Shown in pieces: positions 1 through 64,000 of a stretch of 64,000 nt of DNA. Position 1 is the stretch's first letter, and every line of letters begins with the position of its first letter. Below the pieces are notes generated by a model. That model worked only from the letters and a program-made list of their open reading frames with translations, was not told the origin of the DNA and did no database searches. The DNA lies in the NCBI GenBank assembly GCA_002862125.1, contig PHSP01000004.1, positions 232,935-296,934 of the forward strand, written 5' to 3'. The position numbers and the translations under genes were made by a program. Source of the DNA: Methylobacter sp. KS41. GTDB taxonomy: Bacteria > Pseudomonadota > Gammaproteobacteria > Methylococcales > Methylomonadaceae.

Positions 1-1057
1 GAGCGCATATAAACAATAAGTTAGGAAAATATCACGAGAAACAACATTAAAAGGCTCTCGTGATACCCGATTTAACAACCCATTTCTCTTCGCTACCCGA
101 TCACCGAATTGAAAGAAACAAATGCCATGCCTTAATCGACATTATTGTTCTCGCTATTTGTGCCGTAGCCAGTGGTTCTGATGGCTGGGAAGCCATTGAG
201 GATTTTGGCAAAGAACAGCTGGCGTGGTTACGCCAGTATATCCCATTGGCTAATGGCGTTCCTTCGCATGATTGCATTGCCTATGTGCTATGCCGGTTAT
301 CGCCGCAGAAATTCCGGGACTGTTTTATGAATTGGGCGCAGGCGGTGACCGGGCATACCGGAGGCGAAATCATCGCTGTAGACGGCAAGACCGCAAAAGG
401 TTCGCGCGATCGCAAAAACCAGCGAAATCCATTACACATGGTTAGCGCCTGGGCGTGTGAGAATAGGCTGGCGCTAGGTCAAGAAGCCACTGATGAGAAA
501 TCCAATGAAATCACCGCCATCCCGAAACTCCTAGAACTCTTAGCGTTGAAAGGCTGCATCGTGACTCTTGACGCCATGGGCTGCCAACGCGCCATTGCCG
601 AACAGATCATCGATCAGGGTGGCGATTATGTGCTTGGCTTGAAAGGCAATCAGGGCAACTTGCATGAAGCTGTTGAGGACTTTTTTACCACCGCGCACGC
701 TCATCATTTTACAGGCGTCGCTCACGCCTTTACGGAAGAAGCGGATAAAAATCATGGCCGACTTGAGGTCAGACGCTACTGGATTACTGATGACCTGCGC
801 ACCTTACCCGACCCGCAAAATTGGAAGGGCCTTCGAAGTATCGGCATGGCGGAACGGGAATGCCGACAAGGCGGCACGCAAACGCTTGAACGCCGTTACT
901 TCATTAACTCGATTGCTGCTGAGGCAAAGACGTTTGCGCAAGCTGTGCCGGGACACTGGGAGTTCTTCACTAAGCCTTGCCAAAAAACGTCGTAAAGCGG
1001 CTTGGAATGATGAATATCGCGCTAAGGTAATATTTTCTTAAGCATTTATATGCGCTC
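1..1057 (+). mobile_element. ISAs1-family insertion sequence, internally deleted
   Basis: The window opens inside or exactly at the end of an ISAs1-family element. The first 13 bases (GAGCGCATATAAA) are repeated as a perfect inverted copy at 1045-1057, which sets the right end. The left target duplication lies outside the window or is absent, so the insertion site cannot be judged. The element is about 150-200 bp shorter than the intact relative at 3978-5180 because of an internal deletion in its transposase gene, so it is probably immobile. Confidence 0.8.
60..1041 (+). pseudogene. ISAs1-family transposase, deleted and frameshifted
   Basis: A DDE transposase of the ISAs1 (H-repeat) family is recognised by the N-terminal HFSSLPDHR segment, IIAVDGKTAKGS and VTLDAMGCQ around the catalytic aspartates, and GGDYVLGLKGNQGNLH. 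The GTG at 60 is the first usable start. Family members have about 370 residues. Here the reading frame passes from AVPGHWE straight into an unrelated tail and stops at residue 311, while the true C-terminus (KKRRKAAWNDEY) continues in another frame to 1041. The HWAIENNLHWVLD region seen in the 4051-5166 copy, which carries the catalytic Glu, is missing. The protein is therefore inactive. Confidence 0.85.
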
Positions 1058-1081
1058 GCCCTGCCACCTGTTTTAGCTTAG

Positions 1082-1291
1082 GTGCGCATCAAACAGTTCT
1101 ATGGTACGTCAGAAAATGCCGTCAAATCGCAAATCCAGATCGCCGTCTCGGTTTATGTGCTGGTAGCCCATAAAAAACAACTCAATTTGAACGCTTCACT
1201 GTACACTTTGTTACAGATTTTATCGGTCACTGTTTTCGAGAAAATCCCCATACAACAAGCCTTGCAAGACATCGAATACAAACCCGAATAG
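1082..1291 (+). pseudogene. IS4-family transposase C-terminal remnant
   Basis: The 69-residue frame reads IKQFYGTSENAVKSQI and SVYVLVAHKKQLNL, which matches the C-terminal end of IS4-type transposases, the segment after the catalytic Glu. The upstream part is absent because an in-frame stop lies just before position 1082, and the neighbouring ISAs1 element ends only 25 bp away. This is a leftover from an older insertion, not a gene. Confidence 0.75.
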
Positions 1292-1404
1292 GCACATGCA
1301 CATAACCAATTGAATTCATTCGATTCTTAACCAAACACTAATGGTTGCACTTATGAGTTGAATGAAAAAACTCCTGAATTTTTTAAAAATATCTTAAGTA
1401 GATC

Positions 1405-1432
1405 TAGTTTAATTTTATTCTTACTATATAAT
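1405..1432 (+). promoter_or_regulatory. Probable promoter of tRNA-Leu
   Basis: A perfect -10 box TATAAT sits at 1427-1432, followed by a GC-rich discriminator (GGCCGGG), the pattern of stringently controlled stable RNA promoters. The -35 region (TAGTTT, 1405-1410, 16 bp spacing) is weak. The tRNA begins 24 bp downstream of the -10 box. The location supports the call; the -35 is inferred. Confidence 0.5.
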
Positions 1433-1456
1433 GGCCGGGTTACCAAAGTTGACAAT

Positions 1457-1543
1457 GCCTCGGTGGCGAAATTGGTAGACGCAAGGGACTTAAAATCCCT
1501 CGACTTAACGGTCGTGCCGGTTCGACTCCGGCCCGAGGCACCA
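1457..1543 (+). tRNA. tRNA-Leu (UAA)
   Basis: This is a class II tRNA. The acceptor strands GCCTCGG and CCGAGGC pair perfectly and the gene encodes its CCA end (1541-1543). The anticodon stem AGGGA/TCCCT encloses the loop CTTAAAA, giving anticodon TAA at 1491-1493. The long variable arm and the T-loop TTCGACT are present. It decodes UUA codons, which are common in this fairly AT-rich genome. Confidence 0.97.
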
Positions 1544-1817
1544 TAAAATTCAATGACTTATGCAATCTGCAATGCTTTTTTATGCTTGATAGAAATACCC
1601 CAATTTTGTCCCATCTCTAAAAAAACACCGCAACACTTGCCTGAATTTCAGGCATAAAAAGCCGGTGTTACCCGACCCCAATTGTTATATTATCAAACTA
1701 GCCAATGAAAGCGCGTTTTTCGCCGCTTCATCTCAGGTATTTATAGGCAGTTTCCCTGCACCAATATGTAGTGACCATCACACTTGCCGTTGGATAGTTG
1801 TTCATGTTGTTCACTTT

Positions 1818-2105
1818 TTATTTATTCGGTTTTGTTTTCATTTTATAACCTAAAAAGACCAAGCCTAAACCCAAACCCACGATCCAAAAAGTAGGAGGTA
1901 CTGCATCAGTTTCCGAAGTGATTTGAGATGTCTGTGGAAATTTAGATAGTGTTGTCAGATTGATTTCATCACTGCTTAGATCAAGCGCATAATTTGAGGT
2001 GGTACGAATTGAACCAAACGAAACATCGCTGGGCTCCACCCTAGCAGCATTTGCACCACCTACAGATAGTAGATATATCAATAATAAAATGGATAATTTG
2101 TTCAT
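1818..2105 (-). CDS. Small exported protein with PEP-CTERM-like C-terminus
   Basis: The product has 95 residues when started at the ATG whose complement is 2103-2105. That start has AGGA eight bases upstream and opens a clean signal peptide (MNKLSILLLIYLLSVGGANA). The mature part is short and Ser/Thr-rich. It ends with a motif VPPTFWIVGLGLGLVFLGY followed by basic residues, the layout of a PEP-CTERM sorting signal (motif, membrane helix, basic tail), although the strict VPEP core is degenerate. PEP-CTERM proteins are sorted by an exosortase to the cell surface; no exosortase is in the window. Function is unknown. It stands alone between IS debris and non-coding DNA. Confidence 0.6.
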   Translation of the reverse strand: MNKLSILLLIYLLSVGGANAARVEPSDVSFGSIRTTSNYALDLSSDEINLTTLSKFPQTSQITSETDAVPPTFWIVGLGLGLVFLGYKMKTKPNK

Positions 2106-2194
2106 GTGTTTTCCTAAATGTGTTTTTTGCTTATCAAGCAATTGATTTAAACCAATTCAAACCTCGATAAAAACTTTCAATGTATGTAAGATTA

Positions 2195-2322
2195 CCCAGG
2201 AGGTTGCCCAAGAACTAACATGTGTCTCAGCGGCTATTAATAAGTAGTGCTTTTTTATATTCTCACGGCACTACATACAGCAGGCGAATTAGTTAGACGT
2301 TAGTTCTAGCACAACCTCCCAG
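2195..2322. repeat. Imperfect 130-bp palindromic element
   Basis: The outer arms 2195-2219 and 2299-2322 are inverted copies sharing GGAGGTTG and AGAACTAAC around a 4-bp mismatch block. A second inner pair, AGTAGTGC and GCACTAC, closes a hairpin over an AT-rich loop. As RNA or single-stranded DNA the whole unit could fold into one long interrupted hairpin. There is no open reading frame. It resembles a small non-autonomous mobile element or a folded recombination site. Confidence 0.6.
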
Positions 2323-2569
2323 AAACAGAATATCCACTAAATGCAAGTCGATATTGCAAATTGTGTTAAGAAAGGCCGATGAATGTATACGAGTAGCCGG
2401 TTACACTGATCAATCCTTCGTTTATCCATATTATGTCAATACCAGAAATTATAAATATGCCTTGCATCTAGTTAAGGATTTCTGACAATCGTTTAGCCTG
2501 AAAGTAAATACAACATCCTTCTGTGCAGAATTTTTCATAGACTAAATTTACTTTTGCCAGAATGTTTGC

Positions 2570-2853
2570 AACTAAAGTTTCGGAGTTCATTTTTGGCAAT
2601 TAGCCTATTATAGGTTGTTGTTTTATATAAAAATTACCTGCTGTTAAAATAATAAAGTTGATTAGTTGCTTTCTAAATTCGACTATAAAAACAGGAGGTT
2701 AGCCAGACGCAGCACATGATTTCGGATTTACATAAATCAATGACTTAGCAATCAATATTTTCGAATCAAGATAAGCAATTTTTTCAAGTAAAAAAACATT
2801 TATTCTATAATAACAATGGTTTGCAGTAAAATATTAACTCCGAAACTTTAGTT
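2570..2853. repeat. MITE-like element with 18-bp perfect terminal inverted repeats
   Basis: AACTAAAGTTTCGGAGTT at 2570-2587 recurs as an exact reverse complement at 2836-2853. Similarity continues a few bases inward in degenerate form. The 248-bp interior is AT-rich and has no gene. Size, perfect terminal inverted repeats and lack of coding capacity fit a miniature inverted-repeat transposable element. No clear target duplication was seen. Confidence 0.6.
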
Positions 2854-3894
2854 TGTAAGTTTACTTCATTAACTCTTAATTAAAATATCACCAATAACCA
2901 CATGATTAATAGTATTTGAAAGTGTAGTATAAAAATAAAATATTACAGTTCCAATCACCTTTAGTGAGTAGGACCGAGTGATTATTGTCGATCAATCGCT
3001 AAAACATATTCCCGATTACGTAGAACACTCGACCGTAAAGGTATTATAAGGCCAGTTTCAAAAGCCGGATTTTTTGCCTTTGAGGATCACTGACACGCCA
3101 CGAAAGAAGAGAGAATACATGGAGTTATTTGATTGTCGGCTTGAGCCTTCTTAGCGCCACAAGCCTGTATAAACAGGTAATTTGATTAATGTAAAAATGT
3201 GCGTTAAATTGCAATTTTTCTTCGGAATACCTTGTCAAGCATTATTTTAACTTTTTTAAAGGGATTATGCTGAGTAGTTACTAATTTATTAACTATTTCC
3301 TCTTAAACAAACTACTGTAAAATGGCTTAGCTATTTTTTAGCTTTGGAAAAAACACACATTTATTTCGGCGATTTTATCCTTCGGCAAGACTTTACTGAA
3401 CATAGCCAAAGAACCCGGCATAAAAGTCATCGGCGTTTCAATCTCAATAGCTGTTTTATTCAAATTACCAAGGGCTGTAGATTGTCGCGCTATGAGTAAA
3501 TCTTTCAGCTTGCAACAAAGATACTTTTAGCTGTGCCAGATTATAAAAAATTAATACGAAAAAATTGAAAAGCCGGCAAATCCTTTACTATTATTGTAAT
3601 TTTATTTCCTTCAACTTGTGCCATAAAGATCAAATGGCTTTACATGAATGGCAGGCGCGGCCAGTATAAAATATCGGCAGATGGCGGCAAACGCTTGTTA
3701 TAAAAAAACGCTGCCCTAAAACTTAATCCAGCGATGAGTTCACAGAGATTGACCGCCGGAATATAAGCTTTGCATAACCGATCAAGACAAACTACTGTAA
3801 ATAAATAGCTTAAAAATTCCGGTTTTAGACATGGGGTACGCTATAAAGTCATGCTTCAATTGATGACGACTAGAACATGAAAGGGAGCAGCAAA

Positions 3895-3977
3895 ATGGCT
3901 AATAGAAATTGCCGACGCTTTAAGAAGTCGATTATAAATAAACTGAATAGTTTATGCATGAAAAGGGAGTCTATTAT
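3895..3977 (+). pseudogene. Possible small ORF split by the ISAs1 insertion
   Basis: An ATG at 3895 with GGGAG nine bases upstream starts a frame that runs into the IS at 3978. If the IS and one copy of its target duplication are removed in silico, the frame continues at 5191 and stops at 5251, giving 47 residues (MANRNCRRFKKS... ending SEVWAH). The product is basic and Cys-containing and I do not recognise it. It lies directly upstream of pilM. It may be chance. Confidence 0.3.
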
Positions 3978-5180
3978 CAGGGCAATCGCACTTAAAAACA
4001 CTTGAAAATAGAATTTAGATGAGGTAATAAGTCTATCATTTTGATTCTAAATGATTGCAAAACCTACGCCATCTATAATTCATCACTTTTCGAGTATTAA
4101 AGACCCGAGGGTAAACAGACAAAAGAAGCATCAGTTGCAAGATATTTTCTTTATCAGCATCTGCGCTGTGATTTGTGGAGCTGATAACTGGGTTGCTATT
4201 GAAGAATTTGGACGTGCAAAAGAGGAGTGGTTTACTGAAGTGCTTGGTTTAAAGCATGGCATACCCTCGCACGACACCTTTGGTGAAGTTTATGCCGCTA
4301 TTGATACCGAACACTTTAGCAGCTGTTTTTCTCGCTGGATTGCTGACCTAGCCAAGCTAACCGAAGGCGAAGTGATTGCGATCGATGGCAAGTGCTTAAG
4401 GCGCAGCATAGACAAGGCTTCAAAAAAAGCCGCTATCTACATGGTCAGTGCCTGGGCGCAACAGAATAACCTGGTTTTAGGCCAAGTTAAAGTTGACGAT
4501 AAATCGAATGAAATCACGGCTATTCCCAAGTTACTGTCACGGCTGGATATAGCGGGAGCAGTGATTACTATCGATGCGATGGGTTGCCAAAAGAAAATAG
4601 CCGAACAGATTAAACGACAAGGCGGCGATTATGTGTTTAGCCTGAAAGGCAATCAGGGTAATCTGCATGACGATGTTAAAACATTTTTTACTTCGTCTTT
4701 ATCCCAGCTGGTTACCGCTGTTAGCTATGAAGGTGAGCATGGCCGAATCGAAACACGTTCGATTCGAGCAACCGCCGATATAGCCTGGTTACAAGAGCGG
4801 CATAATTGGGACAGTCTGCAAAGCATTATCGCCGTCACTGCCAAAAGAGAAATCGGCGACAAAGTTACTGAGGAAACACGCTATTTTATCAGCAGCCTTA
4901 ATGCGAATGATCCAAAGCGATTAGAGCGTGTGGTGCGAGCGCATTGGGCAATTGAAAACAATCTTCATTGGGTTCTTGATATTGCCTTTGATGAAGATAG
5001 CAATCGAGCTCGCAAGGGGCATAGCGCTGCGAACCTGGCGGTGATACGGCATATCGCTCTGAATCTGATCAAGACTGAAAAAACAGCTAAGGTCGGCGTC
5101 AAGATCAAACGATTAAAGGCCGGATGGGACAACGATTATTTACTTCGTGTCATGGGGATAATTTAAGCGCGATTGCCCTG
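3978..5180 (+). mobile_element. Intact ISAs1-family insertion sequence with 10-bp target duplication
   Basis: The terminal inverted repeats are 3978-3995 (CAGGGCAATCGCACTTAA) and 5163-5180, differing at one base. The element is flanked by a perfect 10-bp direct repeat AGTCTATTAT at 3968-3977 and 5181-5190. One intact transposase gene fills it. The perfect duplication indicates a fairly recent insertion. It separates pilM from whatever promoter lay further upstream, leaving only 85 bp of native sequence before the pilM start. Confidence 0.95.
4051..5166 (+). CDS. ISAs1-family transposase
   Basis: The 371-residue protein is full length for the family. Visible motifs are the N-terminal HHFSSIKDPR segment, VIAIDGKCLRRS and VITIDAMGCQ with the first catalytic aspartates, GGDYVFSLKGNQGNLH, and HWAIENNLHWVLDIAFDEDS with the C-terminal acidic residue. 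The product catalyses transposition of the surrounding element. It is about half identical by eye to the broken copy at 60-1041, and the terminal repeats differ, so these are two distinct ISAs1-family elements rather than two copies of one. Confidence 0.95.
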   Translation: MIAKPTPSIIHHFSSIKDPRVNRQKKHQLQDIFFISICAVICGADNWVAIEEFGRAKEEWFTEVLGLKHGIPSHDTFGEVYAAIDTEHFSSCFSRWIADLAKLTEGEVIAIDGKCLRRSIDKASKKAAIYMVSAWAQQNNLVLGQVKVDDKSNEITAIPKLLSRLDIAGAVITIDAMGCQKKIAEQIKRQGGDYVFSLKGNQGNLHDDVKTFFTSSLSQLVTAVSYEGEHGRIETRSIRATADIAWLQERHNWDSLQSIIAVTAKREIGDKVTEETRYFISSLNANDPKRLERVVRAHWAIENNLHWVLDIAFDEDSNRARKGHSAANLAVIRHIALNLIKTEKTAKVGVKIKRLKAGWDNDYLLRVMGII

Positions 5181-5275
5181 AGTCTATTATACTTTTGCCA
5201 AAGGATATAAGGCCGTCTTGCTACTCAATATCAGAAGTATGGGCGCATTAATAATCAATTTTATATGGGTACATC

Positions 5276-6337
5276 ATGAGCTGGTTTAATCGGAAACAGA
5301 ATGCTGTTCTTGGTATTGATATCAGCTCAGCAGCTGTAAAGCTACTGGAATTAAGTAAATCAGGAAACAATTTCAGAGTCGAAAGCTTTGCTGTAATACC
5401 TTTGCGTCAAGATCCGCTTTTTGATAAAAATATTACGAATACTGATGTGATAGCCGAAGCAATTAAAATTGCTTTAAAACAATCCAAAACAAAACTTAAG
5501 CGGGCAACGGTTGCGGTTTCAGGATCTGCCGTTATAACAAAGATTATTACCATGCCTGGCTCATTGACTGATATTGAGATGGAAGAGCAGATCATGATGG
5601 AAGCAGATCAATATGTGCCATATTCGCTTGATGAAGTTAATTTCGATTTTGAAGTACAAGGCGTAAATGAAAAAAACCCTGAACTGGTTGATGTTCTGCT
5701 CGTGGCCTCCAGAAGAGAAAATGTTGATGACCGGGTTGAGGTTTTATTAAAAGCAGGATTAAAAGCCAGCATTGTCGACGTCGAAACATTTGCCATGGAA
5801 AATGCTTTTTCACTGCTGTCCGGCAATTTTGTAAGTTCTACAGAGCCGCAAACTGTTGCTATAGCAGACATAGGTTCAACAATCGCAGTGTTAACTGTAT
5901 TGCGTGATGGTAGGGTCGTGTATACGCGAGAACAAAAGTTTGGCGGCAAGCAACTAACAGAAGAAATTCAGCGTCGATACGGACTTTCCTACGAAGAAGC
6001 TGGCAGTGCAAAAAGACATGGCGGATTGCCAGACAACTTTACCGTAGATGTTCTTGACCCGTTTAAAAAAGCAATGGTTCAGCAAATTCAAAGATCAATG
6101 CAGTTTTTTGTACCATTAAATGCGAGTAGAGGAATTAATAGCATTGTTTTGGCTGGTGGTTGCGCATCAATAGCCGGCATTGACAAGTTGGTTGAAACAA
6201 CCTTGGGAATGCCCGCGCATATCGCCAACCCTTTCAAAAGTATGACCCAGTCTCCTAAAGTAAATCTTGAGGATTTAAGAAACGATGCGCCTGCCATGAT
6301 GATTGCTTGCGGATTGGCGCTGAGGAGTTTTGATTAA
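5276..6337 (+). CDS. pilM: Type IV pilus assembly ATPase-like protein PilM
   Basis: PilM is an actin/FtsA-like cytoplasmic protein that binds the N-terminal tail of PilN and links the inner-membrane alignment complex to the pilus motors. The 353 residues begin with the family signature VLGIDISSAAVKLLEL and contain the phosphate-2 segment VAIADIGSTIAVLTVL and the adenosine-site GGCASIAGIDKLVETTLG. Length is normal. It is the first gene of a tightly packed pilMNOPQ operon: its last base is the A of the pilN start. The ATG at 5276 has only a weak ribosome binding site. The upstream ISAs1 insertion may have altered its promoter. Confidence 0.95.
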   Translation: MSWFNRKQNAVLGIDISSAAVKLLELSKSGNNFRVESFAVIPLRQDPLFDKNITNTDVIAEAIKIALKQSKTKLKRATVAVSGSAVITKIITMPGSLTDIEMEEQIMMEADQYVPYSLDEVNFDFEVQGVNEKNPELVDVLLVASRRENVDDRVEVLLKAGLKASIVDVETFAMENAFSLLSGNFVSSTEPQTVAIADIGSTIAVLTVLRDGRVVYTREQKFGGKQLTEEIQRRYGLSYEEAGSAKRHGGLPDNFTVDVLDPFKKAMVQQIQRSMQFFVPLNASRGINSIVLAGGCASIAGIDKLVETTLGMPAHIANPFKSMTQSPKVNLEDLRNDAPAMMIACGLALRSFD

Positions 6338-6942
6338 TGACGAAAATTAATTTGCTACCTTGGCGCGCAGAGTTAGTAAAGCAAAAACAGAAAGATTTTT
6401 TTAACAACATAATTTTATCGGTCCTGGTTAGTTTTATTATTCTTGCCTTGCTTCACACCTATATCAATGGACTTGAAGCCTATCAGGATCAAAGAAACCA
6501 GCTGCTTCTAAATGAAATTGCAGTGTTGGATAAAAAAATCATGGAAATTAAGAGTATTGAAGAAAAAAAAAGAAAATTGCTGGCTAAAATCGACCTTATT
6601 CAAAAGCTACAGGAAAGCCGCCCGGAAATTGTGCACTTATTTGATGAAATCCCCAAGACCGCTCCTGAGGGTGTATTTCTTACAAAATTCACCCAAACCG
6701 GGTCAGAATTGATATTTGAAGGTAAATCACAATCAAATGCCCGTGTTTCCGCATTTATGAGAGCAATAGAGGCTTCTCCTTGGTTGCAAACACCTGGACT
6801 TACCGTGATTCGGTCACCTGACAAGCAGTCTTCTGATAAAACAGATAACCAGCAATTAAGTGATTTCTCGTTACACGCCCTACAAGAAAAACCAGACCTC
6901 AAAGCAGGGAATGGAGGTGCTCATGAACCTGTCGGAAATTAA
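6337..6942 (+). CDS. pilN: Type IV pilus inner-membrane protein PilN
   Basis: PilN is a bitopic inner-membrane protein that partners PilO in the periplasm and docks on PilM through a short cytoplasmic motif. That motif, INLLPWR, is at residues 4-10. One membrane helix follows at about 24-44, then a coiled-coil and a ferredoxin-like periplasmic domain. Length 201 is usual. The ATG overlaps the pilM stop by one base, and the 3' end overlaps the true pilO start by 20 bases, so translation is coupled. Confidence 0.93.
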   Translation: MTKINLLPWRAELVKQKQKDFFNNIILSVLVSFIILALLHTYINGLEAYQDQRNQLLLNEIAVLDKKIMEIKSIEEKKRKLLAKIDLIQKLQESRPEIVHLFDEIPKTAPEGVFLTKFTQTGSELIFEGKSQSNARVSAFMRAIEASPWLQTPGLTVIRSPDKQSSDKTDNQQLSDFSLHALQEKPDLKAGNGGAHEPVGN

Positions 6943-7540
6943 TTGGGATATTAATGCCGCGGGAACATGGCCGGAACAGGTTAAAGCCGCTATTGCGGTA
7001 ATTTTTGGCGTTGTTGTATTGGGTGCTGGCGTTTATTTTGATACGCTTGATCAGTTAGACATGCTTAATAATGCTGAGCAAAGAGAGCCGGCATTAAAAA
7101 GCGAATTTGAAGTAAAGCAAAAAAAAGCCATAAACCTTCAGGATTATCAAGAGCAATTAACGCGAATTGAAACATCACTGGCTGAAATGATCAAGCAAAT
7201 GCCTACAGAAGAAGAGCTCGCAAGTCTACTTGTTGATATCTCGCAGACAGGGCTGGCGAGCGGTTTGCAATTCCGGCTATTTAAACCAGACGCCCCGGCT
7301 CTTAAAGACTTTTACTCGGAGTTGCCTATTAATATCCAGGTCATAGGAAGATATGAGGAACTCGGTTTGTTTGTGAGTGGCTTAGCCTCCTTACCCAGGA
7401 TCGTTACACTTCACGATGTCAATATTATTCCTGAAGGAAAGGATGGAGCATTACTAATGAATGCAATGGTAAAGACTTATTACGAAGGACCAGTTTCTTC
7501 CGTGGGCGCAAACGCCAAGAAGAAAAGAGTGGTAAAGTAG
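6923..7540 (+). CDS. pilO: Type IV pilus inner-membrane protein PilO
   Basis: PilO forms a heterodimer with PilN in the periplasm. I place the start at 6923 because GGAGGTG at 6913-6919 gives ideal Shine-Dalgarno spacing and the protein then begins MNLSEINWDINAAGTWP, the usual PilO N-terminus. An upstream in-frame start at 6860 would add 21 residues inside pilN without a ribosome binding site. The 205 residues comprise a membrane helix at about 22-42, a coiled-coil at 50-95, and a ferredoxin-like domain. The stop TAG shares its G with the GTG of pilP. Confidence 0.93.
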   Translation: MNLSEINWDINAAGTWPEQVKAAIAVIFGVVVLGAGVYFDTLDQLDMLNNAEQREPALKSEFEVKQKKAINLQDYQEQLTRIETSLAEMIKQMPTEEELASLLVDISQTGLASGLQFRLFKPDAPALKDFYSELPINIQVIGRYEELGLFVSGLASLPRIVTLHDVNIIPEGKDGALLMNAMVKTYYEGPVSSVGANAKKKRVVK

Positions 7541-8103
7541 TGACGTACCCTAAATCACTTTTTTTAAGTCGAAATCGAAGTTATTTACTAATCGTTTGCG
7601 TCGTTTTTGTAACTTGTTTTGCAGGCTGCGGTAATGACGATTTTTCTGATCTGAATCAGTATATCGCCAAGGTTAAGGCAGAACCCAAGAGAAAAATACA
7701 ACCATTACCCGAAATTTCAGTCGTTAAACCCTTTATATTTAACCCAAAAGATCTACGTGATCCTTTTAAACCTCTTGAACAACCTGAACAATTCGACGCA
7801 GCGCCGGAATTTTCAACTGGTGACGGACTAAAGCCCGATACAAGCCGCCGCAAAGAAGAGCTGGAGATGTTTCCTTTGGAGACCTTGCAAATGGTCGGTA
7901 CAGTAACCATGAAGTCAAAATTGTGGGGCCTAGTAAAAGCGGATGACGGAACGATTTATCGCGTTCAGATTGGCAACTACATGGGTAAAAATTACGGGAA
8001 AATTATACGCATAAGCGCTGATAAAATTGAATTATCGGAAATAGTGCCTGATAAACCAGGCAAATGGCGCAAACAACAAACGTCATTGGGTTTAACCGAG
8101 TGA
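7540..8103 (+). CDS. pilP: Type IV pilus lipoprotein PilP
   Basis: PilP is a lipoprotein that joins the PilNO complex to the PilQ secretin. The signal peptide ends in a lipobox (FAGC, Cys at residue 30), followed by an acidic linker region and the C-terminal beta-domain (MVGTVTMKSKLWGLVKADDG, GNYMGKNYGKI), which binds the N0 domain of PilQ. Length is 187 residues. The start is GTG, overlapping the pilO stop by one base, so expression depends on coupled translation. Confidence 0.93.
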   Translation: MTYPKSLFLSRNRSYLLIVCVVFVTCFAGCGNDDFSDLNQYIAKVKAEPKRKIQPLPEISVVKPFIFNPKDLRDPFKPLEQPEQFDAAPEFSTGDGLKPDTSRRKEELEMFPLETLQMVGTVTMKSKLWGLVKADDGTIYRVQIGNYMGKNYGKIIRISADKIELSEIVPDKPGKWRKQQTSLGLTE

Positions 8104-8117
8104 TTTTGGAGATAAAA

Positions 8118-8147
8118 ATGAATACTAAACAGGCGATATTATGTTGA
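8118..8147 (+). CDS. Nine-codon mini-ORF overlapping the pilQ start
   Basis: A reading frame encoding MNTKQAILC starts at 8118 with TTTTGGAG at 8105-8112 as a good ribosome binding site and ends at 8147, overlapping the pilQ ATG at 8141. pilQ itself has no comparable Shine-Dalgarno sequence. The arrangement would let ribosomes terminating here re-initiate on pilQ. It could also be incidental. Confidence 0.4.
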   Translation: MNTKQAILC

Positions 8148-10435
8148 AGCAAATCGGATGCCTTTCGTCAATTTATATGGTCCTGGGCTTATTTTTATTC
8201 CAAATTTCTAGTGTTAGAGCCAATGACTTGTCTATTACGGGAGTAAACGTTGCCGCGCTTGCGGGTGACAGATTACAAATACAGCTGGAAATGAACGGCG
8301 CCGCTGTTGAACCTAACGTATTTCATACTGATAATCCCGCCCGTATCGCACTTGATTTTTCAGGGGTTAAAAATGAGCTACATAATAAAATGATTCCAGT
8401 AAATCAAGGGGCGGTACGTAGTATTTATGTTGCGGAAGCAGCTAATAGAGTGCGCGTGGTAGTGAATCTAATCGAATCATCGCCGTTTGAAACCAAAGTC
8501 GTTGGCGATAAAGTGCTGCTTACTTTAACCCGTGCAAAAATCAACGCGCCAGCCAAATTGAATTCCACTATTGATAAACCCGGAATGCCTGTTGCCGCAA
8601 AAACTGCAAATTCAGTAGTGGCTGCATTAATACCCGAGCAGATTGTCAGCGGATTTGATTTTAAACGCGGCGATAAGGGCGAAGGACGCATACTTATCTC
8701 TCTGACCAATCCCAACACCGTCGTTGACTCCAAACAGGAAGGCGGAAAAGTTGTCATTAACCTGCTAAATACCCGTCTGCCCGAAAATATGGCGAAAAGA
8801 CTCGATGTGTCTGAGTTTGCAACCCCGATAAAGTTTATTGATACGATATCATCAAATCAGGAAACCACGATTACCGTGACAACGCGAAATGATCTTTATG
8901 ATTATTCCCTGTTTCAATCCGAAGGCTTGTTGACTATTGAATTTCGGCCTTTAAGCAACGAAGAAAAAGAAGTGTTGGACAAAACCAGGGAAAAATATAC
9001 CGGCGCCAGATTGTCTTTGAACTTTCAGGATATCGAAATACGTAGCGTGATAGCAATTCTCGCCGAATTTACCGGCCAGAATATAGTTGCCGGTGATGAT
9101 GTAACGGGCACAATTACATTAAAACTGGATGATGTGCCTTGGGACGAAGCACTGGATTTTATCATGATGACGCAAGGACTGGGCAAGTATGAAACCGGTA
9201 ATGTGACGTTGATTTCACCACTGGATAAAATAAAAGATTATAAGAAAAAACAACAGGAAACCGAGGCCGTCGTTGAGGAACTGGATCCATTGGTAACTGA
9301 GTATATCAGAATCAATTACGCCAAAGCCGATGACTTCAGAAACTTGTTGTATGGCGGCAGTACCCGAACTTTTGGCAGTTGTGGCGTGGGCCGTCTATCA
9401 GGAACCTCCTCGGCTGGCGGCGGGGTATCCGGTTCCGGGATGAGTACAGGCATGAATACCGGTATGAATACCGGCATGAATTCAGGTTATGGTTCTAGTC
9501 AAAATCAAAACCAAGCTGCCGGAATGAATACTTCAGCGAACAAGAACGGCCAATTTAATCTCCTTTCTCCTCGTGGGTCAGTAGTGGTCGATGCGCGAAC
9601 GAATACCTTGATTATTCGCGAAACGACAAAGCAATTGGAAGAGATCAAGAAATTGATTCATAAACTCGATATTCCGGTCCGTCAGGTAATGATTGAGTCA
9701 AGAGTGGTTATTGCCAACAATAACTTTGCAAAAACGTTGGGGGTCAGGTTTGGCGTGGCAGGGAGTAGCATTAATTTTAATAACCCGGCCGATACTTCAA
9801 CCGGAGTAAACAATCCCATCAATGGAACTGCTGTTGTAGATAATGCGCTGGTAAGTCTTGCCACTGCTAACCCCTATGGAGCACTAGGCATGACGCTGGC
9901 AAGAGGCGCTGATTATGTGCTTAACCTTGAATTAACCGCGCTGCAGGACCAAGGACTTGGTGAACTTGTTTCCAATCCAAGAGTGATGACATCTGATCGT
10001 TGTCAGGCATCAATTAAACAGGGGTTTCAAGTGCCCTACCAATCAGGCGCATCCGCCACTACGCCGTCGAACATTCAGTTTGTAGAGGCAGTGCTGCAAC
10101 TGGACGTGCTGCCGCAAATAACACCCAGCGGGACGGTGCTTATGGATTTAAGGATCACTAAGGATGAACCAGGGACGCCTCTAATTCCTGGCGGGCAGCC
10201 TCCTATTAACACCAGGCAAATTTATACTAATGTCCTTGTAAAGGATGGCGAGACTGTTGTTCTGGGCGGGGTCTTTGATGGAACTTTACAAAATACCACC
10301 AATTCAGTGCCTTTCCTGGCCGATATACCGGGCATAGGATTCCTGTTTAAGCGGACAGTCAATCAGAATAATAAAAATGAATTGCTGATTTTTGTAACGC
10401 CGAAAATCATGACGGAAAATGCAGTACGCAATTGA
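8141..10435 (+). CDS. pilQ: Type IV pilus secretin PilQ
   Basis: PilQ forms the outer-membrane ring through which the pilus emerges. The 764 residues show a signal peptide (cleaved near SVRAND), an AMIN domain at about 30-120 (IQLEMNGAAVEPNVFHTDNPARIALDF), a second AMIN-like region, a secretin N0/STN domain near 285-360, an N1 domain, and a C-terminal secretin domain (VSNPRVMT, VPFLADIPGIGFLFK). A low-complexity Gly/Ser/Met/Asn insert near residues 410-465 contains tandem GMNT units. It is the last gene of the pil operon and is followed by a terminator hairpin. Confidence 0.96.
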   Translation: MLKQIGCLSSIYMVLGLFLFQISSVRANDLSITGVNVAALAGDRLQIQLEMNGAAVEPNVFHTDNPARIALDFSGVKNELHNKMIPVNQGAVRSIYVAEAANRVRVVVNLIESSPFETKVVGDKVLLTLTRAKINAPAKLNSTIDKPGMPVAAKTANSVVAALIPEQIVSGFDFKRGDKGEGRILISLTNPNTVVDSKQEGGKVVINLLNTRLPENMAKRLDVSEFATPIKFIDTISSNQETTITVTTRNDLYDYSLFQSEGLLTIEFRPLSNEEKEVLDKTREKYTGARLSLNFQDIEIRSVIAILAEFTGQNIVAGDDVTGTITLKLDDVPWDEALDFIMMTQGLGKYETGNVTLISPLDKIKDYKKKQQETEAVVEELDPLVTEYIRINYAKADDFRNLLYGGSTRTFGSCGVGRLSGTSSAGGGVSGSGMSTGMNTGMNTGMNSGYGSSQNQNQAAGMNTSANKNGQFNLLSPRGSVVVDARTNTLIIRETTKQLEEIKKLIHKLDIPVRQVMIESRVVIANNNFAKTLGVRFGVAGSSINFNNPADTSTGVNNPINGTAVVDNALVSLATANPYGALGMTLARGADYVLNLELTALQDQGLGELVSNPRVMTSDRCQASIKQGFQVPYQSGASATTPSNIQFVEAVLQLDVLPQITPSGTVLMDLRITKDEPGTPLIPGGQPPINTRQIYTNVLVKDGETVVLGGVFDGTLQNTTNSVPFLADIPGIGFLFKRTVNQNNKNELLIFVTPKIMTENAVRN

Positions 10436-10453
10436 TTGTTTCCACCGCGGATA

Positions 10454-10484
10454 AAAAGGGGCATAATCCCTTCCCCTTTTATTA
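10454..10484 (+). terminator. Intrinsic terminator after pilQ
   Basis: AAAAGGGG (10454-10461) pairs with CCCCTTTT (10473-10480) over an 11-base loop, followed by ATT. It lies 19 bp after the pilQ stop. The arms are symmetrical A/U-flanked, so it could work in both directions. Confidence 0.6.
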
Positions 10485-10549
10485 AGTTTTAATCTTATAA
10501 TGTGCCGCAGAACTGTAAAAGCCAGCTTAAAGTCAATCAATGGCATGTG

Positions 10550-10566
10550 GTTTACATAAAGTAAAC
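10550..10566. promoter_or_regulatory. Small inverted repeat upstream of aroK
   Basis: GTTTAC and GTAAAC flank a 5-base spacer. Such short dyads are typical operator half-sites, but no regulator is indicated. It stands next to the larger palindrome at 10580-10609. Confidence 0.3.
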
Positions 10567-10579
10567 TTCTCTAATTGCC

Positions 10580-10609
10580 AGTTCAAATAAACCACGGTTT
10601 ATTTGAACT
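10580..10609. repeat. Perfect 14-bp inverted repeat with 2-bp centre upstream of aroK
   Basis: AGTTCAAATAAACC is followed after AC by its exact reverse complement. The 30-bp dyad lies in the 371-bp pilQ-aroK gap, 200 bp before aroK. It has no T-tract, so it is more likely a protein-binding site or a cruciform-forming repeat than a terminator. The rest of the gap shows only a weak promoter candidate (TTGAAT at 10702, TATTTA at 10726). Confidence 0.5.
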
Positions 10610-10809
10610 ATAAGACGCTTTGTGCCGCATAATAGTTTTAATCATGTCTCCGACTACACCCATCGGGCGATAATCTTCCGGCGGAAAGTGCGCTTAGCAA
10701 ATTGAATTCGCTATGAACTAAAAACTATTTATTACGATAGCCCTATAAAAGACTATCAAATTTTAATGCCTCCATTAAAAGGGAGATTTTAAACCAGCAC
10801 GGTATTTTG

Positions 10810-11334
10810 ATGACAAGATCAGAAAATATATATTTAGTTGGCCTCATGGGTGCCGGAAAAACGACAATTGGCCGCCAGTTGGCAAAATCGCTGACTGTAC
10901 CTTTTTATGACAGTGACAAGGCGATTGAAGAAAGTACAGGCGTGGACATTCCAACCATTTTTGAATTTGAAGGGGAAGAAGGATTCAGGGACCGCGAACA
11001 GAAAATGATTAAGCAATTAACCCAATTGAAAGGCATTGTCCTGGCTACAGGCGGCGGCGCGATTTTACGTGAAGAAAACCGCCGGTTATTAAAAGAAAAT
11101 GGCTTTATTGTCTATTTGCAATGCTCAGTAGAAAGAATATTGGAGCGGACGCGAAGAGATACGCAACGTCCCTTGTTGAAATCTGAAAATCCCAAGGAAC
11201 GCATAGAAACCTTATTTGCAGAGCGCGAGCATCTTTATCTATCATGCGCGGACTTCAGCATTGATACCGGTGTTATGCAAAGCAAAGCCGTAGTCAGCCA
11301 TATCCTGGAAGAATATAGATCCGCTAATCGTTAA
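10810..11334 (+). CDS. aroK: Shikimate kinase
   Basis: Shikimate kinase phosphorylates shikimate with ATP, step five of chorismate synthesis, in the cytoplasm. The 174 residues contain the Walker A loop GLMGAGKTT (residues 11-19), the shikimate-binding DSDK and FRDREQKMI segments, GGGAI (near residue 80) and the adenine-lid [10 protein letters not shown] start at the ATG at 10810; a TTG codon immediately before it is also in frame. It is followed five bases later by aroB, the usual pair. Confidence 0.95.
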
Positions 11335-11339
11335 AGCAG

Positions 11340-12419
11340 ATGAAAAAATTATTAGTAGAGTTAGGTGATCGCAGTTACCCTATTTATATAGGCGCTGGTT
11401 TATTAAACCAGCCTGAGCTATTGTCACAGCATATCAAGGCTAGGCAGGTCGTTATTGTTAGCAATGCAACGATCGCCCCTTTGTATTTGGATAAAATTCT
11501 AAAGAACTTGCTTAAGTTTGATGTTGAAACCGTAATATTGCCGGATGGCGAGCAATTCAAGACCTTAGAGTATGTTACGCGCATTTTTGACAAATTGCTG
11601 GCTTGTAAATTTAGCCGCAATGCCACTTTAATCGCTTTGGGAGGCGGCGTTATTGGCGATATGGGCGGCTTTGCCGCCGCCTGCTATCAGCGCGGCATCG
11701 CTTTTCTACAAATACCCACAACCTTATTGGCGCAAGTTGATTCTTCGGTTGGCGGAAAAACCGGCGTGAACCATCCCTTGGGTAAAAACATGATCGGCGC
11801 TTTTTATCAGCCCCAATGTGTCATAGCCGATGCCGATGTTCTGGATACATTGGATGACCGGCAGTTATCCGCTGGATTGGCCGAAGTTATTAAATATGGC
11901 CTAATTAGGGATATCGGATTCTTTGAGTGGCTGGAAAATAATATCAACAAATTATTGGCCAGGGACAAAAACGCCCTGGCTTATGCCATTGAGCAGTCAT
12001 GCCTTAATAAAGCCGATGTCGTCGCTGAAGACGAAACCGAAACCGGCGTTAGGGCGACATTAAATTTAGGCCATACCTTTGGTCATGCGATTGAAACAGG
12101 TACGGGTTACGGGACTTATCTGCACGGCGAAGCAGTGGCTATAGGAACATGCCAGGCAGCGGATCTTTCCAGAAGAAAAGGCTGGTTAAATGATGCCGAT
12201 GTGGAAAGAATTATCACGCTATTTAAAAGATGCAACTTACCGGCCTATCCGCCTGAAGAAATAGACTCGGATCGATTTTTAGAATTGATGTCTGTTGACA
12301 AGAAGAATGTGAACGGTCAAATCAGGCTTATTCTGTTAACAAAAATAGGTGCCGCTACATTGCCAATCGATGTTGACTTAAATTCATTGAAACAGACGCT
12401 TAATACTTATGGCAGGTAA
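11340..12419 (+). CDS. aroB: 3-dehydroquinate synthase
   Basis: AroB converts 3-deoxy-arabino-heptulosonate 7-phosphate to 3-dehydroquinate with catalytic NAD and a divalent metal. Its 359 residues are normal length and show [11 protein letters not shown], the NAD-binding [39 protein letters not shown], and metal ligands in [10 protein letters not shown] and [12 protein letters not shown]. It starts five bases after aroK and overlaps the next gene by 11 bases, so the three genes form one operon. Confidence 0.96.
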
Positions 12420-13311
12420 TGATGCCTTTACGTATCATGTAAAGAAACAGTTCATTGATCAAAAGAACAGAGCTGTTCATTCTTTGATAACAGAGGAACG
12501 CATACGCAAGCTGGAATTAATAACTCACCTGATTTCCAACTCAAAGAAAGCGATAGTCGTTTGCGGACCTGAAGGTGTAGGAAAATCAACTATGTTAAAG
12601 GTTTTGCAGGAGCGCAAGATCGATTCATGGCTTTGTTGTCCTGTGCAAGGCAACGCCGAGTTAAGTTTCGAAACGATTCAGGAACAGTTCGTCGAATTTT
12701 TTAAGCCAATCAAGCAGTTCCCACAGAATCGGGTTCCTTCAGGAGCTAATAACCGGCTTGAAAACCAACTCAGAAAAATAGTTTTATTGATTGATGAGAC
12801 GGGAGATTTAGCTCCAGGCCTGATAAATAAAATCATTGAATATGCAGCGAGATATCCTGTTTTACGAGTGATTTTTGTTTTAACTCATAATGAATTGATT
12901 GTAAAAAACAGCTCGGATAATGCGCTTGATGATTGTCACTTAATTGAAATCCCGCCCTTCTCAGAAAAACAATGCGGTGAATTTTTACAGTATTTAGCTG
13001 CAAATCCGCAATCGCAAGTAGTCGTTAATGAAATCAGTGACGACTTGATAGCATCTCTTTATCGCGATACGCAAGGCATTCCAGGCCGGATTATCGCGGA
13101 ATTACCCGTTTTGGAAGAAACTGGAAAAAGTAACAATTTATTGCAAAGTGAGAATTCACTAGGGATTCTTATTGCCGCCGTTGCCGGATTAGTCGTTCTG
13201 GCGCTTGGCGTTCAGTGGTTTAGCGGCTCGAAATATAATATTAAACCCACGCCAACACCCGCTCCGGATATAACAAAGTCAGTCAGCATCGACAGCGGCG
13301 AGAAAAAATAG
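12409..13311 (+). CDS. DamX-like membrane-anchored AAA ATPase lacking a SPOR domain
   Basis: The position after aroB is the damX position of gamma-proteobacteria. The 300 residues contain a Walker A motif (GPEGVGKST, about 52-60), a Walker B-like VLLIDETGD near 130, and one membrane helix at about 248-270 ([17 protein letters not shown]) followed by a short Pro-rich periplasmic tail. E. coli DamX has a C-terminal SPOR domain that binds denuded glycan at the septum; here the tail is only about 30 residues and no SPOR domain is seen. A role in division is therefore inferred from synteny only. Confidence 0.75.
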
Positions 13312-13399
13312 CGCTATTAAATAACTTTTGGAGAAGAGAAGCCGTCCAGGCAGCCGTTTTTCAACATAAGAAATTTTTAAACCTTCATAACCAAGCATA

Positions 13400-14464
13400 A
13401 TGACAGCATTAAAAAACGACACCTTTATCAGGGCCCTTTTAAAACAACCTGTTGATCGCACGCCTGTATGGATGATGCGTCAGGCCGGCAGATATTTACC
13501 GGAATACAGAAAAATCAGGGAACAAGCCGGAAGTTTTTTAAATCTGTGCACGAATCCTGAATTAGCCTGCGAGGTAACTCTGCAACCGCTGCGGCGCTTT
13601 GATTTTGATGCAGCCATTCTGTTTTCGGACATATTGACTATTCCCGATGCCATGGGCCTGGGCCTTTATTTTACCGAAGGCGAAGGACCTAAATTTAAAT
13701 ATCCTGTGAAAACAGAAGCCGATGTTAAAAAGCTGCCAATTCCAGACCCGGCTGCCGATTTGCGTTATGTCATTGATGCGGTCCGGTTAATCAGAAAAAA
13801 TCTACAGGGCAGCGTGCCGTTAATCGGCTTTTCAGGAAGCCCCTGGACCTTGGCGACTTATATGGTTGAGGGCGGCAGCAGCAAAAGTTTTCAGAAAGTT
13901 AAAGGCTTAATGTATGAACAACCCGCATTATTACATATCATGCTGGATAAACTGGCGCAATCAGTAGCCTCTTACTTAAATGCCCAGATTGAAGCAGGCG
14001 CACAAGCAGTCATGTTATTTGATACCTGGGGAGGCATGTTAACATCCGAAGATTATATCGAGTTTTCATTATATTACGCCAAACAAGTCAGAGCATTGCT
14101 TAAAACCGATGCCGCAGGTCAGCAAGTTCCAAGCATTTTATTTACCAAAGGCGGCGGGCTTTGGTTGGAAGCCATGACCGACGCTGGTTATGATGCGCTG
14201 GGTTTGGATTGGCAGACAGATATACAAAAAGCGCGCGCCAGAGTCGGCGATCAAGTAGCCTTGCAGGGTAACATGGATCCCGTCGCTCTTTATGCGCAAC
14301 CGGAAATAATCGTCGACAAAGTCAAATCCATTTTGCATAAATACGGAGCGGGTTCCGGGCATGTATTCAATCTGGGGCATGGTATTTTGCCGGACATTAA
14401 TCCCGATCATGTCAAAGCCATGGTCGATGCCGTGCATGAATACAGCCCGGCCTATCACCAGTAG
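13400..14464 (+). CDS. hemE: Uroporphyrinogen decarboxylase
   Basis: HemE removes four carboxyl groups from uroporphyrinogen III to give coproporphyrinogen III in haem synthesis. The 354 residues include the substrate-binding signature [18 protein letters not shown] near the N-terminus, [29 protein letters not shown], and the C-terminal [15 protein letters not shown]. Length and motifs are typical. It starts 88 bases after the damX-like gene and may be read with it. Confidence 0.96.
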
Positions 14465-14485
14465 CCATACATATAGGATACAACA

Positions 14486-14953
14486 ATGAAAGTTTTAAAA
14501 ATTTTTCTGGCGATTGCTTTGTTCGTTTTCAATGCCGGTATAAAGGCCGAAACCATTGATGCAGGCAAACCAGCAGATATTGTTGTCTATAGAAGTCCGG
14601 CCTGTAATTGTTGCGAAAAATGGCTGGAACATTTGAAAACAAACAATTTTAATGTTAAAGACATCGTTAGCAATGATATCCAGGCAATAAAAAATAAACA
14701 TGGCGTTCCACAAGCTATAGCCTCCTGTCACACGGCTCTGGTCAACGGTTATGTGATAGAAGGTCATGTCCCCGCCAATGACATCATGAAGCTTTTGAAA
14801 ACGAAGCCAAAAATAACCGGGATCGCGGTTCCCGGCATGCCCAGCGGTACGCCGGGAATGGAAATGGGCGGCCAAAAAGACGCCTATAATGTTATGAGCT
14901 TCGACAAAGAAAATCATTATGAAGTTTTTAACAGCTACGAAGGAACGCAGTAA
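14486..14953 (+). CDS. DUF411 metal-binding periplasmic protein
   Basis: The 155 residues begin with a signal peptide ending near GIKAE and contain the DUF411 core: YRSPACNCCEKW with a CxCC cluster (near residues 36-39), IASCHTALVNGYVIEGHVPA, and GIAVPGMPSGTPGME. DUF411 proteins are associated with copper handling in the periplasm; the Cys and His residues are likely ligands. It follows hemE by 21 bases. Copper handling would suit a methane oxidiser, but the exact role is not known. Confidence 0.85.
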   Translation: MKVLKIFLAIALFVFNAGIKAETIDAGKPADIVVYRSPACNCCEKWLEHLKTNNFNVKDIVSNDIQAIKNKHGVPQAIASCHTALVNGYVIEGHVPANDIMKLLKTKPKITGIAVPGMPSGTPGMEMGGQKDAYNVMSFDKENHYEVFNSYEGTQ

Positions 14954-14964
14954 TTCCAGCGTTT

Positions 14965-14973
14965 GGTATAATG
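14965..14973 (+). promoter_or_regulatory. Extended -10 promoter element
   Basis: TGGTATAAT is a perfect extended -10 sequence directly after the DUF411 gene. No matching -35 is visible. It could start transcription towards the tRNA-Thr gene, although a closer promoter exists at 15084-15112. Confidence 0.35.
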
Positions 14974-15083
14974 TCGACTTTAATCGGAGGCGTTTGCAAT
15001 ACCTTGGGTAAATGCACTTCTACAGCACTTTCCCGGCATTAACCGGAATGGCTTTGATACGTGATAACAAGTTGCTAAACTAC

Positions 15084-15112
15084 TTGGTTGTATTCAAATC
15101 GATGCCTAAATA
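15084..15112 (+). promoter_or_regulatory. Probable promoter of tRNA-Thr
   Basis: TTGGTT (15084-15089) and TAAATA (15107-15112) are separated by 17 bp. The predicted start point is about ten bases before the mature tRNA 5' end. Confidence 0.45.
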
Positions 15113-15130
15113 AAGTTCATTTTTCTAATT

Positions 15131-15206
<76 letters not shown>

Positions 15207-15208
15207 TT

Positions 15209-16105
15209 ATTGGTTTAAGTACGCGCACGCTCCAGCGCTGGCGGCAACCCGAAGAACTCCAGGCAGACGGACGGATGACTCGAGCCTTCACGCCCGCCAA
15301 TAAGCTATCCTCGGCAGAACGCGCGCAGGTCATCGCCACCGCCAATTGCGAGGAGTTTAAACAGTTAACACCGCACCAGATTGTACCGCGCTTGGCTGAG
15401 CGAGGGGAATACCTCGCCTCGGAATCCACTTTTTATCGTATTCTAAAAGCTGAGAACCAACTGGCTCATCGCCATGCCAGTCAACCACCCCGGCAGGTTT
15501 CAAAACCCAAGGCCTTATCAGCAACAGCGCCCAATCAACTGTATAGCTGGGATATTACCTATCTGACGACCGCCGTCAAAGGTCAATTCTTCTATCTGTA
15601 CCTTTTTATGGATATTTTTAGCCGGAAAATAGTCGGTTGGCAGGTCTACATGGAAGAAAACAGTGCCTATGCGGCCGACGTCATCCGCGATATTTGCCGA
15701 CGTGAAGGCATTACCGAGGGACAAGTGATCTTACATTCTGACAATGGCAGTCCGATGAAAGGTGCCACTATGCTGGCAACCCTTCAGCAGCTCGGCGTCA
15801 TGCCCTCCTTGAGCCGCCCGTCAGTCAGCAATGACAATCCCTATTCAGAAGCCTTGTTCAAAACCTTGAAATATCGCCCTGAATATCCTTTGCAACCCTT
15901 CTCTACGCTATCAGAAGCCAGAGCATGGGTGACGGATTTTGTGGCTTGGTACAACCTTGAGCATCGGCACAGTAGCATCCATTTTGTAACCCCAGCACGA
16001 TGGAGTAAGGAAATCAGAAACTGGGAATGGCAAGCAGAGGTGTTCTTAAATCCCGATAAGCCGAGCGCTCAGCCGGCAAATTGTACGACCAATAGTATTC
16101 ATTAA
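15209..16105 (+). mobile_element. IS3-superfamily element, 5'-truncated at tRNA-Thr
   Basis: The coding frame is open from directly after the tRNA (GLSTRTLQRWRQPEELQ is the tail of a DNA-binding helix) into the transposase. The 5' part of the element and its left terminal repeat are missing, so the junction lies at the tRNA 3' end. The right terminus is not resolved. Confidence 0.7.
15275..16105 (+). CDS. IS3-type transposase (integrase catalytic core), probably 5'-truncated
   Basis: The 276 residues contain an rve integrase core: D in YSWDITYL, D in VILHSDNGSPMKG, and E in NPYSEALFKTLKYRPEY, followed by the WYNLEHRHSSIHFVTP segment. The DDE triad is complete. The ATG at 15275 is internal: the same frame runs back to about 15209 and encodes the end of a helix-turn-helix region, so the real start has been lost. 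The protein is unlikely to be functional without its DNA-binding part. Confidence 0.8.
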   Translation: MTRAFTPANKLSSAERAQVIATANCEEFKQLTPHQIVPRLAERGEYLASESTFYRILKAENQLAHRHASQPPRQVSKPKALSATAPNQLYSWDITYLTTAVKGQFFYLYLFMDIFSRKIVGWQVYMEENSAYAADVIRDICRREGITEGQVILHSDNGSPMKGATMLATLQQLGVMPSLSRPSVSNDNPYSEALFKTLKYRPEYPLQPFSTLSEARAWVTDFVAWYNLEHRHSSIHFVTPARWSKEIRNWEWQAEVFLNPDKPSAQPANCTTNSIH

Positions 16106-16144
16106 TTTTCATCATAGACGACAAGTACTTTGACATTTTCCGAT

Positions 16145-16360
16145 CAATACGCCAGTGAAACTGTCACTGGTGAATTGAGGGCCCTGGCCGGTATTGAAGA
16201 TCTCCGGCGCACCATGGTTCTTGATGGCTTCTTCCAAACAATCCACACAGAATCCAGCATCCATAGTGTTCGACAATCGCCATGACAGTATCTTGCGGCT
16301 GTACCAGTCAATAATCGCAACCAGATACACAAATCCGTGCCGTAGTCGAATGTATACTTC
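16145..16360 (-). pseudogene. IS3-family transposase fragment (orfB middle)
   Basis: On the minus strand YIRLRHGFVYLVAIIDWYSR leads into KILSWRLSNTMDAGFCVDCLEEAI, the central part of an IS3-family orfB. The second catalytic position reads NTGQGPQF where an Asp (NTDQGSQF) is expected. Both ends are missing. It is a dead remnant wedged between the IS3 element on its left and the IS1634 element on its right. Confidence 0.75.
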
Positions 16361-16463
16361 ACGCGGTCACGCCTGCGGATTTTTCAAAGAGCTGGAATCT
16401 TAGATTTAACCCATCTTCGTGAATTCTACTGATAATTTCTTGTTATTTCAATAAGTTAAAATT

Positions 16464-18350
16464 TTAATTTATCTCAAATGGCACTACATATTTTTTCTTA
16501 TCAATAATCGTCTTACATTTACCTATCAGGTCAGGTTTGATACTTAAGGCTGCGTATAGTTGTTTTTGGCGTGTTTCGGCTTGGGTTGTTGTGCGCAGGT
16601 GAATGGTCTTATTATCCTCTGTCGGCAAGGTAATCGTGAGGCGTTGTTGGGTCGACATAATGTTGCGTATGCTGTCCCAGCTTAAATGGATACCCTGCTG
16701 CTTGAGTTGATAGCGCAGGGTATGCACCAGATGGTAGGCCATTAAAGTAATGAACAAGTGTCCGGTGACGCGTTCTTCTTTATGGTGGAAAACTGGACGT
16801 AAGCCGAGGTCGGTTTTCAAGCTTCTGAACGTGGCTTCGATCTCGGTCAGCATGATATAGGTTGACCACAATTGTTCTTCCGACCAGTCCGGAGTAGTGG
16901 TTCTCAGGCAGTAAACTCCGCAGTGCCGGTCTTTTTGTTCACTTTTGGGTTCACGCTGCCATTCAATACGGATGGCGTTGTTTTTCGCGTCATCAGCAAT
17001 GACTTCAATGCGGTAGTCTTGCGCGACGCGGCTGTTTTTTTCGCGCAGCCGGCCAATGCGTTCGAGTATTTTCGCGTAGTTTTTGATCGTGCCTTTTTTG
17101 TCCAAACCGGCATGGAGCTTGTCGAGCCCCTCTTCCAGACGAACGTGGAAGCGGTTGCGGATGGCCTGTTCTTTTTTGGCTTTTTGATCGGAGTGGCAAT
17201 AGAGCCGGGTTTCCCCGGTTTCTGCATCGATTGTGCGGTAAACGCTGACTTTGCTCTGTCCGGTTTCCCTAACCAGTACGGCATTATCCTGGTCTCTGGG
17301 ATCTTGTAGGTAGCGTTCCCGGCTGACCACCAGGTAAAGATAACCGCGCGCGCTTAACCAGGCGAGATTGTCAGCGCTGGCAATGCCGGCATCCATGATA
17401 ATGACCGGTTTTTCTCCGGCTAATGGATTTTTCCCCTGCAGACCGTCCAGCATCAGCGCCAACGTGGCGGGCTCGCTGGCGTTGCCTGGAAAGACCTGGC
17501 TGCTGAGCGGGAAGCCATTGCCATCCAGAACCAGACCTAAGGTCACCAATGGGCAATCACGGCGTTTTTCTTTGGAGCGGCCGAACCGGGCCTTGGGGTT
17601 TTGGGCGCACTGGCCTTCAAAATAGGTGTTGGTCAAGTCGTACAAGACGATGCTCCGGTTTAAATCGAATAAGGTCTGCTCCTGAGCACCCAGAAAAGTT
17701 TCCAGCGCCGACTGGTGTTTGAGCAACTTATCGCTGATGGTGTACAGGCGCGTCAGACTGGTGCTGCCGTAGTCATGATCAAGCAGTTCACCCAGGCCGG
17801 TACGTGCTTGCAGCCAGTCATGGGTCTGCAGTTCGCTGCCGGGTGAAATCATGCGCCCTATGATGCTGCCCAATGCCGCCGCGGCATCGATTTTGTTAAA
17901 GCCCAGTGCGGCAAGCTTCTGATCCAGCTGCAACTGCATGACCGCATGCAACGCCAACGTTTCCCCGCCGATGCTGCGGGCTTGATGGGCTTCGATATGA
18001 TTAATGCCGACACTATGATAATCCTGCCCGGGCGTCGCTGCCGCCACCGGTTGCGCCAGTTTCGCGATGATGAGGTCGCTATAGCGCACGGCGGCGGCCT
18101 CCAGAAGTTGACCGGCATCATCCTCTAAATGAAACAACTCGTCTTGGCGCGGCGCTGAGCCTTGCAGAAGCTGTTCAATTCTGGCCGCAAGCAAGGGCCA
18201 GTGCGCGGGCTCAATGGCAAAGTCTTTGCCCAGATTGAGTAGCGTACGTTGCTTGACTTGTGTTCCCTCACGCACGGATTCAACGATCCGATAGGTATAG
18301 GAATCTTCGCCATGATCCGCTGTTTTGGTTTTGGTTCTTCGAATATACAT
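16464..18350 (-). CDS. IS1634-family transposase
   Basis: The 628-residue protein started at the ATG (complement 18348-18350) begins MYIRRTKTKTADHGED, the usual IS1634 N-terminus; an in-frame start 42 bases upstream lacks support. It has YDLTNTYFEGQ, GLVLDGNGFPLSSQVFPGN, VIIMDAGIAS (DDE aspartates) and the late EATFRSLKTDLGLRPVFH segment with the acidic residue. The frame is intact, so it may be active. The 11-mer ATGGCACTACA occurs at 16478 within the coding end and again at 18403 beyond the start. Confidence 0.9.
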   Translation of the reverse strand: MYIRRTKTKTADHGEDSYTYRIVESVREGTQVKQRTLLNLGKDFAIEPAHWPLLAARIEQLLQGSAPRQDELFHLEDDAGQLLEAAAVRYSDLIIAKLAQPVAAATPGQDYHSVGINHIEAHQARSIGGETLALHAVMQLQLDQKLAALGFNKIDAAAALGSIIGRMISPGSELQTHDWLQARTGLGELLDHDYGSTSLTRLYTISDKLLKHQSALETFLGAQEQTLFDLNRSIVLYDLTNTYFEGQCAQNPKARFGRSKEKRRDCPLVTLGLVLDGNGFPLSSQVFPGNASEPATLALMLDGLQGKNPLAGEKPVIIMDAGIASADNLAWLSARGYLYLVVSRERYLQDPRDQDNAVLVRETGQSKVSVYRTIDAETGETRLYCHSDQKAKKEQAIRNRFHVRLEEGLDKLHAGLDKKGTIKNYAKILERIGRLREKNSRVAQDYRIEVIADDAKNNAIRIEWQREPKSEQKDRHCGVYCLRTTTPDWSEEQLWSTYIMLTEIEATFRSLKTDLGLRPVFHHKEERVTGHLFITLMAYHLVHTLRYQLKQQGIHLSWDSIRNIMSTQQRLTITLPTEDNKTIHLRTTTQAETRQKQLYAALSIKPDLIGKCKTIIDKKKYVVPFEIN

Positions 18351-18408
18351 GGCTCTAGCATGGGCGCTATTCCGGAAAAAATCAAGATGCAAACCTAAAT
18401 GGATGGCA

Positions 18409-19418
18409 CTACAAGAGAGAGCGAAAAATGAGCATTGATTTTAAAGGGTTTTTTCGAAATGAAAACCGCCGGTAACCAAAAATCAATAACTTAGGGAGAC
18501 TGGAGTCACGAAGATGGGTTAAAAGTGTCTTTACTTGTTCCTTGAAAGTGGATTTTATCTTACTAAGGCAGTCGTCGATGGCCGCCTTAAAATGGCAAAA
18601 TGTCTCGTGATAGCGATTGTAAAGGCATTTCTTTTTGGTGAACTTCCATAAACGCTCAATCAAGTTCAAATTAGGCGAATAAGGGGGTAGGAAAAGGATG
18701 TCGATGCCCAGCGCTTTGGCTTGCTCCGTCACCTTGTTGCACCGTTGGTAACGGGCGTTGTCCATGACGAGTGTCAATGGGATGCCGGCGTGCTCTTGCG
18801 TGCTCTTGCTTGATCTTGAAGAGCACGTCCACAATCGTGCCGGAGTTGATGTAGGCATCATTGGTCACCGTGACTAAGTCGGCGCCTTTTGCACTGAAAG
18901 CGCCCAGGACATTGTAACGTCTACGCCCGCTGGATGACTTGAGAAACAGCCGCTCAAAACACCAAAGCATTCCCAAAAAAGCGCCCATGACAAAGTGCGC
19001 GGCGTCAACGAAGAAGACCTTGCGCCGGCCTTATTTTTCTTCTTCCAATAAGGGCTCAAGTTGGTTGTTTAAGAACTCGGCCTACTTTTTTGGGTCGGCT
19101 TTTGCCGGGATAACCGCCATTTTGCGGCTGTTTTAAAAAGTGCGACTTAATTTGATCGTGATAAGGCTGCAATGAACTGACCGGACGGTGAGTGCGCGAT
19201 ACACCCAGGGCAGCTAAGCCGCCCGCGTTATAATCTTTCAGGTAGCGCGTCACACTGTCAGCGCTGGTACGGGCAATGCGTTCGATTTCCTTATGCGATA
19301 AGCCCAATGCTTTGAGGTATACGACATGCAGTTTTTTCTTGGTCACTCCTGATGGATGCTCCATGAATTGTTGATACACTTCGTCTATGGCTTTTTCGGT
19401 AAACTCGATCTTTAGCAT
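18409..19418 (-). pseudogene. IS630-family transposase, frameshifted
   Basis: Pieces of one IS630-type transposase lie in three frames on the minus strand. The N-terminal part (19056-19418) has the helix-turn-helix (YLKALGLSHKEIERIARTS). The middle piece around 18990-18870 reads HFVMGAFLGMLWCFERLF. The C-terminal part (18409-18861) has the DDE-region PLTLVMDNARYQRCNKV and LPPYSPNLNLIERLWKFTKK. At least two frameshifts separate them, so it is inactive. Confidence 0.85.
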
Positions 19419-19489
19419 GTCTGCTTTTGTGCTTAAATTTGGCTATTATACACGGTTCATTTTCCGCAAAAATGGCCGCATGGAGTATA

Positions 19490-20341
19490 GGGGCTGTTGC
19501 CGTTTAGTTATTTGCCCTTGAATTTCATAAACTCCGCCTCATAGATTGTTTATGTTTAATCAAAAACCAGCAAACTATGCCGCGACAAATTTTTACGGAT
19601 GAACTTTGGGGGAAACTGAAGAAGATTATGTTGAAAATGGGGATTTATGACAAACCCTTTCTTCGACAAACAATTGAAGGGATTTTTTATCGCTTGCGCG
19701 TAGGTTGTCCCTGGCGCGATCTACCCAGTGTCTTTGGTAATTGGAATGCTGTTTACAAGCGCTTCAATGCATGGTCTCGTCAAGAAAAACTGATGGGTAT
19801 TTTTAAGGCGCTGGCAGTTGAGCCTGACTTGGAATGGGAATTTATTGATGGCAGTATTGTGAAAGCTCATCAGCATAGTAGCGGTGCGGCCTATGGGCAA
19901 GAATCGGCGATTGGGAAATCTGTTGCGGGTAACACAACCAAAATTCATATGGCTGTTGATTCCTGCGGCCTTCCCATTCACTTCTCAGTGACAGGTGGCG
20001 AAGTTCATGATTGTAAGGAAGCGCCAACATTAGTCGCGGAACTCCCTAAGGGTAGCTTTATAATTGCTGACAAAGGCTATGACAGTGAACAATTACGTGT
20101 TCAGATTAAAGACCAAGGGGCTGTTCCTGTTATTCCAAGAAAAAAGAATTCAACCTTAGGAAATGATGATATGGATTGGTGTCTCTACAAATATCGCCAT
20201 TTAGTTGAAAATGTGTTTGCAAGACTGAAACATTTCAGGGCCATTGCTACTCGATATGACAAACTCAAACGAAATTTTGAAGGGTCTATAGCCTTGGCTT
20301 GTGCTTTTTTATGGTTACCTATGTGAAACGGCAACAGCCCC
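19490..20341 (+). mobile_element. IS5-family insertion sequence, complete
   Basis: The ends are perfect 16-bp inverted repeats: GGGGCTGTTGCCGTTT at 19490-19505 and its reverse complement at 20326-20341. TA flanks both ends, which may be the target duplication. One intact transposase gene fills the 852-bp element. Confidence 0.9.
19577..20326 (+). CDS. IS5-family transposase
   Basis: The 249-residue DDE transposase shows the DUF4096-type N-terminus (GIFYRLRVGCPWRDLPSVFG), EFIDGSIVKAHQHSSGA with the first Asp, IIADKGYDSEQLR with the second, and YRHLVENVFARLKHFRAIAT with the Glu. The length and single frame suggest an active enzyme. The stop overlaps the right terminal repeat. Confidence 0.93.
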   Translation: MPRQIFTDELWGKLKKIMLKMGIYDKPFLRQTIEGIFYRLRVGCPWRDLPSVFGNWNAVYKRFNAWSRQEKLMGIFKALAVEPDLEWEFIDGSIVKAHQHSSGAAYGQESAIGKSVAGNTTKIHMAVDSCGLPIHFSVTGGEVHDCKEAPTLVAELPKGSFIIADKGYDSEQLRVQIKDQGAVPVIPRKKNSTLGNDDMDWCLYKYRHLVENVFARLKHFRAIATRYDKLKRNFEGSIALACAFLWLPM

Positions 20342-20719
20342 TAAATAAAATGGAAAGCAATGTTAGCAACAATAGTTCGCCGCAAAATGGGATAGGCTCA
20401 ATTTTGACGACCCAGGCCTAAATTTTTGCTGAGCATGCTTGGGGCATTGCGACAACCTTAGCAGCGAAGAAGCAATTAAGGAAACAAAAGGCAATCAGCA
20501 ATCTTTGCTAAACCCAAATCAGTGATTGATATTCGTCCGAGCTATCCACCATATAAGGTCTGCAACTAAAAGGAAAGCAGCCGGGGGTTTTAATAAGCCA
20601 TGAGAGTTTTGTTCGATAACCGCGTAGAAAAGTGGAGTTATATCGCCGCTCCTAAAAATGAGAATACTGAAGCAGCTGAATTTTCAGGAAAATGAAAAAA
20701 TTAATATTCTCGATTTGTT
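20342..20719. other. Intergenic stretch without recognisable gene
   Basis: About 380 bp between the IS5 element and apbE. Frames are short and no family is recognised. It may be leftover mobile DNA. I see no clear promoter for apbE. Confidence 0.5.
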
Positions 20720-21631
20720 ATGCTTAAGTTGTCTAGCACTTCCTTTACGGCAATGGGGACAGAGTGTTATCTGCATTTGTATACTTCCAGCCAATTCGAC
20801 GCTGAAGCTGTTACCTGTTCAGCCATCCAGGAAATCCTCAGAATCGAAGCGTATTATTCAAGATACAGCGCCAATAGTTTTCTTTCCAGAATTAACCTCA
20901 TAGCTCAACAGGGCAATATTATCGAGGTGGACGAGGAAACGGCAGGACTACTGGATTATGCTTACGCCTGTTACAAAAAAAGCGCTGGTTTATTTGACAT
21001 CACTGCCGGAATCCTGCGTAAAGCCTGGGATTTTTCCGCGGGGCATTTGCCCGAACAGGCGGAAATCGACCGATTACTACCTTTCATTGGCCTGGATAAA
21101 GTACACTGGCGTCCTCCCTATTTAAGTTTCCCAGTTTCCGGCATGGAGCTTGACTTCGGCGGCATAGGCAAAGAGTATGCCGCCGACCGCGCAGCGGCAA
21201 TTTGTGTATCGCTGGGTGTCGAACATGGTTTACTGGATTTGGGTGGTGATATTTGCGTACTTGGACCCCATCCCAATCAAGAACCTTGGCAGATTGGCAT
21301 ATGCCATCCTGCAAACCCGGATACTCCGATCGCTAACGTTGAGATCAAACGGGGCGCGTTAGCCACCAGCGGAAATTATGAGCGATTTATTGAAATTGCC
21401 GGCAAACGTTATTGTCACCTCCTTGACCCTAACAGCGGTTGGCCCGTGCATGGATTGTCTTCAGTCAGTGTTTTGGCCGATCAGTGCCTGGCGGCCGGCA
21501 GCATTGCCTCAATCGCCATGCTGAAAGGTTTGGCCGGTATTGATTGGTTGAAAGAGATGGGCGTACGGCATATTTGGATAGACGATGAGGGCAGACAAGG
21601 AAACTGCTTAACAGCTCCCTTGCAACCTTGA
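20720..21631 (+). CDS. apbE: FAD:protein FMN transferase (ApbE family)
   Basis: ApbE enzymes move FMN from FAD onto a Thr in target proteins such as Na+-NQR or RnfG subunits. The 303 residues include FTAMGTECYLHLY near the start, the conserved DFGGIGKEYAADRAA (about 148-162), LLDLGGDICVLGP, ALATSGNYERF and HLLDPNSGWPV. No signal peptide or lipobox is seen, so unlike periplasmic ApbE this may be cytoplasmic or its start may differ. No obvious target lies nearby. It is separated from its neighbours by IS DNA and a convergent gene. Confidence 0.9.
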   Translation: MLKLSSTSFTAMGTECYLHLYTSSQFDAEAVTCSAIQEILRIEAYYSRYSANSFLSRINLIAQQGNIIEVDEETAGLLDYAYACYKKSAGLFDITAGILRKAWDFSAGHLPEQAEIDRLLPFIGLDKVHWRPPYLSFPVSGMELDFGGIGKEYAADRAAAICVSLGVEHGLLDLGGDICVLGPHPNQEPWQIGICHPANPDTPIANVEIKRGALATSGNYERFIEIAGKRYCHLLDPNSGWPVHGLSSVSVLADQCLAAGSIASIAMLKGLAGIDWLKEMGVRHIWIDDEGRQGNCLTAPLQP

Positions 21632-21681
21632 AATTCAACCGGGCATTCCTTGCGCAACAAGATAAATAATGATCAAAAAAG

Positions 21682-22131
21682 TTAGGCCGAAACATTAATA
21701 TTGGTTCCGCTTGCCCCCAGTGCAGTATCCGCGCCCTGAGCCTTCAGTGATTCCAGGCTGCCGGATAAGGTTTGTGCAGGAGATGGCGCCGTCCCGCTTT
21801 GCACACCATTAACGCCGTCTTTTTGATGGTAACCCTGGACCATCAACGTTTTCATGCCATTGACAAAATCCTGTTTAGAAACACTGCCAGAGCCATTGGG
21901 ATCGAGCTTACTGAAAATGGCGTCTGCTCCCATGGCCTTAACGGCTGGTGGTGAATTTAAATTTTGAAAGGCCTGCTCGAATTGTGACTTGGATATAGTT
22001 CCTGAGCCACTAGTGTCTATTTTTTGGAACAAATCCGACATTTTCTGTGCCGACGACATACGGGAACTTGCGCCAGACATTACTCGTGGCGGCATGCTTG
22101 CGCCGCCCACACCTGAAATTGACATACTCAT
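21682..22131 (-). CDS. EF-hand calcium-binding domain protein
   Basis: The 149 residues contain two EF-hand loops, DTSGSGTISKSQFE (about 39-52) and DPNGSGSVSKQDF (about 76-88), each with Asp, Ser/Gly and acidic positions for Ca2+. The N-terminus is Gly/Ser/Met-rich without a signal peptide and the C-terminal third is low in complexity. AGGA lies eight bases before the ATG. EF-hand proteins of this size are common in methanotrophs; the role is unknown. It converges with apbE. Confidence 0.8.
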   Translation of the reverse strand: MSMSISGVGGASMPPRVMSGASSRMSSAQKMSDLFQKIDTSGSGTISKSQFEQAFQNLNSPPAVKAMGADAIFSKLDPNGSGSVSKQDFVNGMKTLMVQGYHQKDGVNGVQSGTAPSPAQTLSGSLESLKAQGADTALGASGTNINVSA

Positions 22132-22384
22132 ATATTTTTTTCCTTGCTCGGGTAAAGCGGCAAAAGCACCGCAAATTCGTCAAATATTTGACGAGTTAGA
22201 GAGATTTCTAGACTTTTTAGTCATCAAAATTTATCTCATCAACTTATTAGCAAATATTTCGCCATCTTAAACATTAAAACTTAAAAGGATTTTGATTGAT
22301 ATTACGCCTTGGACAAGTTCAACCCTGAGCTTATAATCCTCTCTCTATTAACGATTATTTCTACGGAACCAAAGCTGTTACGCG

Positions 22385-22852
22385 ATGAAAATAAATTTTA
22401 CAAAATCGGAATATCGTATATTGCTTGATATCATCTATATGGCTGATTGGATATTGCATTCGCACGATATGGATGATCGTAACGATACAAAAGAATATTA
22501 TGACTTGTTTCAAAAGCTGATGTCTTATGCCAAGGATATCGGCTACGAAGATTTAGTCGACTTTGACCAACAACAGAAAAATTACGCGGAATCATTTATC
22601 TTTGAAGAAGAATCTCCTGCCCTGGAGTATATTGATGAATTTGAAAATAATTCATTTTGGAGCGAGTTAACCTTAAGATTGGCGCGTCAGGATGCACTGA
22701 TAGAGCTTAAGGCAAATAATCCGGAGGATGTTGATTCCGAAGATTTGTTTGCTGCAATCTCTAAGGCGGAAGATAAATGGAGCAAGGAATTTGAAACGTT
22801 CGGCTTGAGCAGAATCCGCTTTTTTAAAGCGCAACACGACATTCTTCACTGA
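22385..22852 (+). CDS. Conserved hypothetical acidic protein
   Basis: The 155-residue product is acidic and probably alpha-helical and soluble (ITKSEY-like start MKINFTKSEYRILLDIIYMA, then YEDLVDF and EFENNSFWSELTLRLARQD). It lacks a signal peptide. I do not recognise a domain. It stands alone, 250 bases from a divergent EF-hand gene, with no operon partner. Confidence 0.7.
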   Translation: MKINFTKSEYRILLDIIYMADWILHSHDMDDRNDTKEYYDLFQKLMSYAKDIGYEDLVDFDQQQKNYAESFIFEEESPALEYIDEFENNSFWSELTLRLARQDALIELKANNPEDVDSEDLFAAISKAEDKWSKEFETFGLSRIRFFKAQHDILH

Positions 22853-23140
22853 TGAACGTCAGGTAACGGGCCCGGCAGATGGATAATCGCACCGGCAACA
22901 CGCGACTGGCCCATTCAGCCGGTTCGCAATGAAGGTTCTGACCGATACGATTCGGCAACGCGATGTCGCCCTCTCATCTCATCGTCATAACCATCAAAGG
23001 ACTTAACCGGCATTAACAAAGGCCTTTCTCGGGCAAAACAGCCGTGGCTTGTGGCCAGACCGTCCTGCCAATTTCTGACGACGTCTCGCCAGCCAGACGT
23101 CAAAACCGGTAAAGTCTGTAAACCTCGGTGTTGTAGCATC

Positions 23141-25822
23141 TTAAAACCCAATCGAATAATTTACATAGGCCATTTTGGTATCCACGGATTGGAATGATTC
23201 CTGTCTGTAAATGGCATTGAAACCAATGCGATGATTGCCACCCAGGTCATAAGAAGCGCCAAAGCTTGTTACCGCGCGGGTGCGCCGTATATTTGGATTA
23301 AATGTAATGTCTGTTAAACCCGCTAGACCGGTTGCTGAGTAGTTGCCCACTGCATTTTGCAGATCTTGCTCAAATCCGGCACTCGTTTGAATTGTGGCAT
23401 GCTCAAACACATGACCCGTCAACCGCACGCCAAGCAAAGCAGAGGTGCTTTCTTGCGCTAATGCATTATAGGTTAATGGCGCGGTTACACCTGCTGTAGC
23501 CTGTTCAGAGTAGCCGCTAGAAAAAACCGAGGTATGACGAAAACCCGCATAGGGTGACGTTAACCAGTTTGGCGTCACTTTAAAACCATAACTTACTGTT
23601 GCAGAACCAGAGACTGTATTCAAGCCTGTTGTGCCATAACCTGACTCAGAGGTTCCAATAGCAACACGCTTCATGGTTAGGTCGCTATTATTATAACCAG
23701 CCGCTAATTTAGCCTCGAATCCTGTTCTATTTGCATGTTGATTCCACACTGCAAATGTGCCTAAAAATGGAGAATTGCTATGCATAGAGGCGATATTGGC
23801 TACATCAGTGTTATACAGATTTTGGTCAATATAGCCGCCGACACGCATAGTGCCGCTAATTTGATATGCACCAATCAACATGGCGCTGGTTGTATTGGCG
23901 CTTGAATCAGATGCATTGCTGTAACGGCCGCCCGTTGACAAACAAACACCGTTGCGGCCAAAGTGATTACAGTCGTAATTCAAGCTGTTATTGATGGTGC
24001 CGGTTTGTATGGCATAAACACCTTGCATAGCGCTAACATTGGCTTGAAGTGACGCTTGGGTATTCATAAAGTTCGGCAATAGGTTCAGATAAACATTGTG
24101 GGCGTCATAGCTCAATGAATAGCCTAAATTCGTGTAGTTCGATAGCGATGCAATCGCTAGCTTAGAGAAGCTGCCTGTCAATAACCCTTTGCTATTCAGT
24201 AAAGTGTAATGTCCGGCAGTGTAAGTTCCGGGAACGGCAGTTAACGACAGCGCACCGCCTAAAGATGCGGAACCATTAACCAACAGTTCTTGATGATGGG
24301 TTGAAGCAAAATTCATCGCCAAAACGCCGGATGAAGCTTGTGAAAAACCGGCTAAAGAAACATTGTTTGCTATATTGTGGATATCAAAAGTACCGGCGTT
24401 AGTCAAACCACTACTGCTGGCAATAGAGCCACTGTCAATTAAAGCCAGCGTTGAACCCGCAGATATTTCGGTTAAGCCGGTATAAGTATTTGCGGCCATT
24501 AATGCTAAAGTACCTCCTCCGTTAACAACAACATCACCGGATGACCCGCCATCTGTAATCTGACTCATAATGCTAGTTGTGGTACCTGATGCAACATTAA
24601 ATACCGGGTCGCCCTCCACAGTAATTGCATTACTAATGGCTGTAGTTGCCGTGGTAGATAGGGTGGCAGGGACAGTCGCCGAACCTCTCAATGCCAGAGA
24701 ACCGCTCCCTAACGCTGAACCGGAATGAATAATTAAGTTGGCTCCGGCATTAACTTGAGTACCGCCTGTATATGTATTTACTCCGGATAATGTAACAGAA
24801 CCTTGACCTGCGGCGCCTGTGTTGGTAATGGATAACTTGCCAGCTGCGCCAGCTGAATCATTTGTGATAGCTCCGGAAAAATCAGAGTCCAATCCATTTT
24901 GGTCAATTGTGCCTCCGTTTATGGTAATGGTTAATGGTGTAGAAATAGTGCCTGCGGAAGATACTTGCAAGGTACCGCCATCAAATTTAGGGTTAACAGA
25001 ACCTCCCAGGTTAGATGACTGGTAAATACCGGACTCCATATTTGTGGATAATGGAACAAAAACCAAATTCCACATGTTTGAATGAGCCGTATCGGCCACT
25101 AAACTATAGCTCATGCCGCTATAGGTGCCTATTGTTCCTGTAATGCCGGCGAGAGATGAGAAGCCTTGCAGGACATCAGCATAGGTACCCGCTACAACAG
25201 ACGAAGCGCTAACGCCGTTAACCAAAGTTGTTCCGGTGTTGCCATATATATTAAAGGCCATGGATCCCGATGCAGAGGATACTGACAGCTCACCATAATT
25301 AGCCGGACTGTTAATTATTATGTTGTAGTGGGTGGGTAACGTGCTGCTATTACTATAACCTAAAGCCGTTGTAGCAGGGGCGCCGCCTTGAAGGTTGTTT
25401 ATGGTGGTGATAATCGGCGTCGGAATGTCGAACTGATTGATAATATATGGTGATATTTCTCCAGTATTTGTTAGAGTACCTATTGTCCCTAAATTCAGGA
25501 TGCCTGAACTAGAAGCTATCCTTCCTTCATTGATAAGAGAACTTATGGTTCCCTGATTTTGAATAACATAATAGTTAGTTGATATTGTCCCATAATTTAA
25601 TATTGAAAGTGATCCGCCACCCACATAGATTGCATTTTGATTAGTTGCTGATAAAGTCACATTGTTATTAATTTGGATAGAATTTGTACCTGTAAAAAAA
25701 TTCTGTCCTCCAACTGTATCAGTTGAAATTACAATATCAGCTGCAGTCGTAATATTGCAATGAAATAAGGCAATAGCTGCTGCAAAAAAACTTATTTTGC
25801 TTGGGAATTTTAATAAATTCAT
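23141..25822 (-). CDS. Autotransporter with PATR-type passenger and C-terminal beta-barrel
   Basis: The 893-residue protein has a signal peptide (MNLLKFPSKISFFAAAIALF, cleaved near TTAAD), a Ser/Thr/Gly/Asn-rich beta-helical passenger, and a C-terminal autotransporter barrel from about residue 640 ending in the aromatic residue of YVNYSIGF. Passenger-associated repeats are visible (LSGVNTYTGGTQVNAGANL and MAANTYTGLTEISAGSTLAL). Type V proteins carry their own passenger across the outer membrane; likely roles are adhesion or surface structure. There are no operon partners. A weak hairpin followed by TTTT lies in its 5' leader at about 25842-25868. Confidence 0.9.
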   Translation of the reverse strand: MNLLKFPSKISFFAAAIALFHCNITTAADIVISTDTVGGQNFFTGTNSIQINNNVTLSATNQNAIYVGGGSLSILNYGTISTNYYVIQNQGTISSLINEGRIASSSGILNLGTIGTLTNTGEISPYIINQFDIPTPIITTINNLQGGAPATTALGYSNSSTLPTHYNIIINSPANYGELSVSSASGSMAFNIYGNTGTTLVNGVSASSVVAGTYADVLQGFSSLAGITGTIGTYSGMSYSLVADTAHSNMWNLVFVPLSTNMESGIYQSSNLGGSVNPKFDGGTLQVSSAGTISTPLTITINGGTIDQNGLDSDFSGAITNDSAGAAGKLSITNTGAAGQGSVTLSGVNTYTGGTQVNAGANLIIHSGSALGSGSLALRGSATVPATLSTTATTAISNAITVEGDPVFNVASGTTTSIMSQITDGGSSGDVVVNGGGTLALMAANTYTGLTEISAGSTLALIDSGSIASSSGLTNAGTFDIHNIANNVSLAGFSQASSGVLAMNFASTHHQELLVNGSASLGGALSLTAVPGTYTAGHYTLLNSKGLLTGSFSKLAIASLSNYTNLGYSLSYDAHNVYLNLLPNFMNTQASLQANVSAMQGVYAIQTGTINNSLNYDCNHFGRNGVCLSTGGRYSNASDSSANTTSAMLIGAYQISGTMRVGGYIDQNLYNTDVANIASMHSNSPFLGTFAVWNQHANRTGFEAKLAAGYNNSDLTMKRVAIGTSESGYGTTGLNTVSGSATVSYGFKVTPNWLTSPYAGFRHTSVFSSGYSEQATAGVTAPLTYNALAQESTSALLGVRLTGHVFEHATIQTSAGFEQDLQNAVGNYSATGLAGLTDITFNPNIRRTRAVTSFGASYDLGGNHRIGFNAIYRQESFQSVDTKMAYVNYSIGF

Positions 25823-26186
25823 TTCTTATTATTTAAGTCAAAACCCCAGCAAAGCAGGAGGCTTGAAAAGATGAACCGCTCAAAGCGGGTTAATATCTAC
25901 ACCTCCTAAAGGTAAAATGGTCAACTAAAGCAGGACACATTCTTAAGCAGATTTCTTATACAACTCCCGTTCAAATTCCAGCGGGGATTGCTAAACAAAT
26001 GTAGAATTCACTCGTTTATCTGTCAAGTCAGCGTGGGAAATTTCCTGTTTTTGTAAAAAGAGCGTTCAAGTTTTACCCGTAATAATTACCAATTCATTAA
26101 TTTTTAGACTTAATGGAACAGAACAGCCGGTGCTGAGAATGGCAAATATTGGCAGCCGTTTCACAGTCTATGCGGACTCGTTCGTA
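25823..26186. other. Gene-free stretch between autotransporter and ybjQ
   Basis: It contains the autotransporter leader, with a GC dyad at 25873-25891 and an AGGAGG that could pair with CCTCCT nearer the start, and the IS3-end remnant listed next. No other gene is supported. Confidence 0.5.
25917..26020 (-). mobile_element. Solo terminal fragment of an IS3-family element
   Basis: This 100-bp piece closely matches the left end of the IS3 element at 36741-36830: TGGTCAA, CAGGACAC, TTCTTAAGCAG and CGTTCAAATTCCAGCGGGGATTG appear in the same order. It contains the terminal repeat and the last codons of orfB only. It shows that the same IS family once inserted upstream of the autotransporter gene and was then deleted. 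Confidence 0.75.
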
Positions 26187-26519
26187 CTATCTGGAGTTGG
26201 CGGCATCCGGTTCAACAATGACAGCGGTGCCATAGCACAATACCTCGGTAAGACCTGCCATGAGTTCAGTTGCGTCATAGCGCATCGAGATGATGGCGTT
26301 GGCTCCCTGCTTTTGAGCATGTTCAACCATTAGCTGGTATGTATCAGCCCGGGCCCGTTCGCATAGGTCGCTGTAGATGGTAATATTTCCGCCAAATATC
26401 GATTGCAGCCCGCCGAAAAAATTGCCTACGATTGAACGGGAGCGAACAGTGATGCCGCGCACAACGCCGATATTGCGAACAATTTTGTATCCTGGTAAGG
26501 TCAGCGCGGTTGTAACCAT
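26187..26519 (-). CDS. YbjQ/DUF74-family protein
   Basis: The product belongs to the YbjQ (heavy-metal-binding DUF74) family: GYKIVRNIGVVRGITVRSRS, then GGNITIYSDLCERARADTY and QGANAIISMRYDATEL. Members are small proteins that assemble as pentamers; a metal-binding role is proposed but not well proven. I start at the ATG at 26519 (110 residues) because AGGA lies six bases upstream; two in-frame ATGs up to 26543 have poorer sites. Confidence 0.85.
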   Translation of the reverse strand: MVTTALTLPGYKIVRNIGVVRGITVRSRSIVGNFFGGLQSIFGGNITIYSDLCERARADTYQLMVEHAQKQGANAIISMRYDATELMAGLTEVLCYGTAVIVEPDAANSR

Positions 26520-26696
26520 TGAGTCCTGCATTGTATTTCTCATATTGATGTCGATAGATTGTAATTGATTGCGTTATCAGAGGCCCGATTGGGCGCATTA
26601 TCCGGTATAAGTTTTATTTTAGGAGTGTCTGCTAACCTTTTATAGTCTGTATAACATACTGACAAGTTGATTTTAAATTTTAATAGGTAGGATACA

Positions 26697-27095
26697 ATGT
26701 TCAAGGCGAATTTATTTATAACCCTTCTTGTAGCAGGAATAACTTTTCAAAACGTTTATGCAGATAATGCAGGTTCTGCATTGCAAAAAACGCAGGGCTG
26801 TCTAAAAAACCAATATTGCGATTCCGCTATGACTGCGGCAGGAAAGCTGGCTGATCAGAAGGCTTTGGAGGCTGTTGCCGGAAATTCCGGTAACAGGCAA
26901 GATTTATATAACATTGCTGCCGAAATTATGCCAATCCTGACGCAACAGGCAGCCGAAGACCCTGCAAAAATGCAAGAGATTCTATTTAAAGCGCAAGCCG
27001 ATCCGGTAAAGTTCTTGAATTCATTGCCGCCGGATATACAAGCGAAGATCAAGAAAGTCGCGAATGCAGTAGACAAAAACCAAGCATCAAGGTAA
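26697..27095 (+). CDS. Hypothetical exported protein with one Cys pair
   Basis: The 132 residues start with a signal peptide (cleaved near NVYADNAG). The mature part is helical and Gln/Ala/Lys-rich, with a single potential disulfide (GCLKNQYC). TAGGTAGGA precedes the ATG. I do not recognise a family. It is a single gene. Confidence 0.7.
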   Translation: MFKANLFITLLVAGITFQNVYADNAGSALQKTQGCLKNQYCDSAMTAAGKLADQKALEAVAGNSGNRQDLYNIAAEIMPILTQQAAEDPAKMQEILFKAQADPVKFLNSLPPDIQAKIKKVANAVDKNQASR

Positions 27096-27403
27096 GTGCC
27101 GTAATCTCCAAAGGATGCATAGGGTAATCTATTCGTTGAGCATCGCTACTGCGCTTTGCCTTACCTTTTTTGCGGATTCGGAGACCAAAGATACCGCATG
27201 GGTACTGCACTGTGAAAATTAAATTTTAAAATTTATCCGGATATCACAAGGCAACAGCCCGTCATGCTACTCATTACAGCTTTATGCATAAGCATCCGGA
27301 GCTTTGAAGCAAGCCGGAAGATTAGCCTGTGTCAGGAGTTGCACAAGAAGCCTATCCATGCTTTTAGCCGATATCCAATTTTCTTAATAGTCCGTTAAAA
27401 GCT
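27096..27403. other. Intergenic stretch before selU
   Basis: About 308 bp with no supported gene. I see no clear promoter or RNA structure. Confidence 0.4.
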
Positions 27404-28489
27404 ATGGAAAAACATCCTGTTATGCCTGCGCCCGAGGCTTTTAAACTGCTTGGCGGAAATAACAAAATGTCTGTTATTGACATAAGGTCTGAGGGGGAAT
27501 ATGAAAAGGCTCACTTTGCGAACACGATAAATATTCCGATACTTTCAGATTCTCATCGTCATGATGTGGGGCTTGCCTATAAAATTGAAGGCTCTGAAGC
27601 GGCAAAGGCGCTTGGGCACAAGCTCGTCAGCGGCGACTATAAGGAAGAGCTGATTCACCGGTGGTGCGAGTCGATCAATAGCTATCCTCAACAGCCGGCA
27701 TTGATTTTTTGTTGGCGCGGCGGACTGCGATCCCGGTTGGCTCAAGATTGGATTTACCAAAATGGCTGCGATGTTTTTCGCGTTGATTCAGGCTATAAAG
27801 GTTTAAGGTGCGAAGCCCTAAAAGCTTTAGATAATCCAACTCCCTTTATCGTTCTTTCCGGAATGACAGGATCCGGGAAAACCCGCTTGATTCATAAGCT
27901 CCGGGATTTTGTCGATCTTGAAGGTCTAGCCAAGCATAGAGGCAGCGCTTTTGGATCGCATTTTGGAGAAAGCCAGCCTCAACAAGCGACCTTTGAAAAC
28001 AAGCTGGCGCAAGATCTTTATCAGGTTTGCCAAAACTATGTCCTTGAAGATGAAAGTCCCAATATTGGCCGGTGTCACTTGCCTGACAGCTTTTATGCCC
28101 GGATGGTCTCAGCGCCAATGGTGATGATTGAAACGCCTTCCCGTCTGCGCGCCTTTGAAATCTACCAGGAATATATTCAAATACCTTTTGCAAATGGCAT
28201 GCATTTGCGTGATTTGGAACAAAGCTTTTTGCAAAACATAGAAAAAATTAGAAATAAGCTTGGCGGCCTGGAGTGCGATAAAATTAAAAGCCTTCTGATC
28301 AAAGCGTTTAAAATTGACACATTGGATGAATGCGGCATAGACACTCATCTGGACTGGATTGAACGCTTACTGACTCACTACTACGACAAACAGTATCTCT
28401 ATTCTCTTTCTTTAAAATCACGGAAGACGTTATTCAAAGGCTGCTGGAAGGACTGCTTGGATTTTTTAAAGGGCTGGCGCAATGAATAA
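27404..28489 (+). CDS. selU: tRNA 2-selenouridine synthase
   Basis: SelU (MnmH) replaces sulfur with selenium in 2-thiouridine at the wobble position of Lys, Glu and Gln tRNAs, using selenophosphate through a geranylated intermediate. The 361 residues comprise an N-terminal rhodanese domain with the catalytic Cys103 in FCWRGGLRSR and a C-terminal P-loop domain (GMTGSGKT, about 153-160). Length is normal. The stop overlaps the selD start by eight bases, so substrate maker and user are co-translated. Confidence 0.95.
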   Translation: MEKHPVMPAPEAFKLLGGNNKMSVIDIRSEGEYEKAHFANTINIPILSDSHRHDVGLAYKIEGSEAAKALGHKLVSGDYKEELIHRWCESINSYPQQPALIFCWRGGLRSRLAQDWIYQNGCDVFRVDSGYKGLRCEALKALDNPTPFIVLSGMTGSGKTRLIHKLRDFVDLEGLAKHRGSAFGSHFGESQPQQATFENKLAQDLYQVCQNYVLEDESPNIGRCHLPDSFYARMVSAPMVMIETPSRLRAFEIYQEYIQIPFANGMHLRDLEQSFLQNIEKIRNKLGGLECDKIKSLLIKAFKIDTLDECGIDTHLDWIERLLTHYYDKQYLYSLSLKSRKTLFKGCWKDCLDFLKGWRNE

Positions 28490-30752
28490 AAGCGCAACGC
28501 CGCTTGTTTCAGATTTGGTCCTGCTCGGCGGCGGGCATGCCAATATCCAGGTCTTAAAAATGATGGCGATGAATCCGCTTGGCGGCCTTAGAATTACCTT
28601 GATATCTGATCAAACGCATTCGCCTTACTCCGGGATGCTGCCCGGCTATTTGGCTGGATATTATTCCTTTGAAGAATGCCATTTTGATTTGAGAAGAATC
28701 TGCGAAGAACTCGGCCAGCGTTTTATCAAGGCCAAAATAATTGGGGTCGATCCTCTATCAAAAAAAATCCACTTGGAGAATAGAGCTGAAATCAGTTACG
28801 ACTGCGCGTCTATCAATGTGGGCATTGAGCCCAAGACTATAGAGAAATTATCGCAAGAGCCAGCTTTAAAACTTATCCCGCTTAAACCGATTTCGCAATT
28901 TATTGCGCATTGGGATCGGTTGATTTCAGCCCTGAAGGATTATAGAGGCAATGACTCTTTACAACTTGCTGTTGTTGGCGCAGGCGCCTCAGGTGTTGAA
29001 ATTACAATTATCCTGAAAATGCTAATCGATCAAAACCGGTGGAATGCAGAGGTGAGCCTTATTCACCGGCATGAATTTCTGGTTTCAGCAATAGACATTC
29101 GAGCCCGGAAACGGCTATCAAAAACGCTTGAAGAGTTGAACATTAAAGTCTTTCAAAACACCGAAGTGCTTGAAGCGCATGAAAACGGCTTAGTCCTTAA
29201 AGACGATAAAGGATTCGTTCATTCTAAAGATTTTTATAGGGCGCTGATCGCTACCCAAGCGGCTGCGCCGGAATGGTTTAAAAACTCGAGGCTTCCGGTA
29301 AACCAGGCTGGTTTTGTCAAAGTCACCGGAAAATTGCTCGTAGAAAATGAAGACGCCCTATTTGCAGCGGGCGATTGCATTCATTTCTCCCCTTCGCCAT
29401 TGAAAAAGGCAGGCGTTTATGCTGTCCGGCAAGGCATGATACTTGAGCACAATATACGGGCGTTTTTTACCCGGCGGTCTCAGTTAAAAACCTTTCGTCC
29501 TAAAAAAAATGTGTTGTCATTAATTACTATTGGAGACCGGAAAGCGCTTGTCCATCAAGATAGCTATTCCTTCCTAAGATGGTTATCGCCTTCATTTTTA
29601 TGGATAGTGAAAGACTATATTGATAGACGTTTTATGGCTCGTTTTCAGGCCGGAACGTTTGCTGTAAATCCAGGGCATGTGAATAAAGCCATGCCTGCAC
29701 CTAAGACCACGCTCGTTCCTGAGGATTGGCAAGATAACACTTGCGGCGGCTGCGGCAGTAAATTAGCGGCTTCCACGCTGGATCACAGCCTCAATAAACT
29801 GACTATTCCCCACGATGACGCTGTATTGCTGGGCGTTAAAGATGGAGAAGACTGCGCTTTGACAGTGTTTTCCGAAAATACGCTGTGCTTGCAAACTATT
29901 GATCAGTTCCGGTCTTTTATTTCAGATCCCTATTTACTGGGTCAAATTGCAACCCAACATGCGTTAAGCGATATCTATGCCATGGGCGGAGTTGCAAAGA
30001 CGGTACAAGTGGGATTAACGCTCTGCGCTGCAAGTGATAAGATTCACCGGGAAGACATTTTTCAAGTGATGTCGGGGGTGCTGGATATCTTGAATAAAAG
30101 CGCTGCTTCTCTCGTTGGCGGTCATACTGGCGAGGGCTCTGAATTGGCTATCGCAATTGCAGTCCAGGGTGAAGTAAAGCCGAAGCAAGTTATAAGGAAA
30201 CAGCTAACAGAGCCTGGAAACCAATTGATTCTCACCAAACCGATTGGCATTGGGGTTGTCTTTGCGGCCAATATGCATGCTCAGGCTAATGGCAAACTTG
30301 TGGATGCGGCGCTTTCAAGCATGCTTCAATCAAACAAAACCGCCATGGAAACTATCAGATCCTTTGATATTTCAGGCTGCACGGATATTACCGGTTTTGG
30401 CCTGTTAGGCCACGCATTTGAAATGCTGGGAAAAAATACTGAAACCGCTTTAGGTATTAAAATCGACTATAAGGCGATTCCCTTATTCGATGGCGTTTGT
30501 AAATTATTTGAACAAGGTTATTTTGCATCGATTGCTGTTAATAATTATGCGTCTTTAAGAGATGTACTCAGCGCTGATGTAAACGATCACAACTTTCCCG
30601 CCCTTTTTGACCCCCAAACAAGCGGAGGGCTGTTGTTTTCGGCGCCCCCTCATCAGGCTGAAAGCTGTTTAAAAGCCCTTTATCAAAAGGGCGTCAATAA
30701 TGCTTGTGTTATTGGCGAAGTTATCAATGAAAATAAAATTATAATTCTTTGA
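28482..30752 (+). CDS. selD: NADH-dehydrogenase-like FAD oxidoreductase fused to selenide, water dikinase
   Basis: Residues 1 to about 390 form a pyridine nucleotide-disulfide oxidoreductase with two dinucleotide folds (LVLLGGGHANIQVL near 12-25 and LAVVGAGASGVEI near 163) and the FAD-site ALFAAGDC. Residues from about 415 to 756 form SelD, which makes selenophosphate from selenide and ATP. Its catalytic motif is GGCGSK with Cys424 and Lys427; E. coli GCGCK has a second Cys where this enzyme has Ser426. The fused form is a known architecture in several bacteria; the flavin domain may feed reduced selenium. No selA or selB is in the window. Confidence 0.93.
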   Translation: MNKSATPLVSDLVLLGGGHANIQVLKMMAMNPLGGLRITLISDQTHSPYSGMLPGYLAGYYSFEECHFDLRRICEELGQRFIKAKIIGVDPLSKKIHLENRAEISYDCASINVGIEPKTIEKLSQEPALKLIPLKPISQFIAHWDRLISALKDYRGNDSLQLAVVGAGASGVEITIILKMLIDQNRWNAEVSLIHRHEFLVSAIDIRARKRLSKTLEELNIKVFQNTEVLEAHENGLVLKDDKGFVHSKDFYRALIATQAAAPEWFKNSRLPVNQAGFVKVTGKLLVENEDALFAAGDCIHFSPSPLKKAGVYAVRQGMILEHNIRAFFTRRSQLKTFRPKKNVLSLITIGDRKALVHQDSYSFLRWLSPSFLWIVKDYIDRRFMARFQAGTFAVNPGHVNKAMPAPKTTLVPEDWQDNTCGGCGSKLAASTLDHSLNKLTIPHDDAVLLGVKDGEDCALTVFSENTLCLQTIDQFRSFISDPYLLGQIATQHALSDIYAMGGVAKTVQVGLTLCAASDKIHREDIFQVMSGVLDILNKSAASLVGGHTGEGSELAIAIAVQGEVKPKQVIRKQLTEPGNQLILTKPIGIGVVFAANMHAQANGKLVDAALSSMLQSNKTAMETIRSFDISGCTDITGFGLLGHAFEMLGKNTETALGIKIDYKAIPLFDGVCKLFEQGYFASIAVNNYASLRDVLSADVNDHNFPALFDPQTSGGLLFSAPPHQAESCLKALYQKGVNNACVIGEVINENKIIIL

Positions 30753-30890
30753 TTTAATGGGTGAATTGCAATAACCGACGCAAAGTGGATGCTTTACTTT
30801 TACTCAGACGAACAAAACAGCCGTTAAAGTTGATTCTTCACAAACCATGCTATTTCATAACAATTTTTTCACAGTGTCTGACCGTGCAAC

Positions 30891-31259
30891 TTAAGGCTTT
30901 TGAATAATTATGGAGGGATGCATATATTTGTTGCTGATTTTAATATGCTTTAAAGCTGCTTCAGCATGCATGGTAGCCGAGCCTATATGCCCCCTATTAG
31001 CGAGTTCTATTGATTCTTGCAGCTCTTCAGCAGCATTATCCAAATGGTTTTTTGCCACTCCTTTGGCTACTAAAGAAGCTTCCAACACCTGTTCCAATGC
31101 CGCCTTTGCATGCCCAATCAAAATCGCGGTTTCACCGGCTTCACCATGAACTGCTGCAGCATTAGCCTGTTCCAGGGCTTCTGTGAGGTGTTCTTCAGCA
31201 AAAACAGAAGAGCTTAAAAGAAGCAATAAACCCGCACAAATCAATGTCATTTTTTTCAT
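30891..31259 (-). CDS. SmbP-like small metal-binding protein
   Basis: The 122 residues start with a signal peptide (SSSVFAEEH). The mature protein is a predicted four-helix bundle of His-rich heptads: EHLTEALEQANAAAVHGEAG, IGHAKAALEQVL, MHAEAALKHIK. This matches SmbP, a periplasmic copper-binding protein first described in Nitrosomonas. Its presence agrees with copper-rich metabolism. It is a single gene, convergent with selD. Confidence 0.85.
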   Translation of the reverse strand: MKKMTLICAGLLLLLSSSVFAEEHLTEALEQANAAAVHGEAGETAILIGHAKAALEQVLEASLVAKGVAKNHLDNAAEELQESIELANRGHIGSATMHAEAALKHIKISNKYMHPSIIIQKP

Positions 31260-31363
31260 AATTTTCTCTTCTTAAGGTTTATATCGGCATGTCCATATCA
31301 ATCTCCCGGACAAGAACCAGCGGCGCTTCTCGTAAAAAAGCCCGGCACTAATCACCTTTTCCT

Positions 31364-31867
31364 TCAATAAAGTTTACCAGCAAGATCAAGATAAGTCAGA
31401 TAAAGCCGCGTATCGAATTCCAACTGATGGTAGTCTGGCTCCATATATTCGCATAATTTATAGAACGCCTTATTGTGCTGCTTTTCTCTTAAGTGCGCCA
31501 GTTCATGCACGACAATCATTCTTAAAAATTCAACAGGAACGCTTTTAAAAAGCGATGCTATTCGAATTTCATGTTTTGACTTCAATTTGTTGCCCTGAAC
31601 TCTGGATACCAAAGAATGTAATCCTAGCGCTTGATACAGCACGTCGATTTTGTCATCATAGATGACTTTACTCAACGAGCCGGATCGACGCAGAAATTGA
31701 TTCTTTAGTTCCAAAACATAAACATAGAGCGCTTTGTCAGTCCTGATGTCATGAATGACAGGATATTTTTTCAACAGCGCCTCAGCCAATTTATCTTTAC
31801 TGATCAGTCCACGCACATGATCAGTAACTCTTGTGGAATAACCCGCCAAATATTTTAATGGACGCAT
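31364..31867 (-). CDS. YgjP/DUF45-type zinc metallopeptidase
   Basis: The 167 residues end in a DUF45/YgjP metallopeptidase domain with the HExxH motif in VVHELAHLREKQHNKAFY, the zinc ligands, and YMEPDYHQLE downstream. The N-terminal half is family-typical but shortened. I start at the ATG with complement 31865-31867; an in-frame TTG three codons earlier is possible. The substrate is unknown. Confidence 0.8.
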   Translation of the reverse strand: MRPLKYLAGYSTRVTDHVRGLISKDKLAEALLKKYPVIHDIRTDKALYVYVLELKNQFLRRSGSLSKVIYDDKIDVLYQALGLHSLVSRVQGNKLKSKHEIRIASLFKSVPVEFLRMIVVHELAHLREKQHNKAFYKLCEYMEPDYHQLEFDTRLYLTYLDLAGKLY

Positions 31868-31914
31868 TTCATGCAACTGAGTTGAGGATCGATTGATAAT
31901 TATGCAAGCAAGCT

Positions 31915-32223
31915 TTAATCCCAGGGCGGTTCATCGCCGTTATAGGCGGCAAAGCTTTTATCTGTTGGATAAGTGATCACGCCAACAGCACTATTAACAG
32001 AAGAACTGTTCTTGGAAGGCGAAATCTTTGACCCTGGTTTAGTTGCCGTTTTCGAGGGCGATTCCAAATCGATGATTCCAGTTTGCCATTTTTCAAAAAG
32101 CGTAATGTCCTTGCCTGCCGGCACATACCATTTCTTAGTGATCGCATCCCATCTGGCGCCAAGCGCTTTTGCAGAGTCCTTTTGCGCATAAGGTACGTCA
32201 AGATAAATTTTCGAGTCCGCCAT
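31915..32223 (-). CDS. DUF5710-domain protein
   Basis: The protein begins MADSKIYLDVPYAQKDSAKA, then GARWDAITKKWYVPAG, the DUF5710 core, a small fold found alone or in plasmid primases and DNA-handling proteins. The remaining 60 residues are Ser/Lys/Pro-rich and end in GDEPPWD, a tail resembling the acidic tip of single-stranded DNA-binding proteins. I start at 32223 (102 residues) because the domain begins there; an upstream in-frame start adds 21 unrelated residues. A DNA-related role is only inferred. Confidence 0.65.
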   Translation of the reverse strand: MADSKIYLDVPYAQKDSAKALGARWDAITKKWYVPAGKDITLFEKWQTGIIDLESPSKTATKPGSKISPSKNSSSVNSAVGVITYPTDKSFAAYNGDEPPWD

Positions 32224-32286
32224 TTTATAACTGTGGAAGTGTAAGCTGGTTGTGTATTTTGTTACATTATAAATCATTGCTCGCAA

Positions 32287-32925
32287 AGCTGGTTCAGGTA
32301 AATCCAGGAGCCTGTCGGACTTAGCGAATCGATATTAGAAAAATTCCACTTTGAGTTTTAAAACATGTGTTTTCATGAATAATTTCAACACTTTGACGTG
32401 TGTTTTTATCAAAATATGCCTTTATAAATCCACTCATGAGTAAAAAATAGCTTCTACCCGACAGACTCCCAGGCCGGAATTAAACTTAGTCAAATGCGAA
32501 TAATTTTTAGCAAGACCGGCAATTTTCCGGCCGTCGAAAATAGCAGGCATAAAAACGCAGTCGACCTGGTAAGTCAACTGCTTGCCGACTCTGCTCGTCT
32601 TGCCTGTGTAAGCAACAAACAGAAACGTCCGGTTTTTATTCTATAGCGAAGAGGTATGGAGGTGAGCACAAGGCGCGCCATTTAATTCATGTCTCACTAT
32701 AAATGAATTCATACAGCCAACCCTTGCGCTGATCAGAAAAAAGACGGGGAATTAGTAAGGTTATTGATGCGCCTTTATTGAGCACACAGGCTATCAAGTT
32801 ACAATGGATTCTGAACCGGAACCAAAACTTTCCGCTCAACTGCTCCGGTTAGTTCATGTAATGTTAAACTAAATTAAAAAGCTTAATGGGATTTATAGTC
32901 CTTGCCCCCAACTGGAGATATCATC
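32287..32925. other. Gene-free stretch upstream of hpnN
   Basis: About 640 bp with no supported gene. It contains the inverted-repeat element at 32307-32469 and, at about 32520-32640, GC-richer sequence without an open frame. No sure promoter for hpnN was seen. Confidence 0.5.
32307..32469. repeat. MITE-like element with 12-bp inverted ends
   Basis: GGAGCCTGTCGG (32307-32318) and the reverse complement of 32458-32469 (GGAGTCTGTCGG) differ at one base. CCAGG occurs at both outer borders (32304-32308 and 32469-32473) and could be a 5-bp target duplication overlapping the ends. The 140-bp interior is AT-rich and non-coding. Similar GGAGGCTGTC starts occur at about 36549 and 38741. Confidence 0.5.
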
Positions 32926-35505
32926 TTGCTTTCATCATTCATCGTCCGTCTTGTTTATTTTAGCAACCGGTTCGCCACGGCGATTGTGCTGCTTGCCTTT
33001 CTTATTTCACTAGGTTTGGGCTGGTATGTTAAGGGACATTTCAAGATTAATACGGATATTAATCAGCTTATCGCGGCTGATCTTGATTGGCGTATGCGCG
33101 AGGCTGCAGTTGAGAAAGGGTTCCCGCAAAAATCCGATTTGCTGGTCGTTGTTGTTGACGGCAATACGCCTGACGCCGCCGAGTCTGCGGCGGAATCTCT
33201 TACACTAAAACTACGCACCATGCCGGACCGGTTTTCGCAAGTCGTTCGGCCGGACAGAATTCCTTTTTTCCTTAAAAACGGTTTGCTATTTCTGTCAAAG
33301 GACGAAATCAACATTAATCTGGATCAAATGATTCAGGCTGAACCCATGCTGGGAATTATGGCCAGCGATCCCTCCCTGCGGGGCTTCTCGGATATGATCG
33401 GTCTCATGATTGAAGGTGTTGAGCGTGGAGAAACGGATTACAAAGACGTGGACAAGCCCCTTAACGACATTGCCGCTACTGTTGAAGCCAGTCTGGCAAG
33501 GCAGGATAAACCCCTGGTTTTGCAAGGCATGGGGCCTGTGCAAAAGCCATCGCTGCGGGATTTGCGCAAATTTATCCTGATAAAACCGGTTCTCGATTAT
33601 ACGGCATTGGAACCAGGAGCCGCTTCCAGCAATGCGCTACGCGCCGTAGCCAATGATTTGCAATTGACGCCCGATCACGGGGTGCGCGTCAGACTAACGG
33701 GTTCTGTCGCCCTGAATGACGAAGAGTTCGCCAGCGTGGCCGAGGGCACAGGTTTTGCCATGATTCTGTCCGGTGTTCTTGTGCTGGTTATTCTGTTGTT
33801 GGCCTTACGATCCTTACGGCTTGTGATTCCCATTCTATTAACTTTGATTGCAGGATTGATTGCGACCACGGCTTTCGCGCTGGCGGCTATCGGCTCGCTG
33901 AATCTGATTTCCATTGCTTTTGCAGTAATGTTTATAGGGATCGCAGTCGATTTCGGCATTCAATTCGGAGTCCGGTATCGCGACCAGCATCATCTGGAAC
34001 CTGACCATGTTAAAGCCATGACGCGAACGGCGCGCCTCATTGCCTTGCCCCTGACCATGGCGGCGGGATCGACCTCGCTTGGGTTTTTGGCCTTTATTCC
34101 CACCGCTTATCGCGGCGTTTCCGAGCTTGGCCTGATTGCTGGGGCGGGCATGCTAATCGCCTTTATTCTAAACATCACCTTGTTACCCGCCCTGCTCGCC
34201 TTTACCCGTCCATCCGCGGAACCGGAATCCGTCGGATATAAATGGGCCGCGCCTGTCGATGCCTTTATTCAAACGCACAGGACCAAAATTCTGGTGACGG
34301 CTTTATTAATTGCCTTCATCGGAATCGGGATTGCGACGAAGGTGCGCTTTGATTTTGATCCGTTAAATCTCAAAGACCCGCAAACCGAATCAGTTTCGAC
34401 GCTGTTCGATGCAATGAAAGACCCGGACTTTAACAGCTACACAATTGCTATTTTGCGTCCTTCCTTAAAAGCAGCTCAGCAACTGGCCGACACTCTTCGA
34501 AAACTGCCTCAGGTCGATCATGTGCTGACCTTGGGAAGTTTTGTGCCCGAAGATCAAGATGCCAAGCTCGACCTCATTAGCGATGCCAATATCATTTTTT
34601 CGCCAGCCATGACGGAAACCACACCGCAAACGCCGCCAAGCGATGCAGAGATTCTTGTCCTATTACATAAATTAGCTGAAGATTTGCATTCAATTCCTAA
34701 TCAACCACCCTCGGCTGTCCGGCTAGCAAAGGCGATTGAGGAGGTTGTTAAGCGACCCGACCCTTTGCTTTTGCAACGATTGCATAAAAACCTCGTCACC
34801 GTTATGCAATCCAAACTGGAATCCATCAAACAAAGCCTGAGCGCCGAAAGCGTCACCACGGACACAATCACCGGTGATTTGCGCCGCGACTGGATTACAC
34901 CGGATGATAAGGCTCTGATTGAAGTTTATCCCAAGGGCAACCCACGCGACTATAAAACGCTTATCGCGTTTACGGATGCGGTAAGACAAATTGCGCCCGA
35001 TGCCACAGGCACGCCGATTTCGATTCAGGAATCCGGACGCACTGTAACGAGCGCGTTTATCCATGCCGGGTTTTACGCGCTACTGGCGATAGCATTTTTG
35101 TCTTATTTAATACTGCGCCGTTTGCGTTACGTGTTGATACTTATGGCCCCGCTGTTTCTAGCCGGAATCCTGACATTGGCAACCATTGTCCTGATTGGAC
35201 TACCCTTAAATTTTGCCAATATCATAGCCTTCCCGCTTCTATTGAGCCTTGGGGTCTCCTACTCCATCTATTTTGTATCTTATGCGCGCGCGGGGCTGAA
35301 CAACCCGCTGCAATCCAGCATGGCGCGAGCCGTGCTTTTCAGCGCGGCAACAACCCTTGTGGCCTTTGGCTCGTTATCTCTGTCTTCACATCCAGGAACA
35401 AGCGGCATGGGTAAATTATTAACTATTGCTCTGTTATACTCTCTCGCCTGTAGTTTTTTTCTATTACCCGCCTTGCTAACCCCCTCAAAATTCGATAAAC
35501 AATAG
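32926..35505 (+). CDS. hpnN: Hopanoid-associated RND transporter, HpnN-like
   Basis: HpnN proteins of the RND/MMPL superfamily move hopanoids from the inner to the outer membrane. The product has about 859 residues, 12 membrane helices in two blocks (about 15-35, 265-420, 450, 700-855) and two large periplasmic loops. Marker segments are FKINTDINQLIAADLDWR and IAVDFGIQFGVRYRDQHH. I choose the TTG at 32926 because GGAGA lies eight bases before it; a TTG at 32902 is in frame but has no such site. Its presence implies a hopanoid-making, probably methanotrophic host. Confidence 0.88.
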   Translation: MLSSFIVRLVYFSNRFATAIVLLAFLISLGLGWYVKGHFKINTDINQLIAADLDWRMREAAVEKGFPQKSDLLVVVVDGNTPDAAESAAESLTLKLRTMPDRFSQVVRPDRIPFFLKNGLLFLSKDEININLDQMIQAEPMLGIMASDPSLRGFSDMIGLMIEGVERGETDYKDVDKPLNDIAATVEASLARQDKPLVLQGMGPVQKPSLRDLRKFILIKPVLDYTALEPGAASSNALRAVANDLQLTPDHGVRVRLTGSVALNDEEFASVAEGTGFAMILSGVLVLVILLLALRSLRLVIPILLTLIAGLIATTAFALAAIGSLNLISIAFAVMFIGIAVDFGIQFGVRYRDQHHLEPDHVKAMTRTARLIALPLTMAAGSTSLGFLAFIPTAYRGVSELGLIAGAGMLIAFILNITLLPALLAFTRPSAEPESVGYKWAAPVDAFIQTHRTKILVTALLIAFIGIGIATKVRFDFDPLNLKDPQTESVSTLFDAMKDPDFNSYTIAILRPSLKAAQQLADTLRKLPQVDHVLTLGSFVPEDQDAKLDLISDANIIFSPAMTETTPQTPPSDAEILVLLHKLAEDLHSIPNQPPSAVRLAKAIEEVVKRPDPLLLQRLHKNLVTVMQSKLESIKQSLSAESVTTDTITGDLRRDWITPDDKALIEVYPKGNPRDYKTLIAFTDAVRQIAPDATGTPISIQESGRTVTSAFIHAGFYALLAIAFLSYLILRRLRYVLILMAPLFLAGILTLATIVLIGLPLNFANIIAFPLLLSLGVSYSIYFVSYARAGLNNPLQSSMARAVLFSAATTLVAFGSLSLSSHPGTSGMGKLLTIALLYSLACSFFLLPALLTPSKFDKQ

Positions 35506-35622
35506 CCCAAGACGATTTGCATCCCCTATATCGAAAGACAAAACGACCTTGACTGCCAATGGCTTTAAGATTTATAAACAATAATGTATCAACACTTTTC
35601 AGGACCAATGCTAAGCGGATTT

Positions 35623-35840
35623 TTACCGCATTTCGTAGTTCACTGGCGGCAAACAGTCTTTGGTCGAATGAAGTCGTTTACGCTTGTAAAACACTTCAAG
35701 ATATTCAAATATATCCTGCTGAGTCTAAGCCTTGGCTTAATAGCGCTGATGAACCAGCTTTGTTTTCAGGGTGTGAAAAATTCTTTCTGAGACGGCATTA
35801 TCCCAACAATTGCCATCCTGCTCATGCTCTGGGTAATGCC
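35623..35840 (-). pseudogene. IS3-family orfB C-terminal remnant
   Basis: The minus strand reads [20 protein letters not shown], then LVHQRY, and after two in-frame stops DIFEYLEVFYKRKRLHST and PPVNYEMR. This is the C-terminal third of an IS3-family (IS150-like) transposase, with the catalytic Glu retained. The two stops and missing N-terminus show decay. It fills the gap between hpnN and tetR and differs in sequence from the IS3 element at 36741-38013. Confidence 0.8.
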
Positions 35841-35964
35841 GTGTTCCTTCAAGAGCGCTCGATGGCTATCGGAGGCGTATGGCTGCCTCTATTTATGCGC
35901 CCCCAACATACCAACAATTATTTCTTGACAATATATATGACTGGTCGTATTTTTTTCATGCATT

Positions 35965-36549
35965 ATGAACAATAAGATATCTAAGCGCACAAAATTACTA
36001 GACCAGGGAGTTTATCTACTGATGAGCCAGGGCTATCATGCAACCGGCATTAACGAAATTGTAAATGCCGTACAGGTTCCCAAAGGTTCATTTTATAGCT
36101 ACTTTGATAGCAAAGAAGAGTTCGCTGCTCAAGCCATTAGCCATTATATTGAACCGTTTATCCAGCTATTAACAAAGCATCTACACTCACAAGTCGACTC
36201 GCTCACTGCTTTAAAAAACTACTATGCGGAACTTATTGTTGAAGTGGAAAAGAATGGATACAAAGGCGGGTGTTTATTGGGTAACATGATGGGTGAAATT
36301 GGCGATACCAGCGAGCTATGCAACCAGGCGCTAAAATCTGCTGTTGAACGCTACAAATTGCTGCAATATAAAGCATTACTGCAAGCACAAAAGGAAGGCA
36401 CGGTACGTAATGACAGAAGTGCTGAAAGTATGGCTAACTTGTTGGTAAATAACTGGCAAGGGGCGTTGTTACGGATGAAAATCGAACAGTCCGTGCAACC
36501 TTTGCAAGAGTTTTGCGATACGTTATTGAATGATTATTTTGTTGCCTAG
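35965..36549 (+). CDS. TetR-family transcriptional regulator
   Basis: The 194 residues have an N-terminal TetR helix-turn-helix (LLDQGVYLLMSQGYHATGIN, then VPKGSFYSYFDSKEEF) and a C-terminal ligand-binding domain of the AcrR/TetR_C type. It represses or activates nearby genes in response to a small ligand, not known here. Its natural target operon may have been removed, since both sides carry IS DNA. Confidence 0.88.
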   Translation: MNNKISKRTKLLDQGVYLLMSQGYHATGINEIVNAVQVPKGSFYSYFDSKEEFAAQAISHYIEPFIQLLTKHLHSQVDSLTALKNYYAELIVEVEKNGYKGGCLLGNMMGEIGDTSELCNQALKSAVERYKLLQYKALLQAQKEGTVRNDRSAESMANLLVNNWQGALLRMKIEQSVQPLQEFCDTLLNDYFVA

Positions 36550-36765
36550 GAGGCTGTCAGACAATAGATATGGTTGCCTGATATTTTGTGGCGCCGTTAC
36601 GCAAAAGAAGCGGGATTCGGCTTGCAAAACAACCTCCCGGATCACGCACAGCTAAAAACAGCCTGGAATTATCCTCATTCAACGCAAACTGTCGATATTT
36701 TGGCTGGCTTTCCTGCTTATTCGTCCATCAATACATGTAATGGTCAAGTAAAACAGGACACTTTC

Positions 36766-37500
36766 TTAAGCAGTCTTCTTGTAGAATTCCCGTTCAAATT
36801 CCAGCGGGGATTGGTAGCTTAATGTTGAATGCATTCGTTTGCCATTATAAAACGCCAAATAATCAATAATACTCAACTTTGCCGCCTCTTTAGTTTTGAA
36901 TTTTTCGTAGTTTAGTTGCTCATGTTTTAAGCTTCGAAATAATCGCTCTGTCGGCGCATTATCCCAACAATCACCTTTACGGCTCATACTCTGTTGCATC
37001 TTCATTATCCCCAAATGACTTCGGTATTCATGGCTGGCATATTGGCTGCCCCGATCCGAATGATGCACCAGGCCTGGCTCAGGTTTTCGCCGCCAAAACG
37101 CCATTTGTAAGGCATTAACACACAGTGAGGTGCGCATGTGATCTGCAATGGACCAGCCCAGCACTTGCCTGGAAAATAAATCAATAACAATCGCGACGTA
37201 GAGCCAGCCTTCAAGGGTCCGGACGTAAGTCGTCCAAACCTTATTGGGCGCAGCGACATCAAACTGTCTGTTCAATAGATTGGGAGAAATCGTCTCATTA
37301 TGATCGCTGTCTGTAGTCACTTTGAAGCGTTTTGGGTAGCGTGGCTTCAAGCCCAATTTTTTCATCAATTGCCTCGCTTTATAGCGCCCGACCTGAATAT
37401 CTTCTTTTATAAAGGCTTCCGATAAACGGCGAGAACCCTAAACGTTCTTGTTTTCTTCAAATAGCTCAATCGCCTTAGCCTCAAGCTGTTTTTGCAGTAT
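36766..37500 (-). pseudogene. IS3-family orfB (transposase), interrupted by a stop
   Basis: The main frame contains a complete rve core: D in WTTYVRTLEGWLYVAIVIDL region, D in LVHHSDRGSQYASHEY, and E in WDNAPTERLFRSLKHE, ending FNGK-like YLAFYNGKRMHSTLSYQSP. Upstream, a TAG (complement 37438-37440) replaces the Tyr of the expected NVYGSRRLSEAF segment, so the helical N-terminal part is cut off. A downstream ATG at 37368 yields only a partial protein. Confidence 0.85.
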
Positions 37501-37621
37501 TTTTTGTCAGTATCTTCAGGTGTTTTCGCCCACGCATAAAAGGCACTGGTACTAACCTGCATCACTTTACATAGCACGGTAACTGGAAAAGTCTTCTGTT
37601 GCTCTCGAATAAAACCGTATT

Positions 37622-37955
37622 TTATTGGAGTTCTTTCGCAAAGCCTGTGCTGAGCTTGCCGAAGGGAAGACTGCGGCCTTTTTTAATATTTCGCGCTCCA
37701 TCCGCAACTGTTCAACTTCTTTACGTAACCGCGTTAACTCACCTTGATCAGTCAAATTCAAAACGCGGTTCTTGGCCGCCGATGGTGATATCGATCCTTG
37801 TTCGGCTCTCACCCATCGCCCAATAGCGCTAAGAGAAATGCCTGGATTATCGGCTGCTTGCTTGTGCGTATAGCCTTTTCATTTACTAACTTGGCTGCAT
37901 CTTGTTTAAATTCAATCGTGTAATTGGGCCGTTTTTGTTTAGTTTGATTACTCAT
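37622..37955 (-). pseudogene. IS3-family orfA, frameshifted and carrying a 23-bp insertion
   Basis: The start MSNQTKQKRPNYTIEFKQDA (ATG complement 37953-37955, AGAGGTGA upstream) is the typical IS3 orfA N-terminus. One G is missing in the NEKGYTHKQAA region near 37880, causing a frameshift; the true frame resumes as IGRWVRAEQGSI. Near the end a 23-bp sequence (37643-37665) interrupts the KKAAVFFAKELQ region. Removing it in silico restores the expected end and stop. Confidence 0.85.
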
Positions 37956-38023
37956 GTTCACCTCTGTTGACATTATAAAGCTGTCTTTAGAAGTGTCCTG
38001 TTTAATTAAACCATTTCAATGGT

Positions 38024-38680
38024 TCATGCCTTCATGATTTTGTATATGTAATGTTCGCCAGCGTGATTAATGGTACTGTCTTCAACTGTTACCGAAAAAC
38101 CATAATCCGGGCAAATGTTTTTCGGATCATGCTGGTCGCCAATAAATTCCGAATAGGGAATATAAATGCGCGTCTGCTCGGTGATGTAGCCGCTGACTTG
38201 CTCGAAAAACCGTTTCAATATCTCGCGCCCGCCGTCTTGGTTGAGTCCAAACGTACCATCGGACGGGTAATAATTGAAATTAAACACGATGAGATCAAAT
38301 TGCGCGGGCGGCACATCGGCAAATAAATCGCTGTGCAGAAAATCAATAGGCGTTAAGTCAGGATTCAGTTGCCCATTTTCCAGCGTGCAATGCACGGCAT
38401 CTTTATTAAAATCCACTCCCACCACGGTATCACAACCTATTTTTTTCAATAGGAAGGCAAAATAACCGCTGCCGCAACCCATATCTAATGCCATGGCTGC
38501 AGGCTGTTGCTGCAGAATGAAGCTGCCAAAAAAAGAACTGGTCAGGCCAAAATCGGATGGAAAAACATTTTTAGCTATTTTTAATGTTATGCCGTCCAAC
38601 TCGGTTATATATGGCTGTTTGTCCAAATAATGGGCTAATTCCTGTTTGCGGGCGTCAATGCTCATCAGTGGTTGGTTCAT
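38024..38680 (-). CDS. Class I SAM-dependent methyltransferase
   Basis: The 218 residues show motif I ALDMGCGSGYFAFLL (about 62-76), the acidic loop GVDFNKDAV, and a motif IV-like FDLIVFNFNYYPSD where many PrmC/TrmN6-type enzymes have NPPY. The closest group is probably small-molecule or protein methyltransferases of the PrmA/PrmC type; the substrate is unknown. Its 3' end is 10 bp from an IS3 element, and the C-terminus (HYIYKIMKA) appears complete. Confidence 0.8.
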   Translation of the reverse strand: MNQPLMSIDARKQELAHYLDKQPYITELDGITLKIAKNVFPSDFGLTSSFFGSFILQQQPAAMALDMGCGSGYFAFLLKKIGCDTVVGVDFNKDAVHCTLENGQLNPDLTPIDFLHSDLFADVPPAQFDLIVFNFNYYPSDGTFGLNQDGGREILKRFFEQVSGYITEQTRIYIPYSEFIGDQHDPKNICPDYGFSVTVEDSTINHAGEHYIYKIMKA

Positions 38681-39046
38681 TTTTTTACCGTGTTAGGTTG
38701 AGTTATTATGTTCTTTAAGGCGTTATTACAAATTGTTTTGTGGAGGCTGTCGAAAACACCATGACCAGCTTATTTCACAAAATAATCGGTCATTCTTTGC
38801 ATGAATTCCCGCAGCCATTCTACGTCCGAGTCAACATACTGCCGTTACGTCCTGCATTTTATGGTTGTCCTGACATTTTAAGGCAAACGCGCGTAAAATG
38901 GCGCGGAATTTTTGCCGGTTTTGGCAAAAAACAGCACCCATCTTTTCCAGTAGATATTTCTATTTTATTGTTTTTATAATGTAAAAATGAATTTGTTAGC
39001 TGACAAAACTGATGCTGAAACCGAAAAATATAGGACTGAATGGATG
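38681..39046. other. Gene-free stretch
   Basis: About 365 bp between two convergent or parallel minus-strand genes. A plus-strand frame of 79 codons is open but has no ribosome binding site or recognisable family. It begins near a GGAGGCTGTC sequence like the end of the element at 32307. Confidence 0.4.
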
Positions 39047-39889
39047 TTAATTGATTAACTCAATATAACCGTCTTTAAAGCTGGGATAGCGGAATTTATA
39101 TCCAAGAGCTTTGAGCCGTCGATTGCTGCAACGCTTATTCATTACAGCGTGATTATCGACGCTTTTAACCGTCGGCGGTTGACATTTTAGATGTCCGGCA
39201 AGCCATAACATTACTTCCCACAAGGGCGCAGGTTCATCATCACTGGCCAAATAGCATTGCTCCAAGGCAGCACCTGCCAGGCCTCTTTCCAGCAAGAAAG
39301 CCAACACGCCGATACAATCCTGCTGATGGATGCGGTTTGTAAAATATGGCGGATTTCGCTGTATGGCCGGCACCTGCATCGCCATTCTTAACAGGTGCTC
39401 GCGGCCAGGGCCATAAATGCCGGAAAAGCGCACGACGATATTACCGGGGGCTAAAGCTATCAGCTTTTGTTCCGCCTGCCTGACGAGTTGACTGCAGTGG
39501 TTATACGGCTGAGCAATAGAATCCTCATCGACCCATTCACCTTGCGATTGACCATAGACACTGGTTGAAGACACAAAAATCCAGTGCGGTTTAGAATCCG
39601 CCAGTGCAAATTTCTTGAGCAGATTATTCAATCCTGACTCATATATATCGCGATAGTTTTCTTCATTACGCCCATCAGGCGAAACTATAAAATAAAGAGT
39701 ATCGAAATCAACGGGCAAATCCTTAAGATCTGATGAAGAAGCTATATCGGCAGCGAAATAATCGACATTACCGGCGTCTGTTTCAGGTGGATTCCGTTTT
39801 AGTCCGGTAACTTGGTGACCCTTATTAGAAAGGACATTCGCCAGTTGCGTGCCAATAGAGCCGCAGCCGATAATTAAGATCTTTGCCAT
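39047..39889 (-). CDS. NAD(P)-dependent epimerase/dehydratase (extended SDR, YeeZ-like)
   Basis: Started at the ATG with complement 39887-39889, the 280 residues begin MAKILIIGCGSIGTQLANVL, a Rossmann GxxGxxG site, and have the atypical-SDR segments VSSTSVYGQSQGEWVDED and VVRFSGIYGPGREHLLR. Such YeeZ-type proteins act on unknown nucleotide-linked substrates. A start 54 bases upstream would put non-family residues before the Rossmann fold and is rejected. Confidence 0.85.
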   Translation of the reverse strand: MAKILIIGCGSIGTQLANVLSNKGHQVTGLKRNPPETDAGNVDYFAADIASSSDLKDLPVDFDTLYFIVSPDGRNEENYRDIYESGLNNLLKKFALADSKPHWIFVSSTSVYGQSQGEWVDEDSIAQPYNHCSQLVRQAEQKLIALAPGNIVVRFSGIYGPGREHLLRMAMQVPAIQRNPPYFTNRIHQQDCIGVLAFLLERGLAGAALEQCYLASDDEPAPLWEVMLWLAGHLKCQPPTVKSVDNHAVMNKRCSNRRLKALGYKFRYPSFKDGYIELIN

Positions 39890-39961
39890 GAGTTTAAAAT
39901 TTCTTAAATGGAATGAAAAATCACCCCTTGTCAAGCTTGCCACGGATTCATCGATTATAAA

Positions 39962-39982
39962 TAAGTTGGGTTAGCCAACTTA
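39962..39982. repeat. 8-bp hairpin upstream of the epimerase gene
   Basis: TAAGTTGG and CCAACTTA flank a 5-base loop GTTAG. It lies between two minus-strand genes and could act as a weak terminator or operator. No T-tract follows on either strand. Confidence 0.35.
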
Positions 39983-40074
39983 AGGCAAGACCGTTTAAAG
40001 TTAGGGCTTGCCAGTCTTTCGCCTTAAATTTGGTAAGACACGGGTTTAATCAGCGAATCGGTAGCGGTTTTAAT

Positions 40075-41013
40075 TTACAACTGATTGATGAGTTGCAACT
40101 CCTGCGGATAAGGCGACATATAATAAGACTCTTCTATATAAGGATCGGGGGATTTACGGAAATGATGTTTAAGCAGCGTCAACGGTACAATCAGCGGTAT
40201 TTCACCGCTACGGTAACGCTCGATAATTTCGCTCAGTTCGGCCTTATCATCGGCGCTTAACTCTTTTTTCAAGTAGCCCTGAATATGTTGCAACACATTA
40301 ACATGACTACGACGGCTGACCACTGTTTTAAGAGTGTTCATGAGCTGCAATATATAATCCCCGGCAACCTGCAAAAGATTATCCTTGGTTAAACCCGCTA
40401 ATAATTGCCCCATCTCGCGGTAATCGGCATGACTCATAATGATCAGTTTATGGCGGGCATGAAAAAGCATTAGCCTTTGCACCGTAAGGCCTTCCGCCAG
40501 CAACTGTTTCCAGCGGTAGAGAACGTAAACACGCTGGATAAAATTCTCGCGTAATCCCGGATCGCCCAGACGGCCTTCTTCTTCAACCGGCAATAGCGGG
40601 TTATTGCGCATCATCTCCTGCGCGTAGATGCCGAAACCATTCCGGTGCGGCTGATCACCCGTGAAAACCTTGACTCGCTCCATCCCGCAACTGGGGGAAT
40701 CCTTTTTTAAAATATAACCGCATAATCCGGCATGGCGCTCTTTTTGTTGCTCGGCATAAGCACGTAAACGGTCGGTCACATCCAGCTGTGGATCTTTTAT
40801 TCCCACACTGCGTATTGCATTACCGGTTTTTACCAGTCGAATGGCAGGCCGGGGTATGCCTAAACCAATGGCCACTTCCGGACAGAAAGGATGAAATTCA
40901 AAATATTCGCTGAGCGTTCCGGCAATGTAGGCATCGCGTTTGTGTCCGCCATCAAAACGCACCTGTTCGCCGAGTAAACAACTGCTAATGCCTATAGGAA
41001 TTTTTTTCATCAT
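40075..41013 (-). CDS. DUF523 and DUF1722 (YbgA-like) two-domain protein
   Basis: Residues 1 to about 155 are DUF523, with Cys residues in GISSCLLGEQVRFDGGHKRD and KKDSPSCGMERVKV that suggest an Fe-S or metal site. Residues 190-300 are DUF1722 (LMLFHARHKLIIMSHADYRE and YLKKELSADDKAEL). This fusion is widespread and often lies next to photolyase genes; phrB is 3 kb away here, now separated by the accessory islet. Function is unproven. Confidence 0.88.
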   Translation of the reverse strand: MMKKIPIGISSCLLGEQVRFDGGHKRDAYIAGTLSEYFEFHPFCPEVAIGLGIPRPAIRLVKTGNAIRSVGIKDPQLDVTDRLRAYAEQQKERHAGLCGYILKKDSPSCGMERVKVFTGDQPHRNGFGIYAQEMMRNNPLLPVEEEGRLGDPGLRENFIQRVYVLYRWKQLLAEGLTVQRLMLFHARHKLIIMSHADYREMGQLLAGLTKDNLLQVAGDYILQLMNTLKTVVSRRSHVNVLQHIQGYLKKELSADDKAELSEIIERYRSGEIPLIVPLTLLKHHFRKSPDPYIEESYYMSPYPQELQLINQL

Positions 41014-41287
41014 ATCTCGATAGGGATTCAGGTTTTTTGCATCGCTGTTTTAGTTGTCATGCAGTCGAGGCAAGAAATATTCATATCGTCTAAGTGTATC
41101 GGTTTTGCTGGCTTTTTCAATTTTTAATGACAGCTATGTCCGTGATCAATGTTTAGCGGCGTTTCAGTTTTGTGTGGGATGATTTCAGCTCGTTGGGCAC
41201 CATAGCTAATTGCGCAGCAACAAAGCCAAACATGCTGCGCAATAAGGCTGGCCTCGTACACCATGGATTGCTACTTACCGCGTTAAG

Positions 41288-41313
41288 GGGACTGCGAGCT
41301 TTTGCGCAGTCCC
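41288..41313 (-). terminator. Strong hairpin after the phage-like gene
   Basis: GGGACTGCG and CGCAGTCCC form a perfect 9-bp stem, 15-40 bp after the stop of the 41328-41711 gene. There is no clear U-tract, so termination is likely but not certain. A related hairpin precedes the gene at 41752-41773. Confidence 0.5.
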
Positions 41314-41327
41314 ACTTGAGCGTAGGG

Positions 41328-41711
41328 CTATGCGTCTTCCAGCAAGACAAGGTAATACTTCTCTTCTTGAAGTTGCTCAAGATTTAGACTTTCCAAAATA
41401 TTGTCGGGTTTGATGTCGTAGCCCTTAGACCTGAAAAAGTCGGCATGGTCCGAGGGGATTTTGATACCACTTGAACCGTCATGGCCACTGCCGCTTACGT
41501 TTACCGAGTACAACTCGTTGCCGCCACCATTAGCCTTTGCATAGACATGCGAATGCCACTGGGTTTTTGTGTTTGTGTTAGCAGCGTCCTGTCTGTAGGA
41601 GCTGGTCGTGCCGGGAATTTGCTTATAAACCTCGTGCTCAAAGAGGTCGGTGAGCTTCGATACGGCTTCTTCTTTGCTGCTTTCTGCCAAGTACTGTTTG
41701 AACGTTTTCAT
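41328..41711 (-). CDS. Phage-like hypothetical protein
   Basis: The 127-residue product starts MKTFKQYLAESSKEEAV, an N-terminus common in structural and accessory proteins of T4-like phages. The rest (YSVNVSGSGHDGSSGIKIPS, DHADFFRSKGYDIKPDN) has no recognised domain. GGAG precedes the ATG with good spacing. It is the distal gene of the islet and is flanked on both sides by related hairpins, which resembles a mobile cassette. Confidence 0.6.
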   Translation of the reverse strand: MKTFKQYLAESSKEEAVSKLTDLFEHEVYKQIPGTTSSYRQDAANTNTKTQWHSHVYAKANGGGNELYSVNVSGSGHDGSSGIKIPSDHADFFRSKGYDIKPDNILESLNLEQLQEEKYYLVLLEDA

Positions 41712-41751
41712 GGGCTCTCCGGGCTATGAGATGCATGACGTAAAAGCAAGA

Positions 41752-41773
41752 GGCTGTGCACTTTTGCGCAGTC
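41752..41773 (-). repeat. Hairpin preceding the phage-like gene
   Basis: GGCTGTGC and GCGCAGTC pair over eight positions (two G-U) around ACTTTT. The sequence shares the core CTTTTGCGCAGTC with the hairpin at 41288-41313, making the two a flanking pair. Confidence 0.45.
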
Positions 41774-41824
41774 TCGCCTGACTCCCGGGTTAGCGCTGTC
41801 AGCCAGCAGCCAACACAATAAAAC

Positions 41825-41930
41825 TGGTGCGGAGGGAAGGAATCGAACCTTCCACGTTCACTCTTAGCAGGCAACACGGTCTATACAAGTTTTTCTCTCA
41901 TTTGGGTTGGAATTTCCACCAGGCTCCGCA
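41825..41930 (-). other. tRNA-like fragment with T-arm and CCA end
   Basis: On the minus strand a T-arm (GAAGG TTCGATT CCTTC) is followed by CCTCCGCACCA, like the 3' end of a tRNA gene. CTGCTAA, the anticodon-loop sequence of tRNA-Ser(GCU), occurs upstream. TGCGGAG 106 bases away can pair with CTCCGCA, but the D-arm and anticodon stem do not fold and the span is too long. It is probably a decayed tRNA or an attachment-site relic. Confidence 0.35.
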
Positions 41931-42084
41931 GGAACGCTGTTCCGCACCAAATACATGCCACAAAACCAAAAATAACAGCGTTTAAGTTTTTCATAGCTAC
42001 CCCCATAACGGTTAATACTGCACCCACAACGGAGACGGAAATTGCCAACCCAAACGAGATTGCAACTTGTACTTCAATATGCAC
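41881..42084 (-). CDS. Small two-helix membrane protein
   Basis: The 67-residue product starts with GTG (complement 42082-42084), with AGAAG upstream. It has two predicted membrane helices (about 8-30 and 35-52: FGLAISVSVVGAVLTVMGVA and AVIFGFVACIWCGTAFL) and a basic tail. Small membrane proteins are often partners of conflict systems, and this one lies directly downstream of the DUF4062 gene in the same direction. Its 3' part overlaps the tRNA-like fragment, which lowers confidence. Confidence 0.45.
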   Translation of the reverse strand: MHIEVQVAISFGLAISVSVVGAVLTVMGVAMKNLNAVIFGFVACIWCGTAFLRSLVEIPTQMREKLV

Positions 42085-42125
42085 CTGTACTTCTAAGCCT
42101 GTTTGTCAGCCACAACTTTAATGTA

Positions 42126-42174
42126 GCTCAAACGCCGCATTCAGCGGCTTGTCCGCTGCAATGTTTTGTTAGCC
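42126..42174 (-). repeat. attC-like palindromic spacer between DUF4062 and the small membrane gene
   Basis: On the minus strand the order is GGCTAAC, CAGCGGAC, GCCGCTGAA, GCGGCGTTTGAGC. CAGCGG and CCGCTG form a 6-bp stem with a 5-base loop. This is the layout of an integron attC site (box, stem, stem, GCGTT box), but the outer boxes deviate from RYYYAAC and GTTRRRY. The first box overlaps the stop codon of the DUF4062 gene. Confidence 0.35.
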
Positions 42175-43200
42175 ATTATCTGATTCTATGGCTCGTAGCC
42201 TGTTCATAACACTGTCGCCGAAGGGAGTTAAAGTCCAGTACGTTTTCGTATCTTTTACAGAACGATTTTTATCATTTTTACTAATCAAGCCAAGCGCCCT
42301 CAATTGAACTTTAATCGTTTGAAAGTCTTCATCGCTAATAGAAAAATTATGAAAGCTATGCCCTTTTCCTTCCTTACTTTCTTTTAATTCAGGATCAGCG
42401 ACTCTTTTGATCAATATATCTAGGGAGTTTCTTAGCTGTAGATCGCTTGCCTCGTGAATCATTAACGGAGAAATCTGATAGAAAATATCATCCCATGTCA
42501 CATCGACAGAAGGCTTCCAGCTGTATTGCTCGTGATTTTTTGTTGAGATACACGTGTAGGTAATTGAGAACACTTTGTCTCCCTGGGCTAACTTTTCAGT
42601 GCCAGGCGGTGCTTGTGTTCTAGCTTTGTCCAACTTTGCTACCAAACTCTCAATTTGTTTTCTTAGTTCTAATATTTCGAGTGATGCTTCTTGACTGGGT
42701 ACAAGATCGCCTCGAACCCATCCCACACCAGGATGCTTTTTCTGAAGCATGATCAAACTACGACTTACAACTGATCCTAGCTCGGCAGGAGTCTCCCAAA
42801 ACTTACACATTTTACCTTGTGCAAGCTCTCTAAACTCTTTGAATTTCTTTTGTCCTTCCTCAGTTTTTTCGGTATCTTTCTTCGGTAGCGAATCTGGGTC
42901 CTTATGCAGAAATGCAATAATGGGTTTACCTGTTTGTAGCGCGTAACGATATTCCATTTCAGTGTAACTAATACCATCTGTACTTGTTGAACCATAACGT
43001 CCTCCAAGAATAAGTATGTAATAGTCACACTCATCAATCACTCCTGTTATTAGGCTCCATTGATCTTCATCTGCCGCTGGAAATAGCTCCATTCCGGAAG
43101 GAATACAGTCCAATTCCAAAAGAGCGTGAATAACCTCTTGCCGTTCAATTCTGAGATCTTCATAAGTTGAACTCACAAATACCTGATACTTTTTTTCCAT
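42169..43200 (-). CDS. DUF4062-domain protein
   Basis: The 343 residues begin with a DUF4062 domain: VFVSSTYEDLRIERQEVIHA (about 8-27), YYILILGGRYGSTSTDGISY (about 60-79) and TEMEYRYALQTGKPIIAFLH. DUF4062 has a TIR/nucleotide-hydrolase-like fold and often tops large STAND NTPases in predicted anti-phage systems; here it is stand-alone. A coiled-coil lies at about 168-195 and a winged-helix-like end follows (VQLRALGLISKNDK, TKTYWTLTPFGDSVMNRL). AGGAG lies 12 bases before the ATG. The role in defence is inferred, not shown. Confidence 0.8.
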   Translation of the reverse strand: MEKKYQVFVSSTYEDLRIERQEVIHALLELDCIPSGMELFPAADEDQWSLITGVIDECDYYILILGGRYGSTSTDGISYTEMEYRYALQTGKPIIAFLHKDPDSLPKKDTEKTEEGQKKFKEFRELAQGKMCKFWETPAELGSVVSRSLIMLQKKHPGVGWVRGDLVPSQEASLEILELRKQIESLVAKLDKARTQAPPGTEKLAQGDKVFSITYTCISTKNHEQYSWKPSVDVTWDDIFYQISPLMIHEASDLQLRNSLDILIKRVADPELKESKEGKGHSFHNFSISDEDFQTIKVQLRALGLISKNDKNRSVKDTKTYWTLTPFGDSVMNRLRAIESDNG

Positions 43201-43564
43201 TCGGTTTGCAGCACTCCTTTAGATGGCTAACTATATAGGCGTTAAACATTGCGTCATTTGTTTGTATACAACCTTAAAAAAATTAAAAATCATTGTTATT
43301 TCATTCGGTTGTATGAATTTAGCACATCCTAAAAAAATTTAGGTAGCACCACCTGAAAGTATGGGTAATTTAATCCATAAATATTCACGGCAAACAATGG
43401 TAACCCTAAACCCTAGCCGCCGCAAACGCCCTTATCTTCTCAACTAAAAAAATCATTATTTACCTCTGTGTCGCGAAAGTCATGCAATAATTTGACTCTT
43501 CCGGAATTTATGTAAAATTGGGTAAACCTTTTTTATTCCAGAATTTTATGCTCTACTACCCCTT
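43201..43564. other. AT-rich divergent intergenic region
   Basis: It separates the minus-strand DUF4062 gene from the plus-strand DUF1499 gene. It contains GGCGTTAAAC at 43238, a perfect 10-bp palindrome TTGTATACAA near 43260, and a promoter candidate for the DUF1499 gene. No further gene is seen. Confidence 0.5.
43492..43518 (+). promoter_or_regulatory. Candidate promoter of the DUF1499 gene
   Basis: TTGACT (43492-43497) and TAAAAT (43513-43518) are good boxes, but the 15-bp spacing is short. The gene starts 47 bp downstream. Confidence 0.4.
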
Positions 43565-44002
43565 ATGACATTTAAAATCATTTTTTATATTATTGTTATG
43601 ACACTCAGTACAGCAAACCAGGCGAACTCAGCATCAGAAAAAAAACTGCCGCCTTGCCGTGATAGCCCGAACTGTGTTTCCAGTCAGGCGCAAGACGCCA
43701 AGCATTTCATTGAACCTTTCAAAATCAGCGGCAGCCCTGAAGAAGCATGGAAGGCATTGAAAAAAGCCATTGACAACCATAGCCGCATGGTTATTACTCA
43801 TGAAACCCCTGATACGCTTCATGCAGAAGCAACCAGCCTGGTTTTCGGCTTTGTTGACGATATTAACGCAATTCTTGATACTGACAAGAATATCATCCAG
43901 ATCCGCTCAGCGTCACGCACGGGTCATAGCGATTTCGGAGTTAATCGCAAGCGTATAGAAGCACTACGTTCGCAGCTGCAAAAAGCTCATGTTATAAATT
44001 GA
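43565..44002 (+). CDS. DUF1499 exported protein
   Basis: The 145 residues have a signal peptide (cleaved near ANSASE) and the DUF1499 core: CRDSPNCVSSQAQDAKHFIE, VFGFVDDINAILD and IQIRSASRTGHSDFGVNRKR. DUF1499 proteins are small envelope proteins of unknown function, often near photolyase or lipid genes. The stop lies 54 bases before the photolyase start, so the two are probably co-transcribed. Confidence 0.85.
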   Translation: MTFKIIFYIIVMTLSTANQANSASEKKLPPCRDSPNCVSSQAQDAKHFIEPFKISGSPEEAWKALKKAIDNHSRMVITHETPDTLHAEATSLVFGFVDDINAILDTDKNIIQIRSASRTGHSDFGVNRKRIEALRSQLQKAHVIN

Positions 44003-44056
44003 GTGCTCAGTATAGGTAGCTATAGAATCGGCTTGCCTTCTCGACCAGAGCTGCAA

Positions 44057-45442
44057 ATGGCCTTTTACGTAAATTCCTTGCTTATTTTCCGCCGTGATTT
44101 GCGTGTTCATGACAACACGGCGCTTAATGAAGCTTTACGTCTTTCCGGACAGGTGCTGCCCTGTTTTATTTTTGATCCCAGGCAAATAGAACCGCATCCT
44201 TATCAGAGCAAACCGGCTCTGCAATTTATGTTGCAGTCCATCAGCGATCTTCAGCAGCAATTGCAGTCAGCAGGCGCAAAGCTGGCTCTTTACCATGCCT
44301 TGCCCGAGCACGTTATACGCAGCGTGCATGAGCAACAGCATATACAAGCAGTATTTATCAACCGCGATTACACTCCTTTCAGCCGGCTGAGGGATAACGA
44401 GTTAGCGGATGTCTGCCAAAAACTGGGGATTAGCTTGCACACTCTGCCTGACGCGTTGCTTACCGAACCTGAACAGGCCATGAAAAGCGATCAAACGCCC
44501 TATAAGGTTTTTGGCGCGTTTTATAATAATGCCAGACAATTTCCCGTGGCCTTGCCGCAAGCATTAACAGGCAAGAACTTTTGGCCACCGGCATCTGATT
44601 TTACAGTCGATCAGCTTGGTTTATCGTTAACTGAATCCAAACCGGATGTGATTCAAGGGGGTCGCAACAACGCTCTCGCCATTCTCGATCAGCTTGAGAA
44701 ACAAGCAGATTATCAGAATACGCGTGATTTTCCTGCGCTGGATGCGACCAGCAAACTTTCTGCGCATCTAAAGTTTGGCACCTGCTCAGTGCGGGAAGTT
44801 TATTATGCAATCACTGAACAGCTCGGCAGCGAACATCCCTTGTTGCGGCAATTGTACTGGCGCGATTTTTTCACTCATATCGCTTACCACTTTCCACAGG
44901 TCTTTGGCCGGCCGTTTCTGGAAAAGTTTACCAATTTGCGCTGGGATAACAACCGCGATTACTTCCAGGCCTGGTGCGATGGCGAAACGGGTTTTCCAAT
45001 TGTCGATGCCGGCATGCGTGAATTAAACTCAAGCGGCTTTATGCACAACCGGTTGAGAATGATAGCCGCCTCTTTTCTGGTCAAGGATTTGCATATCGAC
45101 TGGCGCTGGGGCGAGCGTTATTTTGCCCAACATCTGATCGATTATGACCCCTGCGTCAATAATGGCAATTGGCAATGGGCTGCTTCAACCGGCTGTGACG
45201 CCCAGCCTTATTTCAGGATATTTAATCCCTGGCTGCAGCAGCAAAAATTCGACCCCGAATGCCGGTATATTCACCGCTGGATTCCCGAACTCAAGACCTT
45301 GTTGCCGGAAACAATTCATCATTGGAATAAAAAACACCATGATTGCAATTATCCCGCGCCGATTATTGATCATGCCCGTGAGAGCCAAATAACCAAGGCG
45401 AGATTTAAGGAAACAATCAGCACGGACATAGAGAAGGGATAA
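44057..45442 (+). CDS. phrB: Deoxyribodipyrimidine photolyase
   Basis: PhrB repairs UV-made cyclobutane pyrimidine dimers using blue light and FAD. I start at the ATG at 44057 because family members begin right at LLIFRRDLRVHDNTAL; an in-frame GTG at 44003 would add 18 non-family residues. The 461 residues have the antenna domain first and the FAD domain after about 190, with WRDFFTHIAYHFP, TGFPIVDAGMRELNSSGFMH, NRLRMIAASFLVKDL and DYDPCVNNGNWQWAASTG. The enzyme appears complete. Confidence 0.96.
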   Translation: MAFYVNSLLIFRRDLRVHDNTALNEALRLSGQVLPCFIFDPRQIEPHPYQSKPALQFMLQSISDLQQQLQSAGAKLALYHALPEHVIRSVHEQQHIQAVFINRDYTPFSRLRDNELADVCQKLGISLHTLPDALLTEPEQAMKSDQTPYKVFGAFYNNARQFPVALPQALTGKNFWPPASDFTVDQLGLSLTESKPDVIQGGRNNALAILDQLEKQADYQNTRDFPALDATSKLSAHLKFGTCSVREVYYAITEQLGSEHPLLRQLYWRDFFTHIAYHFPQVFGRPFLEKFTNLRWDNNRDYFQAWCDGETGFPIVDAGMRELNSSGFMHNRLRMIAASFLVKDLHIDWRWGERYFAQHLIDYDPCVNNGNWQWAASTGCDAQPYFRIFNPWLQQQKFDPECRYIHRWIPELKTLLPETIHHWNKKHHDCNYPAPIIDHARESQITKARFKETISTDIEKG

Positions 45443-45463
45443 TTTATTTTCTGAAGCAAGCGT

Positions 45464-46087
45464 TTAGGAATGGTTATGAAACAATGCCTGAAAAGCTCGG
45501 GCTGATTGTTCCGGCTGACTGTCAAACAGCCCTCCGATGACCGCTAACAAATCAGCTCCCGCTGCCAGCAATTGCGCGCCATTTTCCGGCAAAATACCGC
45601 CAATGGCGACAATAGGGATATTCAGCGCAAGTTTAGCTTGTTGCAGTGTCTCAATCCTGGCGGGTGCAGCCAATGGCTTGGAGGAAGAAGGAAAAAAACG
45701 GCCGAAAGCAACATAACTAGCCCCCTGCCCTTGCGCATCCAGCGCCCGTTCGACGGAGTCATAACAGGAAACGCCGATGACAGCATCTTTTCCCAAATAC
45801 TTTCTTGCCTGCGCAATAGCGCCATCTTCCTTGCCGATATGGACTCCATCAGCGCCCGCGCCCACAGCAAGCTCAATATCGTCATTGATAATGAGCGGAA
45901 CTTTATGACTATGGCAGACTTTAACCAGCTCTCTTGCCAGGAAGAGTGCTTCAGCCGGATTTTTATCCCGATACTGGACAATCGCCGCTCCGCCTCTGAT
46001 CGCCGCTTCTATTTCGTTAATAACGGTATCGCCGGATTTATTTTCCGTCTGAGTGATGGCGTAAAGTCCGCGTGCCGGAAATATCAA
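45464..46087 (-). CDS. thiE: Thiamine-phosphate synthase
   Basis: ThiE joins HMP-pyrophosphate and thiazole phosphate to thiamine phosphate. The 207 residues include GLYAITQTEN, VQYRDKNP, PLIINDDIELAVGAGADGVH and VAFGRFFPSSSK, then VAIGGILPENG. I start at the TTG with complement 46085-46087, which overlaps the thiD stop and has GGAGGAAG upstream inside thiD; a longer frame up to 46306 would read thiD out of phase. Translation is coupled to thiD. Confidence 0.92.
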   Translation of the reverse strand: MIFPARGLYAITQTENKSGDTVINEIEAAIRGGAAIVQYRDKNPAEALFLARELVKVCHSHKVPLIINDDIELAVGAGADGVHIGKEDGAIAQARKYLGKDAVIGVSCYDSVERALDAQGQGASYVAFGRFFPSSSKPLAAPARIETLQQAKLALNIPIVAIGGILPENGAQLLAAGADLLAVIGGLFDSQPEQSARAFQALFHNHS

Positions 46088-46875
46088 GCGTCTTCCTCCA
46101 TCCAGAAAAACCGGTTGGGAATAAACTGTCCACGGCCCGGTTGATAACCACTCTTTAACGAATTCCAGGTATATTCCTGAGCCTCCATTACGGCCTGAAC
46201 AGGCTCCAATCCATGCGCCATCAAGGCGGCAATGCTGGTAGACAGCGTACAACCCGAGCCATGATAACTGGCGGGCAGCCTGTCCCAAGTATAAGTTTCC
46301 CAGCAACAGCCGTCATGAAACAGTTGATTGCTCACTGCAGGCGTCGCTTCATGCGTTCCCGTAATCAGTACATATTTGCAGCCTAGCTCGAGCAATTCCA
46401 GACCACACTCATTCAGGTCATCAAATCCTGCAAGTCTGCGGGCCTCTTCACTATTGGGCGTTAACACGGTAGTGCAAGGCAACAGCAAGTCAACAATTGC
46501 TGCAATAAGCCTGTCATTGGATAATTCGGCGCCTCCACCCGCCGCCAGAACAGGATCCAGAATAACCGGAATGTACGGGTGTTGTTTTAAAAGCGCATAA
46601 ATGGCTATTGCCGTTTCATGATGTCCGATTAAGCCAATCTTGAAGGCATTAACAGGCAAGTCATCCAGTATGGTGTTCGCCTGACTGATAATAGCTTCCG
46701 GGCTTTGCGGAATCAGCTTTATTACATTCCGGGTATCCTGCTCGGTCAAGGCGGTAATAACACTGGCCGAATGACACTGATGACTGGCCAGAGTTTCAAT
46801 ATCCGCCTGCACGCCGGCGCCTCCGCTGGGATCATGACCGGAAAATGAAAGAACAACGGGGCGGTTAGAGGACAT
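46084..46875 (-). CDS. thiD: Hydroxymethylpyrimidine/phosphomethylpyrimidine kinase
   Basis: ThiD phosphorylates HMP and HMP-phosphate to supply ThiE. The 263 residues have LSFSGHDPSGGAGVQADIET near the start, the ribokinase-type LDPVLAAGGGAEL, LTPNSEEARRLAGF, and DRLPASYHGSGCTLSTSIAA with the anion hole. AAGGAAG lies before the ATG. It is the first gene of a thiD-thiE pair; no TPP riboswitch was recognised upstream. Confidence 0.95.
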   Translation of the reverse strand: MSSNRPVVLSFSGHDPSGGAGVQADIETLASHQCHSASVITALTEQDTRNVIKLIPQSPEAIISQANTILDDLPVNAFKIGLIGHHETAIAIYALLKQHPYIPVILDPVLAAGGGAELSNDRLIAAIVDLLLPCTTVLTPNSEEARRLAGFDDLNECGLELLELGCKYVLITGTHEATPAVSNQLFHDGCCWETYTWDRLPASYHGSGCTLSTSIAALMAHGLEPVQAVMEAQEYTWNSLKSGYQPGRGQFIPNRFFWMEEDA

Positions 46876-47225
46876 TTGGCTTCCTTGAAAATCAGGACGA
46901 ATTAGTTAGGCCGTTATTATGGCAAATATCTAAAATATCGCAGTATCGTAGCCCGGGCAACTGTTTTTTAGGGTGACCAGGCGTTTTAGATGCACAGATC
47001 GGCCGGGTTTTCATGTTTAGAAAATTAAATTTATCAGTTACACTAGCGCCATAACATTTTAGCTTTAAGAAAGTTCGACTATGCCAACCTTGTCATTTGT
47101 CTGGTACTGCGTTTTTTACAGCAAATCATAAAACCAGCTCTTCGGCAACCTCCTAAAGTCAACATATTGAATTAATATTATTTATTTTTGATGTCGCCAC
47201 ATAATACCGGAAATATTTTTAGTTT
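46876..47225. other. Divergent intergenic region thiD/HD-GYP
   Basis: A 350-bp stretch, AT-rich towards the HD-GYP gene. A 16-codon frame at about 47082 (MPTLSFVWYC...) is too weak to call. No riboswitch or clear promoter was recognised. Confidence 0.4.
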
Positions 47226-48494
47226 ATGAATGACGATAATATCTATCTCGCCTCATCAACCTCACTAGTCAAGATTAATGTTGAGGATCTGAAGGTGGGA
47301 ATGTATGTTTCCAAGCTGGATAAACCCTGGCTGGAAAGTAATTTCTTATTTCAAGGTTTTGAGCTGCAAACTCAGGCCGATATCAACGCAGTTAGCAAGC
47401 AATGTACATTTGTTTACGTTGATGTTACTAAGCAAAATAAAGCTCCACTGATCAAGTCAACAGACACGCCTTTCAGCAAGGAATGGCTGGATAAAAGAAC
47501 TCCTCCTGATAAACTCTCCTCTTTTGAAAAGGAAGTTGAACATGCAGGGTGCGTCTATCAGGAAACGAGTTCCCTGATTAAAACCTTTATGCAGGATGTG
47601 TTTCTTGGCAAAACTATCAATGTCGAAATTGCCAATAAAGCGGTAGCGCAATGTGTGGATAGCATTCTTCAGGCGCCAGATGCCTTGCTATGGATGACGC
47701 AGTTAAAAAACCGGGACTTATATACTTCTCAGCACAGCATGAACGTGTGCATTTTAGCCATAGCTTTGGGACGCCATATAAATCTTCCTGTCAAAGAACT
47801 TAACAACCTTGGCTTGTGCGGAATGATGCACGATATGGGAAAAATGCTAGTTCCTCTAGCGATTTTAAATAAACCCGGAGAACTGGCGCCTGACGAATTA
47901 AAACTCATGCAAAGCCACGCTGAGCAGGGCCGGAACTTATTAATGTCAAGCCATGGAATGTATGGTAGCGCTATTGACGTTGCACATTCCCATCATGAGC
48001 GCCTGGATGGAACAGGATACCCGCGCAAATTAACAGCCGAACAAATTACCCCATACACACGTATCGTTACTATTGCCGATATGTATGATGCCATTACCAG
48101 CGATCGCATTTACCAAAAAGGTAGAACCCACCTTGAAGCAATTAACATCATGACAAAAAAATGCGGGACTCATCTTGATTCAGAGCTTACATATAAGCTC
48201 ATACAATGCCTGGGTATTTATCCTCCAGGCAATATTGTAGAGATGAGTAATGGAGAAGTCGCAATAGTCGTTGAAGAAAATAAGAAGAAAAGATTAAAGC
48301 CTAAAGTTATTTTATTGCTCGATGAAGATAAAAAACCAAGACCCGAACGCATGGTCGATTTATCAAAAATAGATTTGGATGCGAGCGGAAGGGAATATAA
48401 AATTACGAAAATTGTAAAGGCTGATGATTTCGGCATTGACCTGAATAAATATTACCTTAACGGTATAATAGAAAAAAGTCTGGCATCGGTATAG
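47226..48494 (+). CDS. HD-GYP cyclic-di-GMP phosphodiesterase with DUF3391 domain
   Basis: The protein degrades c-di-GMP. Its 422 residues have an N-terminal DUF3391 domain (KINVEDLKVGMYVSKLDKPW, to about 150) and an HD-GYP domain: HSMNVCILAIALGRH, catalytic H202-D203 in MMHDMGK, HSHHERLDGTGYP (HH at 256-257, GYP at 264-266) and IADMYDAITSDR. All catalytic residues are present. It lacks a receiver domain, so its input is not evident. It likely controls surface attachment or motility, which fits the type IV pili elsewhere in the window. Confidence 0.93.
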   Translation: MNDDNIYLASSTSLVKINVEDLKVGMYVSKLDKPWLESNFLFQGFELQTQADINAVSKQCTFVYVDVTKQNKAPLIKSTDTPFSKEWLDKRTPPDKLSSFEKEVEHAGCVYQETSSLIKTFMQDVFLGKTINVEIANKAVAQCVDSILQAPDALLWMTQLKNRDLYTSQHSMNVCILAIALGRHINLPVKELNNLGLCGMMHDMGKMLVPLAILNKPGELAPDELKLMQSHAEQGRNLLMSSHGMYGSAIDVAHSHHERLDGTGYPRKLTAEQITPYTRIVTIADMYDAITSDRIYQKGRTHLEAINIMTKKCGTHLDSELTYKLIQCLGIYPPGNIVEMSNGEVAIVVEENKKKRLKPKVILLLDEDKKPRPERMVDLSKIDLDASGREYKITKIVKADDFGIDLNKYYLNGIIEKSLASV

Positions 48495-48646
48495 TTTGGA
48501 TTTGGTTTGGGCAGGGCCCGGCATGCAAACCAACCTTGATGATCCCGTACCGGGAACCATCCAATTCGTAGAACATGACAAAAGGAATCGATTTCCCCCT
48601 GGCGCATGTTACTTCCCCAGTTATTAAATGAAAACGCACAGGCGGA

Positions 48647-49789
48647 ATGGATTTTCAACTAATTAAAAACAGCATTTCCACCTCGCCTGCGTTTGTCCTG
48701 GATGCAGAGGAGATTATTAACAACCTGGAAATTTTAAACGCCTTACGCCAACAGTGCGGCTGCAAAGTGTTATATTCAATCAAGTCATTACCTTTTTCCC
48801 CGGTTCTGGAAACAGCAAAACCGCTGGTTGACGGTTTTTCGGTTAGTTCTTTATTTGAAGCGCGGCTGGCGGATGAGATTTTAGCTGGGCAAGGCGGCAT
48901 TCATTTAACTACGCCGGGCATAAGGCCGGATGAGTGGGATGAACTGGCGCATTTGCTTACGCACATCAGCTTCAACTCGATAACGCAGCATCAGCGCTTC
49001 GCTTTCGCCACTCAGACAAAAACATCCATTGGTTTACGCGTTAATCCCAAGCTGTCTTTTCTTAAGGATGACAGATTTGATCCCTGCCGGCCAAATTCGA
49101 AACTGGGTGTGGATATTGATGACTTGTGGCAGTCGTCTTGCCTGGATCAAGTTAAAGGACTGCATATTCATAACATTTTTTCTGCAACCGGCTTTACGCC
49201 GTTAATTAGAACCATTGAGAAACTTCGCGGTTATTTCGGCAAAAATCTTGCCTGTCTCGACTGGCTTAATCTGGGCGGCGGTTATCTGTTTAATCAAATT
49301 AAGGATCATTCCCCCTTTACCGGCCTGGTAAAAAAGCTGAAAGACAATTATAAGCTTGAAGTTTATATAGAGCCAGGCAATGCGGTCGTAGGGCGCGCAG
49401 GGTTTTTAATGAGCACTGTTATCGATAGTTTTGTCAGTGACGGCAAAACGGTTGCCATATTGGATACATCGATCAATCATAATCCGGAGGTGTTTGAATA
49501 TCAGCGCCAGCCCGAACTGCACGAACACGACCCAAAGGGACGTTATCCGGCTATTTTAGCCGGCTGCACCTGTCTGGCCGGGGATGTGTTCGGGGAATAT
49601 CTTTTTAGCAAACTTCCGGAAATTGGCGATAAAGTAGTTTTTAAAAATGTCGGCGCCTACAGCCTGATTAAAGCCAACCGTTTTAACGGTTATAATCTGC
49701 CGGATATTTACTGGCATCAAGATCAACGGATGAAAAAATTGAAACAGTTCACCTATCAGGATTATCGGCGGCAATGGCTGGCGGATTAA
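48647..49789 (+). CDS. nspC: Carboxynorspermidine/carboxyspermidine decarboxylase
   Basis: NspC decarboxylates carboxy(nor)spermidine to (nor)spermidine with PLP. The 380 residues are of the alanine-racemase fold group: the PLP Lys46 lies in VLYSIKSLPFSP, with VDGFSVSSLFEARLA, LGGGYLFNQ and YIEPGNAVVGRAGFL, and the C-terminal ILAGCTCLAGDVFGEY with the active-site Cys. The usual partner, carboxyspermidine dehydrogenase, is not next to it. Polyamines of this type influence biofilm and c-di-GMP signalling in Vibrio; the HD-GYP neighbour is suggestive only. Confidence 0.92.
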   Translation: MDFQLIKNSISTSPAFVLDAEEIINNLEILNALRQQCGCKVLYSIKSLPFSPVLETAKPLVDGFSVSSLFEARLADEILAGQGGIHLTTPGIRPDEWDELAHLLTHISFNSITQHQRFAFATQTKTSIGLRVNPKLSFLKDDRFDPCRPNSKLGVDIDDLWQSSCLDQVKGLHIHNIFSATGFTPLIRTIEKLRGYFGKNLACLDWLNLGGGYLFNQIKDHSPFTGLVKKLKDNYKLEVYIEPGNAVVGRAGFLMSTVIDSFVSDGKTVAILDTSINHNPEVFEYQRQPELHEHDPKGRYPAILAGCTCLAGDVFGEYLFSKLPEIGDKVVFKNVGAYSLIKANRFNGYNLPDIYWHQDQRMKKLKQFTYQDYRRQWLAD

Positions 49790-49818
49790 TCACATGAAGT
49801 AAAATCGAAGTCAAAAAC

Positions 49819-49846
49819 TTGCAATAGCAGTAATAACCGCTATTGC
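49819..49846 (+). promoter_or_regulatory. Operator-like dyad upstream of the quinone reductase gene
   Basis: GCAATAGC (49821-49828) and GCTATTGC (49839-49846) form an 8-bp dyad with a 10-bp spacer. It ends 27 bp before the start codon. The left part, TTGCAATAGCAGTAATA, matches a site before the flavodoxin gene at 60993 in 15 of 17 bases. Confidence 0.5.
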
Positions 49847-49872
49847 ACAGTCAATAAATCAGGAGCCTAAAC

Positions 49873-50865
49873 ATGAAAGCAATACTAATGACAGCTGTCG
49901 GCGATGCCGGTGTTTTAAAATCACAGGACATCAAAGAACCTGAAATATCAGCAGGAACACAGATTAAAGTCAGGCTGCAAGCGGCTGGCGTTAATCCTGT
50001 CGACACCAAAATCAGGAGCAATGGGCTATTTTATGACCAGGCCTTACCAGCTGTTTTAGGTTGTGATGGCGCGGGCATCGTTGTTGAAACAGGGACAAAG
50101 GCCGGTAAATTTAAAACCGGAGATGAGGTCTGGTTCTGCAATGGCGGATTGGGACGTGAACAGGGCAATTATGCTGAATACACAGTAATTGATGAGCGCT
50201 GGGTTAGTTTGATGCCTAAGACATTTTCATTTACTCAAGCTGCCGCTTGTCCGCTGGTATTGATTACCGCGTGGGGAGCTTTGTTCGATCGCGGCGGCTT
50301 GCAAGAAGGGCAAACCGTGCTTATTCATGCCGGAGCGGGCGGGGTTGGGCATGTCGCGATACAATTAGCAAAGCTGAAAGGCGCCAGGGTGATTACTACG
50401 GTGAATTCCACGCAAAAAGCGGAATTTGTCAAAAGCCTGGGCGCGGATCAAGCCGTTAATTATACGCCAAACGGCTTTGCCGAGGAGGTAAATGATCTTA
50501 CCGGAGGCAAAGGCGCTGATCTGGTTTTCGATACGGTAGGCGCGGCTGTTTTTAAAGAGAGCATCGCGGTGACTGCCCACTTTGGCCGGTTGGTAACGTT
50601 GCTGGATCCGGGTGAAATTAACCTGAGCGAAGCCAGAATGCGTAATTTATTGATAGGTTTTGAACTGATGCTTACGCCTATGCTCAGAGATTTGCCTGAA
50701 GCAAGAGACAAACATGTTGAAATTTTAAATCAATGCGCGCAATGGGCTGATAAAGGCTTGTTGAAACCGCATGTCAGCAAGCAGTTACCCCTGGAAGAAG
50801 CGGCTGTTGCGCACCAGTTGATTGAAACCGGACATACGAGCGGAAAAATTGTTTTATCTGTTTAA
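49873..50865 (+). CDS. Zinc-independent NAD(P)H:quinone oxidoreductase (MDR family)
   Basis: The 330 residues belong to the medium-chain reductases of quinone-reductase type: AAGVNPVDTKIRSNGLFY, LGCDGAGIVVETG, the NADPH-site VLIHAGAGGVGHVAIQLAKL and LVFDTVGAAVFKES. The zinc ligands of true alcohol dehydrogenases are missing. It probably reduces quinones or enones with NADPH. AGGAG lies before the ATG, and an operator-like dyad precedes it. Confidence 0.88.
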   Translation: MKAILMTAVGDAGVLKSQDIKEPEISAGTQIKVRLQAAGVNPVDTKIRSNGLFYDQALPAVLGCDGAGIVVETGTKAGKFKTGDEVWFCNGGLGREQGNYAEYTVIDERWVSLMPKTFSFTQAAACPLVLITAWGALFDRGGLQEGQTVLIHAGAGGVGHVAIQLAKLKGARVITTVNSTQKAEFVKSLGADQAVNYTPNGFAEEVNDLTGGKGADLVFDTVGAAVFKESIAVTAHFGRLVTLLDPGEINLSEARMRNLLIGFELMLTPMLRDLPEARDKHVEILNQCAQWADKGLLKPHVSKQLPLEEAAVAHQLIETGHTSGKIVLSV

Positions 50866-51035
50866 GGAGCTGTTTAAAACTGCTTCAAGGATAGTAAAAG
50901 TTTGTGGCGCTGTTCATTCGATGTTCATTTTATACCGATACAGTCATGCTTGCTGATTCCGGCAATCCTTATTTATGTATAATAGATAAAGCAAGTTATG
51001 GATGATAATTGAAAATAATGACAAACTGAAAGGCT

Positions 51036-53414
51036 ATGGCAGAAAAAACAAACAGGCGCGGTTCAAGATACAACGGGAAAAAACTAAAAAAATCGACCTC
51101 TCATTGGTTTAGAAACCTGTTCCTGATTTTGCTGGCTGGCGGCTCATTTTTCTTATTCAGTTATCTGGGCTATCTGGATTATAACGTTCGCAGCCAATTT
51201 GAAGGCAAACGCTGGGCGATTCCCGCGCGGGTTTTTGCCAATCCGGTTGAACTTTATGCAGGACGCGCCCTAAGCGCGCAAAAGTTCGAAGCGTTATTAA
51301 AATTGCTGCATTACCGGCAAGATGAAGGTTTATCCGTAGAAGGAACCTATTTTAAAACGGGCTCGCAAATCAGCGTACGAACCCGCGATTTCGCCTTTTG
51401 GGACCAACATCAACCCAGCGCGCTGATGCAGTTGGACTTTATCGATACGGGCATAAATAAGATTACGGATTTAACAAAATCCGGGGATATTGCCATCATC
51501 CGCATGGATCCGGTACAAATCGGCAGTTTTTACCCCACAATCAAAGAGGACAGAATTCTCATCAAGCTGGAAGATGCGCCCGACAAACTGGTGAAAGGTT
51601 TGCTTGCATCCGAAGACAGGGATTTTTATGAGCATTTTGGCGTTTCCCTACGGGGCATTATCAGGGCGATGTGGAGCAATGTCCGTGCTGGCGGCATGGT
51701 ACAAGGTGGCAGCACTATAACTCAACAATTAGTTAAAAACTTTTATTTAACCAACGAACGGAGTTTGTCACGGAAAATAAAAGAAGCCTTAATGGCGCTG
51801 ATTTTGGAATACCGCTACACAAAAAATGAAATTCTGGAAGCCTATCTGAACGAAATCTATTTGGGTCAAAATGGCGCAAACGCAGTTCACGGCTTTGGCT
51901 TAGCCAGTGAATTCTATTTTGGCAGCACCTTAAAGGATCTCCCTCTGGAACAGGTTGCTTCGCTGGTTGCATTGGTGCGCGGCCCTTCCGAATATGATCC
52001 GAGGCGTTACCCGGAGCGCGCTTTGCAGCGCCGGAATCTGATAATTAATCAAATGGTTATGGAAAATTACATCACATCGGATCAAGCCAATGAAGCAATA
52101 TCAAAACCTCTGAATATAATTCCGCGCATGCCCCGCTCTTCTAATCGCTATCCCGGTTTTCTTGATCTGGTCAAACGGCAGCTAAGGCAAGATTATCGCG
52201 AAGAAGATTTAACTTCTCAGGGACTAAGGATTTTTACCACCCTGGACACTCAGGTTCAGGATATTCTGGAACAAACCGTCGCCTCAAAACTGGATAATCT
52301 GGAAAAACAGACTCGCGCCAAACAACTTGAAACAGCCGTCATAGTCACACGACGGGATAGCGGCGAGGTAACCGCATTGACCAGCGGCCGTGAAAATTTG
52401 GCAGGGGGATTCAACCGGGCGCTGGATGCTGTGCGTCCTATCGGTTCATTGATCAAGCCGGCTATTTACCTGACGGCTTTGGAATATCCGGACAAATACA
52501 CAATTACTACGCGAGTAAGCGATTCGACTATCGTGGTTAAGGGGCAGAACGGCACAGACTGGATTCCTAAAAATTACGATCATAGAGAACATGGCGATGT
52601 GGCTTTACATACGGCGTTGGCGAAGTCTTATAATTTGGCCACCGTCCGCGTCGGCATGGATATAGGCGTGGACAGAACCGCCCAAACCCTAAAAGACATG
52701 GGCGTCACCAGACCGCTTGATCAGTTCCCTTCACTTTTGCTGGGAGCAGCCTCGCTAACGCCCATGGAAGTTGCCCAAATGTATCAAACATTGGCCGAAG
52801 ACGGATTTTCGACGCCTATCAAGAGCATTAGAGCGGTGGTTGATACCGACGGCAAACTGTTGCAAAGTTACCCGTTTACCGTCAAACAGGCCGTAGATCC
52901 GGCGGCAACTTATATCGTCAATACCATGCTACAGGAAGTTATGCATGAAGGCACCGGGCGGGCAGCTTATTCATCCTTCCCTCAAGACTATGGACTGGTG
53001 GGCAAAACAGGCACTACCAATGATGCAAAAGACAGCTGGTTTGCCGGGTACACGGGAGATTACTTATCCGTGGTCTGGGTAGGCCGGGATGACAATAAAT
53101 CCATAGGATTAACCGGAGCCTCGGGGGCTTTGCCCATCTGGACAGCGTTAATGAAGCAAATTTCAACCCAGCCTGTTAATTTGATTCCTCCTGATAATGT
53201 CAAGTTAGTCTGGGTTGAAGCAGGCACCGGCTTATTAACGCGAAAAGGCTGCGGAAACGGTAAGCAATATCCCTACATTTCCGGATCAGAGCCAACCGTC
53301 TATTCAGAGTGCGGTCAAGAGGTTTTTGACCAGGATAAATCGTGGTTTACTGATTTTTTCGAGAGCGATACCAAACAAGCTCAACCTGATCAAAGTGAAC
53401 CGGCATCAGAATGA
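51036..53414 (+). CDS. mrcB: Bifunctional penicillin-binding protein 1B
   Basis: PBP1B polymerises and cross-links peptidoglycan. The 792 residues have a cytoplasmic basic tail, a membrane helix (about 25-47), a UB2H domain (about 60-150), the GT51 transglycosylase with Glu in LLASEDRDFYEHFGVSLRGI and GGSTITQQLVKNFYL, and the transpeptidase with SxxK in PIGSLIKPAIY, SYN in KSYNLATVRVG and KTG in GLVGKTGTTND. All catalytic motifs are present. Its last four bases overlap lolA. A TATAAT at 50978 may be its promoter -10. Confidence 0.95.
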   Translation: MAEKTNRRGSRYNGKKLKKSTSHWFRNLFLILLAGGSFFLFSYLGYLDYNVRSQFEGKRWAIPARVFANPVELYAGRALSAQKFEALLKLLHYRQDEGLSVEGTYFKTGSQISVRTRDFAFWDQHQPSALMQLDFIDTGINKITDLTKSGDIAIIRMDPVQIGSFYPTIKEDRILIKLEDAPDKLVKGLLASEDRDFYEHFGVSLRGIIRAMWSNVRAGGMVQGGSTITQQLVKNFYLTNERSLSRKIKEALMALILEYRYTKNEILEAYLNEIYLGQNGANAVHGFGLASEFYFGSTLKDLPLEQVASLVALVRGPSEYDPRRYPERALQRRNLIINQMVMENYITSDQANEAISKPLNIIPRMPRSSNRYPGFLDLVKRQLRQDYREEDLTSQGLRIFTTLDTQVQDILEQTVASKLDNLEKQTRAKQLETAVIVTRRDSGEVTALTSGRENLAGGFNRALDAVRPIGSLIKPAIYLTALEYPDKYTITTRVSDSTIVVKGQNGTDWIPKNYDHREHGDVALHTALAKSYNLATVRVGMDIGVDRTAQTLKDMGVTRPLDQFPSLLLGAASLTPMEVAQMYQTLAEDGFSTPIKSIRAVVDTDGKLLQSYPFTVKQAVDPAATYIVNTMLQEVMHEGTGRAAYSSFPQDYGLVGKTGTTNDAKDSWFAGYTGDYLSVVWVGRDDNKSIGLTGASGALPIWTALMKQISTQPVNLIPPDNVKLVWVEAGTGLLTRKGCGNGKQYPYISGSEPTVYSECGQEVFDQDKSWFTDFFESDTKQAQPDQSEPASE

Positions 53415-54067
53415 ACACACTAAGAGCATCCATGAATAATAAAATTACTGTTTTTCGCCTGATTTTCCTGGCGGTCATCTTTCTTGTCAATTCCGTCTGC
53501 TATGGAGCAGACGAACCAGTCAAACAATTGCAGGCATTCTTAACAGCATCAAAGTCGCTTACTGCTGATTTTAAACAAGTTTTAATTAATGAGGCTGGCG
53601 TTCCTTATCAAACCAGTTACGGGGTTTTCTACTTGCAGAGGCCAGGAAAATTCCGCTGGGACTATTTAAAACCGTTTCAGCAGCAGATTGTATCGATCTC
53701 CGGAAAAGTCTGGTTTTATGATGCCGATTTAGAGCAAGTCACCATTAAAAAGCTCGATGAGTCTGTTGGCTCAACACCCGCTTTGCTGTTAAGCGGCGAA
53801 ATATCGCTGGATGCTAATTTCACCATGGAAAGTCAGGGCGTTGATGGCGATATGCAATGGATCAAATTATCGCCTAGAAACAAGGAAAGCAGTTTTAAAT
53901 ATATTTTAATCGGCTTGAATAAAGGTTCGTTGGGAGGAATGGAGTTAAGCGATAATTTTGGCCAGCTGACGCGCATCTATTTCTCCAATGTGCTGCTGAA
54001 CCCGCCGATAAAGCCGACGGTATTTGAGTTTAAAGCCCCCAAGGGTGCCGATGTATTTTCTGATTAG
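53411..54067 (+). CDS. lolA: Outer-membrane lipoprotein carrier protein LolA
   Basis: LolA carries lipoproteins through the periplasm from LolCDE to LolB. The 218 residues contain a signal peptide, TADFKQVLINEAGVPYQTSY, RPGKFRWDYLKPFQQQIVS and the concave barrel strands. A second in-frame ATG at 53432 gives a more standard signal peptide (MNNKITVFRLIFLAVIF, cut near CYGAD); the ATG at 53411 overlaps mrcB in the ATGA fashion. The lolA-rarA order is conserved in gamma-proteobacteria. Confidence 0.93.
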   Translation: MNTLRASMNNKITVFRLIFLAVIFLVNSVCYGADEPVKQLQAFLTASKSLTADFKQVLINEAGVPYQTSYGVFYLQRPGKFRWDYLKPFQQQIVSISGKVWFYDADLEQVTIKKLDESVGSTPALLLSGEISLDANFTMESQGVDGDMQWIKLSPRNKESSFKYILIGLNKGSLGGMELSDNFGQLTRIYFSNVLLNPPIKPTVFEFKAPKGADVFSD

Positions 54068-54129
54068 ACCGGCTCAGGCCAAAAGTCTCAAAATGCAGTC
54101 TCGCACCTTTATCATTGCGCCTGTCTTTC

Positions 54130-55431
54130 ATGTTCGATGATTTAACCAAACCCCTGGCCGATAGGATGCGGCCAAAATCATTAGACGATTTCGCAGGCCA
54201 GCACCACATTCTAAAGCCCGGTAAGCCGCTCTATGAAGCAGTGGCGTCCGGGCGCTTGCATTCCATGATTTTCTGGGGCCCGCCGGGAACCGGTAAAACT
54301 ACACTGGCGCGGCTTATTGCCCAGCACTCTGACGCGGAATTTATACCTATTTCCGCAGTGTTGTCAGGTGTTAAGGAAATCAGGGCCGCTGTAAGCGATG
54401 CCAAGAAAATACAGCTTGAACAGCACAGGCGCACTATATTATTTGTCGACGAAGTGCATCGCTTTAATAAATCACAGCAGGATGCTTTCCTGCCGCATGT
54501 AGAAGACGGCACCGTTTATTTTGTCGGCGCGACCACTGAAAACCCCTCATTTGCACTCAATAATGCGCTGTTATCACGCGCTCGCGTCTATGTGCTTAAT
54601 TCCTTAACAAGCGAAGATTTAATGCTCGTCCTGGACAAGACATTAAGCGATAGCAAAAGAGGCTTGGGCAGTCTTGGCATTGAAATGGCTGCCGCCGTCA
54701 AACAGCAATTTGCCGATGCGGCTGACGGCGATGCCAGAAGACTGTTGAATCTACTGGAAATTGCTGTGGAGCTTGCCGCAGCAAAAGGCGGCGCTACTAT
54801 TAATGAATCCTGCGCACGGGAAGTACTTTCCGGGGGCGTTAGACGCTTTGATAATCAGGGTGAAGAATTTTATAACCAGATTTCAGCGCTGCATAAATCG
54901 GTAAGAGGCAGTTCGCCGGATGCATCGCTCTATTGGTTGTGCCGCATGCTGGATGCCGGTTGTGACCTGGCCTATCTAGCCAGACGCATCGTCAGAATGG
55001 CCTCCGAAGACATTGGCAATGCCGACCCCAGAGCCTTGCAAATCGCTATTAATGCCTGGGAAGCGCAGGAACGCCTGGGCAGTCCGGAAGGCGAACTGGC
55101 CCTGGCGCAGGCTGTTGTTTATTTAGCCTGCGCGCCGAAAAGCAATGCCGTTTACATGGCTTATAATGCCGCCATGCGTGATGCCAGACAAAGCGGCAGC
55201 CTGGGCGTGCCGGTGCATTTAAGAAATGCGCCTACCAAACTCATGAAATCCCTGGATTACGGTAAAGAATACCGTTACGCCCATGATGAACCCGAAGCCT
55301 ATGCCGCAGGTGAAAATTATTTTCCGGAGCCGTTAACGGGGACATGTTATTACCAGCCTGTCGATCGAGGCCTGGAAATCAAAATCAGGGAAAAGTTAAG
55401 ACATTTGCAGGAACTGGATAAGGAACAATAG
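54130..55431 (+). CDS. rarA: Replication-associated recombination protein RarA
   Basis: RarA (MgsA) is a clamp-loader-like AAA+ ATPase acting at stalled forks. Started at the ATG at 54130, the protein begins MFDDLTKPLADRMRPKSLDD, the family N-terminus; a TTG at 54115 is rejected. The 433 residues have Walker A GPPGTGKTT (about 49-57), Walker B ILFVDEVHRFNK, sensor VGATTENPSFALNNALLSR, and the C-terminal tetramerisation part with RIVRMASEDIGNADPRAL. It follows lolA by about 60 bp. Confidence 0.96.
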   Translation: MFDDLTKPLADRMRPKSLDDFAGQHHILKPGKPLYEAVASGRLHSMIFWGPPGTGKTTLARLIAQHSDAEFIPISAVLSGVKEIRAAVSDAKKIQLEQHRRTILFVDEVHRFNKSQQDAFLPHVEDGTVYFVGATTENPSFALNNALLSRARVYVLNSLTSEDLMLVLDKTLSDSKRGLGSLGIEMAAAVKQQFADAADGDARRLLNLLEIAVELAAAKGGATINESCAREVLSGGVRRFDNQGEEFYNQISALHKSVRGSSPDASLYWLCRMLDAGCDLAYLARRIVRMASEDIGNADPRALQIAINAWEAQERLGSPEGELALAQAVVYLACAPKSNAVYMAYNAAMRDARQSGSLGVPVHLRNAPTKLMKSLDYGKEYRYAHDEPEAYAAGENYFPEPLTGTCYYQPVDRGLEIKIREKLRHLQELDKEQ

Positions 55432-55998
55432 GTTGATTTGAAGCCCGGAATCCCTTTCGGCGACAGTGTTTATCGCGCCGCCTCCCGCGCCCTTTCTTGT
55501 AAAGAATTACCGCAAAAACAACTTCTACTTGATAACCAGTTGTTACAAAATCCAATGCTTTGTCAGCTTTATGACATCGTTCAGGACTGGATTTCTATTC
55601 AGAAACCCGCAAGGAGTCTCCACAGAGGCGTTAGCGCTTAACTTGACACAGGCGATAGCGTATCCAAAGGTGTCCGTTTGCAAGTTGGCCCAATTTTTGA
55701 ATGTCTTATTTAATTCGATACTATAACCGGACCAAGGGCACAGCAACAACTTTCGAGTCATGAATAATTTTGTCACTCCTCATTTCCCCCTTAGCTCCAA
55801 TCCGATCCACCTCCAGGAGGCGACACATCCTGGTTACCGCTGTGACATGGTAAAGCCTGACTTTGCTTTGACGGAATATTTTAATCCCGTTACAGATGTC
55901 GATCATAATCGGAAAACCGGCGTAACCGGCTCTTATGCATTGTTTTACCGGCAAGGCATTTCGCCTCGTTGTCAAACGGATCAGGAACTTTAAATCGC
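55432..55998. other. Stretch without a recognisable gene between rarA and the oxidase
   Basis: About 560 bp. Several frames of 60-90 codons are open on both strands but overlap each other, have no clear ribosome binding sites, and match no family I know. On the minus strand, YSIELNKTFKNWANLQTDTF continues for about 60 codons and could be a decayed protein. I do not call a gene. Confidence 0.45.
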
Positions 55999-57093
55999 AT
56001 GTTGGACATCGCGATTATCGGCGCCGGTCTCTCAGGTTTATCCTTGGCTGATCGCCTGTTTGAAGACAAGCGGAATATCACTGTGTTCGAAGCGCGAAAC
56101 CGTTGCGGAGGCAGAATTCTATCCCGCTCAATTACATCAGATTCTACAGATTCATCTTTTATGGCCGATCTGGGACCTGCCTGGCTGTGGCCCGGTCATC
56201 AACCGCGCATAGCGGCGCTGGTAAAGCGCTTGGGATTGAAGCTTTTCCGCCAGTGGAACACCGGTCATAGCCTCTATCAAGCCAATGCCGGCACCGCGCC
56301 AACAATGTTTATCGACGGTCAAACACACGAAACTTCGTGGCGAATTAGAGGCGGTTGCCATCAATTAATAGCCGGCTTAGTGCAGCGGATACCGGACTCA
56401 ATCCTGCATACGCAACATCGCTTGCTGCATCTTGCCGACCGGGATTCCTACATCGAACTGGTATTTGCCGCCGGCGGCAGCCACGTCACTTATCAATCGA
56501 AGCAGGTTGTACTGGCTATGCCGCCCAGGCTATTGGCAGACAACATTATCTTTGAAGCGGCCTCCGCACCGGAACTGATGCAAGCAATGCGGGACACGCC
56601 CACATGGATGGCGGGGCATGCCAAGGCAATGCTGGTCTACCCTGATGCTTTTTGGCGCCGTCGAGGCTTTTCGGGCAATGCATTTATGCCCTATCCAGGA
56701 GCGGTGTTGGCCGATGTTTACGATGCCTGCTCCGAACAGAGTGAACCGGCAGCCTTATCCGGTTTTTTCGGTTTGCCCGCCTTTACCAGGGAACATTGCC
56801 GCGATAATCTTGAAGCTTTAACTGTGCAGCAAATGACGCGACTGTTTGGCGCCGAGGCGGCAAATCCGCTTCATGTCATCATTCAGGATTGGAGCATGGA
56901 GGCGTTTACCGCAACCGGACAAGATCGCACGCCGCCTGCAGAGCACCCTCGCTATGGACATCCGTGGCTGCAATTGGACCATTGGCGGGATAAGCTTTAT
57001 TTTTGCGGGACTGAAACAGCCCAGACGTCCGGAGGCTATCTGGAAGGCGCTCTGGAAGCAGGCGACCGGGTTTTTACAGCTCTGACACTTTAA
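55999..57093 (+). CDS. FAD-dependent amine oxidase family protein
   Basis: The 364 residues start MLDIAIIGAGLSGLSLADRL, an FAD Rossmann site, and have the flavin monoamine oxidase features FEARNRCGGRILS and, at the C-terminus, LYFCGTETAQTSGGYLEGAL, which binds FAD. The ATG at 55999 has AGGAA upstream; a TTG 30 bases earlier is rejected. The substrate is unknown; it may oxidise an amine or a carotenoid-like compound. It lies 14 bases before the next gene and is probably co-transcribed. Confidence 0.88.
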   Translation: MLDIAIIGAGLSGLSLADRLFEDKRNITVFEARNRCGGRILSRSITSDSTDSSFMADLGPAWLWPGHQPRIAALVKRLGLKLFRQWNTGHSLYQANAGTAPTMFIDGQTHETSWRIRGGCHQLIAGLVQRIPDSILHTQHRLLHLADRDSYIELVFAAGGSHVTYQSKQVVLAMPPRLLADNIIFEAASAPELMQAMRDTPTWMAGHAKAMLVYPDAFWRRRGFSGNAFMPYPGAVLADVYDACSEQSEPAALSGFFGLPAFTREHCRDNLEALTVQQMTRLFGAEAANPLHVIIQDWSMEAFTATGQDRTPPAEHPRYGHPWLQLDHWRDKLYFCGTETAQTSGGYLEGALEAGDRVFTALTL

Positions 57094-57106
57094 CCTATGG
57101 GCATTC

Positions 57107-57571
57107 ATGATGATTAGCGAACGGACAAACACCAACAGCATCGTTCAATTTAGGCGGTATATCGCCGGACAAAAATCAATGCTGAAAAAACAATACGATC
57201 AATTACTCGCTAAAGATCTTTCCAGGCAGCAATGGGACGGCTGTTTTCAACGCAATGTATTAACCGTCCTGGAACAGACTTATGATCAAGCCCTGGTGGA
57301 ATTGCAGGCGCTGCCGTTCGATGGCGGCAACAACGCTGTAGATCGAGGCTTAACGGATTTAACTAAACAAACACTGGCGTCTTTCGACGGATTCGTCGAT
57401 GATTTCTTACAGTTTGTCGTTGATAAGCACCGCACCTCCTGCGCCTTATCCAATTTTCCCGGCGAACACAAACCTGACAAGGCTTATGTTAACGAGGTTA
57501 TGCGCGATATCGCCGGACTTTGGCAAAAATTCGCCTTAAATGTCAATGCCTATTTTCTTGAATGCCGGTAG
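57107..57571 (+). CDS. Hypothetical helical protein
   Basis: The 154 residues are predicted mostly helical and soluble (VQFRRYIAGQKSMLKKQYDQ, VLTVLEQTYDQALVELQALP, FVVDKHRTSCALSNFPGEH). There is no signal peptide. I do not recognise a domain. It is sandwiched between the FAD oxidase and a GST gene, with short gaps, suggesting one operon. Confidence 0.65.
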   Translation: MMISERTNTNSIVQFRRYIAGQKSMLKKQYDQLLAKDLSRQQWDGCFQRNVLTVLEQTYDQALVELQALPFDGGNNAVDRGLTDLTKQTLASFDGFVDDFLQFVVDKHRTSCALSNFPGEHKPDKAYVNEVMRDIAGLWQKFALNVNAYFLECR

Positions 57572-57598
57572 CACAGCCCCCAATACAGAGAGATCGCT

Positions 57599-58219
57599 AT
57601 GAAATTTTATTTTACTCCCGGTTCCTGTTCGACTGGAATACATATACTGCTGGAAGAATTGGAACTGGTTTTCGAAGCGCATCTCGTCAATCTAATGGCT
57701 GGCGATCAAAATGCCCCGGAATATCTGGCGTTAAACCCCAAAGCCACCATCCCGGCACTGGTATGGAACGACGGCTCGGCGTTGACCGAATTTCAAGCTA
57801 TCGCCTATTGGCTGGCGCGCAGCTACCCCAAAGCCAGACTGCTGCCCGGCGATGCGGACAGCGACTCGCGCGTCATCGAATTGATGGACTATGCGGTCGG
57901 CACGATTCATGGACAGGGTTTTGCCAGAATTTTCACAAGCGATAAATTTACGCCCGACCCATCCGGCTTTGAAGCGGTAAAGACCCAGGGTCTAAACATC
58001 GTTCAGCAGGGATTTGCCATTGTCAACAAAATTTTACCGGATGAAGGTTACGCAATGGGCGCTTTCAGCATCGCCGATGCCGCCTTGTTTTATGTCGAGT
58101 TTTGGGCTGACAAGACCGGCATTATGCTGCCGGAAAATTGCATGAAACACTATCGATTGATGCTGGCGCGGCCTGTCGTGCGGCGGGTCCTGATGGAGGA
58201 AGGTTATCGCGCCGATTAG
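57599..58219 (+). CDS. Glutathione S-transferase family protein
   Basis: The 206 residues have a thioredoxin-like N-terminal domain (MKFYFTPGSCSTGIHILLEE, then NPKATIPALVWNDGSALTEF with the cis-Pro and Ser-like glutathione site) and an all-helical C-terminal domain (GAFSIADAALFYVEFWAD, the N-capping box). It conjugates or transfers glutathione; substrate unknown. It starts 28 bases after the previous gene and precedes the bacteriohemerythrin. Confidence 0.88.
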   Translation: MKFYFTPGSCSTGIHILLEELELVFEAHLVNLMAGDQNAPEYLALNPKATIPALVWNDGSALTEFQAIAYWLARSYPKARLLPGDADSDSRVIELMDYAVGTIHGQGFARIFTSDKFTPDPSGFEAVKTQGLNIVQQGFAIVNKILPDEGYAMGAFSIADAALFYVEFWADKTGIMLPENCMKHYRLMLARPVVRRVLMEEGYRAD

Positions 58220-58266
58220 TGGCGGAGCATCAGAAAGCAACAATGAACAAGTAAATAGGTGACAAA

Positions 58267-58662
58267 ATGGCATTAATCGAAAAAACCGGCTCAATCAAAC
58301 TTGACTACGAGCCGATTGACAATGATCACGACGAATTTATCATGCTGCTTAATCAGCTGGATTCAGCCGGCAATGCCGACTTTCCCATCCTGTTCCAGCA
58401 ATTGTACGAACATACCGAACAACACTTCGATCGAGAAAATCAATTGATGAAACAAGTCGCATTTCCCGCGGAGACTGAGCACAAAGGCGAACATCAGCGC
58501 GTGCTTGGGGAATTCAAACAATTTAAAACACGGGTTGATAAAGGCCTCATTGCTTTCGGCCGCTCGTTTGTCAGAGACCGGCTCCCGCAATGGTTTCAAC
58601 TGCATGTCCAGACGATGGACAGCGCGCTTGTTGCATACCTTAAAATACGCCAGCAAGCTTAA
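58267..58662 (+). CDS. Bacteriohemerythrin
   Basis: This di-iron O2-binding protein has all ligands: H21 (NDHDEF), H53 and E57 (HFDREN), H72 and H76 (EHKGEHQ), H113 and D118 (HVQTMD). The 131-residue length fits a single four-helix bundle. In methanotrophs such proteins can deliver O2 to the particulate methane monooxygenase; that role is inferred from the family. AGGTG lies upstream of the ATG. It runs on into the AlkB-type gene. Confidence 0.92.
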   Translation: MALIEKTGSIKLDYEPIDNDHDEFIMLLNQLDSAGNADFPILFQQLYEHTEQHFDRENQLMKQVAFPAETEHKGEHQRVLGEFKQFKTRVDKGLIAFGRSFVRDRLPQWFQLHVQTMDSALVAYLKIRQQA

Positions 58663-58670
58663 ATCTACGA

Positions 58671-59249
58671 ATGACTCTCTGCCCTGAACTCGAGATTGTT
58701 GAAGACTTTTACGATTCCGCCGAAAGCGATTGTATCTTTCAGCGCTTATTGCAAGAACAAAATTGGCCTGATAATCGTTATACCGTCGCCGGACGGCAAT
58801 TTGTCTTGCCCAGATTACAGACCTGGCATGCCGACCCTGGAATTTATTATAGCTATAGCAGCAATCTGCTGGAGACCAGTTCATGGACGCCGCTGCTATC
58901 AAGCATTAGGGAAAAAGTCGAGACGTTCCTAAATTTCCCCTTTAACTCGGTACTGGTTAATTTGTATCGAAACGGTCAAGACTATGTCGGTTGGCATGCC
59001 GATAATGAACAGGAAATGGGTGAGCAACCCTTTATTGCCTCGCTGACTTTTGGCGTGGAACGGCAATTTTCCTTCCGGCATAAAAAAACGCCGGAAACCG
59101 GCCGGATAATATTGCGCAGCGGCACTTTACTGATTATGCAACCGGATTTTCAGCATCATTGGCTGCATAGCATTCCCTTCGATAAAAACGTGACCCGGGA
59201 ACGGATTAACTTAACTTTCCGCAAGGTTATCCCATCAAATAGCCAATAA
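58671..59249 (+). CDS. AlkB-type 2-oxoglutarate/Fe(II) dioxygenase
   Basis: The 192 residues form an AlkB-family dioxygenase of the ALKBH2/3 subtype: substrate-lid NLYRNGQDYVGWHADNEQ, iron ligands H109, D111 and H166 (HSIP), and 2-oxoglutarate-binding Arg178 and Arg184 in ERINLTFR. It oxidatively removes methyl groups from 1-methyladenine and 3-methylcytosine in DNA. It begins eight bases after the bacteriohemerythrin stop, so O2 carrier and O2-using enzyme are co-transcribed. Confidence 0.92.
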   Translation: MTLCPELEIVEDFYDSAESDCIFQRLLQEQNWPDNRYTVAGRQFVLPRLQTWHADPGIYYSYSSNLLETSSWTPLLSSIREKVETFLNFPFNSVLVNLYRNGQDYVGWHADNEQEMGEQPFIASLTFGVERQFSFRHKKTPETGRIILRSGTLLIMQPDFQHHWLHSIPFDKNVTRERINLTFRKVIPSNSQ

Positions 59250-59334
59250 AAATCCCGCATTAGACAGAGTGTCCGTAGAATGTCCGTAAGGTTAATTTTA
59301 AAATGAACAACAAACACAAAAATTTTGAATTTCG

Positions 59335-60777
59335 ATGAAGACCCTGTCCTGGAATAACCCTTGGCTGCAATTGCCGGACTGTTTCCACCAGTCAGTGCAA
59401 CCGGTGCCGCTCGACAATCCCTATTTTGCGCATTGCAATCCATACGCAGCGCAATTACTGGGATTGCCGGTTGAGCAATTGACTACAGAGACCGCGCTGC
59501 GCTGTTTTAACGGCAACGGCTTGTTGCCCGGTACAAGTCCTATTGCAAGCGTTTATGCGGGGCATCAATTCGGTATATTTACTTCGCCATTAGGTGATGG
59601 CCGCGCCATTTTGCTGGGCGAGGTTCAGCGCGAAAACGGTATTCGCTACGAAATCCAATTGAAAGGAGCAGGCATAACTCCTTATTCCCGGACACTGGAT
59701 GGCCGCTGTCCTTTAGGTTCGGCGATCAGGGAATATCTTGGCAGCGAGGCTTTAGCCGGATTGGGAATTCCCAGCACCCGTTCGCTTTGTCTTTTGGCTG
59801 GCGGCACGGAAATCCGGCGAGAACACATTTCAACCGCCGCAATTTTGGTCAGAATGGCTCGATCGCATATTCGCTTCGGGCATTTTGAATATTTTCATCA
59901 TCGCGGCGATTTTGACAATGTCAAAATACTGGCCGGATTTGTTATCGAACAGCTTTTTCCCGAATTATTGAATGAACCCGCCGCGCAACGCCCGATGCGG
60001 CTGCTGGAAACCATCGTTGAACGGAGCGCGCGCTTGCTGGCAGGATGGCAGAGTGCGGGTTTTACCCATGGCGTTATCAATACCGATAATATGACAGTGT
60101 ACGGAGACACCCTCGATTTCGGTCCGTTTGGTTTCATGGAAGCCTATGACCCGGAATTTTTGCCGAACCCTGGCGATGACTTGAATCGTTATCAGTTTGA
60201 CCAGCAGCCTGAGATAGGCCGCTGGAATTGTCTGGCGCTGGCGGAAGCAATGTCATCCCTTTTACCTGGACGGACCATTCCCGCCAAATTGTTACGTTTA
60301 TACCGGCAAAACTATTCCCGGCATTTTCTTCTGCGCATGCGTCAGAAGCTGGGGCTTGCAGCGGAGCATCCTGACGATGCCGGACTAGTAGACGGTCTGT
60401 TAGAAACACTACGGAATGGCGGAATCGATTACTCAGTTTTTTTTCGCCGCCTTGCCGAATTCGATGAGCCAGGAAAAAACCGGGAACTCTTTGCCTTAAC
60501 CAAGGAACCGGCCGTACTGACAGGTTGGCTGAACAGTTACCGGGACCGGTTAATTCTGGAAAAAACGTCTGGCCAAGAGCGCCGTAACCTGATGAACCAA
60601 GTCAACCCTTGTTATGTGCTGCGCGGTCATTTGTTAAACAAGGCCATTAATTGCGCTGAGCAAGGCGATTTAAGAGAATTTCACCGTTTGTTTACGCTCG
60701 TGCAGAAGCCCTTTGAAGAACAACAGGATATGGCGTTTTACTCGTTGCCGCAGACTGAGGAACTGCTTCCTGTATGA
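59335..60777 (+). CDS. selO: Protein adenylyltransferase SelO (YdiU)
   Basis: SelO is a pseudokinase-fold enzyme that transfers AMP to Ser, Thr or Tyr of target proteins. The 480 residues carry YAGHQFGIFTSPLGDGRAIL, QLKGAGITPYSR, LDGRCPLGSAIREYLGSEAL, the catalytic-loop GVINTDNMTVYG, and DFGPFGFMEAY. E. coli YdiU ends in Cys-Ser-Ser and eukaryotic SelO has selenocysteine there; this protein ends EELLPV with no Cys. It is alone, 85 bp after the AlkB-type gene. Confidence 0.93.
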   Translation: MKTLSWNNPWLQLPDCFHQSVQPVPLDNPYFAHCNPYAAQLLGLPVEQLTTETALRCFNGNGLLPGTSPIASVYAGHQFGIFTSPLGDGRAILLGEVQRENGIRYEIQLKGAGITPYSRTLDGRCPLGSAIREYLGSEALAGLGIPSTRSLCLLAGGTEIRREHISTAAILVRMARSHIRFGHFEYFHHRGDFDNVKILAGFVIEQLFPELLNEPAAQRPMRLLETIVERSARLLAGWQSAGFTHGVINTDNMTVYGDTLDFGPFGFMEAYDPEFLPNPGDDLNRYQFDQQPEIGRWNCLALAEAMSSLLPGRTIPAKLLRLYRQNYSRHFLLRMRQKLGLAAEHPDDAGLVDGLLETLRNGGIDYSVFFRRLAEFDEPGKNRELFALTKEPAVLTGWLNSYRDRLILEKTSGQERRNLMNQVNPCYVLRGHLLNKAINCAEQGDLREFHRLFTLVQKPFEEQQDMAFYSLPQTEELLPV

Positions 60778-60992
60778 ATCTGTTTTAGTCAAACACAGAT
60801 TGAAGCCATATTCCGTTTCGGAAGACAGCCGCTCAATACACAGTTCTCATCTTTGTCACAAATCCTCCAGTTTATGCTGTTCTTGTCGTTATGCTTGCAT
60901 CCAGGCGGAAGCTCTTTTAAGTGCGGTCAAGCTATCTAGCTAATATTTAACACAAAATATATTGCCAAAAACTGGAACGGGACTTGCTGATA

Positions 60993-61009
60993 TTGCAATA
61001 ACAGCAATA
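60993..61009 (+). promoter_or_regulatory. Operator-like site upstream of the flavodoxin gene
   Basis: TTGCAATAACAGCAATA contains the dyad TATTGC-N7-GCAATA at 60991-61009. It lies 36 bp before the flavodoxin ATG. It matches 15 of 17 bases of the site at 49819, upstream of the quinone reductase gene, suggesting a shared redox-linked regulator. Confidence 0.5.
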
Positions 61010-61044
61010 CAGTTTTGTCCCGCAATCTCGATCAAAGGTGATTT

Positions 61045-61599
61045 ATGAGTAAAATTGGCATTTTTTTCGGAACTGATACCGGCAGCACCCGATTGGTAGC
61101 TAAGAAAATCTTTAGCTTATTAGGTGAAGAGCTAGCCGACAAGCCCATAAACATCAACCGCGCCAGTCCGGCTGAATTGTTGAAGTATGATGCCTTGATA
61201 CTCGGCACACCGAGTTATGGGGCCGGTGATTTACCTGGGCTGACGGCCGGTTGTCAGGAAAGCAGTTGGCAAGAGTTCGTGCCCTATCTGGATGATGTCG
61301 ACCTGTCAGGTAAACGAGTAGCCTTGTTCGGGCTGGGAAATCAGGAACGTTACGCCTCGCGCTTTGCCAGTTCGCTGATTCAGCTTTACCGGGTATTTTA
61401 TGGCTACGGCGCCGACATCATCGGCCCCTGGAGCACCGAAGGTTATCAGTTCGAACATTCCGATTCAATAATCGATAACCAGTTCGTCGGCCTAGTGCTG
61501 GATCAGCGTACGCAGCCGTTCTTAACCGAGGAGCGGATTAAAACCTGGCTGGCGCAAGTAACCCCGCAATTGCTGCCTGCTTTGCAGGAGGCGGCCTAG
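61045..61599 (+). CDS. nifF: Long-chain flavodoxin (NifF type)
   Basis: This FMN electron carrier has the phosphate loop GTDTGSTR (residues 9-16), ALILGTPSYGAGDLPGL with the 50s loop, and VALFGLGNQERYASRFASSL with the long-chain insertion; 184 residues is the long-chain size. NifF flavodoxins feed electrons to nitrogenase, and the LRV protein that follows is a known neighbour in nitrogen-fixation clusters, so I infer NifF rather than a general flavodoxin. AGGTGA precedes the ATG. Confidence 0.85.
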   Translation: MSKIGIFFGTDTGSTRLVAKKIFSLLGEELADKPININRASPAELLKYDALILGTPSYGAGDLPGLTAGCQESSWQEFVPYLDDVDLSGKRVALFGLGNQERYASRFASSLIQLYRVFYGYGADIIGPWSTEGYQFEHSDSIIDNQFVGLVLDQRTQPFLTEERIKTWLAQVTPQLLPALQEAA

Positions 61600-61601
61600 G
61601 C

Positions 61602-62218
61602 ATGCCGCAAACCGGGCCCGCGCCCATCCGGTCTACGCGTCCGATTACACCCAGGACAGCTTTTGGGAACGCCGGGCGATCGCCGCCCGGTATTTACCGC
61701 CCCATAATTTACGGCCTTTGCTGACCGATCCCGATGAAGCTGTACGGCGCGTATTGGCCTACCGGGCGCCTTTGGAGTGGTTGCTGGAATTGAGCAACGA
61801 CACGGATAGAGAAGTCAGAATAACAGTAGCGGACCGCTTGCCTGAGCAACAATTGGAGCTGATGGTCAAGGACCCGGATTATCTGGTTCGCGTCTATGTG
61901 GCTAAACGCTTGCCGGCAGGGCGTTTGTTCCGGCTGGTAAGCGACCCTGATAATGAGGTGCGGCGCACGGTAGCGGAACGTATACCCGCCGTCAGTCTGG
62001 GATTGATCGCGAATGATGCAGAAACCGGCATCCGCCGCATCGTCGCCCAACAAATAGATGTTGCCGATCTGGAGATGATGAGCAAAGACGATGACTGGAC
62101 GGTGCGCTACGAAGTGGCGTTGCGGGCAAAGCCGGATTTGCTGCAGCAGATGCTGGAAGATGCAGAAGAAGAAGTCCGCCTCGCCGCCCGGCAACGTTTG
62201 GAAGCTTCGCCGGCTTAG
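61602..62218 (+). CDS. LRV-repeat protein, start unresolved
   Basis: Seven 24-residue leucine-rich variant repeats are visible, each with DPxxxVRxxVAxRLP-type cores (DPDYLVRVYVAKRLP, DPDNEVRRTVAERIP). Upstream in the same frame HPVYASDYTQDSFWERR is clearly coding, and the frame is open back to 61562 with Cys codons (NCCLLCRR), yet contains no ATG, GTG or TTG before the TTG at 61718. An ATG at 61602 with a perfect AGGAGG lies in another frame. Either a non-standard start overlapping the flavodoxin or a 1-base indel applies. LRV proteins near nif genes carry an N-terminal 4Fe-4S domain. Confidence 0.7.
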
Positions 62219-62502
62219 CCCCTGAGTCATGGATAGTGGCTCTGCCGGCAGTCTGATTTAGTTGCTCGAAAACCCGGCGGAGCCAATCATCAGGAACTCT
62301 GTTACTTGCCTCTTTCCGGACTCGCCGTGCCGGCATTGTTGTATATACCCTCTAAGCGAAGGCCCGGAATTGAAATACATAAGGCATACCTAAAAGAAAA
62401 GGACTGAGCTTTCCCCTTGACTCCTGCAGCCAAGTCATAATCTTACTAATCCGGAAACCCGTATGGCGCATTAGCGAAAGCTTAATACGCCCCGGTGACG
62501 GA

Positions 62503-64000
62503 TTAACCAATCCTGTATTCATCCTCCAGTAATTTCGCATGGGCTGCGGCCAGTCTGGCGATAGGGATCCGCGGCGCTGAACAGGAGACATAATTCAGTT
62601 TGATGTGATGACAGAAGCGGATCGATTGCGGATGCCCGCCTTGTTCGCCGCAAATGCCTATTGAAATATCGGGACGGGTTTTACGTCCTGAATCCGCAGT
62701 CATTTTCATTAACTGGCCGACGCCTTTGGCATCAAGCACTTCAAACGGATTGTCTTCAAGCAAGCCGGTTTCATTGTAAAGAGGCAGGAATTTATTTTCC
62801 GCATCCTCGCGTGAAAATGAGAAAGTCGCCTGGGTTAAGTCGTTGGTGCCGAACGAGAAAAATTCGGCCACTTTAGCCAATTCACCTGCTCGAGTACAAG
62901 CTCTGACGGTTTCCACCATGGTTCCGAATTTAAATTCCAGCTTGATACCGTACTCATTTTCGACTTCCTGTTGAATTTGATCAACAAAGGATTTCACCTT
63001 TTTCAATTCCTGTGAGGTAATAACCTGAGGCACCATGATTTCAGGCGAAATCGGCGTGCGTTGTTTGGCGCAGAGCGCCGCCGCTTCAAGAATTGACCGG
63101 ATCTGCATCTGGTAAATTTCCGGATACGACATGCCAAGGCGCACGCCCCGATGACCCAGCATTGGATTAACTTCGTACAATTCCTTGACTTTCTTCAGCA
63201 TCAATTCCTTTTTAGCAATCGCTTTATTGATGACTTCTTCATTCAAATGATTGAACGGCGCAGGTAATAATGTGTGGTCGCCCATCGTATCCAGAGCAAC
63301 CTGCTGTCCCTGAACCATGACTTTATACAGATTCAAGGATTTGATTTCATCTTCCAGCTGGTGCTCACCGGGCAGAAATTCATGCATCGGCGGGTCCAGC
63401 AGCCTTACCGTGACCGGATAAGGCGACATGGCCTCAAATATCTGCTTAAAGTCATCCCGCTGAATCGGAAATAATTTTTCCAGAGCCTCCTGTCTGGCTT
63501 CCTTATTGTCGGCCAGAATCATATCAATGACTAAAGGCAAACGATCCGACGCATTAAACATGCGTTCGGTCCGGCACAGACCGATACCCGTTGCGCCATA
63601 GTTGACCGCCATGCGCGCGCGTTCGGGCGTATCGACATTGGCATGAACTTCCAGCTCGGCAACTTCATCGGCCCACGATAGCAAGGTTTTTAATTCATCG
63701 GAAAACGAAGGTTCAATCGTGGGTATTTTGCCTAAATAAATAAGGCCGGTGCTGCCGTCAATGGTGATGATATCGCCTTCGCGAAGATGCAGATCGCCAA
63801 TTACCGCTTGACGGGAACGGACATCTATTTTTATATCCTCGGCGCCTGCAATGCAGGCCTTGCCCATGCCTCTGGCAACCACGGCGGCATGCGAGGTTTT
63901 ACCGCCGCGGCTGGTCAGAATACCCTGGGCCGCAAAAAAGCCGTGAATATCTTCCGGCTTGGTTTCTTCTCTCAACAAAATGACCCGCTCTCCGGTACGG
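62503..64000 (-). CDS. ppdK: Pyruvate phosphate dikinase, C-terminal part (runs off the window)
   Basis: PPDK interconverts pyruvate, ATP and phosphate with PEP, AMP and pyrophosphate. Only about the last 500 residues are in the window: the swivelling His domain with LTSRGGKTSHAAVVARGMGK (catalytic His in TSHAAV), IDGSTGLIYLG, and the TIM-barrel PEP domain (GIGLCRTERMF, VRLLDPPMHEFLPG, SFGTNDLTQATFSFSREDAE, SIGICGEQGGHP with the proton-donor-type Cys). The gene continues past 64000. PPDK is typical of glycolysis in type I methanotrophs. Confidence 0.95.
   Translation of the reverse strand, partial: RTGERVILLREETKPEDIHGFFAAQGILTSRGGKTSHAAVVARGMGKACIAGAEDIKIDVRSRQAVIGDLHLREGDIITIDGSTGLIYLGKIPTIEPSFSDELKTLLSWADEVAELEVHANVDTPERARMAVNYGATGIGLCRTERMFNASDRLPLVIDMILADNKEARQEALEKLFPIQRDDFKQIFEAMSPYPVTVRLLDPPMHEFLPGEHQLEDEIKSLNLYKVMVQGQQVALDTMGDHTLLPAPFNHLNEEVINKAIAKKELMLKKVKELYEVNPMLGHRGVRLGMSYPEIYQMQIRSILEAAALCAKQRTPISPEIMVPQVITSQELKKVKSFVDQIQQEVENEYGIKLEFKFGTMVETVRACTRAGELAKVAEFFSFGTNDLTQATFSFSREDAENKFLPLYNETGLLEDNPFEVLDAKGVGQLMKMTADSGRKTRPDISIGICGEQGGHPQSIRFCHHIKLNYVSCSAPRIPIARLAAAHAKLLEDEYRIG

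What the first reader, a model, noticed from the sequence alone, without database searches (positions are those of the whole stretch)
41147..43251. Accessory islet with a DUF4062 protein and cassette-like spacers
Three unrelated minus-strand genes (phage-like 127 aa, two-helix membrane protein, DUF4062 protein) sit between two core genes that are often neighbours elsewhere (DUF523/DUF1722 and phrB). The spacers are palindromic. CAATGTTT-type sequences occur at both borders, in inverted orientation, and in the middle spacer, and three GGCGTT boxes lie at 41158, 42135 and 43238. DUF4062 is known from predicted anti-phage NTPases, so a mobile defence cassette is a plausible reading.
Basis: partly seen in the sequence, partly recalled or inferred. 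Interest (0 to 1): 0.6.

Follow-up and report, generated by a model that had tools for sequence, protein, structure and literature searches.

The report
Integrase-less integron array carrying phage-defence gene
The islet is a small integron cassette array that has a worn-down insertion site but no integrase gene of its own; its first cassette carries a relative of a newly described anti-phage enzyme, and related bacteria hold many similar integrase-less insertion sites loaded with different cassettes.

Summary
On the minus strand it holds a truncated attI-type leader (43231-43333) and three cassettes: DUF4062 protein, 67-aa membrane protein, 127-aa orphan. Cassette 1 is clean: its R'' (GGCTAAC) pairs 7/7 with the R' rebuilt on circularisation. 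The attC sites of cassettes 2 and 3 are decayed but match attC-like sites elsewhere in the genus. The DUF4062 protein is a full-length homologue of KpSwz, the Swarozyc portal-sensing NADase (PDB 10wc, E 1.8e-90; PMC13174449); four of 46 tested homologues also pass the cassette test. The unexpected result is the leader: it is the attI of an IntI family (intI starts about 121 bp away in four loci), yet 33 of 44 examined copies, including this genome's four strong ones, lack intI. Two orthologous pairs of such sites are continuous upstream for 1.0 and 2.5 kb and carry different cassettes from G^TT onward, which suggests exchange in trans. The window copy continues 100 bp into sequence shared with a site behind sdhE, so the site itself seems to have moved. 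No function was tested.

The parts
41138..43473 (.). Whole foreign segment between DUF523/DUF1722 and DUF1499 genes
   Evidence: Homology with the nearest relative G007 ends at 41137 and resumes at about 43474 (blastn plus reading of the printed flanks)
43231..43333 (-). attI-type leader, truncated: about 14 nt including the L box (GTCTAAT) missing; crossover G^TT between 43231 and 43230
   Evidence: Model R1, built without the window, 65.1 bits, E 4.4e-19, positions 2-103 of 122
43334..43449 (-). Further leader flank shared with integrase-less site alpha; 43406-43449 reads FLVEKIRAFAAARV*, resembling the SdhE C-terminus
   Evidence: 75-76% DNA identity to L082/L083 over 43274-43449; translation; the gene at that site matches Sdh5/SdhE, PF03937, 57 bits; as a 15-aa protein match alone it is weak (60%, E 1.1)
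42133..43230 (-). Cassette 1 (TTAGCC ... attC_A)
   Evidence: R''/R' 7 of 7 after circularisation; 4 of 46 homologues also 7/7; 5 of 3000 random anchors
42169..43200 (-). DUF4062 (Swarozyc-like TIR-type NADase) gene, 343 aa
   Evidence: PF13271 101 bits; KpSwz 10wc E 1.8e-90 over 1-340; E81 in 34 of 37, E83 in 37 of 37 aligned sequences
42133..42174 (-). attC_A: GGCTAAC-aaaa-CATTGCAGCGG-acaag-CCGCTGAATG-cggc-G, with extrahelical G in L''
   Evidence: Fold of the circular form -22.5 kcal/mol with RNA, -14.0 with DNA parameters; core pattern in 6 of 101 genomes, 0 backwards-control matches
41739..42132 (-). Cassette 2: 67-aa two-helix membrane protein plus tRNA-like 3' end
   Evidence: Boundaries from attC_A and attC_C; left R' GTTTGAG against R'' CGCTAAC only 5 of 7 by eye (sequences); fails the strict circularisation test
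41881..42084 (-). 67-aa ORF (GTG start); membrane protein by reading only
   Evidence: no Pfam family above cut-off
41825..41930 (-). tRNA-like element: TGCGGAG ... GGTTCGATTCC ... CTCCGCA CCA
   Evidence: Read from sequence; not called by ARAGORN at default or Rfam at gathering score
41739..41795 (-). attC_C (decayed: R' G^TCATGC)
   Evidence: 78% over 50 nt to an attC-like site at own C1:552739, L099 (E 1.8e-4); read side by side
41279..41738 (-). Cassette 3: 127-aa protein of unknown function
   Evidence: R'' GCATAGC / left R' GTCATGC, each one step from a perfect GCATAAC/GTTATGC pair (by eye); fails the strict test
41328..41711 (-). 127-aa ORF, no family
   Evidence: a partial DNA homologue at G019:C1:4675952, 77% over 191 nt
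41279..41333 (-). attC_B (decayed: R' G^GTAAGT)
   Evidence: Matches L084/L096, L087, L099 at 78-86%, E 1e-6 to 1e-7
41138..41278 (.). Tail: REP-like palindrome 41206-41246 and left border CAATGTTTAGCGGCGTT (41147-41163 on +)
   Evidence: origin of the left border unresolved

Best explanation
The islet is a short integron cassette array whose insertion site (attI) survives in truncated form without an integrase gene. SHOWN by sequence: the attI-type leader, three attC-type sites in one orientation (one clean, two decayed), and a first cassette encoding a full-length Swarozyc-type DUF4062 protein. INFERRED: (1) cassettes were captured at G^TT of this attI by an IntI acting from elsewhere (this genome has one intact IntI gene, 60% identical to a cognate one, and the attI family is loaded with differing cassettes at sites without intI); (2) the attI segment itself was copied here from a site downstream of sdhE, since it continues into sequence shared with that site, including what looks like the last codons of sdhE; (3) loss of the L box and decay of two attC sites have left the array largely fixed; (4) the DUF4062 protein binds a phage structural protein (a portal in KpSwz), oligomerises, hydrolyses NAD+ and aborts the infection. 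The 67-aa and 127-aa cassettes are passengers of unknown function.
For: Leader: R1 was built from 13 copies without the window (they had been found with the window as query) and hits one place in the 64-kb window (E 4.4e-19); 25 of 101 genomes have it, all in one family (lower bound: 35 candidates scored per genome); in four loci intI is full length and starts about 121 bp from the crossover; 32 leaders are conserved up to about +6 and unrelated after (-3..+2 are fixed by how they were anchored). Cassette 1: 7/7 R''/R' and stop codon inside R''; attC_A core recurs in 6 of 101 genomes of four families, none for the backwards control. attC_B/attC_C resemble attC-like sites at L084, L087, L099. 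Trans exchange: two pairs of integrase-less sites (G003:C16/G001:C70, 95% over 1042 bp; own C1:1709411/G013:C50, 83% over 2.5 kb) are continuous up to G^TT and differ after it. DUF4062; function by homology with PMC13174449.
Against: The window attI copy lacks its L box, so it may be dead, and cassette 1 may have entered earlier or elsewhere. Cassettes 2 and 3 fail the strict circularisation test; their attC sites rest on similarity to sites that are themselves called attC by eye. No IntegronFinder/HattCI model was available. Among 31 leaders with G^TT, 13 gave a downstream attC candidate with R''/R' pairing of at least 6/7 and duplex energy at most -12, against 6 in the reverse-strand control; with 7/7 pairing, 10 against 1 (the control is impure because attC sites are palindromic). 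A noisy heuristic attC scan showed no excess downstream of leaders in the same orientation (56 same, 65 opposite, 79 upstream) and found nothing in the window; a strict one found nothing in the islet. Three of the five copies behind sdhE are not continuous with the others: the leader lies 191, 192, 278, 598 and 796 bp after sdhE, so these may be separate arrivals. Different cassettes could also arise by homologous recombination between leaders or by deletion. Defence by this protein is inferred from homology only; PADLOC-DB 2.0.0 has no hit.
Confidence: 0.8

Rival explanations
1. The cassettes landed at an ordinary chromosomal secondary site (attG) and formed a CALIN; the resemblance to attI is incidental.
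For: attG insertion is documented in the literature (a citation and a passage in PMC12444791); the window leader lacks the L box, leaving TATAG^TT at the crossover.
Against: The 103-bp leader match has E 4.4e-19 in the window and continues to 43449 with integrase-less site alpha copies, which a random target would not show.
Confidence: 0.07
2. The islet is the remnant of a complete integron that stood here and lost intI in place.
For: Five of 44 examined leaders keep partial intI, so decay of intI does occur.
Against: No intI trace next to the window leader; the flank carries what looks like an sdhE tail, which belongs to site alpha and not to an integron; none of the leader matches listed lies between these flanking genes in a relative, though contig ends and the 35-candidate limit leave gaps.
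Confidence: 0.15
3. Differences between orthologous integrase-less attI sites come from homologous recombination, deletion or separate arrivals, not from IntI acting in trans.
For: No experiment was run; G001 and G013 show no match over the IntI cut-off although both have such sites (G001 is 83% complete); three of five site-alpha copies lie at other distances from sdhE.
Against: In the two continuous pairs homology stops at +3 and +9 from the crossover, and several first cassettes carry an attC matching their own R'.
Confidence: 0.35
4. The DUF4062 protein has a role other than phage defence.
For: DUF4062 also occurs in human proteins, of which only TEP1 among four tested hydrolysed NAD+ (PMC13174449).
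Against: Same full-length architecture as KpSwz, not just the domain; E81 aligned with the KpSwz Glu and present in 34 of 37 sequences; relatives in 23 viral contigs and on plasmids.
Confidence: 0.2

Closest known systems
[quoted passage not shown] IntegronFinder 2.0, PMC9024848, passages read)
   Same: attC-bounded cassettes without a neighbouring intI
   Different: Here the array is headed by an attI-type leader of a recognisable family; [quoted passage not shown]
Shewanella prophage M16-3 CALIN with its own attI (PMC9892861, passages read)
   Same: An integrase-less array headed by an attI
   Different: There the same attI heads both a complete integron and the CALIN of one prophage; here many dispersed chromosomal copies exist, two pairs of them orthologous between genomes
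Delta-attI-type gene cassettes of mobile integrons (PMC12901181, abstract and passages read)
   Same: attI pieces outside their normal place, movable by IntI1
   Different: There a partial attI replaces the attC at a cassette's 3' end; here the leader precedes the cassettes
Swarozyc / KpSwz (PDB 10wc; PMC13174449, parts 1-2 of 6 and passages read)
   Same: Full-length homologue, DUF4062 plus C-terminal auxiliary region, Glu aligned with the catalytic one
   Different: Here encoded by an integron cassette; the words integron and cassette do not occur in that paper's main text
Xanthomonas CALINs at conserved loci (PMC12444791, passages read)
   Same: Integrase-less arrays at conserved chromosomal positions
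   Different: The passages read name no attI at those positions and report more stable arrays after intI loss; here cassettes differ

Membership tests
Integron gene cassette (DUF4062 unit) | Ends at G^TTRRRY; attC whose R'' pairs with the R' formed on circularisation | tested here: met
   GGCTAAC/GTTAGCC 7 of 7; R' is GTTAGCC, so one position departs from RRRY
Integron gene cassette (DUF4062 unit) | Imperfect L''/L' stem with extrahelical base | tested here: met
   CATTGCAGCGG / CCGCTGAATG, G bulged
Integron gene cassette (67-aa and 127-aa units) | R''/R' pairing after circularisation | tested here: not met
   Both fail the strict test; similarity to attC-like sites remains
Complete integron | intI next to attI | tested here: not met
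   No intI within 1.4 kb upstream of the window leader; the intact intI lies on contig C1
CALIN | At least two attC sites without intI nearby | tested here: inconclusive
   One clean and two decayed attC sites by homology; IntegronFinder not available
attI site of this IntI family | Conserved leader between divergent intI and first cassette, crossover at G^TT | tested here: met
   Family level: L150, L171, L175, L177
attI site of this IntI family | Complete L and R boxes in the window copy | tested here: not met
   R1 match ends at model position 103 of 122; GTCTAAT missing
Swarozyc (DUF4062 anti-phage NADase) | DUF4062 TIR-like domain and C-terminal auxiliary region as in KpSwz | tested here: met
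   profile 1-340 to chain 2-323
Swarozyc (DUF4062 anti-phage NADase) | Catalytic Glu (KpSwz E97) | tested here: met
   Window E81 aligns with a KpSwz Glu at chain position about 82; that this is E97 is inferred from the construct numbering
Swarozyc (DUF4062 anti-phage NADase) | Portal-triggered NAD+ hydrolysis and phage protection | not testable with these tools
   none

The most novel reading that the evidence does not exclude
This bacterial family runs a distributed integron: many chromosomal attI sites without an integrase, kept for long periods behind core operons, still swap cassettes under an IntI encoded elsewhere, and can themselves move to new places with a piece of their flank, as in the window. 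Phage-defence genes such as the Swarozyc-type NADase ride in this network.
Probability: 0.36. Interest if true: 0.75.

Novelty: new variant of a known kind. Interest (0 to 1): 0.55.

Why it matters
How integrase-less cassette arrays arise, and whether they are dead, is an open question; attI sites outside class 1 are hard to see with standard tools. A family of integrase-less attI sites, in part orthologous between genomes and loaded with different cassettes, makes it directly testable whether such arrays are fed in trans. It also links a newly described anti-phage NADase to cassette transfer: the window gene and four of 46 tested homologues, from gamma- and zetaproteobacteria and a planctomycete (classes recalled from the organism names), pass the cassette test.

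Tried and rejected
A strict attC pattern scan found nothing in the islet; a looser heuristic was too noisy (56 same-orientation, 65 opposite, 79 upstream hits; none in the window) and was not used as support. A transposon or phage insertion was considered: no target duplication was seen by eye, no transposase ORF was recognised in the islet, the 127-aa and 67-aa proteins have no relatives in the viral contigs, and the 127-aa protein none in phages or plasmids. tRNA reading of 41825-41930: ARAGORN at default finds none; only lowered thresholds give calls; Rfam none at gathering score. Left border as a second, inverted attI: 17 of 23 identity to the right border (0 of 300 resamples), but model R1 does not find it at E up to 1; unresolved. 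Breakpoint of the copied attI segment exactly at a G^TT inside sdhE: possible, but the break cannot be placed to the base. PADLOC and NCBIfam gave nothing above cut-off for the three proteins. Foldseek on the model gave TIR-containing chains with low whole-length TM-scores; the model's pTM is 0.49 although mean pLDDT is 86.7, so the domain arrangement is not trusted.
Full report
WHAT IS THERE. The window is G000:C4:232935-296934 of a 4.74-Mb genome in four contigs; no call named the organism. Between the DUF523/DUF1722 gene (40075-41013) and the DUF1499 gene (43565-44002) lie three minus-strand ORFs of 343, 67 and 127 aa. The nearest relative by this gene, G007 (90% identical protein), is homologous up to 41137 and again from about 43474, so 41138-43473 is foreign. 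In relatives this interval is variable: 277 bp in G028, about 2 kb in G015, about 4-6 kb with other ORFs in several.

CASSETTE 1. On the minus strand the DUF4062 unit begins at G^TTAGCC (43231/43230) and ends in GGCTAAC-aaaa-CATTGCAGCGG-acaag-CCGCTGAATG-cggc-G^TT (42174-42131). In the linear array R'' does not match the following GTTTGAG, but when the unit is closed on itself GGCTAAC pairs 7 of 7 with GTTAGCC; the circular form folds at -22.5 kcal/mol (RNA parameters; -14.0 with DNA parameters) with R and L stems and one bulged G, the linear form does not. The stop codon lies inside R''. A systematic version of this test gave 7/7 for the window, for 4 of 46 homologues (L194 Mariprofundus erugo, L195 a Brocadiaceae MAG, L218 Marinobacter nitratireducens, L219 Alishewanella agri), each with R'' at the same place relative to the stop codon, and for 5 of 3000 random anchors (65 of 3000 at 6/7 or better). 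The 46 were those of the 77 loci that I listed as long matches. The attC_A core occurs with at most two mismatches in 6 of 101 genomes (G000, G040, G058, G068, G069, G092) and never as the backwards control; in the other five the base after GTT is A, as in a complete R'.

CASSETTES 2 AND 3. Both fail the strict test. Their 3' hairpins (attC_C 41795-41739, attC_B 41333-41279) align with attC-like sites in this genome (C1:552739) and, for attC_B, in G012:C76 and G013:C97 at 78-86%; side by side those relatives read CCTAAC or CCCAAC before the stem, and GTTAAGA or GTTAAGC after it in two of three. The window sites carry substitutions in R' and, for attC_B, in R''. I therefore take cassettes 2 and 3 as older, decayed cassettes; this is weaker than for cassette 1. 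The 127-aa protein has a partial DNA relative in G019 (77% over 191 nt) and no family; the 67-aa protein has none above cut-off.

THE LEADER. A DNA search of the islet in 41 genomes (own included; only some candidates per genome are scored) showed that the right border is a dispersed repeat. Thirteen copies, found with the window but excluding it, align over about 122 bp ending ...GTCTAATTATAG^TTAGG. A sequence-only model of these (R1) finds the window copy at 65 bits (43231-43333, the only hit at E up to 1 in 64 kb) and hits 25 of 101 genomes, own included, all in one family; 73 matches in all, six in this genome of which four are strong, 17 in G003 and 9 in G001 (35 candidates scored per genome with strict filters, so these are lower bounds). 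I examined 44 of the 73 (40 fetched regions, L085 and the window), dropped two secondary hits in the same regions, and did not fetch the other 27, some of them strong but many near contig ends (for example G003:C88, C36, C104, G062:C233, G024:C75). Of the 44, four have full-length intI, divergent, starting about 121 bp from the crossover (L150 with one internal TAG, L171, L175, L177), five have partial intI, 33 have none (tblastn, E<0.05, within 1.4 kb), two lie too near a contig end. The four strong copies of this genome are among the 33. So the leader is an attI, and most examined copies are integrase-less. In 32 leaders with TAG^TT/CT, conservation runs to about +6 and then vanishes (the anchor fixes -3 to +2). 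For 31 leaders with G^TT, 10 have a downstream attC whose R'' pairs 7/7 with their R' and whose stem duplex is at most -12 kcal/mol against 1 in the reverse-strand control; at 6/7 or better the numbers are 13 and 6, and the control is impure because attC sites are palindromic. In the window copy about 14 nt including the L box are missing.

INTEGRASE-LESS SITES IN OTHER GENOMES. Two pairs are continuous up to the crossover and differ after it: G003:C16 and G001:C70 (95% over 1042 bp, to +3; the G003 contig ends 120 bp later and G001 has 1.0 kb upstream) and own C1:1709411 and G013:C50 (83% over 2.5 kb, to +9). The first pair belongs to a wider site alpha behind an SdhE gene (PF03937), also found here at C1:76546, in G029:C290 and in G080:C3 (another genus); main upstream blocks of 456-2378 bp match at 78-95% without intI, but the leader lies 191, 192, 278, 598 and 796 bp after sdhE, so the last three may be separate arrivals in the same neighbourhood. 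No downstream protein of at least 150 aa is shared among these loci within 5 kb (E 1e-8). Copies within one genome can share 280-440 bp upstream (G003:C27 and C63; G001:C245, C492, C255), and tandem attI copies 1.8 and 2.2 kb apart occur in G001:C492 and G072:C99. The simplest reading is that integrase-less attI sites persist, are served in trans, and are sometimes duplicated. The window copy shares 100 bp more with G003:C16 and G001:C70 (43334-43449, part of a 176-nt match at 75-76%), where it reads FLVEKIRAFAAARV*, like the SdhE end LVGKIRAFALVKF*, at nearly the same distance from the crossover (-181 against -191 and -192). So it was probably copied from such a site. As a 15-aa match alone this is weak (E 1.1). 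Homologous recombination is not excluded.

IntI. This genome has one intact IntI gene (C1:1028688-1029641, 466 bits, cut-off 265), 60% identical to the cognate IntI of G003; an earlier profile of the leader finds nothing in its surroundings at E up to 1. A fragment of an IntI C-terminus lies at the very start of contig C2.

THE DUF4062 PROTEIN. The 343-aa protein matches DUF4062 (101 bits) and PHROG 15411 over its full length (422 bits, unknown function). Seventy-seven loci in the genome collection (best 65% over the full length) and 23 viral contigs hold relatives; 184 plasmid records match, 8 over at least 80% of its length. A profile of 37 sequences finds KpSwz (PDB 10wc) over its whole length at E 1.8e-90. 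The preprint PMC13174449 (parts 1 and 2 of 6 and passages read) reports that DUF4062 proteins are TIR-like NADases and that KpSwz protects E. coli from phages by portal-triggered NAD+ depletion dependent on E97. Window E81 aligns with a Glu at the matching place of KpSwz and is E in 34 of 37 sequences, Q in 3; E83 is invariant among the 37 but Ala in KpSwz. AlphaFold2 gives mean pLDDT 86.7, pTM 0.49; Foldseek's best matches include TIR-APAZ/SPARTA and SARM1.

NOVELTY. Integrase-less arrays (CALINs) are well known (PMC9024848, PMC12444791, passages). One CALIN with its own attI is reported in a Shewanella prophage (PMC9892861, passages). Partial attI sites at cassette ends are known in mobile integrons and can be moved by IntI1 (PMC12901181, abstract and passages). 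My searches for orphan, solitary, multiple or attI-like sites and for attI with CALIN and for integrons in methanotrophs listed no title or abstract on a dispersed family of integrase-less attI sites; of the 18 papers I looked into passages of four. The library lacks most subscription journals. The attG paper (Nat Microbiol 2024) was seen only as a citation. I file this as a new variant of a known kind.

Noticed in passing
41825-41930 (-): tRNA-like 3' end with CCA and matching 7-nt 5' acceptor strand inside cassette 2; not called by ARAGORN at default or Rfam; its 22-nt 3' part occurs once in the genome at up to two mismatches.
   Followed up: partly
41206-41284: REP-like palindrome resembling repeats near a small ORF on C1 that looks like a REP-associated transposase by recall (L017 11406-12117).
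   Followed up: no
36766-37973 (-): Broken IS-like element: rve integrase core followed by several short ORFs.
   Followed up: no
L019 48-221 (G000:C2 start) and L018 125-853: IntI C-terminal fragment at the contig start (88-94% identical to IntI proteins over 51-57 aa) and a distant tyrosine recombinase with a stop near the start of C4.
   Followed up: partly
L017 10500-14800: attC-like sites beside the intact intI of this genome, for example around 10675-10610 and 13770-13664 on the minus strand, read by eye.
   Followed up: partly
L252 2960-3360: Methylomonas sp. SURF-2 has a truncated DUF4062 gene (100 residues at 76%) that also starts shortly after a CTAG^TTAGAT junction.
   Followed up: partly
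leader core, e.g. L089 near 1590: Palindromic GACGCAATGTTTTACGTC in the leader, some 20-40 bp before the crossover; may be an operator or an IntI-binding repeat.
   Followed up: no
L170 (G072:C99) and L159 (G001:C492): Tandem attI copies with cassettes or other ORFs between them.
   Followed up: partly
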